NCBI GenBank assembly: GCA_019321725.1
Contig: CM033110.1
Location: 14,439,278 to 14,503,277 of the forward strand
Reading direction: 5' to 3'
Length of the DNA: 64,000 bases
DNA from: Paulownia fortunei
Lineage: Eukaryota; Streptophyta; Magnoliopsida; Lamiales; Paulowniaceae
The position numbers and the translations under genes are program-made. Below are positions 1-64,000 of this stretch, in pieces. How positions within the stretch are numbered: the first letter of the stretch is position 1; each line of letters opens with the position of its first letter. The notes beneath the pieces were generated by a model. It had not been told where the DNA came from. It worked only from the letters and a program-made list of their open reading frames with translations, and did not search any database.

Positions 1-806
1 AGTATTTTTCGACTCTTACCTTTAATATTTGAGATGATTTATCCCATCTTTTTGACTATTGACACAATTTTTGTAGGCTTTAATCCTTGTTGTGTTGTAT
101 GAAATGGATTTTCATTTTACCTCTGTTACTTTTGCATTCTATACACAAAGCACACACTTCCCGCACCTGTGACCACACATATTGTGAAAAATTAAAATTG
201 ATTTTTTGGAACTACAATTTTGACTATTATTTTCTAGAAAGCCTACATTTTCCTATAATAGTTTCATTTCAAGAGACTTCTAGAGTAGAATTTAATTGTT
301 CTTAATTTTCTTATGATCTTATAGTTTTAATGGTAGACTAGTCTATTTACATTTTCTAAGAAATTTATTAGGGGGACTAAATGCTACTTTTGAGTAGTAT
401 ATAAGTGTAAGTCTCTATACATTTTGTAACAAACCATGCAATTTGGTTAAATCCTCAAATAAAATCACTTCTCTTAGAAAATTCTCTCTTTTACTCTTCT
501 ACATGTTTTAAGAAATTCTTCTATTGTTTGGTTATTTTCTTTTGCACATTGATTGTTAATCTTAGGCCAACAAAAAAGAACTTATTTTCTATTGCATCCC
601 ATTTTTACATACTATCAAAGCCATAAAGGCTCTGGCATATCGTGTGTTAAGATCTCTTGGTAGAGGGTTCAACAAATGCCTTAAAACTGGAATTGAGTGG
701 CCATGTTTGTAGACTTGGTATGGAATTGTTCAATCAGTCTTATTATAGAGTATGGAGGACTTTCATGGAGTCTTGTCTCGTTGTTGAAGATCTGTTGAAA
801 ATTTTA
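1..806. other. unassigned AT-rich non-coding sequence
   Basis: I see no convincing gene here. The short open frames (for example 87-305 and 657-911) have no recognisable domain and no gene-like composition. The stretch around 640-800 reads like the non-coding part of a retroelement, because it continues without obvious break across the small element at 815-1761 into the retroelement-like DNA at 1770-3250. Origin unknown. Confidence 0.4.
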
Positions 807-814
807 AATCCAAG

Positions 815-1761
815 TGTGGGATATTTTAAATCGACCCGATTGTATAATTTTCGAATCGGTTATCGAGTAGAATTTTTTTACCCGAATTACCTGATCGGGT
901 ACCCGAAATAATTTTTTTAAAAAAAAAAGTAACCCCAAATTCTTACAGACCATCGTCAATACAACCCCTCAACTCTTAGGTCTAAGCCCTCAAATTCATT
1001 ACCGATTGAATGGAAGAATATAGGAAGAAAGAGGAAAAGAAAAAGAAGAAGGTAGATATAGATGAGGAAGAATCCAGAAAGAAATAAATACAAAATATAT
1101 AAGAAAAAGAAAGAAGAAGAATAAGAGGGAAGGATGAAATTTGGAAGAAAAAGAAGGAATGGGATGAGGGGTGGAGTGTGGAACCCCGAAAAAAAAATAC
1201 TAGAGAAGAAGAGGGAGAAGAGAAATGGGAAAGAAGAAAGAGAAAAAATATAAAAAAACTGAAGAAAAAAGAAGAAGAAGAAGAAGAAGAAGAGGGGAAG
1301 GATATTCGGGAAGGGGAAAGGATATTCGAGAAGGGGGAAGAAGAAATAGAAAAAAGAGAAGAAGAAGAAGAAGAAGAGAGAAGGAGAAACGGGAGATGGG
1401 GGAGAAAATGGGGAAGAAGACAGAGAAAAGGTAGAAGAAAAAGAGAAGAGAAAGAGAAAGAGAAATTGGGAGAAAGATAAAAAGTAGAAGAAAATGAGGA
1501 GAAAAAAAGGGGAAGAAACCGAGAAAGAGAAAAAATAGGAAGAAGAAAGAGAAAAGGTAAAAAAATTTTAAAAATAAGAAAATGGGGACTCGGGACTCGA
1601 GAGAAACAAAACCAAGTTAACATAATTTTTTTAAAGAAAAATTCGAAACCCAATGTCCCGTAAGTCAGGTACCCGAGTATATTGGGTGGGTGTTGGTAGC
1701 AAAATATGTTACCCGACCCAATTATCTAAAAACCCGACTATCCGAACTGATGCCCACCCCT
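815..1761. mobile_element. small non-autonomous hAT-like element with purine-rich core
   Basis: The right end read on the other strand is AGGGGTGGGCATC, a common plant hAT-type terminus. The left end (TGTGGGATAT) is a weaker match. Both ends continue into sequence rich in GGGT/ACCC and TCGG motifs (TTACCCGAATTACC, GATCGGGTACCCG on the left; GTACCCGAGTATATTGGGT on the right). An 8-bp near-identical flanking repeat, AATCCAAG at 807-814 and AAGCCAAG at 1762-1769, fits a hAT target-site duplication with one change. The interior 1015-1560 is almost pure A/G on the + strand, dominated by GAA/GAAG runs, and codes for nothing recognisable. Seen: termini, flanks, composition. Inferred: hAT membership. 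Confidence 0.5.
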
Positions 1762-1769
1762 AAGCCAAG

Positions 1770-3250
1770 GCACAGATCTATAATTCATTGGAACACATCA
1801 AAGCCAATTCATCATAAAAGAATTCAAAATTAGTTGAAAGGGACTGAATAGTGTCAAAGCACTAAAATGAAGGAGAAAAAAAACTGCAGCAATGGCGCCT
1901 AGGCACCAAAATAGGGAGCCTAGGTGCCATTTGAAGCTGCCAAAACAGAATACAAGGTGCCTAGGCACCATCCAAAGCTGTGAAATAGAATACAAGATGC
2001 CAAGCGCCATTATTCTGCGCCTATGTGCTGGTCTCCTAACCAAAAAGATGTTGATTCATTTTTTTGCGACAAGTGGCAATGGATCACGAATTTTGGCATT
2101 TTATGAGATATACACATTAGATACACTTATACATCATTACCCATGTGATGCTTTAGTGAGATACACTAAATTGGTGAAGAGAAAAATGGGCAAAAGCCAA
2201 GCAAATGGGAAGGATTTCAGGATTTTTTTGGAAACTTTTGAAGGAGAAGTCATGGAGATGAGTTAAAATGAGAAGATTGGCATCAACCAAAGGGCATTGA
2301 GGGATTGGTTCTTGAAAACAAAAAGGCATTCAATTTTTGGATAGAGAATGAGCCATTCTTGGGAAAAAGGGTCATTCTCAATGACAAGTCATTTTTGGAG
2401 ACAAGAAGAGCTTCAACCATTCCTTTCCACTTCACACATTGGTAAATAATTTTCATGCTCTTTCTTATATATTTCTTGAAATTGTATTCATCCATTATGA
2501 ACTAAACTTTTCTTTCTAGAGGATGATGTAACCTTATTTGATCTTATGTTTTGAGTTCCAAATAATATTAGTTCAAGTTATTCATCTTATTTGTATTATC
2601 TTATTTACTATTGTATCTTGATTATTTGGCCATTAATTGAGATTGTTTGATGTATGAGATTCGATACTCAAGAGAGGGAAGATTATACATGATCATAAGG
2701 ATAATACGACCTATGAATCATATAATTGAGAAGCTTATGAAATTTTTGAATTTTTGAAGATGAATTCATTGAACTTTTGTAGAGTTTTATTCTTGAATGT
2801 TTATACAGATATTGAAATTCATGTTAGAACTCATAGTCAATTCAGCACTCGAGATGAGGAATTAATGAGCTTATGAATTTTTAACTTACATGTATTGTTG
2901 ACTTGAATTGATATATTTTGGAGTCATTCCTATAAAAAATTTTACTTATAAGGTGTTTGTTGTATTGCTTCTAAGAACTCCACTCTTATTTTTGTATTAT
3001 TTTATCTCACTCTACTTTATTTACCAATCATCATTTAATTTTCTAGATAAAATTGGGACTATTTGACTATGATACTTGATGCAATTTTTTATTACAATCC
3101 TTATGGATACTCAACTCAATTCATTGTTGTATTAAAATTCGACACCGTACACTTGTCATTTGTAAAATATTTCACTAACATTAATACAAGTTGTAAAGTT
3201 CACATAGTGGTAAAAATGTTATATTTTAAAATATTTTTTTCCTAATGGTG
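1770..3250. repeat. retroelement-like non-coding sequence, copy A
   Basis: This stretch shares ordered sequence with 9871-11300. Both have a stretch of GTGCC/GGCGCC words, then a segment with GACAAGTGGC, then TATACACA...TAGATACAC, then CCCATG(T/A)GA. Around 3040-3200 it reads like the 3' part of a plant LTR (a run with GGGACTATTTGACTATGATA). No protein frame survives. It is probably part of an LTR or of a large non-coding retroelement; which family cannot be decided here. Confidence 0.4.
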
Positions 3251-3329
3251 ATATATATCTCAATTATATTGTTTTTGGTCATAATGAATATTTAAGATTT
3301 AGAATACATGAAATAGACTAAAGAATGCA

Positions 3330-3875
3330 TTCTCAATAGAGAACTAGATGATTTTTACATAGAGAATTATGTGAAGAAATCTACATGAAATGCTTTGAAG
3401 ATCCATAATAGAAGGCCAAGAAGGTAAAGTTTGTTAACTTAAAATCTTCATGACATTAAGCAGTCTTCTAGAGAAAGATACATGAGATGTTATTAAGGGG
3501 TGATCTCATGCACTTTCCATCATTGCAGATGAAGACTACTATTCTCTTATGAAAAAACTCCATTAAGAGGTTTGTGATTCAATGTCTTTATCGATAATAT
3601 CATATTAACTAGGAATATAAGGAGTTTATATAAGCTACTGAGATATGGTTATCCTTGACATGATGAAAAAAATTCTGTTCTTTGTGCTATAATCCATGCA
3701 AAATCATTCAAAAGACATCTTGCTTATGCTAAGAGCTATATTTGTAAAGTTCTACAATGATTTATAGTGGAGAGTTATAAGCTCATAAGTACTCCTATGT
3801 TATGAAGTCTTAGCTTTGAAATATGTTCAAAGACTCCAAATAGAAATGTCTAGACCGCTAATAAATGCATATTTT
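3330..3875 (+). pseudogene. decayed Ty1/copia reverse-transcriptase fragment
   Basis: Short conceptual pieces match the order of a copia polyprotein. CEEIYMKC (about 3370) corresponds to the EEIYMEQPEGF region of copia RT. KSYICKVLQ, a stop, then FIVESYKLISTPM (about 3728-3800) corresponds to the SQ-x-YIEKVLxRFxMExxKPVSTPL region downstream of the RT active site. Stops and frame changes are frequent, so this is an old fragment. The rest of the element is not seen nearby. Alternative: chance similarity in AT-rich sequence, but the long second match makes that unlikely. Confidence 0.5.
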
Positions 3876-3889
3876 TTCATATTTTTGCA

Positions 3890-4189
3890 TCAATTCATTT
3901 ATACTTGCCTTACCTTGTTCTTTTTAATTTATGATATTTAAAGATGTTTTTAAATTTGACAGGAACTTGGGAGTCAAAGGATGAAAATGATCGAAAAGAA
4001 CCAAAATAAAGCCAAAGAAGACAACAAGCACTAGTGCCACAGTGCCTAGAAGCCATGCTACAGGGCCATAAACTACAAGGATAGTGCCCCAATGCCATAT
4101 AGGGTGCCGCAACGCTGAATAAAGTATGAAAAACTACAACAACGGTGCCTTAGCATTGTACAGGGTGCCGCAGCACCCCTAAAACTTAA
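3890..4189. repeat. GTGCC-rich repeat, left flank of the hAT insertion
   Basis: A less AT-rich patch with recurring GTGCC/GGTGCCG words (for example ACAGGGTGCCGCAG). Similar patches occur at 1890-2030 and at 9875-9960, the right flank of the 5.7-kb hAT element. This suggests that 3890-4189 and 9871 onward were one continuous repeat before the hAT element inserted. Confidence 0.4.
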
Positions 4190-4439
4190 GCAATCGCTAT
4201 GGATGATCATAATTTTTGAAAAATGTCTGAACCAACTGAACCGTCCCGTACTGCATAGTTAATATTGATTTATCACAAAAATCATGACTTAAAATACTAA
4301 ATAAAAACCACAACGCTAAGGTGGTGCGGTGGCGGTTTGGGGGCTAAAAAAACCACCATAAACCAGACATCTCATTTATAATTTAAAAGGGTAATTCTGT
4401 AATTAACCTATCATACCAAACCCTAGCGATTAAGCTAAC

Positions 4440-4660
4440 TATTCTTTCTCCTAACTCTCATCTCTCAATCTCAAAACTCAAGAACAATAGCCATCTGTCT
4501 TTCTCCCAAGTCCCAACTCTCATCTCTCAATATTAAGAGCCAGTAGTCGTCTGTCTTCCACTTGTCTTTCTCTCAAGCCCTAAGTCCCAATTTTCATATC
4601 TTAATCTCAAGAGCCAGCAGTTGTTTGCCTCCCTATCTGTTCTTTTTGTAAGTGAAATGA
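4440..4660. repeat. threefold imperfect tandem repeat in the hAT leader
   Basis: Three diverged copies of a pyrimidine-rich unit of about 60-75 bp, each with CTCTCATCTCTCAAT or a close variant, followed by AGAGCCAG-like and GTCTGTCTT-like words. It lies between the left terminus of the hAT element and its transposase, so it is probably in the 5' leader or promoter region. Function unknown. Confidence 0.5.
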
Positions 4661-5739
4661 GCACTAATGATATTTAATCAAATCTACTCTAGTACTCTTA
4701 CATTTGGCTGCATTTGAATTTCTAGGGGTTGTTTATGTTATTGAAGAAAGAAAAATGTGTTAGATTTTGTTTTATTTTTATCTTTGATACTATTAATACT
4801 TGATGCACTTATGTAGTGTGTATAAGATGTTGAGTTTAAAAAGTTGAGCTAAAATAGGTAGGTATTCGGCTTTGAATAGCTAAGTTAGATCACATTTTGG
4901 TGGACATGGTGTAAAATTCAAATCTTGAATATATTTTTGAGTTTGATTTTTATTGTTATTGGGAAGAAGTCACAACTCACTATCTTCAAAGAGAAGGTAG
5001 AATTTATAGAATTTTTGTTTTGTTATGTGATGTCTTTTTTGTGCTTTTAGCATGTAGAGTTCTTTTTCTTTTCCCCTTAGAAATGAGGATTGAGAGATTG
5101 GCTTAAATAACTTTATAGGATAAACAAACTGTACTTTGTGTCTGAAGCGAAGACTCTCTCCAGTTTGCTATTTGCTTATGTGTGTGCCTGTGTTTACGCC
5201 TCTTTATTTGTTAATCTCAAGCATGCCTCTCATTTTGCATGAGTCCACTCTCTTCTCACCATTTCGCCGATCATGCAGGCAGCCAATAACCAAGGCTCAT
5301 AAATCCACAGGTCATGGCTACATTGACAACACCCCCAGGCTCATTTAGAATCCTTTCGTTCCATTTTCCTCGCCTCACCACTTTGCGAAGTAGACAGCTA
5401 GGGCTCGCAAGTTATTGAATTCAAGTGAGTTCCACTTTCTTCCATTTTCCTTAAGATGATTAGAAAAATAAAATCCACGTCTAATTTTTATATATATATT
5501 TTTTGCATTTGCAATTGTTTGATATTATTATGTTTATTGCATATTCCACCTACATTTCTTAAAAGTATGTTAGTCATGCTATGAATGTTTACAGATGTTC
5601 CCCATAATTTTCTTTTTTCTTTCATTTGTCATACTACTTAATTTTTTTGAATACGAATTTAATGTAAGAGTTATTGCAAGAAAATTTATGTATATTGCTA
5701 GAAAATCAATTGTATACATGATTGTGATGTATTCAAAAT

Positions 5740-6150
5740 TCATTATGTTTTGCATTCTGTTTTCTTTGAATAAGAAAAATTAGGATTACACATTTTCTTC
5801 CATTCTATTTTCAATAAAAACAAAATGCAAAATGCATTTTTTTATTGAAAACAAAATGCAAAATGCATTCTTGTTTGCAAATTCTGTTTTCAATAAAAAC
5901 ATATGCAAAATGCATTATGTTTTGCATTCTATTTTCAGATAGAATGCAAAATTGCATTATGTTTTTCACATTCTATCTTCAATAAAAGCATATGCAAAAG
6001 CATTTTACAGAATGCTTTTTGCATTCTATTTTGAATAAACAGAATGCACTTTGCATTAAGAAACGAAGGCTTTTTGCATTATGTTTTGAGTTAAAACAGA
6101 ATATGTTTTGCATTCTATTTTGAATCCAAACCGAATGCAAACCGCATTCT
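5740..6150. repeat. cluster of self-complementary TTTTGCATT repeats upstream of the hAT transposase
   Basis: About ten imperfect copies of TTTTGCATTCTATTTTCAAT and its complement AATGCAAAATGCATT alternate in both orientations. Many are palindromic around ATGCAT or AATGCATT. The cluster sits inside the hAT element, 300-700 bp before the transposase frame. It could form a ladder of small hairpins or act as a protein-binding array. It is not a CRISPR array: no constant repeat and no unique spacers. Confidence 0.6.
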
Positions 6151-6466
6151 TTTTGTAGCATATTACATAGTCTTTGATTTAATTTTGTATATTTAAGTTT
6201 TTTAAATTAATGTTTTAGTGGGTTTAATTCAATACAGGTATTAGAAAGATTTGTTAGTGAGTTCATCCCTGGAGAATACTTGTAATGCAACAGTAAGTCC
6301 TATTATTTGTTTAAAAAATATTTACTTTTTTAGATTTGATAATATTTTCATTTGTTTGGATTTGATATTAATTTATATTAATTTTCTTTTCTATTTTTTT
6401 GTTTATGTTAAACAGAATTAGATTTTGGCTTCTGAAAAAGTTTCTAATGTGAGAATCCTAGTGGAA

Positions 6467-8650
6467 ATGGTAGCTTCAAGTAAGGAACAAGAACAAGTTC
6501 AAGAACAAAGTCAGAGTATTAAATCAGGTGATGCAAAGTTCTCTCTCAAAAGGACAAATGAAAAGAATGTCACACAGGATTTATGTTCAAAAGTCAATAA
6601 ACCATCTAAGCTACCGCCCAAGAAAAAACGAAGAACTAAAGCAGTTGAAATAGTTAAGAAATAAGATTCAAAGATTACCTTTGAAATATGGGGCCACTTT
6701 ACTAGATTGGAAGATAGAAACCCACCTAGAGCTACATGCAACTATTGTTGCAAGAGCTATGCTGCTCATCCAAAACTTAATAGAACTACTAGTATGTGGA
6801 CATATTTGGAGTCTTTGTGCAAGATGTATCCACTTAAATTGAATAAGTCACAAAAGATTGTGTATGATTATAAAGGTGTGCGTGACAACCAAAATAATAA
6901 TTCTACCATTAAAAGAAAGACTTTAAATTTTGAAGAAGTAAGGAAAAGTCTTGCTAAAATGGTAATCATCGATGGGTTGGCTTTTAAGATTGTGGAGGGG
7001 AAAGGGTTTAAAGCTTATTTTCAAGCTTTAGAGCCAAGGTTTGAAGTACCATCTAGGAATACTGTTGCTAGGGATTGCATGAAAATTTTCTTGAACAAAA
7101 AAAGAAATTAAAAAGGGTTTTGAAAAAACAAAGAGTATGCTTGACCACCGATACTTGGACTTCATTGCAAAATTTAAATTGTATATGTCTTACTGCACGT
7201 TGGATAGACAGTGATTGGAAATTACAAAAAGGAATCGTAAACTTTTACATTATTAAGAATCATAAAACAGAAACAATAGGGAAATAAATAGAAGAGTGTT
7301 TGATTCACTGAGGTATTGATAAAGTTCTCAAAATTACGGTGGATAATGCTAGCTCTAATGATAAAGCAATTAATTATCTGAAATGAAAATGTAAGTAGAA
7401 AGATATCATCTTGAATAATGATTACATGTATATAAGGTATTCAACCCATATAGTAAATTTGATTGTCAAATAGGGGCTAGAAGAGCAAAATAAGGTCATA
7501 GAGTGGGTTAGGAATGCTGTAAAGTATGTAAGGTCTTCGCCAAGTAGGCTAAAGGCATTCAAAAAGTGTGTAGAGAAAGAAAAAAATTAATTTTAAGAGC
7601 CTTGTTTGTTTAGATGTAGAAACACGGTTGAATTCAACTTATATGATGCTTGAGGCTACAAAGAAGTTTGATGAAGCTTTTGAGAGGTTGGTAGATGAAG
7701 GTAAAAAATACACAGGCTACTTTGATTGTTATGAATTGAATCAAGATGAGAAATGTGAGGGGAAAAGAGAAAAGTGAGATGGAATAAGATAATTGGACCT
7801 CCGATGGACATAGATTAGATTAATGCCAGGAATATTGTCAAGTTTTTAACAATCTTCTATCATGTGACTTTATAATTCTCTGGTTTATTATATATTACTT
7901 CAAATACCTTTTTTCATGAACTTGCAACTGTGCACATTAGTTTGTCTATTATGATCAGTAAGGGAGATTATGATATAGCATTAATGGCTACTCGGATGAA
8001 AGAGAAGTTCAACAAGTAATGGGGAAACATTAATAACATCTACTGGTTGTTGTTTGTTGCTATTATTATGGACCCAAGATACAAGCTAAAGTATGTTAAT
8101 TTTGGCTTTGCAATAATATATGAAGGTGATGCTTCTTTTGTGAAAAGAATGTCTAACAAAATAGAAGAATTGTTGGGTTTGTTGTATAAGTATTATACAA
8201 ATTTTAATTTTCAGCAAACTGGTAAAGATGAACATGCAATGCAAGGCTATAATTACATACAGGTAGATGGAGAACATGACCCAAGTGAATTGTTAGAATC
8301 TCAATTTGCTAGGCATTTGGAAGAAGAGCAATTTGTTGAGAGTAAATCTGAAGTTGCAAGATATTTGAAAATCAAGGATTTTGATGTATTAAATTGGTGA
8401 AAGGTGAACACTCCAAAATATCCTATTCTTTCCAAAGTTGCAAGATATGTTTTAGCTATTCCAGTGTCTACTATTGCTTTAGAATCGGCTTTTAGCCAAG
8501 TGGTCGTGTGATTGATCTGTTTAGAAGCTCTTTATCTCCGAAAATGGTAGGGGCCCTCATATGCTCTCAAAATTGGTTACATCTTACATCTTCTCCAATT
8601 GATATTCACATAATAATGGAGGATGTTGAACAATTTGAGTTAGAAAAAGG
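6467..8650 (+). pseudogene. hAT transposase with BED zinc finger, inactivated
   Basis: Conceptual reading gives the whole hAT order. A basic N-terminal stretch (PPKKKRRTK) may be a nuclear localisation signal. A BED finger follows (FEIWGHFTR, CNYC, about 6670-6800). Next comes the RNase-H-like core with TTDTWTS (7142-7165), VDNASSNDK (7338), THIVNLIVK (7446), and VRSSPSRLKAF. MDPRYKLKYV (8070) follows, then the C-terminal dimerisation block KYPILSKVARYVLAIPVS, GRVIDLFRSSLSP and GALICSQNWL (8415-8580). The family cuts and pastes hAT elements by binding terminal and subterminal repeats. It is broken: an in-frame TAA at 6662, a frameshift near 7100 in an A-run, several stops at 7285-8000, a TGA replacing the expected Trp at 8398, and a frameshift near 8500. 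The first ATG in frame is 6467. RICESLEEPER-like proteins are the nearest relatives I recognise. Confidence 0.85.
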
Positions 8651-9870
8651 TAAAACACTTCAATTTTTTTGTCTATTTTTAAGTCATGCTTTCAAGTATT
8701 TCGTATTTATAGTAATGATTGTTTGTTCATCTTCCAAAGTTGGATGGATCAAGCTCTTCTATAAGCTTAGAATATTAATATGAAAGAAAGAGAATTTTTA
8801 TTAGGTATGTAACTTTATAAAATACTTTATAATTTATATTTTGTGTCCTCACTTACACTAAATTTTTCATTTTTATTGTAGATTAAGTGTAGTGATGCAC
8901 TTCAATCCAATTATTGATAAGATATTTGAAGGTTGGAGTGCTAGTAAGTTGACGGTGTAATTTTTTTTCGATAAATTTTTAACACTTTACATTGATAATA
9001 TATATTATTCTATTTTAGAAAAAAGTTCATTCTTGTTTGAGCTGCACAGGCCATTTTTCATCTTGTTTAATTTTTCATTATTTTATATTTATTGGAGAAT
9101 CAATCTGAAGTGGCAAAAATTTGTTGTTGTTTTGATTTTATTGAATATGCTAGTTGATTTGATATTTTTAAAACATAATCTTTCAATTCATGTAATTTTG
9201 ATATTTCATGTCAGGATTGAATTCACTTATTTCACATTTACTTCATCTTCTTAATATTTTTAAAGACTTGATGTTTTTTTTTCTCTCTAAAATTAGGTGT
9301 TACATTTGATCACTATGAAGGCTACCAGACTATACTTCATATGCTACCATGGTTTGTTCAACAAATAGCTTTCCTGCTTTGACTACAATATCTTTGAAGG
9401 GGCATATTTTTCAGATGTTGGACTTTTAGTTTTTGTAATTTTTGGCATGTTTGTGTCACTACAATTTGTTTGTCACTTTTAGATGCGCCTATCTTTCAAT
9501 TATTGGACTTTCAGTTTTCGTAATTTTTGATATGTTTGTATCACTGCAATTTGGTTGCCCTCATAGTTTGAACTTAGTGTTAAATGTAGTTTTAATTTAA
9601 TATAGTAACTCTTTGTCTTATAGAATATGTATCTATTGACTTTGTTACACTTGTCTTAGTCGTTTTTCACTAATATCTTGAAATATTAAAATATATATAT
9701 ATATATATATATATCTTTGGCAATCACATGATTTATTTTTGTTGTTTAAAACCATGCAACCAGCTGCAATCGTCCTAAACCGCACATGTGATTTTATTTA
9801 GTAAAACCGCCACATAGGACAATTCAATTTGAAACTATTAAACCGCACAATGATCACCCCTAATAATCAC

Positions 9871-11300
9871 GTCCCAACGCCAAAACAAGGCAGAGCCAAA
9901 CATAGAGATTGGCACCATGGCGCCCGTTTATAGTGTCATAGTGCCAAGCGTGAAATAAAATTAATTCCTTTTATTTGATGCTTTGACAAGTGGCGTGAAG
10001 TGAGGATTTTTGGTATATTTATTATTATACACACTATAGATACACCTATTACATCACACCCATGAGATACACAATTCATATATAATATATTCTCGCAAAA
10101 AAAATCATTCCATAACTAATTCACACATACACAAAAATAGATTTTTCCACAAACTATTCTCTCAACACACACACACACACACACACTTTTTCACACTCTT
10201 CTCACACACTCCATAAAAAGAATTCACACCCATTTATTCTTGGAGACAATTTTGGGTCGTGGGCACCCATTTATTCTTGGAGACAATTTTGGGTCGTGGG
10301 CATTAAAGAGAAGGAAGAGAGAAGATGCCTGGACGAAAAAACATCTACAATTCAACATCAATCTAAGATTTCTTCTTCATCTTTTGGATTCCCTTAATTC
10401 CAAATGTTGTTAGTTTTAGTTTTTCTATTATTTTTATTATGTTGGGATAGATTTTCCTTTAGGTTGAGTATAATTTCAAAACCCTAAACATGGATTCATG
10501 TAATTAAATATTTGATATTATTGCCTAACTTTTTAATTGAGGTTGTTTATATTTTTTCATGCTTACTTTCTTAATGGATGTTTTCTTGTTTTGGTTGGGT
10601 GTACAACCAATTGAGCCTTGAGAATGGCTTACAACTAGATTAAAAATTTTAGATCTGTAATTGTCTTAAATTTTAAATAATGGGTAGTAAATTGTAATTA
10701 TTAATTATGGAATATTTTTGTTAATTGTAATGAAAAACATAACCTAAGTTGAATGACCCGAGCTTATATGGTTATTGCTTAGATCAATATATCTTTCTTA
10801 TTTTAATGCATCCATTGAAATGAATCTAGATAACTTGTTCTAAATTGTCTGATGGTTAAAGAATTAGGTGGAGAGCTTATTTTACATAACAAACAACTAA
10901 GAAAAGATCAGAATTATCTACGGTTGATAATTTTAATAAAAATTTGAGAATAATATGGACATTCATTTACAAACCATTGTCTAGTGGTGGTGAATGAAAC
11001 TTCAATCGAACTTTAATCACTCTTATGTTTATTGCTTTGATTTTTACTTATTTACATTTTAGCTTGGTCTTATTTTCTACATCTTCATTAATCAACTCAA
11101 CCCTCATCCCTATTTTGTAAGTGCATTTAGTTCTAGTGTTACATAATTGAGTATTAGATTATAATTAGTGAGTCGATAGTAAATTGATTAGCTTTGGTCT
11201 TTATGGGATCAACCATTACTCGCACTATACTAGATAAGAGTAATTAAGTAGTAAGGTTTAAATTTGGTAGGCCTATAATAACCAATCAACTACTATATTT
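9871..11300. repeat. retroelement-like non-coding sequence, copy B
   Basis: This continues the repeat interrupted by the hAT insertion and resembles 1770-3250 (TTTGACAAGTGGCG, then TATACACACTATAGATACAC, then CCATGAGATACAC). From 10400 on it has the feel of a plant LTR-type 3' region (AAACCCTAAACATGGATTC at about 10480; CAATTGAGCCTTGAGAATGG at about 10610). No coding frame is seen. Family not decided. Confidence 0.4.
10227..10300. repeat. perfect 37-bp tandem duplication
   Basis: Two identical 37-bp units (10227-10263 and 10264-10300), beginning CACCCATTTATTCTTGGAG and ending GGGTCGTGGG, lie head to tail inside the retroelement-like repeat. Perfect identity in otherwise decayed DNA points to a recent local duplication, or to collapse or expansion during assembly. 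Confidence 0.85.
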
Positions 11301-12951
11301 TAAGGATTATTGTTCAGAGTTTGATGTGCATTAAGGCTTGTACTTGCTTCATATATTTATTATGCCATAGGTCAGAAAGTATCAATCTAATCCTAATGAG
11401 TGACATTGGATAATAATAATGAGAACATTTTTTAGATTTGTTAAGATTACTGCAGATGATTTCCTTTGAAATGAAAGATTTTTTTTTATTTTTTTATTTT
11501 TTTATTTTTTGTGGTTGAGAGAATACACATATATTGATTAAGGAGGTTATTTGAATGATTGTAAATCTACCTCCGAGTTAGCTTTGTTATTTGGCAAAGA
11601 TGCTAGCTCTTGAAATAGCAAGAAGCAAATATATATAACATTGATCACATAGTAAGTATAATTTGTCACACATATATTTGCATATGATAATGTGTTTGGT
11701 TAAGACTTTTGTATCATTTGAAAGTTGTAAGCAGTTATATGGGAGTTGTGATAGTATGTTGAGATATACAGTCAACTATTGCTTCCGGTAGAGATCCCAT
11801 TGTTGTAAAACCAAATACAAACACAATATTTTTTTAAAAGATATCTATGCATTTCATAGTAGCTAATACTTCCACTTAGTCTCAACCTATACATATATTT
11901 GTGGGTCATGTCAAATCTCTAGGATTGCATAGAAAATGATCTCTTTGAACCTTAGAATGTTTCTAGAATTAACTCCATAAGTTGAAGACTTTGGGATGTT
12001 CTGTATGTGTACATATCTACGGTGGTATACATTCAATGTTCTGTATGTGTCGGTCAAGTAGAACAACTCTCTCACATGAGCAATCGTCTATGACATTGAA
12101 TAACATGTAAAAATGAGACATTATTTATTTTTGTTGTGTGCAAAATTATAAGATGAATAATCAAGATAAGATTACTATTGTGAACTTGAGTAATCAAAAT
12201 GTATTCCAACTATCCATTAAACTTGTTCTATGACCAGATATGAGTTGTTTTGGTGTTAATGATTTGTTGAGGACAAATGAGAAGAAAACTCAGGTTAACT
12301 ATTGGAGTACACTTGGACCAAGATCTATTTGGTGCATTATTTTGAATAAATGAAATACACTTCCAAGGAAAAAAACATTATGGCACGTGTTTCATACCAC
12401 ATGTGTCTAAGTGACCATTGTGCAATAGTGAAAAGATTTTTGCTTTCTTATTGTGTGAAGCCCAAAGATTTGTATTATTACATTATATACCCTTATAACT
12501 TTTCAAATGTTTCTCAAAACTTTAATATAGTGTTACTACTTTAGCACATACCAAATAGCCATGAATGATTTATAATTGTGGGACCTATGACATATCTAAG
12601 AAATCAACTATTTTGAAGTTGAAATACTCGAATGAGAAAGGAAAATTGTCTATAACTAACACCTAATATGTATTTATTGGTCACACAATTATGTCAAACT
12701 TAAATATTTGGGACATAATTATAAATACATGCTATGGTACCGAAATCAAGTATGCTCTTATATTATATGAGTAATCAAAAATATTTTGATTTGTGTAGTA
12801 AAAAATATCTGGGGTATATTGAAATATCATGTGTGAGTAGAAAATGTTAGAAATTGGGTACAGATCACCTATGTGGGCTGACTCAACCCAATTATATATC
12901 CATGTGTATGTTGAAGGGAGTGGTTTGCATTTGAATTAAAATGCATAGAAC

Positions 12952-12995
<44 letters not shown>

Positions 12996-13750
12996 GCTCT
13001 CTCCATCCCCCTAGTGATTTGAACCAACACATGCAAGAGAAATACATACAAAACATGTAGAAAATAGAATAATGGGAGATAAATTTGAAATGCATAAAGA
13101 GTGATTATTTGGTCAAGATTATACTCCAAAATTGTGACATTTAGATTGTAAAATAAAACTCCTTCCATTATGATTGAGTTTGAACGAAAATTAGCCTCTA
13201 CAAATGTGAAGAATATCAATGATTCAACTAATGTTATAAGTCCGTATTTTGATAAATTTTCTCAAACTTACTTTATGTAAATGATGTTCAATTTCCTTCT
13301 ATCAAGAACATATTTTTAAAATAAGATTCAATATCTTATAAATTCTAAAAATATGTTATAAGATAGATAAACTTATAGAATCTTTTAAATAAATTTAGCA
13401 AAACACCCTAGTTCAAACAAACAATCAATCTTCTCCGACAGTATTGATGGCAACTTGTGGCAGCAAGGATAATGGCAGTACATGTGGGTTCTCACCGTCT
13501 TGGTTAGCATCATCAAGCAGTGGTAGAGATTTATTAGTTTGGGATGGCAAAACCCATTGTTTCTCATATTATGGAAAACTGAACGTGATAGAATACATAA
13601 ATTGAGGGGAAAAAAATTAGGGATGAAGAAGCCGAAATCTGAGTTTAGGTTGTAACTTTTTTATTTTACTGTTAAAGTCTAGTGATTAACTCAACCTTTG
13701 TCAATCATGGTTTGACAAAAATTGGTCAGATTTTCTGGTTTTTTATTAAG
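11301..13750. other. unassigned AT-rich intergenic sequence
   Basis: No gene or recognisable element was found. Open frames here are short, AT-driven or produced by the microsatellite at 12952-12996. The segment 12844-12950 begins TGTTAGAAATTGGGT, which resembles a copia LTR start, but no partner end was found. Confidence 0.35.
12952..12996. repeat. compound (CA)n(TA)n microsatellite
   Basis: About 12 CA units run directly into about 10 TA units. Similar (TA)n or (CA)n tracts occur at 9691-9713, 10169-10187, 14072-14094, 15461-15483, 24280-24298, 25087-25117, 27245-27290, 43553-43590, 45520-45600 and 58952-58975. Confidence 0.9.
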
Positions 13751-15210
13751 CAAATCACACTAATAGTCCCTGAAGACTATGTTTAGTATCATTTTTATCA
13801 ATAAAAGTTAAAATCCTTGCTTATCATTCCTAAAGTTTGAATGTAGCTCCACATTAATTTTTAAGATCACTTTCCCATAGTTTTTTGCTGGAGAAACAGT
13901 CATGTATGCGATGCATGCCAATTTTAAAAATCAAATCATCAAAAAGACAGTTACAAAATTGCACAGTAGTCCCTAATTTTCATTTTAGTCCTTGAGAAAT
14001 TTATTGGAGCATATTATTGAGATAAGTTATGTAGTTATCCATTTTAATAAAAAAATAAAATGATAAAAGTTTTAATATATATATATATATATATAAATGG
14101 ATCAAAATTAAAATATATTAGAGTTTGTTTTTGACATGGAATTTAATGAAATTTATCTATTAGAATTATTCTCACTTTTAATTTAATCTAAGTATGTGTA
14201 ATTAAGTTGAAAAAATAAAGTGAACAGTTTTGTTTGATTCTAAATCTAACTGTTTAATTCTACCTCTTTTACAATGTTAACATAATTTTTATTGGAAGTT
14301 AATCATCTCAAAAATATATATATTTTTAAGTTGATCAATTCATAAAGTTCAAAAGTTTTATAATTCAAATAAAATAGTTTAATATGAACATGTTAAATCT
14401 GCATTGGTGCAATCAATCAATTTGAAGAAACCAAAAAAAATAAAAAATAGGAAATTTTAAAAATTCAATCCATCAATATTTTAGTAAAGCCCAAGAGTAA
14501 TCTCATCCAAAAGTGGAAAAGAATTACTCACTCTTTATTAATTTTTACTATTTTTTTATTTTTCATGTTTTATTATGAATTAATTTCATTTGACTCATAA
14601 AACTTTTAATTTTTTATGAATTTAAAATGAACATGTTAGTTAACTTAAAAATATTTTTTATATTTTTGAAAAGATTAACTTTCAGTCATAAAAGATGTTA
14701 AATTAAGTAATTAAATCTAGACTCGAACAAAAAAATTTACTTTAATTTTTTAAATTAGTTAAACCATACTACTTAAATTAGAATAAAATAAAAATAATGT
14801 TATAACATTAAATTGAGAATTAGAAACAAGCTCTAATGTATTATAATTTTGACCCATTTAGATATATATAGCTATATATATTAAAGCTTTTATCATTTGT
14901 TTTTTTATTTTTATAAAAAGGATAACCACATAACTTATCTAAAGAATATATTAAAATAAATAATTCAGGGATTAAAGTAAAAATTAGTAATTAAATTGCA
15001 ACTTTATGATTTTGTTTTGACCATTTTGCTCCTAAAAAATCATGCGCCACTCACAAAACTTTTTTTTCCGATAAAAAATAACAAAAAAATAATTTGAAAG
15101 ATTAATGTGGAACAATATTTAAATTTTAGAGGTAGTAAAATCTTAATTTTAACTTTAAAAAAGGAAATGATACTAAACCTAAATTTTAGGAACTATAAAG
15201 CTATGATTTA
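13751..15210. mobile_element. long-hairpin (foldback) element 1
   Basis: The two halves are imperfect reverse complements over about 650 bp. Left-arm words such as GTTTAGTATCATTT, CTCCACATTAAT, GATAAGTTATGTAGTTATCC, AATGATAAAAG and AGAGTTTGTTT recur in reverse complement and reverse order on the right (GTTTAGTATCATTTCC, TTCCACATTAATC, GATAAGTTATGTGGTTATCC, AATGATAAAAGC, AGAGCTTGTTT). The apex is near 14400-14560. No protein is encoded. The outer limits (CAAATCACACTAATAGTCCC and, read inward, TAAATCATAGCTTTATAG) are approximate; I found no clear target-site duplication. Probably a non-autonomous DNA transposon. Confidence 0.75.
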
Positions 15211-16675
15211 ATGGATAGGAAAAAAGTAATTTTATAAGAATGAGAAATAACTTCGAAGATATGTTTGAATGAATTGTTTTATAAGACTGATAACAAAATA
15301 ATTACTAGTAATGTGAAATGCTTTTTTTTAGAATGTATTTGGATGGATTGTGATGCTCAAAGTTCCATAAAAACGTGTTTATTTATTAATTCTTACAAAT
15401 ATTTTTGTTAACACTTGTTATTATGTCATTTCCATATGTATGCATATATATACACATTATGTGTGTGTGTGTGTGTGTGTGTGAGTATATATGTATAAAC
15501 ATGCACACACATACACATATATTACATAGTATATATATGTAATACTTATTCATTTAATTATTTTGGTTATTAATTATTTATTTATTTACAAAATTAGTAG
15601 TAATTAATTATCTTGAATGTTTTTATTTGCACATATGATTTTTTTAAATGATTTATTTATATGTGTTTATTTGGCTTTTTGTTTATTTATATATTCAACT
15701 TGTTATTAACATTAAACAATTATGTACTAAATATCAGGTAATTATAAGTTACATACATAAAAATAATCCACAATCTAGCTAATGAATACCACCTTACAAA
15801 TATTATGAAAATAAAATGTTTAGTACATAACAATTATGTAATGAAAATACATGTGTAACACTGCATGGCGCAAAGGGAAGTACAAAATTATCTATATGAT
15901 TAATTAGAGCAATTAAACTTAATTAATTATGTGATAAATCAATGTTAAGTTTTTACACAATTATAGTTAATAATAAGTAATATAATATTGTAATAAAAAA
16001 TCTCTTAATAATACAACAACTAAAATATTAATTTAATGCAAATTAACAGTAAGTAAATAAATAAATTAATAAAGAGTGATCAAATATTTAACTAGTATTT
16101 AATTCATGATTTACTAATTAACTAATATTTTGCTAGCCAAATTAAATTTAATTTAGCCAATTGGTTTTAATTTTTTTCCCTCTTATTTTCTCATTTTCTT
16201 ACTTTTTCTTCTTCTTGTCCTCTGTTTCTTGTTCTTTATTTTCTTTTTGCAGTCTCTTGTTCTACCCATCCTTCTTGGACTTTATTTCCGTCACTCCAAC
16301 GGCGCTACCACCTTTGGCACAGCTGGTTTAACTGACACACCACACCGGCACACACAAAACACATTTTCTGTTCCATTTTACGGAGCTAATCCGATATGAC
16401 AACCGATCCACCGTTCCACCGCTGCTCCCAATCATTTTTTACCCTGAAAGTATGCAATGAAGGCTGTTGTTCAAGTCTCGGTATGGCTGTTCCGACTGAG
16501 AAATCGTGTTCTGCACAAACCATATTTAGAGTAAGAAACCGAGCCAAACATCATCAAAATCCATCGAGTTGCGCTGTGAAATAGCCAAGTGATGTTTAGG
16601 ATGGGGTGTTATTGATTCGCTATCGAAAAAGGAGTAACTGCGGGAAGAAATCGTTTTAGGATATAGGTTTTGGGG
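15211..16675. other. AT-rich intergenic sequence with a GC-richer patch
   Basis: 15211-16200 is very AT-rich, with a (GT)n tract at 15461-15483, and shows no genes. 16230-16660 is clearly less AT-rich; its open frames (for example 16396-16584) show no recognisable domain. It could be a decayed exon or a promoter fragment of a lost gene. I cannot support either. Confidence 0.35.
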
Positions 16676-17693
16676 GGTAATTGACACTTTGCATCCTATA
16701 ATTAGGTTCATTTGTTAGTTTGCATTCTAAAATAAAATTTTTATCAAATTGCATTTTCAAATCAATATTTTCTTAGTATAATGCACTCTAAAATAATTTT
16801 TAATCAAAATTTGAGGGTAAAATGGTCATTAGTGATTAATTCCCTCTATTTTCTCCTTATCTTCTCTTTATTTATAATTTTATAATTTTTTAAAACCTAA
16901 TATTATTTTAGTTAGATTAGTTAAAAAAATCTAATTTTAATACTAACAATAGTTATATTTTTTAATTTGTTTGTAAAATAATAATTATTTCCCATATATT
17001 ATGTTGTTAAAAATATAACTTATTGAAATATATGAAAATAAAAGACATAATAAAAATTATTTAACAAAAGATTTTAATTTTACAAATAGAACAAAAATTT
17101 GTAAATAGAATACCTCTTAATTGACAAATATTAGTTTTTTATATTTTTGTAATATTTAATGATTGTTTTTATATGAATATGGTTGTTTGGAGTTTTATAC
17201 CAAATAAAATACTTTACAAATCTACATAGTCATATCCATATAAAAAAAACAACCATTAAATACTACAAATATTAAAAAAATAAAATATTTTATTTATAAT
17301 TTTTTTTGTTCCATATGTAAGCTAAGAAAAATATTATTTTGCCTATCAATAAGCTATATTTTTAACAACATATTATACATGAAATAATTTATAGGTTTGC
17401 AAATAAATTAAGAAAATATAATTATCTATTAAATAAATTTTGAACTAATCTAACTAAAATAATATTAGATTTTAAAAAAAATTAGAAAATTATAAATAAA
17501 AAGAAGATAAGGAGAAAATAGAGGGAATTAACCGCTAAAGACCATTTTACCTTCAAATTTTGGTTAAAAATTGCTTTAGGGTGCATTATGTCAAGAAAAT
17601 ATTGATTTGAGGGTGCAATTTGCTAAAATTTTTATTTTAGGGTGCAAAGTGTCAAATGAACCTAATTAGAGGGTGCAAACTGTCAATTACCAC
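16676..17693. mobile_element. long-hairpin (foldback) element 2
   Basis: Almost the whole 1.0-kb unit folds on itself. The left arm starts GGTAATTGACACTTTGCATC and the right arm, read inward, starts GTGGTAATTGACAGTTTGCA. Agreement continues at high identity for about 500 bp (for example AATTCCCTCTATTTTCTCC is found intact in both arms). The repeated phrase GGGTGCA(A/T)(A/T)(G/T)TG occurs several times in the right arm. The flanking 9-mers GTTTTGGGG (16667-16675) and TTTTTGGGG (17694-17702) differ by one base and fit a 9-bp target-site duplication, so a Mutator-type origin is likely. No protein is encoded. Confidence 0.85.
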
Positions 17694-18047
17694 TTTTTGG
17701 GGAGAATATGGGGTGGGGGCGGCTAATTTGCAATGTGTGGAAGGGAAGAGTTTAGATAATTTTACCGGCTAAGTCAAGGGTAAATTGCATAAATCTCCCT
17801 ATGTTTTCATAAAAATGCAAAAAAACTCCCATGCATTCAGAAAATATCCTAAAACCCCGGGTACATACAAAACTCTGCACACTCGCCCTTAACCTCATCC
17901 AAAACTAACAACATTAATATTTTTACAGAACTGCCCTTTATACTCTTGAAAATTTTAATTGTTGGATCTAAGGCAGCATTATGATGAGTCAATTAATAAT
18001 TAATAGTAAATTTATATTATTAAACAAAATACCGTGGAAGGTGGTGG

Positions 18048-18254
18048 CTTAAAAAAATAAGTGAAAGCGCAAGTGGAGGTTGCGACTTTAATTTGAACGC
18101 GCAACTCCCGTTTGTGCTTTCAAAATTTATTTATTATTTATTATTTTTTACTACTTAAAGGCGCAACAGTGAGTTGCGTCTTTTGAAAGCGCAATCTTAG
18201 ATTGCGCTTTCAGTTTAAAAGCGCAACTCATTATTGCGCCTTCAAATTTTAATA
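18048..18254. repeat. GC-rich hairpin array at the left end of the MULE
   Basis: A run of GCGCAA/TTGCGC words in alternating orientation stands out from AT-rich surroundings. The best hairpin, 18185-18211, has 12-bp perfect arms (GAAAGCGCAATC) around TTA. Others include AAAGGCGCAACA...GTTGCGTCTTT and AAGCGCAAC...TTGCGCCTT. It lies 60-270 bp from the element terminus. Likely transposase-binding or structural subterminal repeats; this role is inferred. Confidence 0.8.
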
Positions 18255-18617
18255 TATTTTTTAAATATATATATATATATTTATATTTATTTTATATATA
18301 ATTAATATATAAATTTGTGGGAGTGGAGAAATAAGGAGTGAGATGTAATTAAGGATGATTGATATTTTATACATATATTTTAGATAAATATATATACATG
18401 TATTTAGTAATATTTTTTATTATAATAATAAATAACATAAAGTTATGTTGTTTATTTTTATTTTTTTACTTTAGTATATCAGTATATGTATGTAAATATT
18501 TTAATAAAAATAATAACAATACTATTTTTGTTTCATAAATCAGACAAATAATTTTTTTGAATAATAATTACAGTATTGAATTTAAATTTTTTGAAAAATA
18601 CAAGAATAAAAAAAATA

Positions 18618-21056
18618 CTAAAAATGACCACCAGTGCCACACGTACGTCGTTGGCGTTGGTCTGATGAAGTTATGGATGTCGACTCTCCACGATCATGAT
18701 AGTCGTTGTCTAGATGTGGAAATGCAATAGGCGAGACAGTAAAATCTCCACATCCAAAATCGTATCCTATATGCTGCTGAACAAACGGTGTTTGCGCCAT
18801 GTCTAAATCTGAAGTGAGTAGTGTAGAAAATGACATCGTAGATGGTGGCATACCCCAATACGGAGTGAATGAGTCATCTGGTTGTGCCTGTTGAGGCACA
18901 TAATAGTCGGCGGTGCTATCCAAACCGTGTGATACACGATGTGTCGAGGTGGATGGACCTGCCTCATCTGCTACACTAGACATAAGTGGATGAGGAATGT
19001 CGTAAGATGTAGAAACATGGCTACTAAATGCACCCCGTGTCTCGGTAGAGGGACCCGCATCATCTACTACTCTAGTACGCCTCCTCGTCCTCCTGGCTGT
19101 GTCTTGTGGTGGTGGCACTGGTATATTTACATCATCTTGTTGTCTACAACGTAGGCGTCTAAGATCATCAGTGGCGTGTATAGCGTCACTCCTCAACTGC
19201 ATAAGTGAAGCTATATCTTGCTCGTTCGCGCCATCAGCACTGAGTCTAATCCTCTCGACCGCCATACTCTAAAATACATGTAAAAAAGGAATAATATTAA
19301 AGAATATCATCATGATGCATACACATTATAAAATTTTTTATTAATGAATATCTTACCATAGCTTCCAAATCTGATATGTGTGAAGGCTGGTACCCCTCCT
19401 CCATAGGCAAATGGGATGGTGATATCAGACGGCGTGTAATGCCATCGTACCAATTCATATAGCGAGGCTCAGTACTATCGGACCAGTAATGGGAGGGTTA
19501 ATGATAATAAACTGATGTCTATTTACCACTGCGACACATACTCCCGTGATATCGAGCCCAATCCTCTCCACTGCGTTCCCTGCGGTCTACATCATGTAAA
19601 GTATGTTCATACGCTGGTATATCTGGTGGAATGTACTGGCGCATGCCAAACTGGCGCATGACCCGCTCTGGGTGATGGAACTCGACGATAGCGTAGTTGA
19701 TCAATGGACAACGAGATCTCCACAGTGGCGTATTACACCTTGGACCCAACACCATAATATCCGGTGAACTCATATCATATTATCTCATCTAAACTACAAT
19801 TATAAAATACATAAATTTGAATTATTTGTACATATATGAAAAGAAAATCAAATCAATTTAAATAAGTGTCTTAAATTCTACTCACCTCTCTATCAGTCAT
19901 CCTATCTAGTATATCCCTAATAATCCTGACTGAATAACTCGCTGTATGCGTGAAGCTGTAATACTGCATCCACCTATATGTATATAAAAACAATCATGAA
20001 ATAACAATCATGAAATAATCACCAAATAATAGTAGAAGTATAAGCTCATTATCATTAGCGGTAATAAATGGGCTTATACCTTGCACCATATGGAGGAAGT
20101 GGAAGCTCATGATCATTAGCGCCGATGAGTAGGCCCATATTTACTCGCGAACATAATCGTCTTGGCACCAACATGGTAATGCGAGACCATGCCATATCTG
20201 CAAAAATATATATTAATCTATAGTACAAGGCAAACATATTGATATAATAACATAAGAAAGTAACAATACTTATATAAAGTTTACCTGTAGAAGCACCATC
20301 GCACCACCAATAACATTCTTGTCTTTATCCGATGCATTGCACAACTCACGATACATGAAAGACAGTACTGCACTGCCCCAACTAAAATAAACAACATCCT
20401 TAATCTGCTCCATACTCTGTAGAATATAGCAACGACACTCCATTGCCTGATGAATCAGGACACATAATGCTACCGAGTAGAATCAATGCACAGCCGCGTG
20501 TATATCGCTCCAACTCATCGTGGGGAGTGTCATCTGTCACTGGGTTAGCCTCAAGATAACCCTCAAGGCACTCAACAATATACGCCCACCCCTAAACTGC
20601 TGTGAAGTGGGTCGAAATCTTAAGTAATGGTGGCAATAATCCTGCCACTGCTCGGTAGATCTCCTCGGATCAACTCCAATAACAGGCTGACCATCTACTG
20701 GTAAACCCAAATAACTGCAACATCTTGTAGTGTGACAGTCACCTCACCAATGCGAAAATGAAATGTATGAGTCTCAGGTCGCCATCTCTCGACTAGAGCA
20801 GTAATCAAATGAAAGTCCATATCAAAGTGTCCATCGGTACGATAGAATCCATAGAAATATATCATACAGCATATGAACTACACGAGGATGCAATGCACCC
20901 TCCCCACCATGAAGACTCCAAAATGGTGCGCCTGCGTGCCTAACTGTAAGTGTCCTATCAACCGCACCAGCAAATACACTCTCTGAATGGTGAGTAGCCT
21001 GTCGGGATAAAACTATCGTATCCCGTGGACCATATAAAGAAACAATATCCATCCTG
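18618..21056 (-). pseudogene. plant mobile domain (PMD) protein of the MULE, multi-exon, broken
   Basis: Read on the - strand, pieces in order match the aminotransferase-like plant mobile domain. They are SLYGPRDTIVLSRQ and HHSESVF (from 21056), [20 protein letters not shown] with [17 protein letters not shown] (about 20785-20690), TPHDELERYTRGCALILLG (about 20525), and YFSWGSAVLSFMYRELCNAS (about 20395-20330). Next are DMAWSRITMLVPRRL (20200) and PLINYAIVEFHHPERVMRQF with GMRQYIP (19710-19630). The C-terminal tail is GP-S/T-rich and ends at 18618. Introns with GT/AG-like edges separate the pieces. Frame changes near 20850, 20690, 20580 and 20420 break it. PMD proteins are known both as host silencing/genome-integrity factors (MAIN, MAIL1) and as passengers of Mutator and Ty3/gypsy elements. 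What this one did for the element is unknown. Confidence 0.75.
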
Positions 21057-21304
21057 TTTACAAATGAATAACACCATGTGTCAAGGATAATTTTTTTAAT
21101 AGCATCACATGAATGTTTACATATATTATGAAATTTAACCATATGGTTAACAATAATTAAACACAAATTTTAACATATAACATGAAATTGTACATACATC
21201 ATTAACAACAGTTAAATATAACATCATTACAAATTTATTTCATACAAATAAGGAGTATTACTCCCGCAGAAAAGCAAATACTAATCTAACTGTAATGACA
21301 TCAT

Positions 21305-23950
21305 CTATGCTGGGAAGATGAAGTTGTTCCACGTTCTATTGCATTGACCCTTTGCCTTGCTCATGCTTGTTGTCTAGCACGTGTCTGAGGCCAATCCATC
21401 TCGTTAGGAATTCGAGTAGTAGTATTCCGTCCACGACGATTCTAAATCCGCAATGCTGGATTATGCCACAACTCGAAATGGGGCGCATCCCAATAAACTT
21501 CATCTGGAAAAGGCTCAAACTTTCCTTTGTAAGTATCTACATAAGAAGCAGTGCTATAGTACGATTTCATGAGTGTTGCTGGATTAACTCCAAAATGCCG
21601 ACAAGTATGCATTGCATGCGAGCAAGGTATTCCAAATTGACTCCAATTACCGCATGAACACTCCATTGACCTCAGTTTCACGACATGTGTAAAACTCATG
21701 GATGATCCTGATCGACGTGTTATCACAGACGCGGATTGATCTGTGTAATCAAACACATGTACCATATGCTCTATAGATAGATTCTGCCAACTCTCATACC
21801 TTTATAATATATTATCAGGCCATGGTTGGTTATTCTCCACCATTCGACGACCCTTGGATAGTCGATCGAGAAAATATTTAATAGCACGATGGAATGTAAT
21901 TTGTACAATAGCAGTGACTGGGAGCCGTCGTGCACCTTTCAACATTCCATTAATGCATTCTGACATATTTGTTGTCAGAATACCACATCGCCATCCTCCA
22001 TCATAAGCTAGAGTCCACTGACATTTATCTATATTCTCCAAGTATGTATGTGCATTATCGTTAAGAGCCTTTATTTTTTCCATGACCTTATCAAATTGTC
22101 TGATTGTCAATTATGAACTAGCTGTATAACACAAATCCCTTAATGCAATACTCTTGAACCGCTTGTTGAAATTAGATGACACATGCCTTAAGCAAAAACG
22201 ATGCACCCACACGAGTGGCGTAAAATCAGGTATGTATTGAACAGCTTCAAGTAGGCCACTATGTCGGTCAGATATCAAACAGACACCCTTAATCCCGCGG
22301 ACAACATACATAGACAACATATGCAAAAACCATCTCCAAGATGTAAATGTTTCTTCATCAACAACTGCAAAAGCCAGAGGCAAAACCTGTTGGTTTGCAT
22401 CTATCCCCACAGCAATCAACAACTTGTGTTTGTACTTTGTGTAAAGATGTGTTCCATCAACACTTATTACTTTACGACAATTTTGGAACCATCGATACAT
22501 GGCTTGAATGCCCAGAATACATATTTCAATATTTTCTTTTCTGCGAACTCGGTGTCGATGTGATGCCACTCCACAATTGTGCCTGGATTCCATTTTTGCA
22601 GAGCTCACAAATACTTAGGCAATTTTCTAACTGAGCTCTCCCAAGTGCCATAAACATTTTCCCTTGCGCGTTTCAAACCGTGCCAGGCCTTATGATATGA
22701 AATTTCATACTGATACTTCTCTTTCACATTTTGTTGGACATACTTAATCTCATAGGCCGGGTCACACTGAACTATACCAGTAAGCAACCTTGCGATCATG
22801 TTTTTATATAGGTTGCAATGATCCACAGATACTGAATTCATAAGGCAGGTATGAGGGCCTGCCCATTTGGTGATTTTCCATAAATTGAGCTTTGCTTTCA
22901 ATGATGCTCGAAGCCCCCAATTACACCACGTGGTCGATGTACTATGGCTGTATTCCACTTTCCATAATTTTGGTGTACTCTCAACCACTCGATACTCACG
23001 TCTGACAACTCATACAGAGTAATCTTTAACTGAAGCTTGGAGATTTTTTTTATCTTTGAAAACCATACCCTTTTCAAGCTCTCCAATACTAGAGTCATAA
23101 AACTTCCTCTATTTGGAATATCAATAGAATCAACAACTATTTCTGGGTAACATGTGGTGAAGAATGGTATAGTACGATTAGAGTCATATTCATTTGTTGT
23201 TGAGGACAATGAGGTATAAACCGGCACTTGATGTTGGGATGAGTTGCCCTCATCATGTTGCTCATACATCTCTTCCAAATTATCAATTTCGACCCCATCA
23301 CCACCATCATCATCATCATCATCACCATCATCACCATCATCATCTTCATCAGCAATTTCATCGGGTTCGGAATTAATATGTTCTTCAGCACCTAAACTGT
23401 CGGCAAGTGGGTCGGATAATTCATCAATGTATGCATTATACGGTTCTGTATTTGTACCTTGAAAATGCTCTTGACCAGCGCTTGAAGCACCTGCATTAAA
23501 CTCATTGATGCCAACACTTGCCATACCTTGCGTCACTGTAGTCATTTCAAACACACTATCATCTCTTAAAAATGATGCATACTGATAATACTCATTGGTT
23601 GTTGGTATCTCAGGCACAATATTGTGAACAATTTTTTCTGCCTCAACATAAAATTCTACAAATTGATTTTCTCTTCCCGGATCTAAGAAAAATTCCAATC
23701 CTTCGTCATCCGTTATTGATATTAGTTGTGACACATTACCGCAACAGTACTTACCAAATAATTTCAATAAGAATTGTTTATCATCAACGCCCGTAATCTG
23801 ATACACTTTCAATAGTAATTCAGAAAATCTTGTCCTACGAGACATTCTCCTCGCTCCAATTGCAGGGCGATCATATGTCACTGAATTAGCATCTTGTATA
23901 ATTTGACCACCAAAGTATACCAGAACATCAATGTTGTTTCTATTTGCCAT
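21305..23950 (-). pseudogene. MURA-type Mutator transposase, inactivated
   Basis: Starting at the ATG ending at 23950, the first 350 residues are open. They hold a PB1-like N-terminal region (VLVYFGGQIIQDANSVTYDR), an Asp-rich stretch encoded by a GAT microsatellite (23290-23345), and the start of the Mutator DNA-binding domain. A frameshift near 22960 leads to STPKLWKVEYSH, GCNW-like CNWGLRASLKAK and GPHTCLMNS. Then comes the DDE core: ISVDGTHLY (first Asp, about 22458), LLIAVGIDANQQ, and CLISDRHSGLL (second Asp, about 22270), with HRFCLRHVSSNFN after it. AYDGGWRCGILTTNMSECIN and a SWIM finger of CxCx9CxH form (about 21660-21610) follow, then TTRIPNEMDW. Breaks: TGA at 22605 where Trp is usual, a frameshift near 22480, and stops at 22111, about 21800 and 21442. 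It would have cut and joined the element ends. Confidence 0.88.
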
Positions 23951-24739
23951 AACTACATCAAAAAAGTATTAATATTTTAATTTTAAATAATAATTTCAAA
24001 AACATAATATTTAATTAAAATTATCATAGTTGTAAAAAAGATTCCCTAAATAATTCAATAATTTTTCACTCACATTTTCAAGTCAAATAACAAATAACAA
24101 ATAACAAATATAATATACAAAAAAAAATTTGCAAACATTAGCTTCTCCACATATAAAATATCCTATTAAAAATATAATTGCATATATCATTATAAAAAAT
24201 AATATTAATCACATTTCAATACAATCAAATCTATTTTTTCAATATAATAATACATTTACTTCACAATTATTACAATATAATATATATATATATATATATT
24301 ATAATTGAAATATGATACCTGTAAGTCACAACTCCAATATGATCTGCGTCGTATTTTAATATATCGCGTACTAACCTGAACAAAAACATATAAATGTTAA
24401 TTAGTAATTTTTTTTAATTAAAAAATAATAACAATATTACTTACCGAAATAAGCAAAAATAGACGGGAATGGGAGAATTCAAATGAAAGAAAAAATTACA
24501 AAAATAAAATTTGATCAAAAACTCGAGTGAAAGGCCGAAGAGAGAGAGAGAGAATGGAGGAAGTTGGTGGGTGAGGAAAGGAGGAAGTGAGGAGGGGGAA
24601 TGTGGAGGTTTAATAATGGTGGAATGGGGATGAGGTGCGCGCGGGAGGGAGGGGAAGGGAAGAGGAAAAGAGAAGAAAGGAGAGGGGAGGGAGGAAAGGA
24701 CGAAGGAGGAAGAAAGGGGGAAGGCCGGGAAATTGCAGC

Positions 24740-24862
24740 AGAAGAGGTTGCGCCTTCTGAAAATCTTTGCTGAAGGCGCAACAGCTTGCGCCTTCTGACA
24801 AGAAGCGCAATCTTAGATTGCGCTTCCTGTGAAAGCGCGTTTTCAAAACGCGCTTTCACTTA
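24740..24862. repeat. GC-rich hairpin array at the right end of the MULE
   Basis: This is the counterpart of 18048-18254. A perfect 11-bp-arm hairpin (GAAGCGCAATC around TTA, 24802-24826) repeats the core of the left-end hairpin. Next to it, 24831-24857 is a 13-bp-arm hairpin (GAAAGCGCGTTTT around C). GGCGCAAC...GTTGCGCC-type words fill the rest. It lies about 75-195 bp from the right terminus. Confidence 0.8.
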
Positions 24863-26763
24863 TTTTTTACAACCCTGTCAACTACGGTATTTATTTAATT
24901 ATTTTTTTAATTTACTATTTTAAATTAAATTAGTCCATTATGATAGCCATAGATCTTGCTAAGAACTCTATCAACCATTAGATCTCATTTGAAATCAAAA
25001 ATCAATGGTCCATATTTTATTCTCTTATTTTTTTTTTCTTATTTCTTTTTGTTTTTGCCATTTTCAAGTATTATTTATCTTGTATGCATATATATATATA
25101 CACACACACACACACATACGTACATATACATACACATTGCAGATTTGGGGCTATGGGGAGAAGAAGAAGAAGCAAGAGGATGGTGGTGAGAGGAGGAGGA
25201 GAAAAAGAAGATTAGGGTTTGGAGAGAAGAAGAAGAAGGAGATGGTGCGGGAGGCGAAGAAAATGTCTGGAGATTTGGGGCTAGCTTGGGGGCTGAGCGG
25301 CGTTGGTGGTATTGTTAGAGGCTGCAACATGATTTACTTAGTTGGGGCATGAAATAATAAAAACAAGATTCAAAAAACTCCTTAAAACCCCTTAAACTAT
25401 GGGATACTAAATTGTCCATCCCTAGTAGCCTATTGTTTTTCATTTTTTCTTTGTTTCTTTTTTCAGTTCTTTAGTGCAAAAAGATGGACCAAATTTTGGT
25501 TGTTCAAAGGGGTATGCCAATACTGTATCTGCTCCAATTTTTTCATGTGTCTCTTTGAAACAAAATAAAGACCCAATAATTTTCTAGTACTCTTTACACA
25601 CAAAAGGCGTCAAAATATAGCAAAACAACAAAATAAGTAGCATTGAAGTTGGCGACAGTGCCTCGAAGAAGAAGAAAATGAAGAATAAGAAGTTGGTCAT
25701 GGGTAAGCGAAGGGGAAGGGGAAATGGATTTGGTAATAGGCTGCAGGTGGGTGAAGAAGGATGGGGAATGGATCTAGCCACCGATTGGAGGCGGCGGTGG
25801 TGTTGGGCGGTGCGAGGGTGGTGTTGGGTGCTTGTAATATTTTTGTATTCTTTGTATTTTCTCTAAAAATTCCATATTTTCTCATAATTTATCTATTTTT
25901 TTGAATAATTTTTGTAATTTTTTGTATTTTTATTTTAACTTTTATTGTAATTTTTTTATTTTTTTTATTTGCATGTATGAAATTTCATAGCTTTTCTTGG
26001 AAATTTTGTCATTCGTATGGATTTTTTAAATTTTTTTTGTAATTTTTATCGAATTTCTAGCTTTCTTAAATTTCTATAAAATTTGATGATTTCTTTCTGG
26101 AATTTTCTAATTTTATGTAATTTTTTGAATTTTTTCTTATTTTATTTAGTATTTATGATTCTTTTATAATTGCATAAATGCTTATGAAGTTTTGTAGCTT
26201 TTTTGAAATATTGGTGTATAAGGAACAAAAAAAATCCTAAAAAGAGAAAATAAAATTTGATAATAACTGGAATAGATATAATTACTTTTAATTTTTAGAG
26301 ATGGATAAATTTTTTTCTAGTAAGATTAATAAAATAATTACAAAATATAAAAGATATAATGTATACTTTACAGAATTTTTAAAATGGTACAAATTAAAGT
26401 TAAAAGTATTATTAACAAATATTAGGATAAACTGTATAAACTAAAATAAGTATGAAGTTGAAAAAATTACTATTTAAATGAACTCCATAGGACTTTTTGT
26501 AATTCAAGTGCACTGCTACATGCATATATCAAAAGATGGGCATATTGGTCAATTCACATGAAAAATTCAGTCACAATCCACCAGAACATGTCCGACTTTG
26601 CACCAACCACGCGTACTCTATAATTCCCGTTAAGTTTGACAAAATCGAGTTTTTTTCAGAGTTTTGTATTAATGCGAGGTTTTTAAGTTATTTTTTTAAT
26701 GTCTTTTTTTTTTTTTTTTTTGCATTCTTGCGAAAATACAAGAGGATATTTTGTAATTTACCC

Positions 26764-27248
26764 AATTGTAAATAATATTTTTTAGTACTCAGTTCAGTGA
26801 TCTCATTTTTTAATGTACAAATTCCTAAAATGAAGATTCTTTTGATGAAAATAAGCGTTTTTCCTAAATTCCAAAAGAAATAAGTAGGAGGAAGTCTTCT
26901 GATAATTTATAAGAAGAAAAGCCAAATAAATGCATTTTTAAGGAAAAGAAACACGTTCACTAACACATTATATAATTTATATTTATAGTAATCGTTCACT
27001 AATACGTTTACAGTAAATATTAATTAAAGTTTTTCAACTACATACCAGTATATAATTTATATACATATACATAAAGTTACTATACATATATAAATATATA
27101 ATATCTTCAATCTATATATATACACATAATATAGATAGAGAAAAATGACAAATGGAGAAAAGAGAGAGAGAAAAAAAGGAGAAAAAATAAAAAATAAAAC
27201 AGAAGAAGAAAATAATACAAGCAATATATTCACTATACTTTATAGTAC

Positions 27249-27296
<48 letters not shown>

Positions 27297-27950
27297 CATG
27301 AGCTATGTAAACTAATATAATAATATCAATAATTATTATACTAATAAGAAATATAATTAAAAAATAAAAAGATCAAACTAGATTTGATGGACTGAAAGGG
27401 ATAAATTGAGGTTTTAATGAAAAAATAATGAGGATAGAATTATCTAAATAATTGAAGGTAATATAGGGTTAAGTGAAAAATAATGAGCATGGAAAGATCC
27501 AAAAGAGTTATAACATAATTATGAAAAAACCAAAAGCAGGTAAAAGTAACCCAAAATGCTTCTAGCTTTTGGTCTTTTTTTGCTGGACTTAAATGAAAGC
27601 ACAAATAGAAATTATACACTCAAATTTAGTTTTTTTAGCTAAAAACTTGTAAGCACTTTTTAAAAGCTCTTGCAAAACTTCTTTAGAGAATGATTTTATT
27701 TTGGATATTTTGGGAAAATTATTTTGAGAAACGATATTTTGGAGAAAAATATTTTAGGAAATGATATTTTGAAAAAATATATAAGGAAATGTGATGTATG
27801 TTTCATTATATCTAGAAAATGTGTTTTAAAATGTATTAATTAAAATATTTTAAAAAATATATTAAAGAATGTGCCGTAGAATTTAGTTTTATTTTTAGAA
27901 AATGAACATAGAAAATGGAAATAACATAACCTTAGTGTCTTTTTATTTTT
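26764..27950. other. AT-rich intergenic sequence upstream of the YEATS gene
   Basis: No gene is seen. There is a (TA)n tract at 27267-27290, and a short array of GATATTTTGG(A/G)(A/G)AAA-like units at 27710-27790. The promoter-like, GC-richer stretch begins only at about 27960. Confidence 0.5.
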
Positions 27951-27959
27951 CACTCATGT

Positions 27960-28213
27960 TACCCAACTCTAACGTGGCATCTTAATGCCCGCTTGGTCTA
28001 GGAGTGGTCCCCACACCGGGTCCAGGGAAGAATTTCCCGGTCCAGGCCCGACAACCAAAGCCAAGCATGAGTCAAATCAGAAACCTTAGCGCCAGAACAG
28101 AAACGACGCACATAAATATCCCAAACTGTAAATTCTTCTGGTCAAAATCCCTAATTGCATAGAACCGAAAATCACGAAAGTCGTTCACTCTTCTCTTTTC
28201 TAGATGCTTGGCA
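27960..28213 (+). promoter_or_regulatory. probable promoter and 5' leader of the YEATS gene
   Basis: The base composition rises sharply compared with the DNA to the left. An ACGTGG box core lies at about 27972, a TATA-like ACATAAATATCC at about 28110, and a pyrimidine-rich leader (TTCACTCTTCTCTTTTC) just before the start codon. No transcription start can be fixed without RNA data. Confidence 0.35.
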
Positions 28214-28263
28214 ATGGCGCAAAAAGTAGAAAGCGACGCTCAGTTGGAACGAAATGCCAATGA
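28204..28263 (+). other. overlapping upstream ORF (19 codons)
   Basis: An ATG ten bases before the YEATS start opens a 19-codon frame ([19 protein letters not shown]) that ends with TGA at 28261-28263, inside exon 1. If the mRNA leader includes it, scanning ribosomes would meet it first and translation of the main frame would be reduced. Whether it is used depends on the true transcription start. Confidence 0.4.
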
Positions 28264-31200
28264 GTCCGCTCTAAAGCCACAGCGCATCAAAATCACTAGG
28301 TTTTCTGATGACAGCGACAAAAAGGTGGCTCTCGTCAACCCCATTTGATTATTCTCAAAATTTGATGTTTACATAAGCATGCAGTAGTTTTGTTGTGTTT
28401 TGGGCTTTATGGAAATTGTCTTCCGGTAGTTGGGGTGTCTGGAATTGAAGTTTCGATTAAAAGAAAGCAATCGGGTTCCGTTGTATGGGGATGTGTTTCT
28501 GAGTTTTATGGTGATGGATTTTACGTGAAATTCATATGCATAGTCATAGGCATACTGTTAATACCTAATTAGTTGATGATAGGATGATACTGGGGTGCCA
28601 ACCACACATGCATGCTTGATTAAATGAACTTGACTCAAACAGTTTGACTAAATAGTCGCATCCCTTTGTCTAGTTAAAATTTGCATTGAGTATCTTTTGA
28701 AGGATTCTACTATTAGTTAAAGGGATCTTCTGTTTTGAGCTTTTTTCAATGCCTTCAAATGATGCAAGGATATGTATAATCATCAAATTGATTAGTGTAG
28801 AAGCACAATCTACTTTAGATGACTGAGATCAAAGGGTGATTTATAATTGATCTCATCGCCAGCTAAGTTGCCTTCCTAAACTGGATAAGAACATGAGATG
28901 CAAAGTAGGGTACGACAAAAAAAACTTTTACATATCATGAAAGCAACACTAATTCATGAATTGTTATTACCATTGTTGAAACTGGATATTACAAACTGAG
29001 AACTCTCATACAGTTATGAATCAGCCTATGTGGTTTATACTTGACTGGTTGTTCTATGTTTTCTGAGAACAAAACCAATCCTCCAAGCTATGATAATTAT
29101 GAATTCTGCATGGTTAATTTAGTCAAGAATCTGTTTGAGCTAATGTTTAATGATTTGTAGAAAATCTGCTTATTATTCAGCACTCAACTCTCAATCCCAA
29201 TGATGCATTAACATGAAATCCTATATCTTCCAAAACATACATGCTGACCAACTCTCAAGTTATTACCCTGTTTATGGAAGATACGAAATCTTGCAGTAAA
29301 GCTCTAAATGTAGTAGAATGATAGAGTGCTCAAATATAACATGTAAATTATGAAATAGAGAGAACATAAATCTTACATTGAAAGATACAAGGAATCAGTT
29401 AGAAAATTGATACAAATTATACTTGTTGGTGTGTATATTATGTATAACAATGCCTACAACAAGCTGATGATAGAAATTAAAGAGTTTGGCCTTAAATTTG
29501 TCCTAAAGTACAGTCCCTTTTTCTTATTATTCCATAAAAATTTGAAATTTGCCTTTTCATGGTTAATTTTTTGTAATTCTCTAGCAAAATTGTTATTTTA
29601 TTTTGCTTTATTAGATAAAAATGAAGTTGTTGCGTCACATTTAGTTTGAAATTCTGAGGAATATGGCATTAATTGGGTCTTCACTAGATGTTTAATATAT
29701 TTAAGTTTGGTGACAATTTTTACATTAGTTGGTTGCAAAGTCCGAACCGAACTGAAGTAAGGCACTAAAAAATGGGAAGTTAAATGGCAAAAATATATGA
29801 TGTGGCCCTTTTTACGTTATCATCTCAAGTTAGATGTATCCCCATATACCCTTAAGGTGAAGGTCAAAAATTTTTATGAATAAAACTCCTAATTTTTTTT
29901 TTCCAAAAAATTGGTAAGGTAATCCAATGAGGCAATTAAGTAAAATGAGATTAGACAAGTCTAACTTTTTGCTTAGAATTTGGTTATTTCCTAATTCCTA
30001 CTGTGTAAATAGGAACTTCACAAATCGTCCCAGTTTCAGGTCATATTTTTACTTTTCTTTTTCATTTTATGAATCAGCAGGATGGATCAGTGAAAGTTAT
30101 CATACGAAATCAGATTTTTATTTTTCGTTTTTGTTTTCTTGTTTATTATCATTATTCACTCTAAGGCATCGAGGGAGACATCATCTGAAATATAACCAGG
30201 TTGATGCAATGAACTGAGCTATATTATTTTTCTCATTTAGATTTTTATTGTTTATCATCTTACTTTAGTAGGATTTAGATTGCAACATGAAATGCTTACA
30301 TTAATATAAGTTTTTCATTTTGTTTACTATTTTCTGTCTTACTTCGCTTGGATATAGACTGTGGGGAAAATTTATTTTGTAAGTGTTACTCAACTAGACA
30401 ATCTGTTTGCTATGAGTATGTAGTTTTAGTGATCCACAATGGTTTTCCATCGAGGTCCCTATGGGCATGCTAAAATATGTTCTCATTTACGTTTTCCTGT
30501 TCGGAACTCCCAAAAGAGTTGTTAGAATTGTTTAGTATGATTCATTAAGTTAATTAGTACAATGGAGATCAACAAACCACCTGATTAACACCTTATATTT
30601 TGCTTAGAACATTATTGTCTCCAACCAAATTGCGTGGAATCTAACCATCCCCCACTTCCATTTCATACTTTATCCTTACCAGGGCGGATCCTAGAAAAGT
30701 TGCCAAATATTGTCTGTTTTAATCTATTGATTTTTTCATTTTGTTTATTTTTTCGTTTTAGATTCTTGGTTTTCACTTTGTTAATTGGGATGCATTAACT
30801 TGAGATGGAACATGCCACTGGCTAAGATGTATTGTTTTTGTTATTTCAATTCATGTTTTTCATTGTTGTATTTCTTCGGACTTAGATTGTGCTGACAATT
30901 TATTTAATAAGTGCTATCCAACTAGGTAGCTTCGTTGTTGTAATGATGAAGTTTTATTGGTCCGTTATGATTATATATCGAGGTCTCTCTAAGCATGCTA
31001 GAATATGTTTTCATCGGTATTGTAAATGACATGGGGTTTGAAAATATTTGGGGGCATGTGAGAGTCAATGAGCTCGACCAATAGTTTGCAGAGATTTTGG
31101 CTTCATGTTAACACCTAAAAGTCAAGCTAGAATCTGTGCATTTGAAATCTGAATTGTCGTTGGATGTATGTTAAAGAAGATAGTTCCTTATTGGCTTTTT

Positions 31201-34200
31201 CGGTGTTTCAGAATGATTTAGAGTCTGTTTGGGAACTTTAAACAGGAACTTATCAGTTTTGAATTGCTTTAGTTGTTCTAAAACTATCTAAACAAAATTA
31301 AGTGATCCTAATTTTTATATGATTTTAGTTTGTTTTAATATTGTAAATGAGTTGGTCTAAACTTAATCTTTACTTGGTGACTAATGAGGTACTAATATGT
31401 ATTACTGTTAGAGGTGCTATTTATGTACTACTTTTAGTATAAAGAGATTCAACAAAGAAAAGATATTGACTCATGAGACCACTTTGTTCTAGAACACTTG
31501 CATGCTTCTCCGTGAAACAAATTTATTCCTACTTTTTCAAGACAAATCACTAAACAAGTGGAAAGTTTTTTGGTCAAACTAGGAGCAACTAAGTTGTTTG
31601 GGATTAGATCAGATCTGTGCTGGATCTAGAAGTTTCCCAAGCACTACCATAGATCTAATAGATTGAAGTGAGATTTAAAATGAAGTCTTGCATCATCTAT
31701 TACACTGGTTAATTGGAGAAGGTGGTCAGATGATGAGAAGAAAGGGATGTAACATACAGAAATAGCAATTGAATAGTAGGAGTTGGAAACTGGGACAAGA
31801 ACATAGCATAGGGAGAGAAATGCACTATGGCCTGGCTTTCTTGACTCTTCCTGGTAGTGTCTGTGGGGTGTCTTTTTTGTGGGAATCCTGATTCATTCGC
31901 TTTCTCAGCCTTTTTTGTTGTTTTAGATAAGCCTCTCTGTCTGGACCGGATTATTCAATCTGGTTATTATTGTTGCTGGTTCCTGGGGCCAGTTGACAAG
32001 GTGGAGGTAGAGTCAGTTCAGCGCTATCCATAGTATATAGATATTATATTGCAGTCCATGACTTCGATTATATCAAAATGCAGTTTTCCATGTATACCTT
32101 GTGTTCAACTGGCAAGAGAATTCTAATAATATTTACAGCAACTCACTGATTTATCTTTTCGCATCAAAACTCGTTCTTGAATGTGAATAAGAGTGATGCC
32201 AGAAACTTCTAGGATGGAAAAAAGCATGTAACAGCAATAATTAATTTAACGAGCAGATTGATGAAAGAATGTAAATTATTTGAGAGTATGTTGTCAATGA
32301 AGATTTCTAGGTTTTTTGAATCACAAGAGAAATCTGTAAAGGTGAAAATTGAAATATTATTGATGATGGCTCTAAAACATAACTTTAGTATATTATTTAT
32401 AGGAAATGAACTGCCTAATTAGCTGAATGACCAAGCTAAGAACTCAAATAAAACTAAGTAAAACTCTGGAAAAGACCATCAAAAAAGAAGGAAAACTAAA
32501 AGTAATAAATTAACTCTTGTGCTTCCGCATCAAAAAGGAATAAGCAGGCCCATCTAGTGTTGGTTTTTGGGTGCCCAACAGGTTGCTGTGTGTTGATTCA
32601 TTCCGTATGTTATGATTTTGTGGGAAGTTATTTTCTGGTGCAACATAGACAGTGTAGGATCAACAAGGACGCTATAAATTGTATGTCTTGTCATAACTTC
32701 TCTTGATTTTTAAATAGCAGCAGCTGGTCATATCGGGATTTAATTCCAGGAAAACTTGTATAGATAATGTTTGTCATTAAGCTGGCAATGCATGACAAAT
32801 TTACTTGATTTTTTCATGGATGTCCTACAGATTTTACACAAGAGACTCAAAGATGTCGAAATCTGCGTTCCAATAGTCTATGGAACAATTGCTTTTTGGC
32901 TCGGTAGAAAGGCCACTGAGTTAGTTGAACATGATATGCTTTTTTTACAAAGTTCTTTCATTGGTTGGGCCTTGGGAACCTTTCTGATCAATTAATTTAA
33001 TTGGTGATTTTCCTTTCAATGTTTTTCTTGACAATCAGAACTCAGTCACACAAGTGGACGGTCTATGTACGTGGAGCAACAAATGAGGATCTGGGAGCTG
33101 TGATTAAGCGCGCTGTATTTCAATTACATCCCAGTTTCAATAACCCTGTTAGAGTTGTTGAATCACCACCTTTTGAGTTATCAGAATGTGGTTGGGGTGA
33201 ATTTGAAATTGCCATTTCCCTGTTTTTCCATAATGATGTTTGTGAAAAGCAGTTAGATTTGTAAGTCATTATTCATTTTGGCTTTGAATATGTTTCTTAA
33301 TTTACTTTCCACTTTATTTGACAAGGTCTTTCTGTTTCTGTTCTTATTGTAAGGTATCACCATCTGAAGTTGTATTCTGAAGATGAAAGTGGTCCTCAGT
33401 CAACTAAAAAACCTGTCGTTGTAGAAACTTACAATGAGATTGTCTTTCCTGATCCTTCTGAGGATTTTTATGCTCGCGTGCAGAAGCATCCTGCTGTAAT
33501 TGTGCCTCGACTTCCAATCACTTTAAACATGTCCTCTGGTAATGGTCCATGTTACATCATGTTGCTTGCTTTATCTGTGCATAATTCTTAAAGTTCTTAT
33601 TCTTTGCCCAACCTTTCTTGGTACCAATATAGAAGAGCTGAATGAAAAGAAAGGTGATACCAAAGATCACCCGTTGAGTCAATGGTTTATCAATTTCTCA
33701 GAGGCAGATGAGCTGTTAAAACTTGCTGCTGCTCGTCAGCAGGTAAGACTTTATGTTTTGTTAACATTTCAATAGGATGATTGATGCATGTGGACATGGC
33801 CTTGAGTTGATTTTAATTTATTTGCCCATCGATTACCGACTTAACTTATTTACTGCAGAATGAACACTCTGTGGACGGCTTCTTTTCTGTCCTGATTTGG
33901 TTTCTAATCTTCTTCATAGGTGTACCTATGTGTGCTCTAAATTCTGATGCTAATGATGTCTTCGTTTCTGTTAGGATGGTGCTTATTCAGGCCGTGAGTA
34001 TTCAATGACAAATTATTATAATTGAAATGTATCTTAAATTTAATTCATTTGAAGTTTATAGTCACTTGAGAAATTAAGACAGTAACAGGATGCTCATCTA
34101 AGTTCCCTCTGTTTAATATCAGCTGAGGCTCTGTTATGAAACCAGGACCAAAAAATGGACTGAGAACGGGAGAAACCTACTCAAGTTTCATATATGAACT

Positions 34201-37200
34201 CAGATTGTCTACATTTGTTAAAGACTGTTCATGACTGGAAAATTTGGTGCAAACTGGTGTAATTTGAACCACTATTCCAATTTTTTCTTAATTTGATCAG
34301 AAGAAGCAGAAGCAGCCAGTCATTTTTCAGCTTCCGTAAGCATGGAAGTACTGTCATCAACTAGTACCAGCTTCCATATCCATCATGTCTCTCTCCTCCT
34401 CTGTGCCTTTTCTTTTCTCTCTTTAATTTTTTCTGGTCTGTAAGCATCACATTGGCCTTCAATGATGATTTTTCTTTCAACCTCTTATTATTTTCTAATG
34501 TATACAGTGAAATTGCGGTGAAATATAGAGCAGATGGGTCACTAGAAAGGTTTGGTAGCCAAAGGATATAGTAAGATATAGTGGATTATCAAGAGACATT
34601 TGCTTCGGTAGCCAAGATGAATACCATTAGAATTTTATGTCCTTAGCTTCCAATTATAATTGGATTTGCAACAAATTGATGTCAAAAATGCATTTATGCG
34701 TGGAGAGATCTTGAACAGGAGATTTATATGGGAGGTTCCACTGGGATTTAGAAGGAACATAGCTGTCAATCAAGTACTCGAGCTCAAACAATCTCCCAAG
34801 GTATGGTTTGGAAGATTTGCAAAGGTGATGACAAGGATAGGATACAGATAAAGCCAAGGGGATCATATGTTGGTTGTGATACATTCGAATTCAGGGGGAG
34901 TGAGTGCTCTCTTGGTATAAGTTGATGATATCATAAGGGAATGATCAATAGAAGAGAGGTTTTGAAGTAGTACTTAGCCAAGAAATTGAGATTAAAGAAC
35001 TAGGAAGGTTGAAGTACTTTCTAGGAATTGAGGTTACACATCCAAAGAAGGAATTTTTATCTTCCAGCAAAAGTATATGAGGGACCTTCTCAAGAAAACT
35101 GGGAAGTTGGCATGTAAGTCGATAAGCATACAAATAGATTATGCAAAGGCTGAAGATGATGCTGCAATGGATAAGGAAAGGTATCAGCGGCTAGTAGCGA
35201 GACTTATTTATCTCTCTCAGCGTAAGGGCGGATATAGCATATACTATGAGTGTGGTTAGCTAGTTTATGAACAACCTACCAAGATGCTAACTGAGGATTA
35301 CAGTATCTTAAAGAGTCTCCACGGAAGGGCATCTCATTAAATGAATCATGGGGCTAGTACTTAGAGCATAAGCTTATTATACTAGATTTATGGTTGACAG
35401 GAGATCTACCACCGAGTATTTCACCTTTCCTGGTGGAAATCTATTAAGTGGAGGAGTAAGAAGCATAGTTTGGTGGCTAGATCTGTTGAAGTAGAATTTC
35501 TCGCGATGGCTCAAATAGTTTGTGAGCTACTATGGTTGAAGTTCATTTTGGAAGATTTGAAGATTAAGTGGGATGACCCACTTTACTGCAACACTGATTT
35601 GCAGTTAGTATTGCACATAATTTAGTCAACACGATCGAACAAAGGACATTGAAATAGATAGGCATTTTATTAAGGAGAAATTAGATAGTGGAATTATATG
35701 TACTCCTTATATGTCTACTCACTGCCAACTCGCAGCAGATCTACTCGCCAAAGGTTTAAGTCGTACAATGTTTTAAAGCATTTCAAGCAAGTGTATCCGA
35801 GCTGGGAATGGAAAATGTATATTTATCAGCTTGAGGGGGAGTGTGGAAAAATGTAATCTGTTCACAGGCTAGCAAATCAGCCAAATTAGGAGGTTATAGC
35901 TTTTACCAAGGAGATGATTAGGCAATCCCTTGATCAAGGGATCTAATGTAAGTAGGATAGAAATTTTCTATTTTTTATCTAGTAACAATTGTATATATAG
36001 ATGAGTATGTCTATACAAAAGCCAAAAAAAATCGAAAATCATTGTTCCAAAATTCCTCATGATCCTCAGTGCAGTGGCCTTTAGGTTACTACCTCTTTAA
36101 AGAAATTTATTTACCCCTTAAAGGGATGTTAGGTTTGCCTATTAGCCGCTTCATTATTGGGAGTATTAGAATCTGATTTTAATGGTGGCAGGGGCTCTCC
36201 AACCTAGTTCTATCTGGTATGGAGCCACCTTGCATTCATTCCTCTTTTTAACCAGTTTTTCCCAAACCAAGATATCCCGAAAAAGGGTCTAAGGTTGTTT
36301 ATTGTACCATCTGTGTAGACTAGTTGCCTAGACTAGTTGCCTTTTTGGGAATATCGAATCAGGTCTCATTCCTGCATGAATTCAAAGGCCAATCAATCTT
36401 ATGAAAGAGCCCTTGTGTCGGGTGCTATATTTGTAATGTCCTGAAGAAAAAGCCTGTACTTGCAGCTACGAGTACTTTTCAATTGCTCAGTGATAACGGG
36501 AATAAAGGTATGCAGTGTCTGAAATACCAGAAAGTCAATATCATTTATCATCGTGAGAGTTCAGAGTTTTTAACCGATCCTCAGTGCAGTGGCCTCTAGG
36601 TTACTACCTCTTTAAAGAAATTTATTTACCCAATATTAGCTTAAAATGGATGTAGATTTGCCTATTAGCGGCTTCATCTTTTGGCGATTTGGGCTGGTTG
36701 ATATGCCTGCTAGACTTCAGAGGTTGTATATCAGTCTCAGTCGGGAGATTTTACTGTGTGAAATTCAGGCATATGTTTATGGTGACTAAGTGGTGAGTAA
36801 GTAGGTGTCAAGGCTTTCGAGGAAGATCTTGTTGCCTTCTGGTTAGATTTGGTATGATGCATGGCCTGTAAAGACTGGGAGCGACCTAGGCTATATAGGT
36901 CAACAGATTCTAATCTTACCAGAACCATTAGCATTATCCTTGGCCATATATTTATGGTGACTAAGTGGGTGTTAAGGCTTTTGATGAACCTTTTGTTGCC
37001 TTCTGGATAGATTCGTATGAAATAATGCTTGTTGATATTGGGAGCTACCTACTTTATCTGGTCAAGAGATTCTTATCTTATCGAAAACAGTTTAGCAATG
37101 TTTGAAGGTGATATTTACTCGATCAGTATTTATATTTGGCATCTGCTTAATGTGGGTGGCGTTGTCTTATTTCTTGTAAAACATTGACGGTTGCTGTCAA

Positions 37201-40200
37201 CAGTGTGTTTCTCTGTCATATGATTCAATTGGTGATAACTACCTCTCTCTCTCTCTCTTTTAAGTAAACTGTCTTTTCTTGTCTCTTTCTTTGACATGGT
37301 CATTTTTTCAGGCTGGTGCATGATGGTTGGCTGAAAACAACCTTCTGTTTTTCAATTTGTTTGTCCCATTTGTTTTGGGTAAATTGCATTAACCCCGTTG
37401 TGTTTTAGCGAACTTGCAAAAACTCTCCCGTGTTACAAAAAAAAAAGCCTAAAAAACCCCGTGTAATGTAAAACTCCGCATAAAACCCCATTCCATCAAA
37501 CTTAATGGGAATTATGGAAAACGGGCTGGGAATGCGAAGCTGGTTGTGTTGGTGTACTTTGAATGAATTCTCCACCTAAATTGACAGATTTACTCATGCA
37601 TTTGACATATATTAAGGGTGATGATGAATAAAATCATGAAAAAAACCTGTACTTTAAACTTAATATAAATCTACATGATCTTTTAAATTCCTTTTGAATT
37701 ATTTCAACAAATAATACTTTTAGCTATAAAAATCAATTTTTTTCATCCATTTGTAAAAATAAATAAAAAGCTCTTTTAATTTAATTGAAATCTGTTTTCA
37801 AATTTAATTAAAAATAATATTTATAATTACAGAATTTTGCCCTATTGTCAAAACTAGAAAAAAACTGTAAAAGTTTTATTATTTGTAATTCATTTGAGTA
37901 AGTTATATTTTAATTATAATGTTTTGCTCCTTTTTTAAGTAATATTTTTATGTCTTTATAATTTTTTACTTCACATATAAAAATAGAAAACAACCATCCA
38001 TCCTTAATTATAATAAACATTGCTCAAGGAAATTTTTTATGAAAAACTGCCCAAAAAAAAAATCCCTTGTGTTTTACAAGAAAAATAATTATAGATGATT
38101 TCTTTAATTGTTTTTAATTAATTTGAATAAATAATCTTAAAACTCTATCGCTAATTAAATGTTAATTATACACGACTATGATTATTTTTAATTTGTTTAA
38201 ATAAATATTTTTTTTAAATTTTGATTTTTGTATATTTAAAAAATTTTGAAACTACTTGACTATTAAAATTTTGGCTCCATTTACAAATATTAAAAATCAT
38301 TTTCTTTTCTTTTTTCATTATTTTTTAATTTTGCCATCTTCTTTCTTATTTTCTTAAGTCCAGCGGTGCTGCCGGCCATCGCCCATTGTCAACCCAACCT
38401 AACACCACCGCCATCCGACCACCACTACCACAACCACCAGGACCCACCCACCTAATCTCTGAATCCAAGCCCCGCAATCGCCTACCCGACCCAATACCAC
38501 CACCATCCAACCACCACCAACACCCGAAGGCACCCACTTAAAACATTTTTTTATCTTCTTCCTTTTGTCCAACCATCCAACCTCTATTTTTCCATTTTCT
38601 TCTTTGTTCGCATCTAACTACCACGAGCACCCACCCACCCAACCCAACACCACCGCCATCAGCCAACATCCCCCCCTCCTGCGTGCGCGTGCTAGCCAAC
38701 ACGCACCCCTCTCCCAGCCGCCGCCACAACAAACCTCCCACCCTGGCTACCTCGGCCAGAATGAATGAAATTTCAAAACAAAAATGAAAGGAAAAATGGA
38801 GTCCGGATTCAGGTTTTGAGAAGGGTTTGATGATTTGGCTTCTGTCGAGGAAGTTGTTTATTGAGGAAAGGTCTCTAAGCTCTTCAGTGGAGGTGGATGA
38901 GCTGGACTGAGTATCGATAGTTGAAGGAGACGGCAGAGCTTGAAAAATTGAGTGAAAATATAGGCCTTTAGATTTTCATTCCAAATGAGGTCCAATGGGT
39001 AGCATTGTTTCTATTTTGGTAAAAAATAAATGTTTTCTTTTTGGGAAAAATGAATGAAAATATGGCTCTTTGATTTTAATTTCAAATGAAATCCAATGGA
39101 TGAGATTTTTTTTCTTTTTTGAAATGATTGAGCGATGTGATGGGCCATTGATTTTGATCTCAAATGTGATCTAACGGTTGATTGGATTTTGATATGATCT
39201 ACAACTGTCGCATTCTTATCTCAGATCCAACGATTAAGATTTTGCATTTAGAAAAATAAAATATAACATAATGAAGGGTTTCATGAAAAAAATTAACGCC
39301 CTTACTTGACTAACAGTAAGGGCTAGTGTGCAAACTTTTAAATATTAGGGGGGTAGGGGATTAATACAAGGTGTGCCGTTTTTTTTTTTTTTTTGCATTT
39401 TCGTTAAAACATAGGGGGTTGTATGCATTTTACCCCTTTTGTTTTTCGAACATACTTTAAACATATACTATTTTTCTCATATTATGTATGTTCGTTCTTT
39501 TCTGTCTATATTTACGTCAAAATGTCTTTGTAACATTTAGAGTTTTTCTAACTTTTCTTTAGAAACTTGTCTTTTTGGTTTACAGTGTTGTAAGACAGAA
39601 AATGAACTTAGTTTTACATAATGCTATTTCAGTGATGTGACTGAAAGGCATTCATATCGTAATGAATGAAGGCCCTGGTATTATATGAAATGGCCTGCGC
39701 TAGTTATCTTGTCTTGTCGTTTTCTTTTTCCCATTTTCTTGGTTCTCTTGATTTTGATTCTTTAAAAATATTTTTTAACAGGTAGTTCAGCTTAAACATG
39801 TGTTATCAATTAATATTTGTACTACTGCAACTTTTTTCCTTGTTCTCAACGTTATGTGGACACTTAATGACGATGAGGATGAGGATGGTGATAAAATTAA
39901 AAACTACATAGATCACAACCCTATATTTAGTGTAGGAAGAAGATGTTCCATGGTTTCTCTGTTAGTATGTTCTGTGATATTAGTGGTGTAACTAATCCCT
40001 TTACCAATTTTGTTATAAATTTTCCTGAGTGTAATGGCTGGGCTCTTCCACTTCCATATTCTCATCAGTGTGCCAAAATCTTCTCTATTTGCTAGTCATG
40101 TTGCCTTAGCCTCTGATCTTTCTGCCTTCTCAATCCAAGAAAACTTCTAGGTTTCTCTCCCTTCATCCTAGTCTTTTAAATTGAGCAGGCAAGGCTTTTA

Positions 40201-41078
40201 AATAAGCAATTTTTTGTTGACGATGGATAAACATACCTAACATGGCTGTCTAAACACCATTTAACTTTTGTCACGACTATTTTATAAGATAGATTTCTAT
40301 GACATTTTTTGGCACCACGAAAGAAAATTTTATCATTCATATATATACGTATATATACACATAAATTTGGTTGATTTTTATATAGGTATTGTTTCATTGA
40401 CAATGGGAAAGTGTCAATGGAAGCATAAATTAACATGTGGTTGCAATTTGCTCAATGATATGGGATGCTATGCATGCAAGTGGTCTTAACGTAATTGCAC
40501 TTTTGCTTTTCAACATCTAAATGCCGTGTTTTCATGGAATTGTGTTGCTTGGTTGCTTCTTACTCTGGACTTCTCTTTTTGTTTTTGGTACTAGATGTAC
40601 AAATATTAAATTGGTTTTTAGCATGTTCCGTTCTACCTATCTACGGTGTCCTTTTACAATGTTCTTCATTTGTTTTTTGTTTTTTTTCTTCTTCTTTCTT
40701 TTTCTTTTGTTTTTTGATTTCGTGTACTAGTAGAAAGTAACACTGATTCCTGGTGGCATGACTTGAAGTAGAGGTCTGCTCTGCTTGTAGAGCTCTCTTT
40801 AGAGCATAACTCTTGGAGCTTATTTGACAATTTGAAACCTGTTTGCCTTTGAAGTTGTTCATCTTATTTCACATTACCAGGGCTAATACTTGATGCTCAT
40901 GACTGTCAGAATCTGACATTAATGTCTGGATTGTCTGGATTATCAGATTTTGAACTTCTGTCGACAACCCTCTTTGTCTAAATTTTGGTAGGTCCAAGCT
41001 CATATTATCAAGCTAAGAAGGCAATTGAGCGTCATAGATGGGCTGCCATCACAGTCATGGAAACCTACTTCTGGTTAG
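28214..41078 (+). CDS. GAS41: YEATS-domain chromatin reader, GAS41/YAF9/TAF14-like
   Basis: Six coding exons: 28214-28324, 32831-32919, 33039-33260, 33354-33538, 33633-33742 and 40992-41078 (804 nt, 267 aa). Every intron is GT...AG and codon phase is kept across all junctions. The YEATS domain (about residues 45-175) contains [53 protein letters not shown] and [11 protein letters not shown]. The Ser-His-Lys-Trp and Gly-Trp-Gly motifs line the acyl-lysine pocket in this family. [12 protein letters not shown] and [17 protein letters not shown] follow, and the last exon adds [17 protein letters not shown], the C-terminal coiled coil. Plant homologues are nuclear subunits of the SWR1 (H2A.Z deposition) and NuA4 (histone acetylation) complexes. 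Length agrees with Arabidopsis homologues (about 268 aa). The start is chosen for frame continuity; an earlier ATG at 28204 is out of frame. The symbol marks the family, not a proven orthologue. Confidence 0.92.
28325..32830 (+). other. intron 1 of the YEATS gene (4.5 kb)
   Basis: It begins AAG|GTGGCT and ends CCTACAG. It has no protein-coding element. It includes a diverged direct duplication (30331-30488 and 30870-31013) and a MITE-like start at about 31213 (GAGTCTGTTTGGGAAC). Long first introns are common in plant housekeeping genes, but its exact limits need RNA evidence. A further upstream or internal alternative exon cannot be excluded. Confidence 0.7.
30331..31013. repeat. diverged direct duplication inside intron 1
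   Basis: Copy 1 (30331-30488) and copy 2 (30870-31013) share ordered words: TTCG(C/G)(T/A), (T/G)GAC(T/A)(A/T)AGA.TGT, AATTTATTT, AAGTG(T/C)TA, CAACTAG, ATCGAGGTC(C/T)C, GGCATGCTAAAATATGTT against AGCATGCTAGAATATGTT, and TCATT/TCATC. Spacing is about 540 bp. It is an old duplication, origin unclear. Confidence 0.6.
34520..35841 (+). pseudogene. Ty1/copia polyprotein remnant (RT and RNase H), 5'-truncated
   Basis: Conceptual reading gives LVAKGYS, then [14 protein letters not shown] (about 34661-34702), [36 protein letters not shown] and ALLV.VDDI (the RT active-site region, about 34907-34930). It continues with [20 protein letters not shown] (34989-35050), [14 protein letters not shown] (35180-35220), the RNase H part ([17 protein letters not shown], KKHSLVARS) and finally [11 protein letters not shown] and [11 protein letters not shown]. 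Gag, protease and integrase are absent. Stops and frame changes show that it is dead. It lies in the sense orientation within intron 5 of the YEATS gene. Confidence 0.85.
35842..36059 (+). repeat. 3' LTR of the intronic copia element
   Basis: A polypurine tract, TGAGGGGGAG (about 35832-35841), directly precedes a TG-starting segment (TGTGGAAAAATG), as at the 3' end of copia elements. A TATA-like TGTATATATAGATG at about 35990 would be the LTR promoter. The right limit (near 36059, ...TTCCTCA) is inferred from the start of an unrelated duplicated segment at 36061. Confidence 0.6.
36061..36685. repeat. direct repeat of about 105 bp, copies 515 bp apart, in intron 5
   Basis: Copy 1 at 36061-36163 and copy 2 at 36576-36685 both start GATCCTCAGTGCAGTGGCCT and run through GGTTACTACCTC, AAAGAAATTTATTTACCC and TTTGCCTATTAGC(C/G)GCTTCAT. 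Copy 1 abuts the end of the copia LTR. Confidence 0.8.
36771..37105. repeat. tandem duplication of about 175 bp in intron 5
   Basis: Units 36771-36945 and 36946-37105 share ATTTATGGTGACTAAGTGG, GTTGCCTTCTGG(T/A)TAGATT, TGGGAGC(G/T)ACCTA and GATTCT(A/T)ATCTTA in the same order, with moderate divergence. Confidence 0.7.
37377..39436. mobile_element. 2.06-kb non-autonomous Mutator-like element in intron 5
   Basis: The left end GGGTAAATTGCATTAACCCC and the right end read inward, GGGGTAAAATGCATACAACC, form long inverted repeats that continue with GTTTTAGCGAACTTGCAAAA and GTTTTAACGAAAATGCAAAA. The flanks ATTTGTTTT (37368-37376) and TTTTGTTTT (39437-39445) differ at one of nine bases, which fits a Mutator target-site duplication. 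The interior holds a C-rich block (38360-38760) of repeated CCAACACCACCGCCATC-like words. No transposase is present. It is a relative of the outer element at 17778-26763. Confidence 0.8.
38360..38760. repeat. C-rich block with repeated CCACCGCCATC units inside the 2-kb element
   Basis: Three diverged copies (about 38395, 38490 and 38640) of a unit built from AACCCAAC/ACACCACCGCCATC/CAACCACCACC. Its composition contrasts strongly with the AT-rich arms. It may be a captured fragment of a proline- or glycine-rich coding sequence, but no frame is convincing. Confidence 0.5.
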
Positions 41079-42398
41079 TGACATGCACAACAACATCATG
41101 GTGAAAGGATTTGGCACATTTGCCAGAAATTTTGTATATATGTAGCAGCAGCTTAGAGCAGGAAGTTTTTAATCATTGGTAATTTGTCCCCGATGTCCAT
41201 TTTTTATCCTCATGCTCTCCATTGGCATTTGGGGTTTGGGGGCTGTTGTTTTCTTGTATTGGAGGGCAAATGATGGTTTTCAAAACAAATATGGTAGTAT
41301 GAATCTGGTTGTATAACACTGAAAAATATCATGCCTTGCCTAAGTTTTCTGGAGATCCCTTTCAAGAGGAATTTTTGATAGTTGTCCTCTTCATATATAG
41401 CATTTAATGCATATTCCTATAATCAAAGAAAGTATATTAAGGGGAGATGTTTTTGAGTTGGAATGCTCTTAGCAGCCTTCTACCATTTTGTCTCTATTAG
41501 AAATTTCTCAAGGCAAGAGTAACATGCTGTCACATGCTAAGTTCAAAATTTGGCGTCATTTTCAACAATTATGGTGTCCACTTCTGCAGATTAACTATGC
41601 CTGCACTTGCCTCCTAGTAAGATAAGATATTTTACTCCACTGTTTTCCGTATCCTTTTCTGGCATGTCAGGAACTCAAAAACTAGTATCCGACTCTCTGT
41701 GGTATCACTGAAATGAACTTGAATTCTTGAACCAGCACTTTAAGAACCCGGGGTGGGGGAATTGAGTTGGACTTTGTTATTTGCTGCTTGATTTTGGACA
41801 AGTTCATGCAGATTACTTGCCTGGCGGAATGGGAGACTAACAAGCAGCTCCCTAATCCTCAGTACATAAGAAACAACTACTATAGTGGTGCTTCTTTTGG
41901 ATAGGGGCCAAAGAATGTTTAGGAACTTACTTCCTTTCCCATGTTTGATTTATTAGACTTTGGCATGGGCACATGGGTAGTTAGAAATGCCTGCATTTTA
42001 TCTTGTATCCAACTGTCTACTGAGGTGAGTAACATATGTGTGAAGAGGAAGTATAAAAAGCTCAAGTGCAATGTAACTTGCACATCATGGGAGGTGGTTC
42101 CGTCCGACTGGTATGGTATTGATTATGATGGAGTTTTTCCTCGCAAAATGTTTTCCATCTAACCACCTTCCCATAAAGGTTTCGCTATCATTCTCCTCAC
42201 CTGGCCGGACAACCCCCCGGGAGGAGAGGAGGGGCAAGAATGGGAATGAATTGTTTTATTGCTAACAAAAAAATTACAGTAATGTGAATAATACATGGAC
42301 TTACTTGAATGTTTTTCACTTGCTTTCTGCAGAAAATAAACTTATGAATGGGCTGTGGTGCTGGGAGTGGGGGTTGGGGGTTGGCAAGGCATATAGTA
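41079..42398. other. 3' region of the YEATS gene and intergenic sequence
   Basis: The 3' UTR begins here. The first AATAAA hexamer I found is at about 42334, too far away to be a safe choice. The open frame 41941-42162 has no recognisable domain. Nothing else was identified. Confidence 0.4.
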
Positions 42399-42738
42399 CT
42401 ACCTCCGTCTAGAATTGAATCTCGTTTTTAATGTGATTGCCCAGTAAAATTTGATGATTATTTTGTGTGCAATAATGAATAATTTAGTCGATCAATTTCG
42501 GATTTTTTACTTTTTTGGGACGCCCTAACTTTCAGTTTTTTATTTTTTTTATTTTTTAATAAATGAAAATGGAAACCTTTTCTTCTAAAATTATCCTTCC
42601 ACTTATAATTGTAATGTGAGACTATTAATTCTCTAACTTGTTTTTCAGGGTGATAATACTAAGATATAAATTTTTACTTTTTCAATTCTCATCAAAACAT
42701 AAATTAAAAAGGTTATGGAAAATGGTACAGTAGGAGTG
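42399..42738. mobile_element. Stowaway-like MITE (decayed)
   Basis: The left end CTACCTCCGTCTAGAATTGA, preceded by TA, is close to the Stowaway (Tc1/mariner) terminus CTCCCTCCGT. The internal phrase GAATCTCGTTTTTAATGT is also typical. The right end (TACAGTAGGAGTG) is a poor match, so the right boundary is uncertain. Size (about 340 bp) fits a MITE. Confidence 0.5.
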
Positions 42739-42982
42739 CTATTGTTTGAAAGTTTTATGACGTGCCTAAACTATCAAAAATTCAATACAATCAATGTGGC
42801 TGTAAGAGAAAATATTTTGACTTTGTATTGAAGTGACTGAAACATTTAGTTTGGGACATGAAGGTTTTATATTAATGTCATTTACATTATTCTCTTATAA
42901 ACGTGATAAACAATCAATTTTGAGTTGCTACAATTTCTAGTTGCTCCAATATGTCATAGAATTCTCCGCGGCAGAATGTTTA

Positions 42983-43479
42983 GGCCTTGTTTGGTATCAT
43001 TTTCAAGTCCTTTTTTTTTTTTTTTTTATCACTTTCTAGTGTTTAGAATACAGAAAACATGATTGTGTTATTCATTTTAATAATAATAATCTTTTATTTT
43101 ATTTTCATATTTATAATCATCAATTTTAAATTTACACACCTATTTAAGGAAAGTGAGGTTCAAATTATTAATATTTGATATGATATTTCACTAATTTTAA
43201 AATATTTTAAACATGTTAATTAATTAAATAATAATTTCTCTTTCTATAGTGGGATCCATAATAAATTAAATAATTTATCAATCAAACATAATTTGGCTAA
43301 TGAGACCCATTAATTATTATTCTTATATTAAAATATCATTATTAATCCAATAAAGTTAATATTTATACACTATATCTAAATATATTTTTATTTTCACACA
43401 AAAATCAATACAAAAAATAAATCACACTTGAAAACATTGAAAGGAAAAAATAAAAATGAAAATGAAATCACACAAGCCC
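42983..43479. mobile_element. Tourist-like (PIF/Harbinger) MITE, 497 bp
   Basis: The left end GGCCTTGTTTGGTATCATTT and the right end read inward, GGGCTTGTGTGATTTCATTT, are inverted repeats. Both sides are flanked by TTA (42980-42982 and 43480-43482), the 3-bp duplication made by PIF/Harbinger elements. The interior is AT-rich and non-coding. Confidence 0.75.
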
Positions 43480-43699
43480 TTAATATCTCAAAACTTAAAA
43501 TGGTTTTTAATTGTAATGTAACAACCTCCATTACTACACACACATAATACTACACACACACACACACACACATTTATATATATATATAGATAATAATTTT
43601 GACATGATAAATCCTGTGTGCATGTATAATAATTTTTTTTCCTGTAACAGTATAATAAATAATAAATTATTTTTCTCACTCACAAACTAATATATATAT

Positions 43700-45250
43700 A
43701 TATACCTGCAGAGAACCAATGACAACCATAACATTTACATACCCATGTACAAATAAGTTTTAAAAGTAACACACAGTACAAATCTCAAAACCTAATATAA
43801 TAAACTCCAAAATCAAATAAGTTAACAACCAGCCCGACAGGTCGTCATCCATGTATACTGATCCTCAGAACCTGTAGGAACTCCAGCCGCTCGCTCAGTA
43901 AGTCCATGGCTTCAAGTATCATCAAACTCACCTACAATGCATGAACTACGTGAGCTAATACTCAGTAAATAAAAATCATGCATGCTGAAGGGGATAATCC
44001 AACATAAATGCAATACATTTCTATGAGATTATGACAAGAATGCAAACTTATGCATCAAAATTATTTTATTTAAAAATTATTTTCCATCACTGGGCCTTGG
44101 CCCACCTACTATGTACCGGATAGAGCTCTCGACAATATCAATAATCACATGGCCATAAACAGATCGATACAGTCTGGGGGCCATCTCCTGGGATCACCAA
44201 AGGTCCACCCCCTGTCTTCCCTTGTGATCCTCCAGAAGTATTCCCACTGGCGGCGTCAATAAGGGCACAGTTAAGTGGTTCATCCTCTCGTAACCACCAG
44301 AGGCACACCCCCTGTCAACCTCTGTGATCCTCCGAAAAGTAATACTCGCGGCGCCCCAAATATCATATAAATAAGCCACACGTGGGTCTCGGTACACTAG
44401 TAGTGGCCAACCAAAATATTTTCTTTCTAAAAATAATGTTATGCATACAAAACCTCAACTGTGAGCACGTATTATGCATGCACGTGTAAATATTGATGAA
44501 TGGTATATTCAATGATACAGTGAATCACATGTCCTGTCATCCAAACAACGTATGCACTATAAGATATTCATAATACTCATCAAAACACAAGGATCACATT
44601 TAATATAAATAAGTCAAGAAATACTATGCCCATGCATTATAGTTGCAATGTATTTTCACTTATCTTCCACCTTTGATATACTATTGAAGGTTAACAAGAT
44701 TCTCCTCTCTGACCTTAGATATAAGGTTGCCTATAAAAGTATAACGTATTAATTTTCATTCTTAATCAATGAGTTTCTATATCAAATCTCATAAGAGGTC
44801 TTAAATCTTAAATTTAATTAAATAACAATCAAGTCTTAAAATTTATACTCACACCAATTAGAACCTTTTAAATACCTTAATTTCTCATCTCGAATTTATT
44901 TTAATATTATCTAATTGATGTGTTATAATCCCCGTAACAAATTCCTCAATTAAATTAGCTCTTTCATCCAATTAATACAAGATAATTAAATTAAATCAAA
45001 TCTTTGTAACTAATTTCGAATTAAAAGTGCATATTTATTATTGTCTCACAAGAAGATAACTAGTTAATTTGAATCAAAACTTTCTTTCAAATTAGAAATA
45101 AACGGCATAAATATATATTTTTATCCATACAAAAATAAGAAGGGACTTACCTAAAATTTTCTCAAATTTCTACGGTAGAAGTTTGTTCGCACTATTTCTT
45201 TTTCCGCCTTTTTTTTTTCTTTTCTTCTCTTTTTCTTTCCTTTTCTGTAG
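43700..45250 (-). repeat. LTR-like sequence, probably Ty3/gypsy
   Basis: This segment is less AT-rich than its surroundings and resembles plant gypsy LTRs read on the - strand. It contains an internal imperfect repeat (about 44183-44240 and 44283-44345) built from CACC(A/C)...CCCCCTGTC and TGTGATCCTCC words, and an ACGTGGGTCTCGG motif at about 44380. No adjoining coding region is present, so it would be a solo or truncated LTR. This call rests on general resemblance only. Confidence 0.35.
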
Positions 45251-45302
45251 CCGTGTGTTTGTGTGGTGTGTTTTAAAATAGCTTTGTTAAGAAAACATAA
45301 TG

Positions 45303-45600
45303 TAATATATTATATATATACTTATCCTTAACATTAGTATTAAAGAAGTTTAATATAATATTATATATATATATATATATACTTAACCTTAATATTAGTA
45401 TTAAAGTAATCTAATACAATATATTATATATATGCTTATCCTTATCATATATACATGTAATATAATATACACTACATATGCTTATCCTAATCATGTATAT
45501 ATGTATACACTACACGTGTAATCATATATATATATATATATATATATACACACCATATACTTATATATATATATATATATTATATTTATATTTATATTTA
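45303..45600. repeat. AT-rich minisatellite
   Basis: Three or more tandem units of about 55-65 bp share TAATAT(A)TTATATATATA, CTTA(T/A)CCTTA and ATTAGTATTAAAG. They are followed by irregular (TA)n tracts. Non-coding. Confidence 0.7.
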
Positions 45601-46142
45601 TATATATATATTTTTTATATAATCAATACAAAATATTATTATTTTCTCCCTAATTAATTTATTTGCATTGTTTATCCTATACCGATAAACACGACGATGC
45701 CACCTTTCACTTACGTGTATCATAATATTATCTGATAGTTGACACCTAAATTCTAATTTTAGTACCAACTCAACCAATTAGGTTAAAGAATCTAAAAACT
45801 AATATCGGTAATAACTTTAAAAGTTTAATTATTAAAATACGTATAAAATATAATGTATTATGAAACATCAATTAAAATGCAATGACATATACGTGGCATA
45901 AAATGCATGAACTATATTGGTTAGGTGAGTAGCGCGAAGTTTGTGTATTACATGTAACATGGTGATAATCCCGATCTTAGGTGATGATTGATCTGATTTT
46001 GTTTTACTGATAAAATTTTAAAAAAATATGTAAAAGATTAAAGAAAATAATCACAGATTTGATGGTTAGTCTAGACATTGACCTATATATGGACACTAAC
46101 ACATTTTCTTTATTCTTCCATCTTTCTATTATCTTTTGCAAA

Positions 46143-47527
46143 CACCCCTCCTCCTTTCCCCACTCCACCTACAAATAAAATTTTCAAATATCCTCTAAAT
46201 TCAAAATATATATATTAATAGACAAAAATATCTCAAAATTAAATAAAAAATAAATTCAATTTACCTCTTTATTATAAACTATATAGTACTTTGTTCCATC
46301 TACAATCAAATACCAATTAATTTGGCCCAAATTCTAATATTGACTTTATTAAATAAATTAATCTCTAAATAATTAAATTAAATAAGTAACAAAATATGAT
46401 TTCCATAATATAGAGAAGACAATTAAATTAAAAAATATAATCTCACATAAACTTATATTGCTACCATCTTATAGTTGTAAATTATTTATTTATTTATTTT
46501 CTCATTGCATTACTATACTTTATAAGAATTTTATTTTAATTTTTTCAATTTTAACTTTTCTCACAAATAAATAGCTACACATTGAAATTAAATTAGTTAA
46601 TATGTTTGAACTACACATGTGCACCTTACAAAATATAATTATTTATACTAAATTGATCCTTAATTTTAATACTTACTTATTAAACAACTCAACACTGAAT
46701 TACCTATAATTATGCATAGATAAATTAGTATTTTAAATTAAATTGTATAAACACCTATGAAATTATTATATACCAGACTTCTATTAATACATTAATATTT
46801 TTTTTGTGCTCATCACTATTATCAACTTACATTGTTCATTGTTAACGTTTTTTTAATAAAACTAATCATTTATTTTTTATATGTCATATTATTTATTAAG
46901 ATAAAAGTGATAAAGCCATTTATATTACTATTTACAATAAAATATGTACATATTTACAGCTTTTTATTTAATGGTGATCAATAACTTCTTTTTTTGCTCT
47001 TCTTTTAATGGTATAAATAATGCTATTATGAAATAAAGTGTGTGCATATTTTAATACATATTCAATAAATAATTTCAATATGTAGCTACGTATTTGTGAA
47101 AGTGCAATCAAAAATAAAAAATAAAAAAATCTTATGACCTCTATTAACTAATGCAATTAAGATTTTTGAGTGAAAAATATAATATACTACATGCTTTTTA
47201 CGGGAATATATATATATATATAAAATGGTAAAAATTTACATGAGATAATTATAAGTTTAATGGATCTTTCTACACTATTATAATTATAATTTGTTGGCTA
47301 GTTTGTTTAATAAAATTAGTGTTGAATAAAATTTGGAATCAAATTATTAACTTTTGATTGGAGAGGGGCTTTTTGTGCTATATAGATTATCATAGAGAGG
47401 GCAAAGTAAGTTTGTCCTTTTTTTTTTTTTTTTTTTTTTTACTTAAGGGTATTTTTTTTTCATTTTAAGGGATATTTAAAAATTTTATTAGTAGATGGTG
47501 GTAATTGATATAAGGGGATAAAGTGAA
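46143..47527. mobile_element. long-hairpin (foldback) element 3
   Basis: The two halves are imperfect reverse complements across about 600 bp. Left-arm words, in order, include ATAAAATTTTCAAATATCC, CTATATAG, CAATCAAA, TTTTATTAAA-like, TCTCACATAAA and TAGCTACACATTGAAATTA. The right arm, read inward, gives ATAAAATTTTTAAATATCC, CTATATAG, CAATCAAA, TTTTATTAAAC, TCTCATGTAAA and TAGCTACATATTGAAATTA. The apex is near 46820. The outer ends (near CCTCCTTTCCCC and, inward, CTTTATCCCC) are not exact and no target-site duplication was found. Confidence 0.7.
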
Positions 47528-48573
47528 TTTAATTATAATATATATAGATTAAATTAAATGTAGCTATTTTTCTTTTTATTGGGTTTAGAAGAAGAAGCTA
47601 ATTTTTGATAATTTTGCTAATATCTGAAAGCATGTTTGGTTCACTAATTTGTCGGTTGTAATAAAAAGAGTTTGCGAGCAAAAAAGATATAAAGAAAGAG
47701 CAACGAAGAATGATTAGACCTCCTTGAAATTAGGAACAAGATTTCTATGACATATAGTCAATACATTTCCTTCTGGTAAGTACTCATAAAACCTCTATAA
47801 ATAATTCAAAACAAAAAATAATTATAACATCGACAATTACTATCAATAGCTCATGAAAACACTGTTTGAAGCCAAGTAAATACAAAGAATTTGGCTTGGA
47901 TCATAGTACGTGGAGAAATAACATAATGATATCAATTCTACAGACACACACACACATATATATATATATATTTGATTATAACATGTCACAATGACTTAAA
48001 AAGTAGGTGTCAAAATTTAATTAATCAACATACTTACAACCAATTAATGCTAGACAAAGTCTACTTTCCTTCAATACCTAACCTTTGCATGAGTGACGGG
48101 TATTTGTTCGATCGACCTACCACTTGTTCTTATGTCAAAAATTATAATTGTTAGCAATAATACAACTCAAATTTTTAACTATAGAGCATTCCAAACATCA
48201 TGTTTCGACTGTAATCCCACCATGAGATCAATTATTTTTTGCTCCTCAATCCCATTAGGGAAGAAATTGTTACCACACATATCAAGATTAATTATCCTTT
48301 TAACTAATCAATTAAGAACAATTTAGAACAATGTGTTTGTTGTGGTGTGCATTGGGGGGTGGGGGGATGGTTAGGGAGAGAAATGAGAATAGTACTGGTC
48401 CTATTGTCCTGATAAGTGGTAACAATGTAGGGCACATTAGTAATGGGTGATGAGCTCTTATGCCCTCTTACATGACTTCTACAAAAACATCCATGCAACA
48501 ATTAGTTCTTTGCCCCCACACTCCACATGTTTTGGTTCTTTCAAATTTCTCATTTCCCCCTACCACTTTTATG
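47528..48573. other. upstream region of the SAUR gene
   Basis: No other gene was seen. A (TA)n tract lies at 47955-47972. A CACATG box at 48524-48529, about 45 bp before the TATA box, matches the PIF-binding E-box often found in SAUR promoters; its use here is inferred. No clear TGTCTC auxin element was noticed. Confidence 0.4.
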
Positions 48574-48581
48574 TATAAATA
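48574..48581 (+). promoter_or_regulatory. TATA box of the SAUR gene
   Basis: TATAAATA, 132 bp before the start codon, would place the transcription start near 48605 and leave a leader of about 105 nt. That leader contains a poly-C/poly-A run and a GAGAGAGA tract just before the ATG. Confidence 0.7.
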
Positions 48582-48712
48582 CCTCTACTCCCCTTCAATT
48601 CTTCCCCACCACCTTTCCAATATCCAAATTTCTTCTCATTTCCTTCTCTACTAAAAAGGCCCCCCCCCAAAAAAAAAAAAAAAAAAGAGAGAGAGAAAAA
48701 AGAAGAAAAGCA

Positions 48713-49012
48713 ATGGCTATATGGAAAACAAACAAAAACAACAGCACTACTCCAAATGCAGCAGCCCTCAAGCAAATCCTCAAGAAGTGTTCGAGCTTTG
48801 GCAAGAAACACGACGTTCCTAAAGGGCATTTTGCAGTGTATGTGGGTGAAAACAGGAGCAGATACGTCGTTCCTATAACGTTTTTGGCACATCCCGAGTT
48901 TCAGAATTTGTTGCAAAGAGCTGAAGAAGAGTTTGGATTTCACCATGATACAGGGATAACACTTCCTTGTGATGAACAAGATTTCTGCTCTTTGGTTTCC
49001 ATGATTAGATGA
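48713..49012 (+). CDS. SAUR family small auxin-up RNA protein
   Basis: A 99-aa intronless gene, as is usual for SAURs. The N-terminus is basic ([15 protein letters not shown]). The SAUR core follows: [20 protein letters not shown] (about residues 39-58), then [20 protein letters not shown] and the ending [11 protein letters not shown]. It is closest to the SAUR50-type group in my recollection. These proteins inhibit PP2C.D phosphatases, keep the plasma-membrane proton pump phosphorylated and so promote cell expansion. The ATG at 48713 is chosen because the family pattern MA(I/V)WK begins there, although the frame is open further upstream. There is a TATA box at 48574 and a DST-like motif downstream. 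No defects; it looks functional. Confidence 0.95.
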
Positions 49013-49106
49013 GATGAGTTGCTTGGAATTGGAATTTGATTAAGTTTTTTCACAGAGCTCATGAGATTGTGATCTGATACAACCCCTTTAACTTAACCTA
49101 TCCACA

Positions 49107-49126
49107 GGTTATAGACTCAATTTGTA
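49107..49126 (+). promoter_or_regulatory. DST-like mRNA-instability element downstream of the SAUR gene
   Basis: About 95 nt after the stop codon, ATAGACTCAATTTGTA closely resembles the ATAGAT...GTA core of the DST element found in SAUR 3' UTRs, where it speeds mRNA decay. The usual GGA part is only represented by AGG just upstream. It must lie within the transcript to act. Confidence 0.5.
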
Positions 49127-49598
49127 TATACCAAACCATCTATGGTTGTGAGTTAAATTTTTCATTTCTTTCTACTAGTTTGAGAATTGTTAATTCTTTT
49201 AACAATTACATCCACCTGCCCTGGGATTTTGCTTAATTACAAAAATTGTCACTCTAAAGTTAAATTACAAGTACATTCTTGCCGGCCTACAGTTGGTGGT
49301 AAATGTACAGTTAAAGTTAATCTTAGCTCTACTATTATAAAAGAATAACTATAAACAATTCTTGAAAATTAGATTCCTATTGTATCCTTAATTAATAATT
49401 ATGAAACAGCCAAAAAAGAGGGCACATCCGATGTTATCAATTTTTAAGTCGTATATACAGTTTGGATATAACACAAGTTTCTTTTTTTTATCTCAATGTT
49501 TTAACTAAAAGCTGGCAATCTAAATTCTTTTTATCATATTTTTTTTAAAAAATTTTGAATTTTTAAATGAGACCATTCATGTAAAATTAAATTTCGAG

Positions 49599-51284
49599 AG
49601 CTTTCTAACTATCTATTAAGTGCATATACAGGATTTCGTATGAGAGAGTTATAGTCGTTTAAAGTTGATTATTTTGCAAAATTATATTTTTATGATATTT
49701 TCTTTAATTTTCTGACCAATTATCCTATTCATATTATAATTCTAGGTTAAAAAAAAAAAGAAAAATAGTAAAAATGAACAAAAATGATAATGTTAATTAA
49801 AAGAGCTTCGATGCTGAGTATATAATTAATGATAACATCCCAAGATAATTAAAATTTTATTAAAAGTTAGAATAAAAATTATTTTAGTACCCAATTTTTG
49901 CCATTTGTCTCAATGTGATATATAAGTTTTTATGATGCTTTAATTTAAACTTGAGTTTTATCATAAATATAAGATTGGTATATAATGAATAGGCTCCATC
50001 AATTTCTTCATTTAGAACTTTTGATAATAACGGGATATTCACTTTTAAATCCTAAATAATTTTAATTATTTATTCATTTTTTCATGATACATTTAATTGA
50101 TTAAAACAAATGCTATCATTATATGATAACATAAATATAAGATGAGTAACAATAACAATCACATTAATAAAAAATGTAAATATTCATAGTTAATTAATAA
50201 TATTAAAATATGGAAGCAATAACTTTAAAAAAATTTTAGGGTAAATGATATTTCACCCCCTTCTCTAAATTTAACCATTTTGGTACTTTAATTATTTTAA
50301 AAGTATTTTATACTTTCAACTTACAGTTATTATAATACTTGCACACATTTTCATATCAAATTTTCAGTGAAACGCTTTTCTTTTCCTATTTTACTCCACT
50401 CTATAGCAAAACAAAAGATTTTGTAATATTTTGTATTAATGTCAATGGTAAAAACACAACAAATGATGATATATTTTTTATAAATAATGTCGATTGCAAT
50501 ATAAGAAATTGCTTGCAGATGACAATGATGGAGAACCCATAGTTTATGTAGTTATATAGGGGCTGAAATCTAGTGTTTAAGTGATGCGACTATTTACAGC
50601 CACTATTCGCAACCACTTAGTTTTTTAATCATACTGCGACTAACACTATTTGCAGTAAAAGTATTACCATTTGTCGTGCCTTCACCATCGACAATAATAG
50701 AAAAGTATTGCAAAATATTTGTCTTAGCTTTTAACCCTGAAAGAAGAAAAAAAATTATCATTAGCAAAAATACCATTATTTATCGTGATTTCACTATTAA
50801 CTGTAATAAAAAAAATTTTACAAAACTTTTTGTTTGGATTTTGAGTGGGAAAGAGGTGAAAAAAATAGGTGATGGTAGCTAAAGAAGAGTGTTCATGTGA
50901 AAATTTAATTTGAAAATATAATTAAGGAACAAAATACTATAATGAATGTAAGTTTAAGGAATAATTTTTTTTTAAGCTAATTTTGGAGGGTAAAGTGAAA
51001 AAATAATTTTTTTTTATTGGTGGGGGGGAGTTAAGTGCCATTTACCCTAAAATTTGTGATATGATATTTTAAATATAAATTTTAAAAGTTGAGATTTAAA
51101 TAAAAAAAGAGTAGAAAGAATAAGAGAAATATTTATTTTGCTTTTATTCAATTTTCTTCTAAGGTTTTGTTTTAATTAGGCCTAACCAATAAGATGCAAA
51201 ATTCCCAAAAAAAAAAAAAAGAAGAAGAAGAAGAAGTTTTAAAACAATGGAGAAACTAAAAAATAATTTCATTAGAAACATCAC
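49599..51284. repeat. duplicated segment, copy A (interrupted)
   Basis: From AGCTTTCTAACTAT to AGAAACATCAC this segment aligns along its whole length with 51598-52424. Shared words include ATTATAATT(C/T)TAGGTTAAA, GATGATAACATCCCAA, AAAGTTAGAATAAAAAT and AGGCCTAACCAATAAG. It carries an extra 811-bp element at 50238-51048. It is non-coding and of unknown origin. Confidence 0.85.
50238..51048. mobile_element. 811-bp TIR element inserted in copy A
   Basis: The ends are AGGGTAAATGATATTTCACC and, read inward, AGGGTAAATGGCACTTAACT. The arms remain similar for about 250 bp (for example AAAAGATTTTGTAA and AAAAGTTTTGTAA). The flanks AAAATTTT (50230-50237) and AAAATTTG (51049-51056) fit an 8-bp duplication with one change. 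Copy B of the surrounding repeat lacks this element, which confirms both boundaries. No protein is encoded. Confidence 0.85.
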
Positions 51285-51597
51285 AATTAACCTCTAAGTA
51301 AATATTTAATATAACATTCAGAAATTAAAGTTAAAATATTACAACATATATTTAGTTTCAGAATTCTTGCTCGTCCTTTAAGTATATCAATAATGTCAAT
51401 CGCTTTTGTTTCGTCATATTCTTTTCGTATCTTACTTATATAGATGTTAGAGAATTTTAATTATATGTTATCAACATGATAGTATTTAATAAAACCAAAT
51501 AAATTATAATATGCAATATTGAAGTAAGAATTAGAACTAAATAGATTAAAAGGATGTCATTGTAAGAAATTTAAAAGAAAAACTAGAAAAAAAAAAA
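51285..51597. other. spacer between duplicated segments
   Basis: AT-rich, non-coding sequence with no recognised feature. Confidence 0.5.
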
Positions 51598-52424
51598 GCT
51601 TTCTAACTATAAAAAACTTTGTATAATAGAGTTATAGTTGTTGAAAACTGATAATTTTGCAGAGCTGCATTTTTTTGATATTTTATCTAATTTTTCACAA
51701 GTTATCCTATTCGTATTATAATTTTAGGTTAAAAAGAAAGATTTACAATAGAAATGAACAAAAATGATAAGGTTAATTTCAAGAGCTCTGATGCTAAATA
51801 AAAGGAGATTGATGATAACATCCCAAAGTAAATAAAATTTTATTTAAAGTTAGAATAAAAATCATTTAGTATCCAAGTTTTGCCATTTATCTCAATGTAA
51901 TATACACAAGTTTTTATGATGCTCTAATTAGAACTTGAGTTTTGCTATAAGTATAAGATTGTATATTGGATGATATCCATCTAATTCTTCATCTAGAACT
52001 TTTTATAACAACAAATGTACACTTTTAAATTCTAATTTAATTTTAATTTTTTATTTAATTTTTTCTTGATACATTCAATTGATTAAAATAAATCCTATCA
52101 TAATGACAATAAAAAAAACTGAGTTACAACAAACAATCATATTAATAAATAATATAAATATTCAATGTTAATTAATCAAAACAAAATACAAATAGATTGA
52201 AGCAATAACTTTAAAATTATATTTGTAATATGAGATTTTAAATTTAATTTTTAAAAGTTGAATTTTAAAAAAAAAGTAGAAGGAAAAAATAGATATTTAT
52301 TTTGCTTTCATTGAATTTTATTTCCTAACTTTATTTAATTAGGCCTAACCAATAAGGTGTAAAATAAAAAAAAAGTTTTAAAACAACATAAAGGGTAAAA
52401 AATTTATTGCATCAGAAACATCAC
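51598..52424. repeat. duplicated segment, copy B (uninterrupted)
   Basis: Full-length counterpart of copy A. At 52210-52235 it reads straight through the site where copy A carries the TIR element (CTTTAAAATTATATTTGTAA). It ends abruptly where a TG-starting copia remnant begins (52429). Confidence 0.85.
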
Positions 52425-52428
52425 ATTT

Positions 52429-53460
52429 TGTTAGGGATAGTGCCCTAAAAATATGTATTAGTACATTAATTGCTGAATTAACAAAATAATATTTGATATT
52501 TATTTTTATGCATATTGCTCATACGGTGTTTGAGCACCGATTTACTTGGTATTCTATTAACAAAAATGCCACAATTCTTAAAGCATAGTCCCAGAATAAA
52601 AGACGAATGCCAATAAAACTAATTTTAGACCAAACTATTTCCAACAGTATTTGATTCCTTTGCTCAACAACCCTATTTAGTCATGGAGTTGCAGGCAGAG
52701 TCTATTACAAGAGAATCCATTATCTCTTAGATAATCAAGAAATTATAAGGCTACGTGTTCACCTCCTTGATCAGATTGAAAAGTCTTAACACTCAGGTCA
52801 ATTTGTTTCTTCACTTCATGGTTAAAGTTTTTGACCCTTTCAAAGGTTTCAAACTTGTATCTCAAAAGATACATATACCCATACATAGAGTAATAGTCAG
52901 TAAAGGTAATGAAATAGTAGTAGTTTCTTCAAACATTAATATTTAGTGGCCCGCATACATTTGTATAAATTAAATCTAAAGAATTTGCAGTATGCTCCAT
53001 TTGTCTAACAAATGGTGACTTGATCATTTTTCCGTTTAGACAAGACTCACGTGATGGTATTTCTTGCTTATCTTTAAGGTCAAACAATTGTGTCAACTTG
53101 TCGATTTTTTTCTTAAAAATATGACCTAGTCTAGCATGCCATAAATATGTGGAACTATCATCTAACTTACATTTTTTGCTTTGTTAATTATGCAAGATGG
53201 AGTTTTTAAGTTGGATAGTATACATACCTTTAGTATTATGGCCCAACATGAACTAAAGAAGAACTACGAAAATAGAATAATTTCTATTGAAAATAGAAAA
53301 ACTAAATCCTTCTCTATCTAAAACTAGAATAGAGATGATGTTTTTCATTTATTCATGAACATAAAAATAACTCCTACCACTAAGCAGACAGTTTCTATTG
53401 CTAATACAACAACCATTTATTAACTCTTAACCCCAATATACCTATGATAAAAAAGAAGAT
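52429..53460 (-). pseudogene. Ty1/copia integrase-region remnant
   Basis: On the - strand the pieces in order are NIISILVLDREGFSF, then SSTYLWHARLGHIFKKKIDK (GAG-pre-integrase, about 53165-53100), SRESCLNGKMIKSPF, SLDLIYTNVCGPL, and YYYFITFTDYYSM (integrase core). They continue with VKKQIDLSVKTFQSDQ and NRIPSKSV followed by TPYEQ. Many stops and frame changes. The left limit starts TGTTAGGGATAGTGCCC, a plausible LTR edge, and directly abuts repeat copy B. RT and RNase H are absent. Confidence 0.8.
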
Positions 53461-53463
53461 ATT

Positions 53464-53859
53464 GCCTTCGGGGCACAGCTCAACTGGTGGATCAATCAAC
53501 ATGTTTCTCGCTTCCAGCGGCAGAGTGGGGGTTCGAATTCTGGTGAAAACCTGCGGCTAAATTTTGGTATGGAGCAATCACTGTGTCCCCAGTGGGATCC
53601 TGCGGCCGGAGTTTAGTATGGAGCAATCACTTTGGAGGCGGCTCCTTGTGCGCAAAAGTGTACAGTCATGGGGGAACCTATGATTCAGTTGAGATATATC
53701 CTGCGATTTACCTCATTCTAGGTGCTTGAGCAAGTGGTTAGGAGATTTATCTCATTCTAGGTGCTTGAGCAAGTGGTTAGGAGGTTCATGACTGACTGGT
53801 ATAAGCCAAGAATTTGGGTAAAAAAAAAAAAAAAAAAGAAGAAGAAGAAGAAGAAGAAG
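53464..53859 (+). mobile_element. tRNA-derived SINE
   Basis: The head has an A box (CAGCTCAACTGGT, 53476-53488) and a B box (GGTTCGAATTC, 53530-53540) with normal pol III spacing. The tail is an A-run followed by GAA repeats. An 11-bp target-site duplication, AAGAAGATATT, flanks it at 53453-53463 and 53860-53870. The body holds two imperfect copies of (C)TGCGGC...TTTGGTATGGAGCAATCACT (about 53551-53630) and a near-perfect 39-bp tandem duplication (53705-53743 and 53744-53782). It was mobilised by a LINE reverse transcriptase. It lies next to, or inside, the copia remnant. Confidence 0.9.
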
Positions 53860-53870
53860 AAGAAGATATT

Positions 53871-54265
53871 CTCGGACTTCAGCCCATGATTACCTGCCTT
53901 TGCTGCATCAGGGGAGAATGACAGAAATAAGGATATGCCATTTTTTAACTCTTAACAACTGCATCTTCCTACATTAAATTTAAGCCCTCTCGAGCTCATA
54001 TGAACTTGATCTCCATAATCTTTGAGCTGGCCACCCCTTTATAAGCTCATTGACCATGTTTTGTGAATTCCCACAACATCCAATTATTTGTATTGGTCGG
54101 AGATATTCAATAAGTACTTTTAAATTGCAATGTGTAGGATTAGTCGCATCAATAAGTACTTTTATCCAATACCTCTGTTTCCTCTCCTTTCATTTATATC
54201 TTTAGACACTATTGCTTGAGGAGGCCAAGGGAGGTAACCTTGGGATAAAGTTCAAGAATAACCTT
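53871..54265. other. unassigned sequence right of the SINE
   Basis: This may be further copia-derived sequence interrupted by the SINE, but no frame convinced me. A repeated phrase AATAAGTACTTTTA occurs at about 54109 and 54151. Confidence 0.35.
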
Positions 54266-54274
54266 TTTTTTTTA

Positions 54275-55342
54275 AGGATTATTTGTATTTATCTTCCCTA
54301 AAATTCTAATTTTTGGTATCTATTTCTCCTAAAGTTTGGATCTTTAGATAGGACATCCTCTTAAATATTTTTTCGTCAAAAAAATTTATTTAAAGATTAA
54401 AATGCCCCTAACCTAATTTGTACAATTAAAAACAATCAATCACTTTTTAAAATTAATTGAGAGGTATTATTTAAACTAAAAACAATACAAAGTGAGAAAT
54501 CGAAATTCAAACTTTTAAGCTCTTTTGAAGTATACAGAATATACTAATTTAAAACATGATAAATCAATATACAATTTTTAAAAAGAAACGAGAGACCAAT
54601 ACTGTAATTTAAATTAAGTTATTTTCAACAATATGAATAACATTGATTACTTTTATATATGAGAATCACTTTTCAAAACTAAAGTTTTTCGAATGAATAA
54701 TTTGAAAAACAAAAGACTCGATCAAAATAAAATTTAAGCCATATTTACTAAAATAAAGAGAATAGATGAACTTTTATATGTTTAAAATAAACTACATAAT
54801 TTTGTAAACTTTAAGTGACATCATCCTTTTAAAATGCATTTTTTTGAAAGCAAAATGTGATCAGACCAGAATTTAAATTATGAGGTTCAATATTATATGG
54901 AATATATGTCATTATTTATTTATGAAAAAACAAATCATTTGCAAATAACCCTTTCTGATTTTTTTTTAAAAATTAATTGTTATATTACTAAAGATTTATT
55001 GTAATTAAAACTTAGGTTTCTCGCTTCATTTTGAAGTTATGCATTTGAAAAATTATAAACCAGTTATTATTTATACAAATTATGATTGTCTTCTATGAAT
55101 AAAAATTAACATATACTTTTTTAATCATTAAAAATATCTTAAAATATAAATTTTGCTCTTACCCATTATTTTTCTTTAAAAATGACAGATTGTTTCCCGT
55201 TAGGGTATTTTGGTCTTTAAATAAAATTTTGATAGAATCTTGACTTAAAAATACTAGAAGGGAGGTCTTTGTCAAAAATTCAAATTTTAGATGACTTAAA
55301 AGTCAAAATCAAAACTTTAAGGAGGTAGATGCAAATAAACCC
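54275..55342. mobile_element. 1.07-kb non-autonomous TIR element, Mutator-type
   Basis: The left end AGGATTATTTGTATTTATCT and the right end read inward, GGGTTTATTTGCATCTACCT, are inverted repeats; similarity continues for about 150-200 bp (AAATTTATTTAAAGA and AAATTTTATTTAAAGA). The flanking 9-mers TTTTTTTTA (54266-54274) and TTCTTTTTA (55343-55351) differ at one base. The interior is AT-rich and non-coding. Confidence 0.7.
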
Positions 55343-55351
55343 TTCTTTTTA

Positions 55352-57165
55352 GCACTGATCATAAATTTTGAGAAACCACCCAAATCGCCCACATTGCACT
55401 ACAACAAACCGCCGTCGTCAAATTATTACAAGACTGCGTTTAAATTTGAAATGAAAACGGCACAGTTTTGTGTGGCTTGGCCATACCCCACCCCTATATA
55501 CTATATAAATTGGATATTAGTGATAGCTTTGATTGGAGTGTTTTTTTAACTAAACATTATAAATAATGGCTGTGCTTTTATTTGTGGACTTTATGTAAAA
55601 ATGTTAATTGTTGCTTTACCATAAAAAAATAAAAAAATTGGTATAATAATTCTTGTTTTAAATATTGAGTTAGCAACAGTAGTGTGTGTACCTATCACTT
55701 TATATTGCATGTAATTTATAAATTGATATATGAAAATTGATGTCACTAACATAAACTTTTAAAGAAAAGAAAAAGAAGTTAATGGAGGATTAGTAATTCT
55801 TTGAAGAGAAAAGTTGTTGTATTCAGAAACCACTGGCATTAAGTTATATTGAGGTCTACTAACACTCTAATGTTAATTAGTAAACCTTTTTTTTTTTTTT
55901 TTTGTCTTATTTTATAACAAATCAACTTATAAATCGTTAAATCGCAACAGACGGTACAGATTTTATTTTATAAAGTGGTAATATGAATTTTAATACTTGG
56001 AAAAACTGCACATTTCAATTTAATTTGAAATTAATTTAAAAAAATATTAAAATAGAATCGTGATCACCCCAAATAACATTTTAAAACAAATATCAATTCC
56101 TAAGTTTTGGAGGGCAAATATCAATTCCCTTTTCTTATCATATTTTTAAACGCCACATGAAATTAAAGCTGTGTGTGTATTGTATGCCATTCACATTTTA
56201 ATACCCAGTTTTAATTGCCCCATCTAATTAAGTCCCTTGCACGAGTAAAGACCAAAATGCCCTTAAGAGATATTTATATGTTATAATCAGGTCATTTCAC
56301 CTTTAATACCACTTCATTAAATACCATTTAAGTCCCTTGCATGGACAAGGACGAAAATGCCCTTATGAGATTTATCTGTTAATTATAAACAAGTTCACTT
56401 GTAGGGATTGTGTCAAACCCTTCGTCCGTCCAGGCATACACACGAATTTCACCAGAAAACTTTTTATTTTTTTATTTTTTTTAAGTTTAGACATAGTATA
56501 GAGACAAGGAGGCAAAGAAACAAGAAAATTTAAAAAAGAAGCCAATTGTCCTCAATATATTATTTATCTTCCTTTTTAATATTTTAGACAATTTAGGTGT
56601 CTTGTCCAAATTTAATAAGTCGGAATACCACTAATGTAGAGAAACCTTGGCAAATTCAAAGGCTCTTCAAATGGTCCCATTTGCCATGACACCCACTGCC
56701 ATTCACTGACCGGCCAAAGGCGCCACTTTTGTTTGATGGTTCACCAATTTGCACCTCAATTAATTTTATGGAATTTAGTCTTTTGGAAAATTATATCTTA
56801 TCTGGTCTCAAGGTCACGTGATTTTAAGATATGTCGATTTTTTTTATTTGTAGGATGACGTGGAACCAATATGATTCAACCACTAAAAATCGTTGGACTA
56901 GAAACCCTACCAAGAAATTTCTTATCCTTATTTTCATACAACTATTTTAAAAAAAGTGCTAAAACTTATTTCGAATTATGGTTAACAAATTACTTATTTA
57001 ATAATAATTACAGAATGATTAATAGTGATTACTGTGCTATATATCACTTTTCGTATTCCTTACTTTTAGTAAAAAATCAATGTATTTAATTTAGTGGGTG
57101 AATTCAACAAATTTTACTTAAATGATTAAATAAATCAATGTTTTCTAGATGAAGATGATGTGAAA
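55352..57165. other. intergenic sequence with a local duplication
   Basis: No gene is seen. 56229-56280 and 56329-56372 are tandem-like copies 100 bp apart (TTAAGTCCCTTGCA(C/T)G, AAAATGCCCTTA(A/T)GAGA). The frame 56871-57089 shows no domain. Confidence 0.5.
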
Positions 57166-57208
<43 letters not shown>

Positions 57209-57228
57209 TAATAATAATAATAATAATA
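57166..57228. repeat. (AAT)n microsatellite
   Basis: About 20 AAT units with one interruption near 57207. Confidence 0.95.
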
Positions 57229-57428
57229 GTGAAGGATTGACTAGTGACGTAACATTTCTTATGGGACAAACTGATTAATCATATTGCATAAAATAATTCA
57301 ATGCTAGATATTTGACTGATGGGAGGCCCTACTTGGTTGAAATTATATTTTATATTATTATTATTATTTCAAGAATCAATAATAAAACTATTAATTGAGA
57401 TTAATCATTTTTTATATATATATAGAAC

Positions 57429-57704
57429 AATGTTTGGTGATATATTAGAAAAATGATCTTTTGATTTGCAATTGATTTGGAAAGATAAAAAAGGATCAAA
57501 ATTTTGCGAAAATCTTATTTCAAGTTAACGAAAATTCAAGTTCAATTACCAAGTATTTGATTTTTTGTGAAAAATCTAATTCAAGAGAATTGATATTTCT
57601 TAAATCAATTTTTCTTAACTTAATTAAACTGTTCAATTTTATAAAAGAGTGCCAAAATTAAGTTTTTTGATTTCATCAGAAAAATAAACTAAATCAAACA
57701 TGCC
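57429..57704. mobile_element. small MITE candidate
   Basis: The ends AATGTTTGGTGATATATTAG and, read inward, GCATGTTTGATTTAGTTTAT are similar in pattern to many plant MITEs. No flanking duplication was confirmed. Confidence 0.35.
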
Positions 57705-58079
57705 CTAATTGCATTATATATCATCAAATATTAATTGAACCAAGAAGACAGTGATTAGATCTGCACATGAATTGTACATGAAAATTGTTGGACTATCTTG
57801 TCATGTGCCACACATGTCATTATATGTAAATGACCCCAACTTGGCCATTATATTTACCATTATACAATTGTGTCATTACAATAATTATTAGATTATGATG
57901 AGGCAAGAGGGCTCAAGCTATAATATAATAATTCTATTTTTTGGATTTTTTTGTGGTATTAGTGGGAAGAGAAGCTTTAATAAAAATTAATTTTGTTAAT
58001 ATTGAGATTAAGGTGTAAGTTGAAATTTTGATTCCATAATAATTACACGTACTACCAAACTTTGTAGGATTAAATTGAG

Positions 58080-58303
58080 GTTGCATTTGGATTTGGATTT
58101 GGATTGAAGGATTTGGAAATTGAAGATTTCAATTTTATTGTAATAAATTTATTGAGTTTTATTTGGATAAATTCAAAATACAATAATTTTAAATTCTTTA
58201 ATATTTATTTTAAACTAATGGGTTTCAAAATTTACATAACATTAGAGTGATTTTAAATTCTTATCTTCAAAAAATTTTCCCAGTCATTCCATCCAAATGC
58301 ATC
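58080..58303. mobile_element. small MITE with GATGCATTTGGAT ends
   Basis: The left end GTTGCATTTGGAT and the right end read inward, GATGCATTTGGATGGAATGA, are inverted repeats. The unit is about 224 bp with an AT-rich interior. The flanks TTGAG and TTGAA give only weak support for a duplication. Confidence 0.55.
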
Positions 58304-59451
58304 TTGAAGTTATGTGAAAGTATTTTATAACTTTATAATATGCACATGAAAACAATTCATAATTATTGATTTTTTGCGAGAATTTGATGTAAATGGCGAG
58401 TCAAAAGCATATCTAGTCTTTAATATATCATTCCTTTGCTAAATTTCTAAGAACTTTTTTTTCCCCTCATATATCTGAAGTTTTTCTTAATATCTCATTG
58501 CTTTAATGTCTCATACAGTAGTATATAGTGGATAGCACTTGCCTGTTGTATTACGTTCATGTCTCGTTTAATTAGTATTTCTTTTTTTTTTTTCCGGGGC
58601 AAGGATAACTTTCATTAAAAAATGTAAAAAATGTAAAAAATATACGAATATATATATATATCGACTTAAGTTAAATTTTCTTATCCACTTAATATGCCAA
58701 TAACAAACTTAATATGCCAATAACAAATGCGTGATTTGAAAATTATTTGTTAGCTCTAAAAATTCATAATTTGGATATTATTAGGGATAATTTAAAAAAA
58801 AATTGATAAAATCTTATCTGCCTAACAAAATTCGTCACTAAAATTCGCGATTAATTTGGAATTATATCAATACAAAATTCTTAATTATTTTACCAAGATA
58901 ATGCATTGTTGTGTAAAGAATATCAATATAAATTATGTTATTTAATAAACTTATATATATATATATATATATATATGAAAAAAATAGAGAAACAACTTAG
59001 TATTATGTAATATTAGTAATATAGAAAAAAATTATATGTTAATAAGAAATTCGATAGGTTTTGTCATATTACTATTTATAAATAAAGATACGTACGAGAT
59101 TCTAACGTCTTATAAAAATATCGTATTTTGTTTAAATTATTTTAAAAACTTTAAAAAAAATTGTTAATATGGTGATATTGGCTCCATTTAGCAATAACCA
59201 AAGAATTAGATTCCTCAACTAAAGGGATTGTTTTAAGAATACTTTTTTAAAGTTGAGAAAATTTGTATTAGGGTAATATTTAGACTTACTCTAGCCCATT
59301 ATGAATCTATATGTGAACTTAGTCTCCAACCCTAATTTTAGTTAATGTGCTTGATTTGATATTCTTAAATTTCTAAATCCTAGGCTTCCATACTCTTTAG
59401 ATTGGCATGCATTAGGTTTTGCTAATCTTAGGGATATGATTCAAAATAAAT

Positions 59452-59697
59452 AAAATTGTATTTGGATGGAAGAATTTGAATTTGAGATGAAGATTTAAAA
59501 TTTTTTAAATGACTTTATATAAAATGAATTCGAAATTCACCACAATAACTTAAAAAATAATTTAAAATAAAAGTTCAAGAATTTAAATTTATTGTATAAT
59601 AAAATTATACTGATTATTAAAAATTTAAATTTTTTAATTTTAAATTCATTAATTTAAATTTTTTAATTTTAAATTCATTAATTTAAATAGAATCTTA
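59452..59697. mobile_element. small MITE candidate, related to 58080-58303
   Basis: It starts TGTATTTGGATGGAAGAATT and ends, read inward, TAAGATTCTATTTAAATTAA. It contains a perfect tandem unit TTTTTTAATTTTAAATTC (about 59627-59685). Boundaries approximate. Confidence 0.4.
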
Positions 59698-60149
59698 AAT
59701 TCTATATATAGTCCTCGAGCAATGGGGGAGGGTAATAATAACATGTTTATGATAACTTTACCAGCAATATAACATGAAATCTGTGCACCAAAGAAATTTT
59801 GGCTGTGTTTTGTTAATGATTTCAAAAAAAGGAGTCTCCTTTGTAACTCTTTCTGTAATTAAAGGTAATCCAATATACTTTTCATTGGGTCAAATTATGT
59901 ATTAAAGTTTAACAATTCTCTGTCGTTCAAATGAAAGAGACATCTGTATATCACACCCCGGTGTGTGGAAGATTCAAATCATGACAGTAGTACAACTCCC
60001 CAAAATTAGCAAAGTTGAAATTCAAGAGCGTTTAACTCACACATTACATATTTATCTTCACTCACTACTGCTGCCTATCAACTTGGTGACAAGGTAATGA
60101 TGATGGCCCATGAGTCATAACGGATCCAATAAGGTTAATTTAAAAGATT

Positions 60150-60525
60150 CATTTGAATTTTAAATTAAAATAAAAATTAGTTTCGATAGGAAAATTTTTG
60201 TAAGATTCATATATTAATCCATAAAATGGGGGTATAATGATTAACTTAACTTATTAAGGTCATAAGGCTCAAATCCTCAAAAACTCTCAATACTATAAAA
60301 TTACCTTTAGTCTTCATTATTAAAATGTACGTCATTAATTACGCATTTATATACTTTCAAAATTTCTCGCTTACATCTATTTACTCTGGAATTGACTTGA
60401 GCGTCAGAGGATATTCGTCAGGTTAACCCCCAGCACCCCTAACGACTTTTTTGTGACGCAGGCAGTGAACCACCTCACAGTTGACTTCCAGTTAAGAGTT
60501 TTGAGAAGAGAAGTAATACTACATC
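60150..60525 (+). repeat. 3' part of a Ty3/gypsy 5' LTR with primer-binding region
   Basis: GAATTGACTTGAGCGTCAGAG (about 60391), AACCCCCAGCACCCCTAACG and TTTTTTGTGACGCAGGC make up the R/U5-like segment typical of plant gypsy elements with this gag. It is followed by TTTTAGCGCCGTCTATAG (about 60527-60544), which corresponds to the primer-binding site just after the LTR. The 5' limit was not found. Confidence 0.6.
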
Positions 60526-60589
60526 ATTTTAGCGCCGTCTATAGAAAATCACTGCCTGATCATTGAGAATACGGCTAAGATCCAGAGCT

Positions 60590-62074
60590 ATGAGAGTAGC
60601 TAACACCCAAGGCAACCCCCTCCCACTGGAGACGCTCGTTGCGCTGGAGGTGACCAGTGTCATCTCCAGTTAACCTAAGAGATCCACCTCTTGCTCGTTA
60701 GGGGAAACCGGTACTACACATGACCCAGAAAGCATTGAAAACTATGATTGAAGAGGCGACAGCCTGTGCAGCGGCCCAAGCAGTTGCCTAATTTGCTACT
60801 AACAAGCATAGAGATGAGCCCCCTCAGTCACCTCGCAAAGATCGAGACCCCGCTCTAACTCCAGAGGAAACTGAGCAGAGGCGCGAAGTGACAAGGCACA
60901 GTGCTACTAACCAGGGAGAGAAGAGCCTCATCAATCATCTCGTAGAAGCTAAGATACAGCTTCGACTCCTGAAAGGACTGAGTTGAGGTATGAAGCCTCG
61001 CAACACATAACAACTAACACTGATGAGGATGGAAGCAGTCGTGCGTCCCTGCCCGAAGACCATACGAAGCGACAAGGGAAGCCTATGGCGACACGTATTG
61101 TGGCAACCTACTCGCCTACAAAGCTCGCGCAACCAAAATGAGGATTGTCTCCGTTGGAGGTAGCACCCCCTAAGTGAAGCCCGCTCTCCCCCACTATTTT
61201 GGCTAAGTCCTTATCGATCGAAGTTAAGATAGCCAATCTCACTGAGTTTGATGGAACTGGTGATCCGCAAGAGCACCTCGACAAGTTTTACGCCAAAGCA
61301 AACTTGTACAATTTGAGTGACGCCGTATATTACAAGATTTTTCATACTACTTTCTCCAAGTGCACCTTGACATAATTTAACTAATTATCTACTGGAAGCA
61401 TTACTAACCTTGAGCAATTAACTCAAATCTTCTTATACCATTTATCCATCAACCGCAAGTACCCAAAAACTACATTATCCATATTCAAACCGTCCAAAAG
61501 GATGGGGAGCCGCTCCATGAATATGTATAACGTTTTGTGGAAGCAGTTCATGAGGTCCCCTATGTGAATCACGAGGCAGAACCTTCATCATGGAAGGTTC
61601 AATGAGTCCATTACAGGGAAACCCCCCACTATCTTGGAAGAGCTCTTAACTCGAGAAGAGAAGTACATCCGGGTAGAGTAGACAGTGGGGGTAAGTGCTC
61701 TTAGAAAAAAAAAATAGAAGAAAGAAGACAGAGGTGAGGGGAGAAAGAAAGAAGAGAGGCAAATTGCACTCCCATCTGGTTATACTCATTTCGCCCTCAT
61801 CAACGCTAAGTTGTCAGAAATATTGGTGATTGCTAAGCAGCAGGGGTTAGTTCAACCACCCAAGCTAATGAGAGAAAATCCCAAGCAGATGAAATCTAAT
61901 AAGTACTATCATTTTAACTGGGACTATGGGCACATAACGGAAGAGTACCACTACTTGAGGAATGAGGTCAAGAGGCTCATTCGAAATGGTTATCTGACAA
62001 AGTACATTGATAAATTTGAAGACAACCACCATCACTACAAGCTTGACTCCCTAAGACCATACAACTCATCTTGA
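60590..62074 (+). pseudogene. Ty3/gypsy gag remnant (Tat/Ogre-like)
   Basis: An N-terminal piece (MRVANTQGNPLPLETLVALE) starts at 60590. After several breaks come ANLTEFDGTGDPQEHLDKFY with AKANLYNLSDAVYYKIF (about 61230-61340), ITNLEQLTQIF, LSINRKYPKTTL, HHGRFNESI.GKPPTILEEL and EELLTREEKYIRVE. The open end 61811-62074 contains SEILVIAKQQGLVQPPKLM and the knuckle-like YYHFNWDYGHITEEYHYLRN. Gag would form the retroelement particle. Frame changes and stops (near 60790, 60985, 61140, 61370, 61560, 61679) make it dead. No protease, RT or integrase follows in the window. Confidence 0.8.
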
Positions 62075-64000
62075 GAGCATCCTAGTGGAGGCAAGAGGAG
62101 ACGTGGCGATAATAACTTCCTAACAATGGGAGCGATAGATTTCATCACCTGAAGCCTCACAGGCAAAGTTTTCTAATATTACGGGCATGGAAATACTTAA
62201 TTTATCCTTTGTATTATGCCTGACAAGGGCCAATGATTTTATTTCTTTGATCGTTAGAAAGCTTGTTTAGATCTACATTATCATACCCCAAGAGGTAACA
62301 CTTTAATTTATTTGTAAACTTATTTCTCCATCAATACAATAGTTTTTTGATATTCTTTTATCTTTGTGCACTTGCATTCTACTTATGTATAATTAAGTTA
62401 GAATCCCATAGCTCAGCTTCCCATATGGCCAATGGTAAAATACATCCCAGGATATCTTGATGCCTCTTGAGGTTAATATATACTTAGCCCCAGGCAATCA
62501 AAAAGAATCCCCTCAAGACAACACACTCAAAGAGCTATATCAACTCCCCTACTTGAGAGGTCATACCGACCTCCACACTCAAGGAGCCCTACCGGCTCCC
62601 AAATATGATAAGTCATATTGATTTTTTCCATCATAAGTACTATAAAGCAACAGACATTGTACTGAGTGACAAAAAGTCCAAACGATGTAACCTCAACATA
62701 AGCAAAAGTAAGCATACATTGAATCAGCCACCAAGCTCGGGCTAGCACAAAGAATTCAAGTAGAAATAGCCAAATCTACCAACAAAGCAGAAAATATATA
62801 TACAAGCCTAGGGCATCAAGCTAAGTAAAAGCTACTAACTCTATGAATAAGTAAATAAAATGCTCCTACGAAAGACGATAGCACAGACTAAAGAAAAAAA
62901 AACCCACGTCCATCAAAAGTTGGTCTATACTAAGTAGGAAGAATGGTGGAAGTAGTTGCGTTAACTGCCTCGACAATTCACCATCATCAAGGCCAACAAT
63001 TCCAATAGCCTTTTCCTCACCTGTCATCCAAGAGTCCCTTCCCACGATCGCGCAGAATAAAGGCTAGTATAAGGCACTACAAAGAAGAGAAAAACATTAG
63101 CAAACCTATCATAAGAAATAAAGATGATAAAAAGCTAAGTAAATCAACCATGCTACCAACAAAGAAAAATGAATAAGTAATGTGAAACCATCAACATACG
63201 AACAATTGTAGCATAACTTGACATCCATGACATGACTATGAATGGGGGGCTCACCCAGCATATCTGTCAACTCCAACAGATCTCAAAAAAAAAAAATAAT
63301 GCCCTCGCTCTTAGACATACCAGTCTCTAACGATCATGATGGCCCTGAAAAGCTAACCTCCTCACCCAACTCACTCCCATAATTGGATAAAGAGCGAATG
63401 TCCTTTGTGGTCTTGGATAAAAATCCATCTAAGACAGTGAACTCAACATAGCGACTTAAACCAACCCCTCAACTAGACGTAGTAATCAAACACGAAAGGG
63501 GACATGAAAATGACAACATGCGACAACAACGCATGCACACTTAGCAATGGAATCACATGGGCACCATGCTTAACTTGATGACACGACTACACTTGACAAC
63601 GCGACTGCATATGACACAACGACCCCTAGTATGATGACTTTATTGTCAACTCAACCTGGAAGGCTCGAGCTGGAGACACACCACGACACGGTAACACCCC
63701 AGTAGCCTCAACTTGAGCTTAAATTGTGTGCTCAAGAAGCAGCAAAAAATGACGTGCAGCAGCTGCTGATGGGTAGCTCGAGCTCAAAGGTCGGGCTACA
63801 GCAGCTGCCAGTGAAGAGCTTGAGCTGACAGCTCGAGCGAGAACATTAGGCGATGATGACACGAACACGGGTTGTCTGCTTGACTTGCAGAGACGATGTC
63901 CTTCTTGTCGTGGCATAAAAAAGAGATCCAACTCGAGTAGCCTGCTCGAGTTAGAAAATTGGATTGTCCACCAGGTTGCCCGCAGGTGATGGCAGCAACA
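62075..64000. other. retroelement-like non-coding sequence to the window end
   Basis: It is less AT-rich than the middle of the window and contains phrases such as GAGAGGTCATACCGACCTCC and GAGCCCTACCGGCTCC (short inverted repeats near 62555-62600) and repeated GCTCGAGC-type words (63770-63850, 63935-63960). No pol frame is present, so the gypsy copy either lost pol or belongs to a large non-coding derivative. The short frames here show no domain. Confidence 0.45.

What the first reader, a model, noticed from the sequence alone, without database searches (positions are those of the whole stretch)
17986..24935. Mutator element carrying a plant-mobile-domain gene beside its transposase
Both a MURA-type transposase and a multi-exon PMD gene lie on the same strand between matching termini and an exact 9-bp target-site duplication. 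Host PMD proteins (MAIN, MAIL1) act in transposon silencing and genome integrity, and PMD passengers are known in Mutator and gypsy elements. The passenger could counter host silencing or assist transposition. The presence of both genes is seen; the role is inference.
Basis: partly seen in the sequence, partly recalled or inferred. Interest (0 to 1): 0.75.

Follow-up and report, generated by a model that had tools for sequence, protein, structure and literature searches.

The report
Decayed two-gene Mutator with PMD cargo
This is one worn-out copy of a plant jumping-gene family that carries, beside its transposase, a second gene related to plant gene-silencing proteins; such cargo is already known, but here it looks like a lasting partner of the transposase and not a one-off accident.

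Summary
Window 17986-24935 is a full-length Mutator-like element (MULE) with an exact 9-bp target-site duplication. On the minus strand it carries a MURA-type transposase gene (21301-23950) and, 248 bp after its stop, a separate five-exon plant-mobile-domain (PMD) gene (18618-21052). Both frames are broken here.

The family is real: 5 of 5 full-length relatives fetched from the same genome (inferred: Paulownia fortunei) are colinear end to end with both genes. 26 of 30 loci with the same left end carry PMD exons 4 and 5 (23 of 27 without the window's own copy and same-flank duplicates). One relative keeps an unbroken 704-codon PMD gene; no unbroken transposase was seen in six copies.

Within the young family neither gene shows constraint (dN/dS about 1). 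Against a second PMD-MULE family in the same genome both genes diverge alike (54-62% identity, synonymous sites near saturation). Protein trees place PMD and transposase in similar groups across Lamiales, with these PMDs apart from host-like PMDs. Accidental recent capture is therefore unlikely.

PMD genes in MULEs, and the counter-silencing idea, are in print (Ikeda 2017; apparently Dupeyron 2019). Function is untested. New member of a known kind.

The parts
17977..17985 (.). left copy of target-site duplication CATTATGAT
   Evidence: exact 9-mer shared by both flanks
24936..24944 (.). right copy of target-site duplication CATTATGAT
17986..24935 (-). whole Mutator-like element, 6950 bp, coding strand minus
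   Evidence: both ends shared with five full-length copies L039-L043; left end found at 40 scored places
18062..18251 (.). left subterminal array of GCGCAA/TTGCGC inverted repeats
   Evidence: the repeat finder; 7 motifs in the first 260 bp; 24.3 per kb in 28 loci (window's copy among them) against 0.12 per kb in their outer flanks
24742..24859 (.). right subterminal array of GCGCAA/TTGCGC inverted repeats
   Evidence: 5 motifs in the last 260 bp
21301..23950 (-). MURA-type transposase gene; a single frame is inferred from overlapping open pieces of several copies (no copy of six is unbroken); broken here (6 in-frame stops, 3 frameshifting indels)
   Evidence: Pfam MULE 1.3e-16, SWIM 9.1e-5; frame pieces; lesions; start ATG and stop TGA the same in six of six copies
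20285..21052 (-). PMD gene exon 1 (first PMD part), frameshifted here
   Evidence: projection of the L039 model; Pfam PMD 7.4e-18 in 20695-20877
20080..20197 (-). PMD gene exon 2, one 1-bp deletion here
   Evidence: AG and GT kept
19886..19973 (-). PMD gene exon 3, two in-frame stops here
   Evidence: codons 328 and 330
19357..19793 (-). PMD gene exon 4 (last PMD part), four 1-bp deletions here
18618..19268 (-). PMD gene exon 5, C-terminal tail without a Pfam match, 48-nt deletion here

Best explanation
The feature is a non-functional, fairly young copy of an autonomous-type MULE family whose unit is two genes in tandem on one strand: a MURA-like transposase and a separate five-exon PMD gene. 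The PMD gene is an old, co-inherited component of this Lamiales MULE lineage, not a recent capture of a host gene. Most likely working (inferred, about 0.35 on its own): the element's PMD protein acts in trans on the element's own expression, by mimicking or competing with host MAIN/MAIL-type PMD complexes that keep transposons silent, so that the transposase can be made. Shown: anatomy, family, co-occurrence in this genome, similar grouping of the two proteins in trees. Inferred: co-inheritance outside this genome and any function of the PMD protein.
For: Exact 9-bp duplication and shared ends. Both genes in 5 of 5 full copies, and PMD exons 4+5 in 26 of 30 loci with the same left end, of which the five full copies are a part. 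A PMD domain match on the expected strand inside 16 of 40 left ends, 15 of them at 2.3-3.0 kb and one at 4.1 kb; one search scored 117 of 1082 candidates, so this is a lower bound. Unbroken 704-codon, five-exon PMD gene in L039. Three pairs of Paulownia gene models with consecutive tags, transposase next to PMD: Pfo_029774/029775, 020067/020066, 005260/005261 (adjacency read from the tag numbers). Second family L008 has transposase and PMD in the same order and strand, and the two genes diverge from the window family to the same degree: PMD 56%, transposase 54 and 62% identity, pN/pS 0.32-0.42, synonymous sites near saturation. PMD tree: 102 rows holding both families split from 21 host-like rows, support 98. 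Transposase trees give similar groups: Paulownia+Phlomoides, Primulina+Henckelia, two separate Sesamum groups. Host PMD proteins act in silencing, and counter-silencing by element PMDs has been proposed (PMC5418596, PMC8616336; passages seen).
Against: Within the family PMD dN/dS is 1.06 [0.72-1.70] and transposase 0.84 [0.60-1.31]; shifted-frame controls were lower (0.49-0.63), so there is no sign of recent constraint on either gene. On inner branches of a 22-row tree the counts are too few to decide (exon 4: 4 synonymous, 6 non-synonymous, ratio 0.41; exons 4+5: 34 changes, ratio 0.73). At the L008 distance dS is saturated, so the ratio is rough, and no shifted-frame control was run there. 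No copy of six has both genes unbroken. The tree groups partly follow host kinship (Primulina and Henckelia are both Gesneriaceae), so similar grouping is expected to some degree even without linkage; only the two Sesamum groups and the two Paulownia families go beyond that. In the 121-row transposase tree L008 (24% of columns filled) does not sit with Erythranthe and the large Sesamum group, unlike in the 41-row tree (98) and the PMD tree (94). Trees are FastTree or quick IQ-TREE without bootstrap, with long-branch warnings. One Sesamum gene model has PMD and transposase in the reverse order. No expression, binding or silencing data.
Confidence: 0.7

Rival explanations
1. The PMD gene is a passive, recently captured host fragment (transduplication, as in Pack-MULEs) with no role for the element.
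For: In-family dN/dS about 1; PMD frame broken in five of six copies; MULEs often capture genes (PMC5418596 discussion passage).
Against: A second family shares the arrangement at 54-62% protein identity in both genes; the element PMDs form a group apart from host-like PMDs; transposases fall into similar groups; an intact spliced 704-codon frame exists.
Confidence: 0.14
2. The PMD protein is a transposition helper (as mudrB of maize is said to be for integration) and not a silencing antagonist, perhaps by binding the subterminal GCGCAA arrays.
For: PMD occupies the second-gene position; GCGCAA arrays at both ends; mudrB role as quoted in PMC6446971 (passage).
Against: No DNA-binding evidence for any PMD was seen in the passages read; the arrays could as well be transposase sites.
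Confidence: 0.25
3. The PMD gene is an independent host gene or another element that the MULE merely sits beside or that inserted into it.
For: The genome holds many PMD places outside this family (99 of 115 PMD places typed had no such left end within 4.5 kb).
Against: The PMD lies between the same ends in 5 of 5 full copies at different sites with different duplications.
Confidence: 0.02
4. The frame breaks are mainly assembly errors in long-read contigs, and this copy is intact in the living plant.
For: Most frameshifting lesions are 1-bp deletions; of 39 single-base indels counted in both genes of six copies 20 lie in runs of three or more equal bases; they crowd in the PMD part of two copies.
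Against: In-frame stops by substitution in both genes; 48-nt deletion in exon 5.
Confidence: 0.08

Closest known systems
MULEs with PMD-C domains in grasses and Amborella (Ikeda et al. 2017, PMC5418596; passages seen)
   Same: MULE transposase and a PMD related to MAIN/MAIL in one element; anti-silencing use proposed there
   Different: There described as fusion proteins with the transposase, from two recent captures; here separate frames 248 bp apart in a eudicot lineage with its own PMD group
MULE groups 42 and 45-50 of Dupeyron et al. 2019 (PMC6446971; section 6 read in full; terms searched)
   Same: Table 1 lists PMD as an extra motif in these seven plant MULE groups, TSD 9 or 9-10 bp where given, SWIM finger
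   Different: Sometimes, often or mostly antisense in most of those groups; here sense. The abbreviation PMD is not spelled out in the text held, so its reading as plant mobile domain is mine
VANDAL21/Hiun with VANC anti-silencing protein (PMC5735166; passages seen)
   Same: Multi-gene MULE whose extra protein acts on the element; short motifs repeated in non-coding parts, ends included. Dupeyron's table gives 'PMD and/or DUF in half the members' for VANDAL
   Different: The term PMD does not occur in the VANC paper, so VANC was not compared with PMD here; the motif here is GCGCAA, function unknown

Membership tests
Mutator/MULE superfamily | target-site duplication of about 8-11 bp, typically 9 (definition recalled; ranges in PMC6446971 Table 1) | tested here: met
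   window 9 bp exact; four other copies exact 9 or 10 bp, one inexact
Mutator/MULE superfamily | MULE transposase domain with SWIM finger | tested here: met
   PF10551 1.3e-16, PF04434 9.1e-5; also PF00872, and weak PF03108 (0.0042, below cut-off) in L042
Mutator/MULE superfamily | terminal inverted repeats | tested here: met
   imperfect repeats at both ends, kept in the copies
Mutator/MULE superfamily | mobility | tested here: met
   same ends at many sites with different duplications; past mobility only
PMD proteins (PF10536) | PMD domain above curated cut-off | tested here: met
   65.3 bits against 34.9 in the window piece; P0067, a Paulownia model of the same family, 210.6 bits
Group 50 MUDR of Dupeyron 2019 | PMD antisense to the transposase for most members | tested here: not met
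   both genes on the minus strand; 'for most' leaves room
Group 50 MUDR of Dupeyron 2019 | placement in that transposase clade | not tested
   no reference transposases of that study were fetched
PMD-C MULEs of Ikeda 2017 | PMD fused to the transposase | tested here: not met
   transposase stop TGA 21301-21303 (same in six of six copies), PMD ATG 21050-21052; fusion by splicing not excluded
PMD-C MULEs of Ikeda 2017 | PMD of class C rather than A or B | not tested
   no class A/B references were at hand

The most novel reading that the evidence does not exclude
The PMD gene is a dedicated, long-lived anti-silencing (or targeting) gene of a Lamiales MULE lineage, co-evolving with the transposase and acting on the element through the GCGCAA arrays at both ends, a PMD-based counterpart of the VANC system; host and element PMDs would then be two sides of one arms race.
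Probability: 0.12. Interest if true: 0.75.

Novelty: new member of a known kind. Interest (0 to 1): 0.4.

Why it matters
PMD proteins guard plants against transposons and are themselves found in transposons. A family with many copies, an unbroken PMD frame in one of them and a similar transposase history gives a testable case for whether element PMDs counter host silencing. It also cautions that eudicot genomes hold element-borne PMD genes beside the true host genes; related Sesamum proteins annotated as 'phosphatase 7 long form' are probably of this sort, though their surroundings were not seen.

Tried and rejected
Host-gene neighbour or nested insertion: rejected because the PMD gene lies inside the same ends in all five full copies. 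Recent constraint on the PMD frame: looked for, not found. DOWN motif (CATGCAGTTT, linked to host PMD targets in PMC9899485): 7 matches with up to one mismatch in the window, 6.1 expected, none inside the element; dropped. Solved-structure relatives by sequence of P0067, a PMD model of this family: none at E up to 1. Structure prediction: not accepted. Whole-genome counts of PMD exon 1, of the transposase and of the right end, and the full L008 element, could not be obtained (service busy, below). Rows dropped before counts: one search left out eight of 30 loci (L011, L014, L020, L023, L024, L026, L028, L032: cut short, partial or duplicate) and L013 (same copy as L039, which was added), and codons filled in under 60% of rows; one search left out L014 and L032 of 30; one search used 40 of the 120 listed transposases, all 120. 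The best-explanation confidence was 0.75 in my draft; I lowered it to 0.70, and raised the capture rival from 0.12 to 0.14, on seeing that the tree groups partly follow host kinship.

Full report
What is there. Window 17986-24935 is bounded by an exact 9-bp duplication (CATTATGAT, 17977-17985 and 24936-24944) and imperfect inverted ends. Minus-strand frames match the MULE transposase domain (1.3e-16), the SWIM finger (9.1e-5) and the plant mobile domain (7.4e-18). Between the ends and the genes lie 632 bp on the left and 985 bp on the right.

Source. The most identical predicted proteins are from Paulownia fortunei (95% over 49% and 97% over 44% of a 167-residue piece; Sesamum proteins rank higher by E-value at up to 66%), and contig lengths of several Paulownia proteins equal contig lengths in G000 (for example 23747858, 17507082, 132903). 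G000 has 509 Mb; the first P. fortunei assembly is given as 511.6 Mb (PMC10647314, abstract and passages seen). The species is thus inferred, not told. P. fortunei, Phlomoides, Sesamum, Primulina, Henckelia and Erythranthe are Lamiales.

Family. A search with the first 275 bp scored 40 of 157 candidates, 82-100% alike, so the count is a lower bound. I held 30 of the 40 as loci: 26 of 30 carry both PMD exons 4 and 5, and 29 of 30 at least 505 of the 651 bp of exon 5; L028 has neither, and in L011, L023 and L024 the match ends before exon 4. Two pairs (L014/L019, L031/L032) share the 12 flank bases printed and are probably the same insertions assembled twice; without these duplicates and the window's own copy the count is 23 of 27. 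Five of these insertions, chosen by me among those closest to the window (92-94% at the left end), were fetched whole (L039-L043) and are colinear over all 6950 bp. Duplications: window and L040 9 bp exact; L039, L041 and L042 10 bp exact by eye; L043 inexact. Pairwise identity in the multiple alignment is 97.15-98.09%, gaps not counted, so the copies are young.

The PMD gene. In L039 five exons joined by GT-AG introns of 87-109 bp give 704 codons without a stop; the model is mine and has no transcript support. It fits the other copies with one to many breaks. In the window copy the frame has two in-frame stops in exon 3, nine frameshifting indels against L039 and a 48-nt deletion in exon 5 (ten frameshifting indels by column majority). 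Thus the window copy cannot make the protein as assembled. The transposase of the window has six in-frame stops and three frameshifting indels; none of the six copies has an unbroken transposase (in-frame stops 6, 3, 1, 1, 0, 4; frameshifting indels 3, 2, 0, 5, 3, 3). L039, with the unbroken PMD, has a broken transposase. The PMD start (21052) follows the transposase stop (21301) with 248 bp between, so the genes are separate by frame; a spliced fusion is not excluded. Some annotated models in Paulownia fuse pieces of both (P0010, P0070), while three pairs are neighbours by tag number.

Constraint. In six copies dN/dS was 1.06 [0.72-1.70] for PMD and 0.84 [0.60-1.31] for the transposase; shifted-frame controls gave 0.49-0.63. 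That is decay, and no argument for function. In a 22-row tree of exons 4 and 5, terminal branches gave 1.03 and inner branches 0.73 on only 34 changes (exon 4 alone 0.41 on 10, exon 5 0.95 on 24). At long range, L008 on another contig is a second PMD-MULE with the same order and strand. Compared with the window family, PMD exon 1 has 56% identity, pN/pS 0.42 [0.35-0.52], JC dN 0.38 and dS 2.03; the transposase parts have 54 and 62% identity and pN/pS 0.41 and 0.32. So both genes kept their proteins over a distance at which silent sites are close to saturated, and to the same extent. No shifted-frame control was run at this distance.

Trees. Among 124 PMD rows, 102 rows that hold both MULE families form one side (support 98); 21 rows form the host-like side (20 proteins of 550-1055 residues, about one per named species with two in Olea, and the L005 piece, probably the same locus as Paulownia's Pfo_023069); L001, a further PMD gene, served as outgroup. 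'Host-like' is inferred from length, names and copy pattern. The first side shows bursts per genus (window family 10 rows, Phlomoides 5, most of the rest Sesamum). The transposases group alike: Paulownia with Phlomoides (64 in the 41-row tree, 89 with all 120 rows; PMD 97), Primulina with Henckelia (100 and 99; PMD 100), a separate smaller Sesamum group (100 and 100; PMD 100), and a larger Sesamum group with Erythranthe (98 and 97; PMD 94). That the smaller Sesamum groups of the two trees belong together is assumed. L008 joins the last group in the PMD tree and in the 41-row transposase tree but not in the 121-row tree, where only 24% of its columns are filled; there another Paulownia protein (P0231) sits with that group. 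Part of this likeness follows host kinship, so it supports co-inheritance without proving it. I could not look at the genomic neighbourhood in the other species; one Sesamum radiatum model (P0305) holds PMD and transposase parts in the reverse order.

Ends. GCGCAA/TTGCGC motifs crowd in the outer 260 bp of both ends: 12 of 14 in the window copy, about 0.1 expected in shuffles, and 24.3 per kb in the left end of 28 loci against 0.12 per kb outside and 0.55 per kb further inside. They form hairpin-like repeats. They may be transposase sites, or targets of the PMD protein; nothing here decides. The parallel with VANC motifs (PMC5735166, passages) is a likeness only.

Known or new. Ikeda et al. 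2017 (passages) report PMD in MULEs of grasses and Amborella and suggest an anti-silencing use; the review PMC8616336 (passages) repeats it; Dupeyron et al. 2019 list PMD in seven numbered MULE groups, often antisense (abbreviation not spelled out). Nicolau et al. 2020 (PMC7156037, passages) say that eudicots contain mainly genic PMD-C. I saw no paper on a PMD-MULE in Paulownia or on transposase-PMD co-inheritance in Lamiales in the listings of searches (open-licence papers only; listings capped, one search showed 10 of 814). So the kind is known; the same-strand separate gene and the similar trees add detail.

Verdict. Confirmed as a two-gene MULE family, known kind. Role of the PMD gene: counter-silencing in trans is my first choice at about 0.35, a transposition helper next at about 0.25.

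Noticed in passing
18062-18251 and 24742-24859: Subterminal arrays of GCGCAA/TTGCGC hairpin-like repeats, kept in the other copies.
   Followed up: partly
L008 (C20:11703762-11707337): A second, distant PMD-MULE family with transposase and PMD in the same order and strand.
   Followed up: partly
genome G000: Of 115 PMD places typed, 99 have no left end of this family within 4.5 kb; many carry stops, so the genome probably holds other PMD-bearing repeats.
   Followed up: no
L014/L019 and L031/L032: Pairs at different places share the element end and the 12 flank bases printed; probably the same insertion assembled twice.
   Followed up: no
19357-21052 and L043: Small frameshifting indels crowd in the PMD part of two copies (10 and 14) but not in their transposase part (3 and 3); uneven polishing or decay.
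   Followed up: no
6665-8400: Remnants of a hAT element: BED finger (1.2e-4) and hAT RNase-H fold (7.6e-10) on the plus strand.
   Followed up: no
48506-49012: Likely SAUR-type auxin-responsive gene, plus strand (Pfam Auxin_inducible 3.5e-29).
   Followed up: no
P0305 (Sesamum radiatum): One gene model with a PMD part before the transposase part, the reverse of the order here.
   Followed up: no
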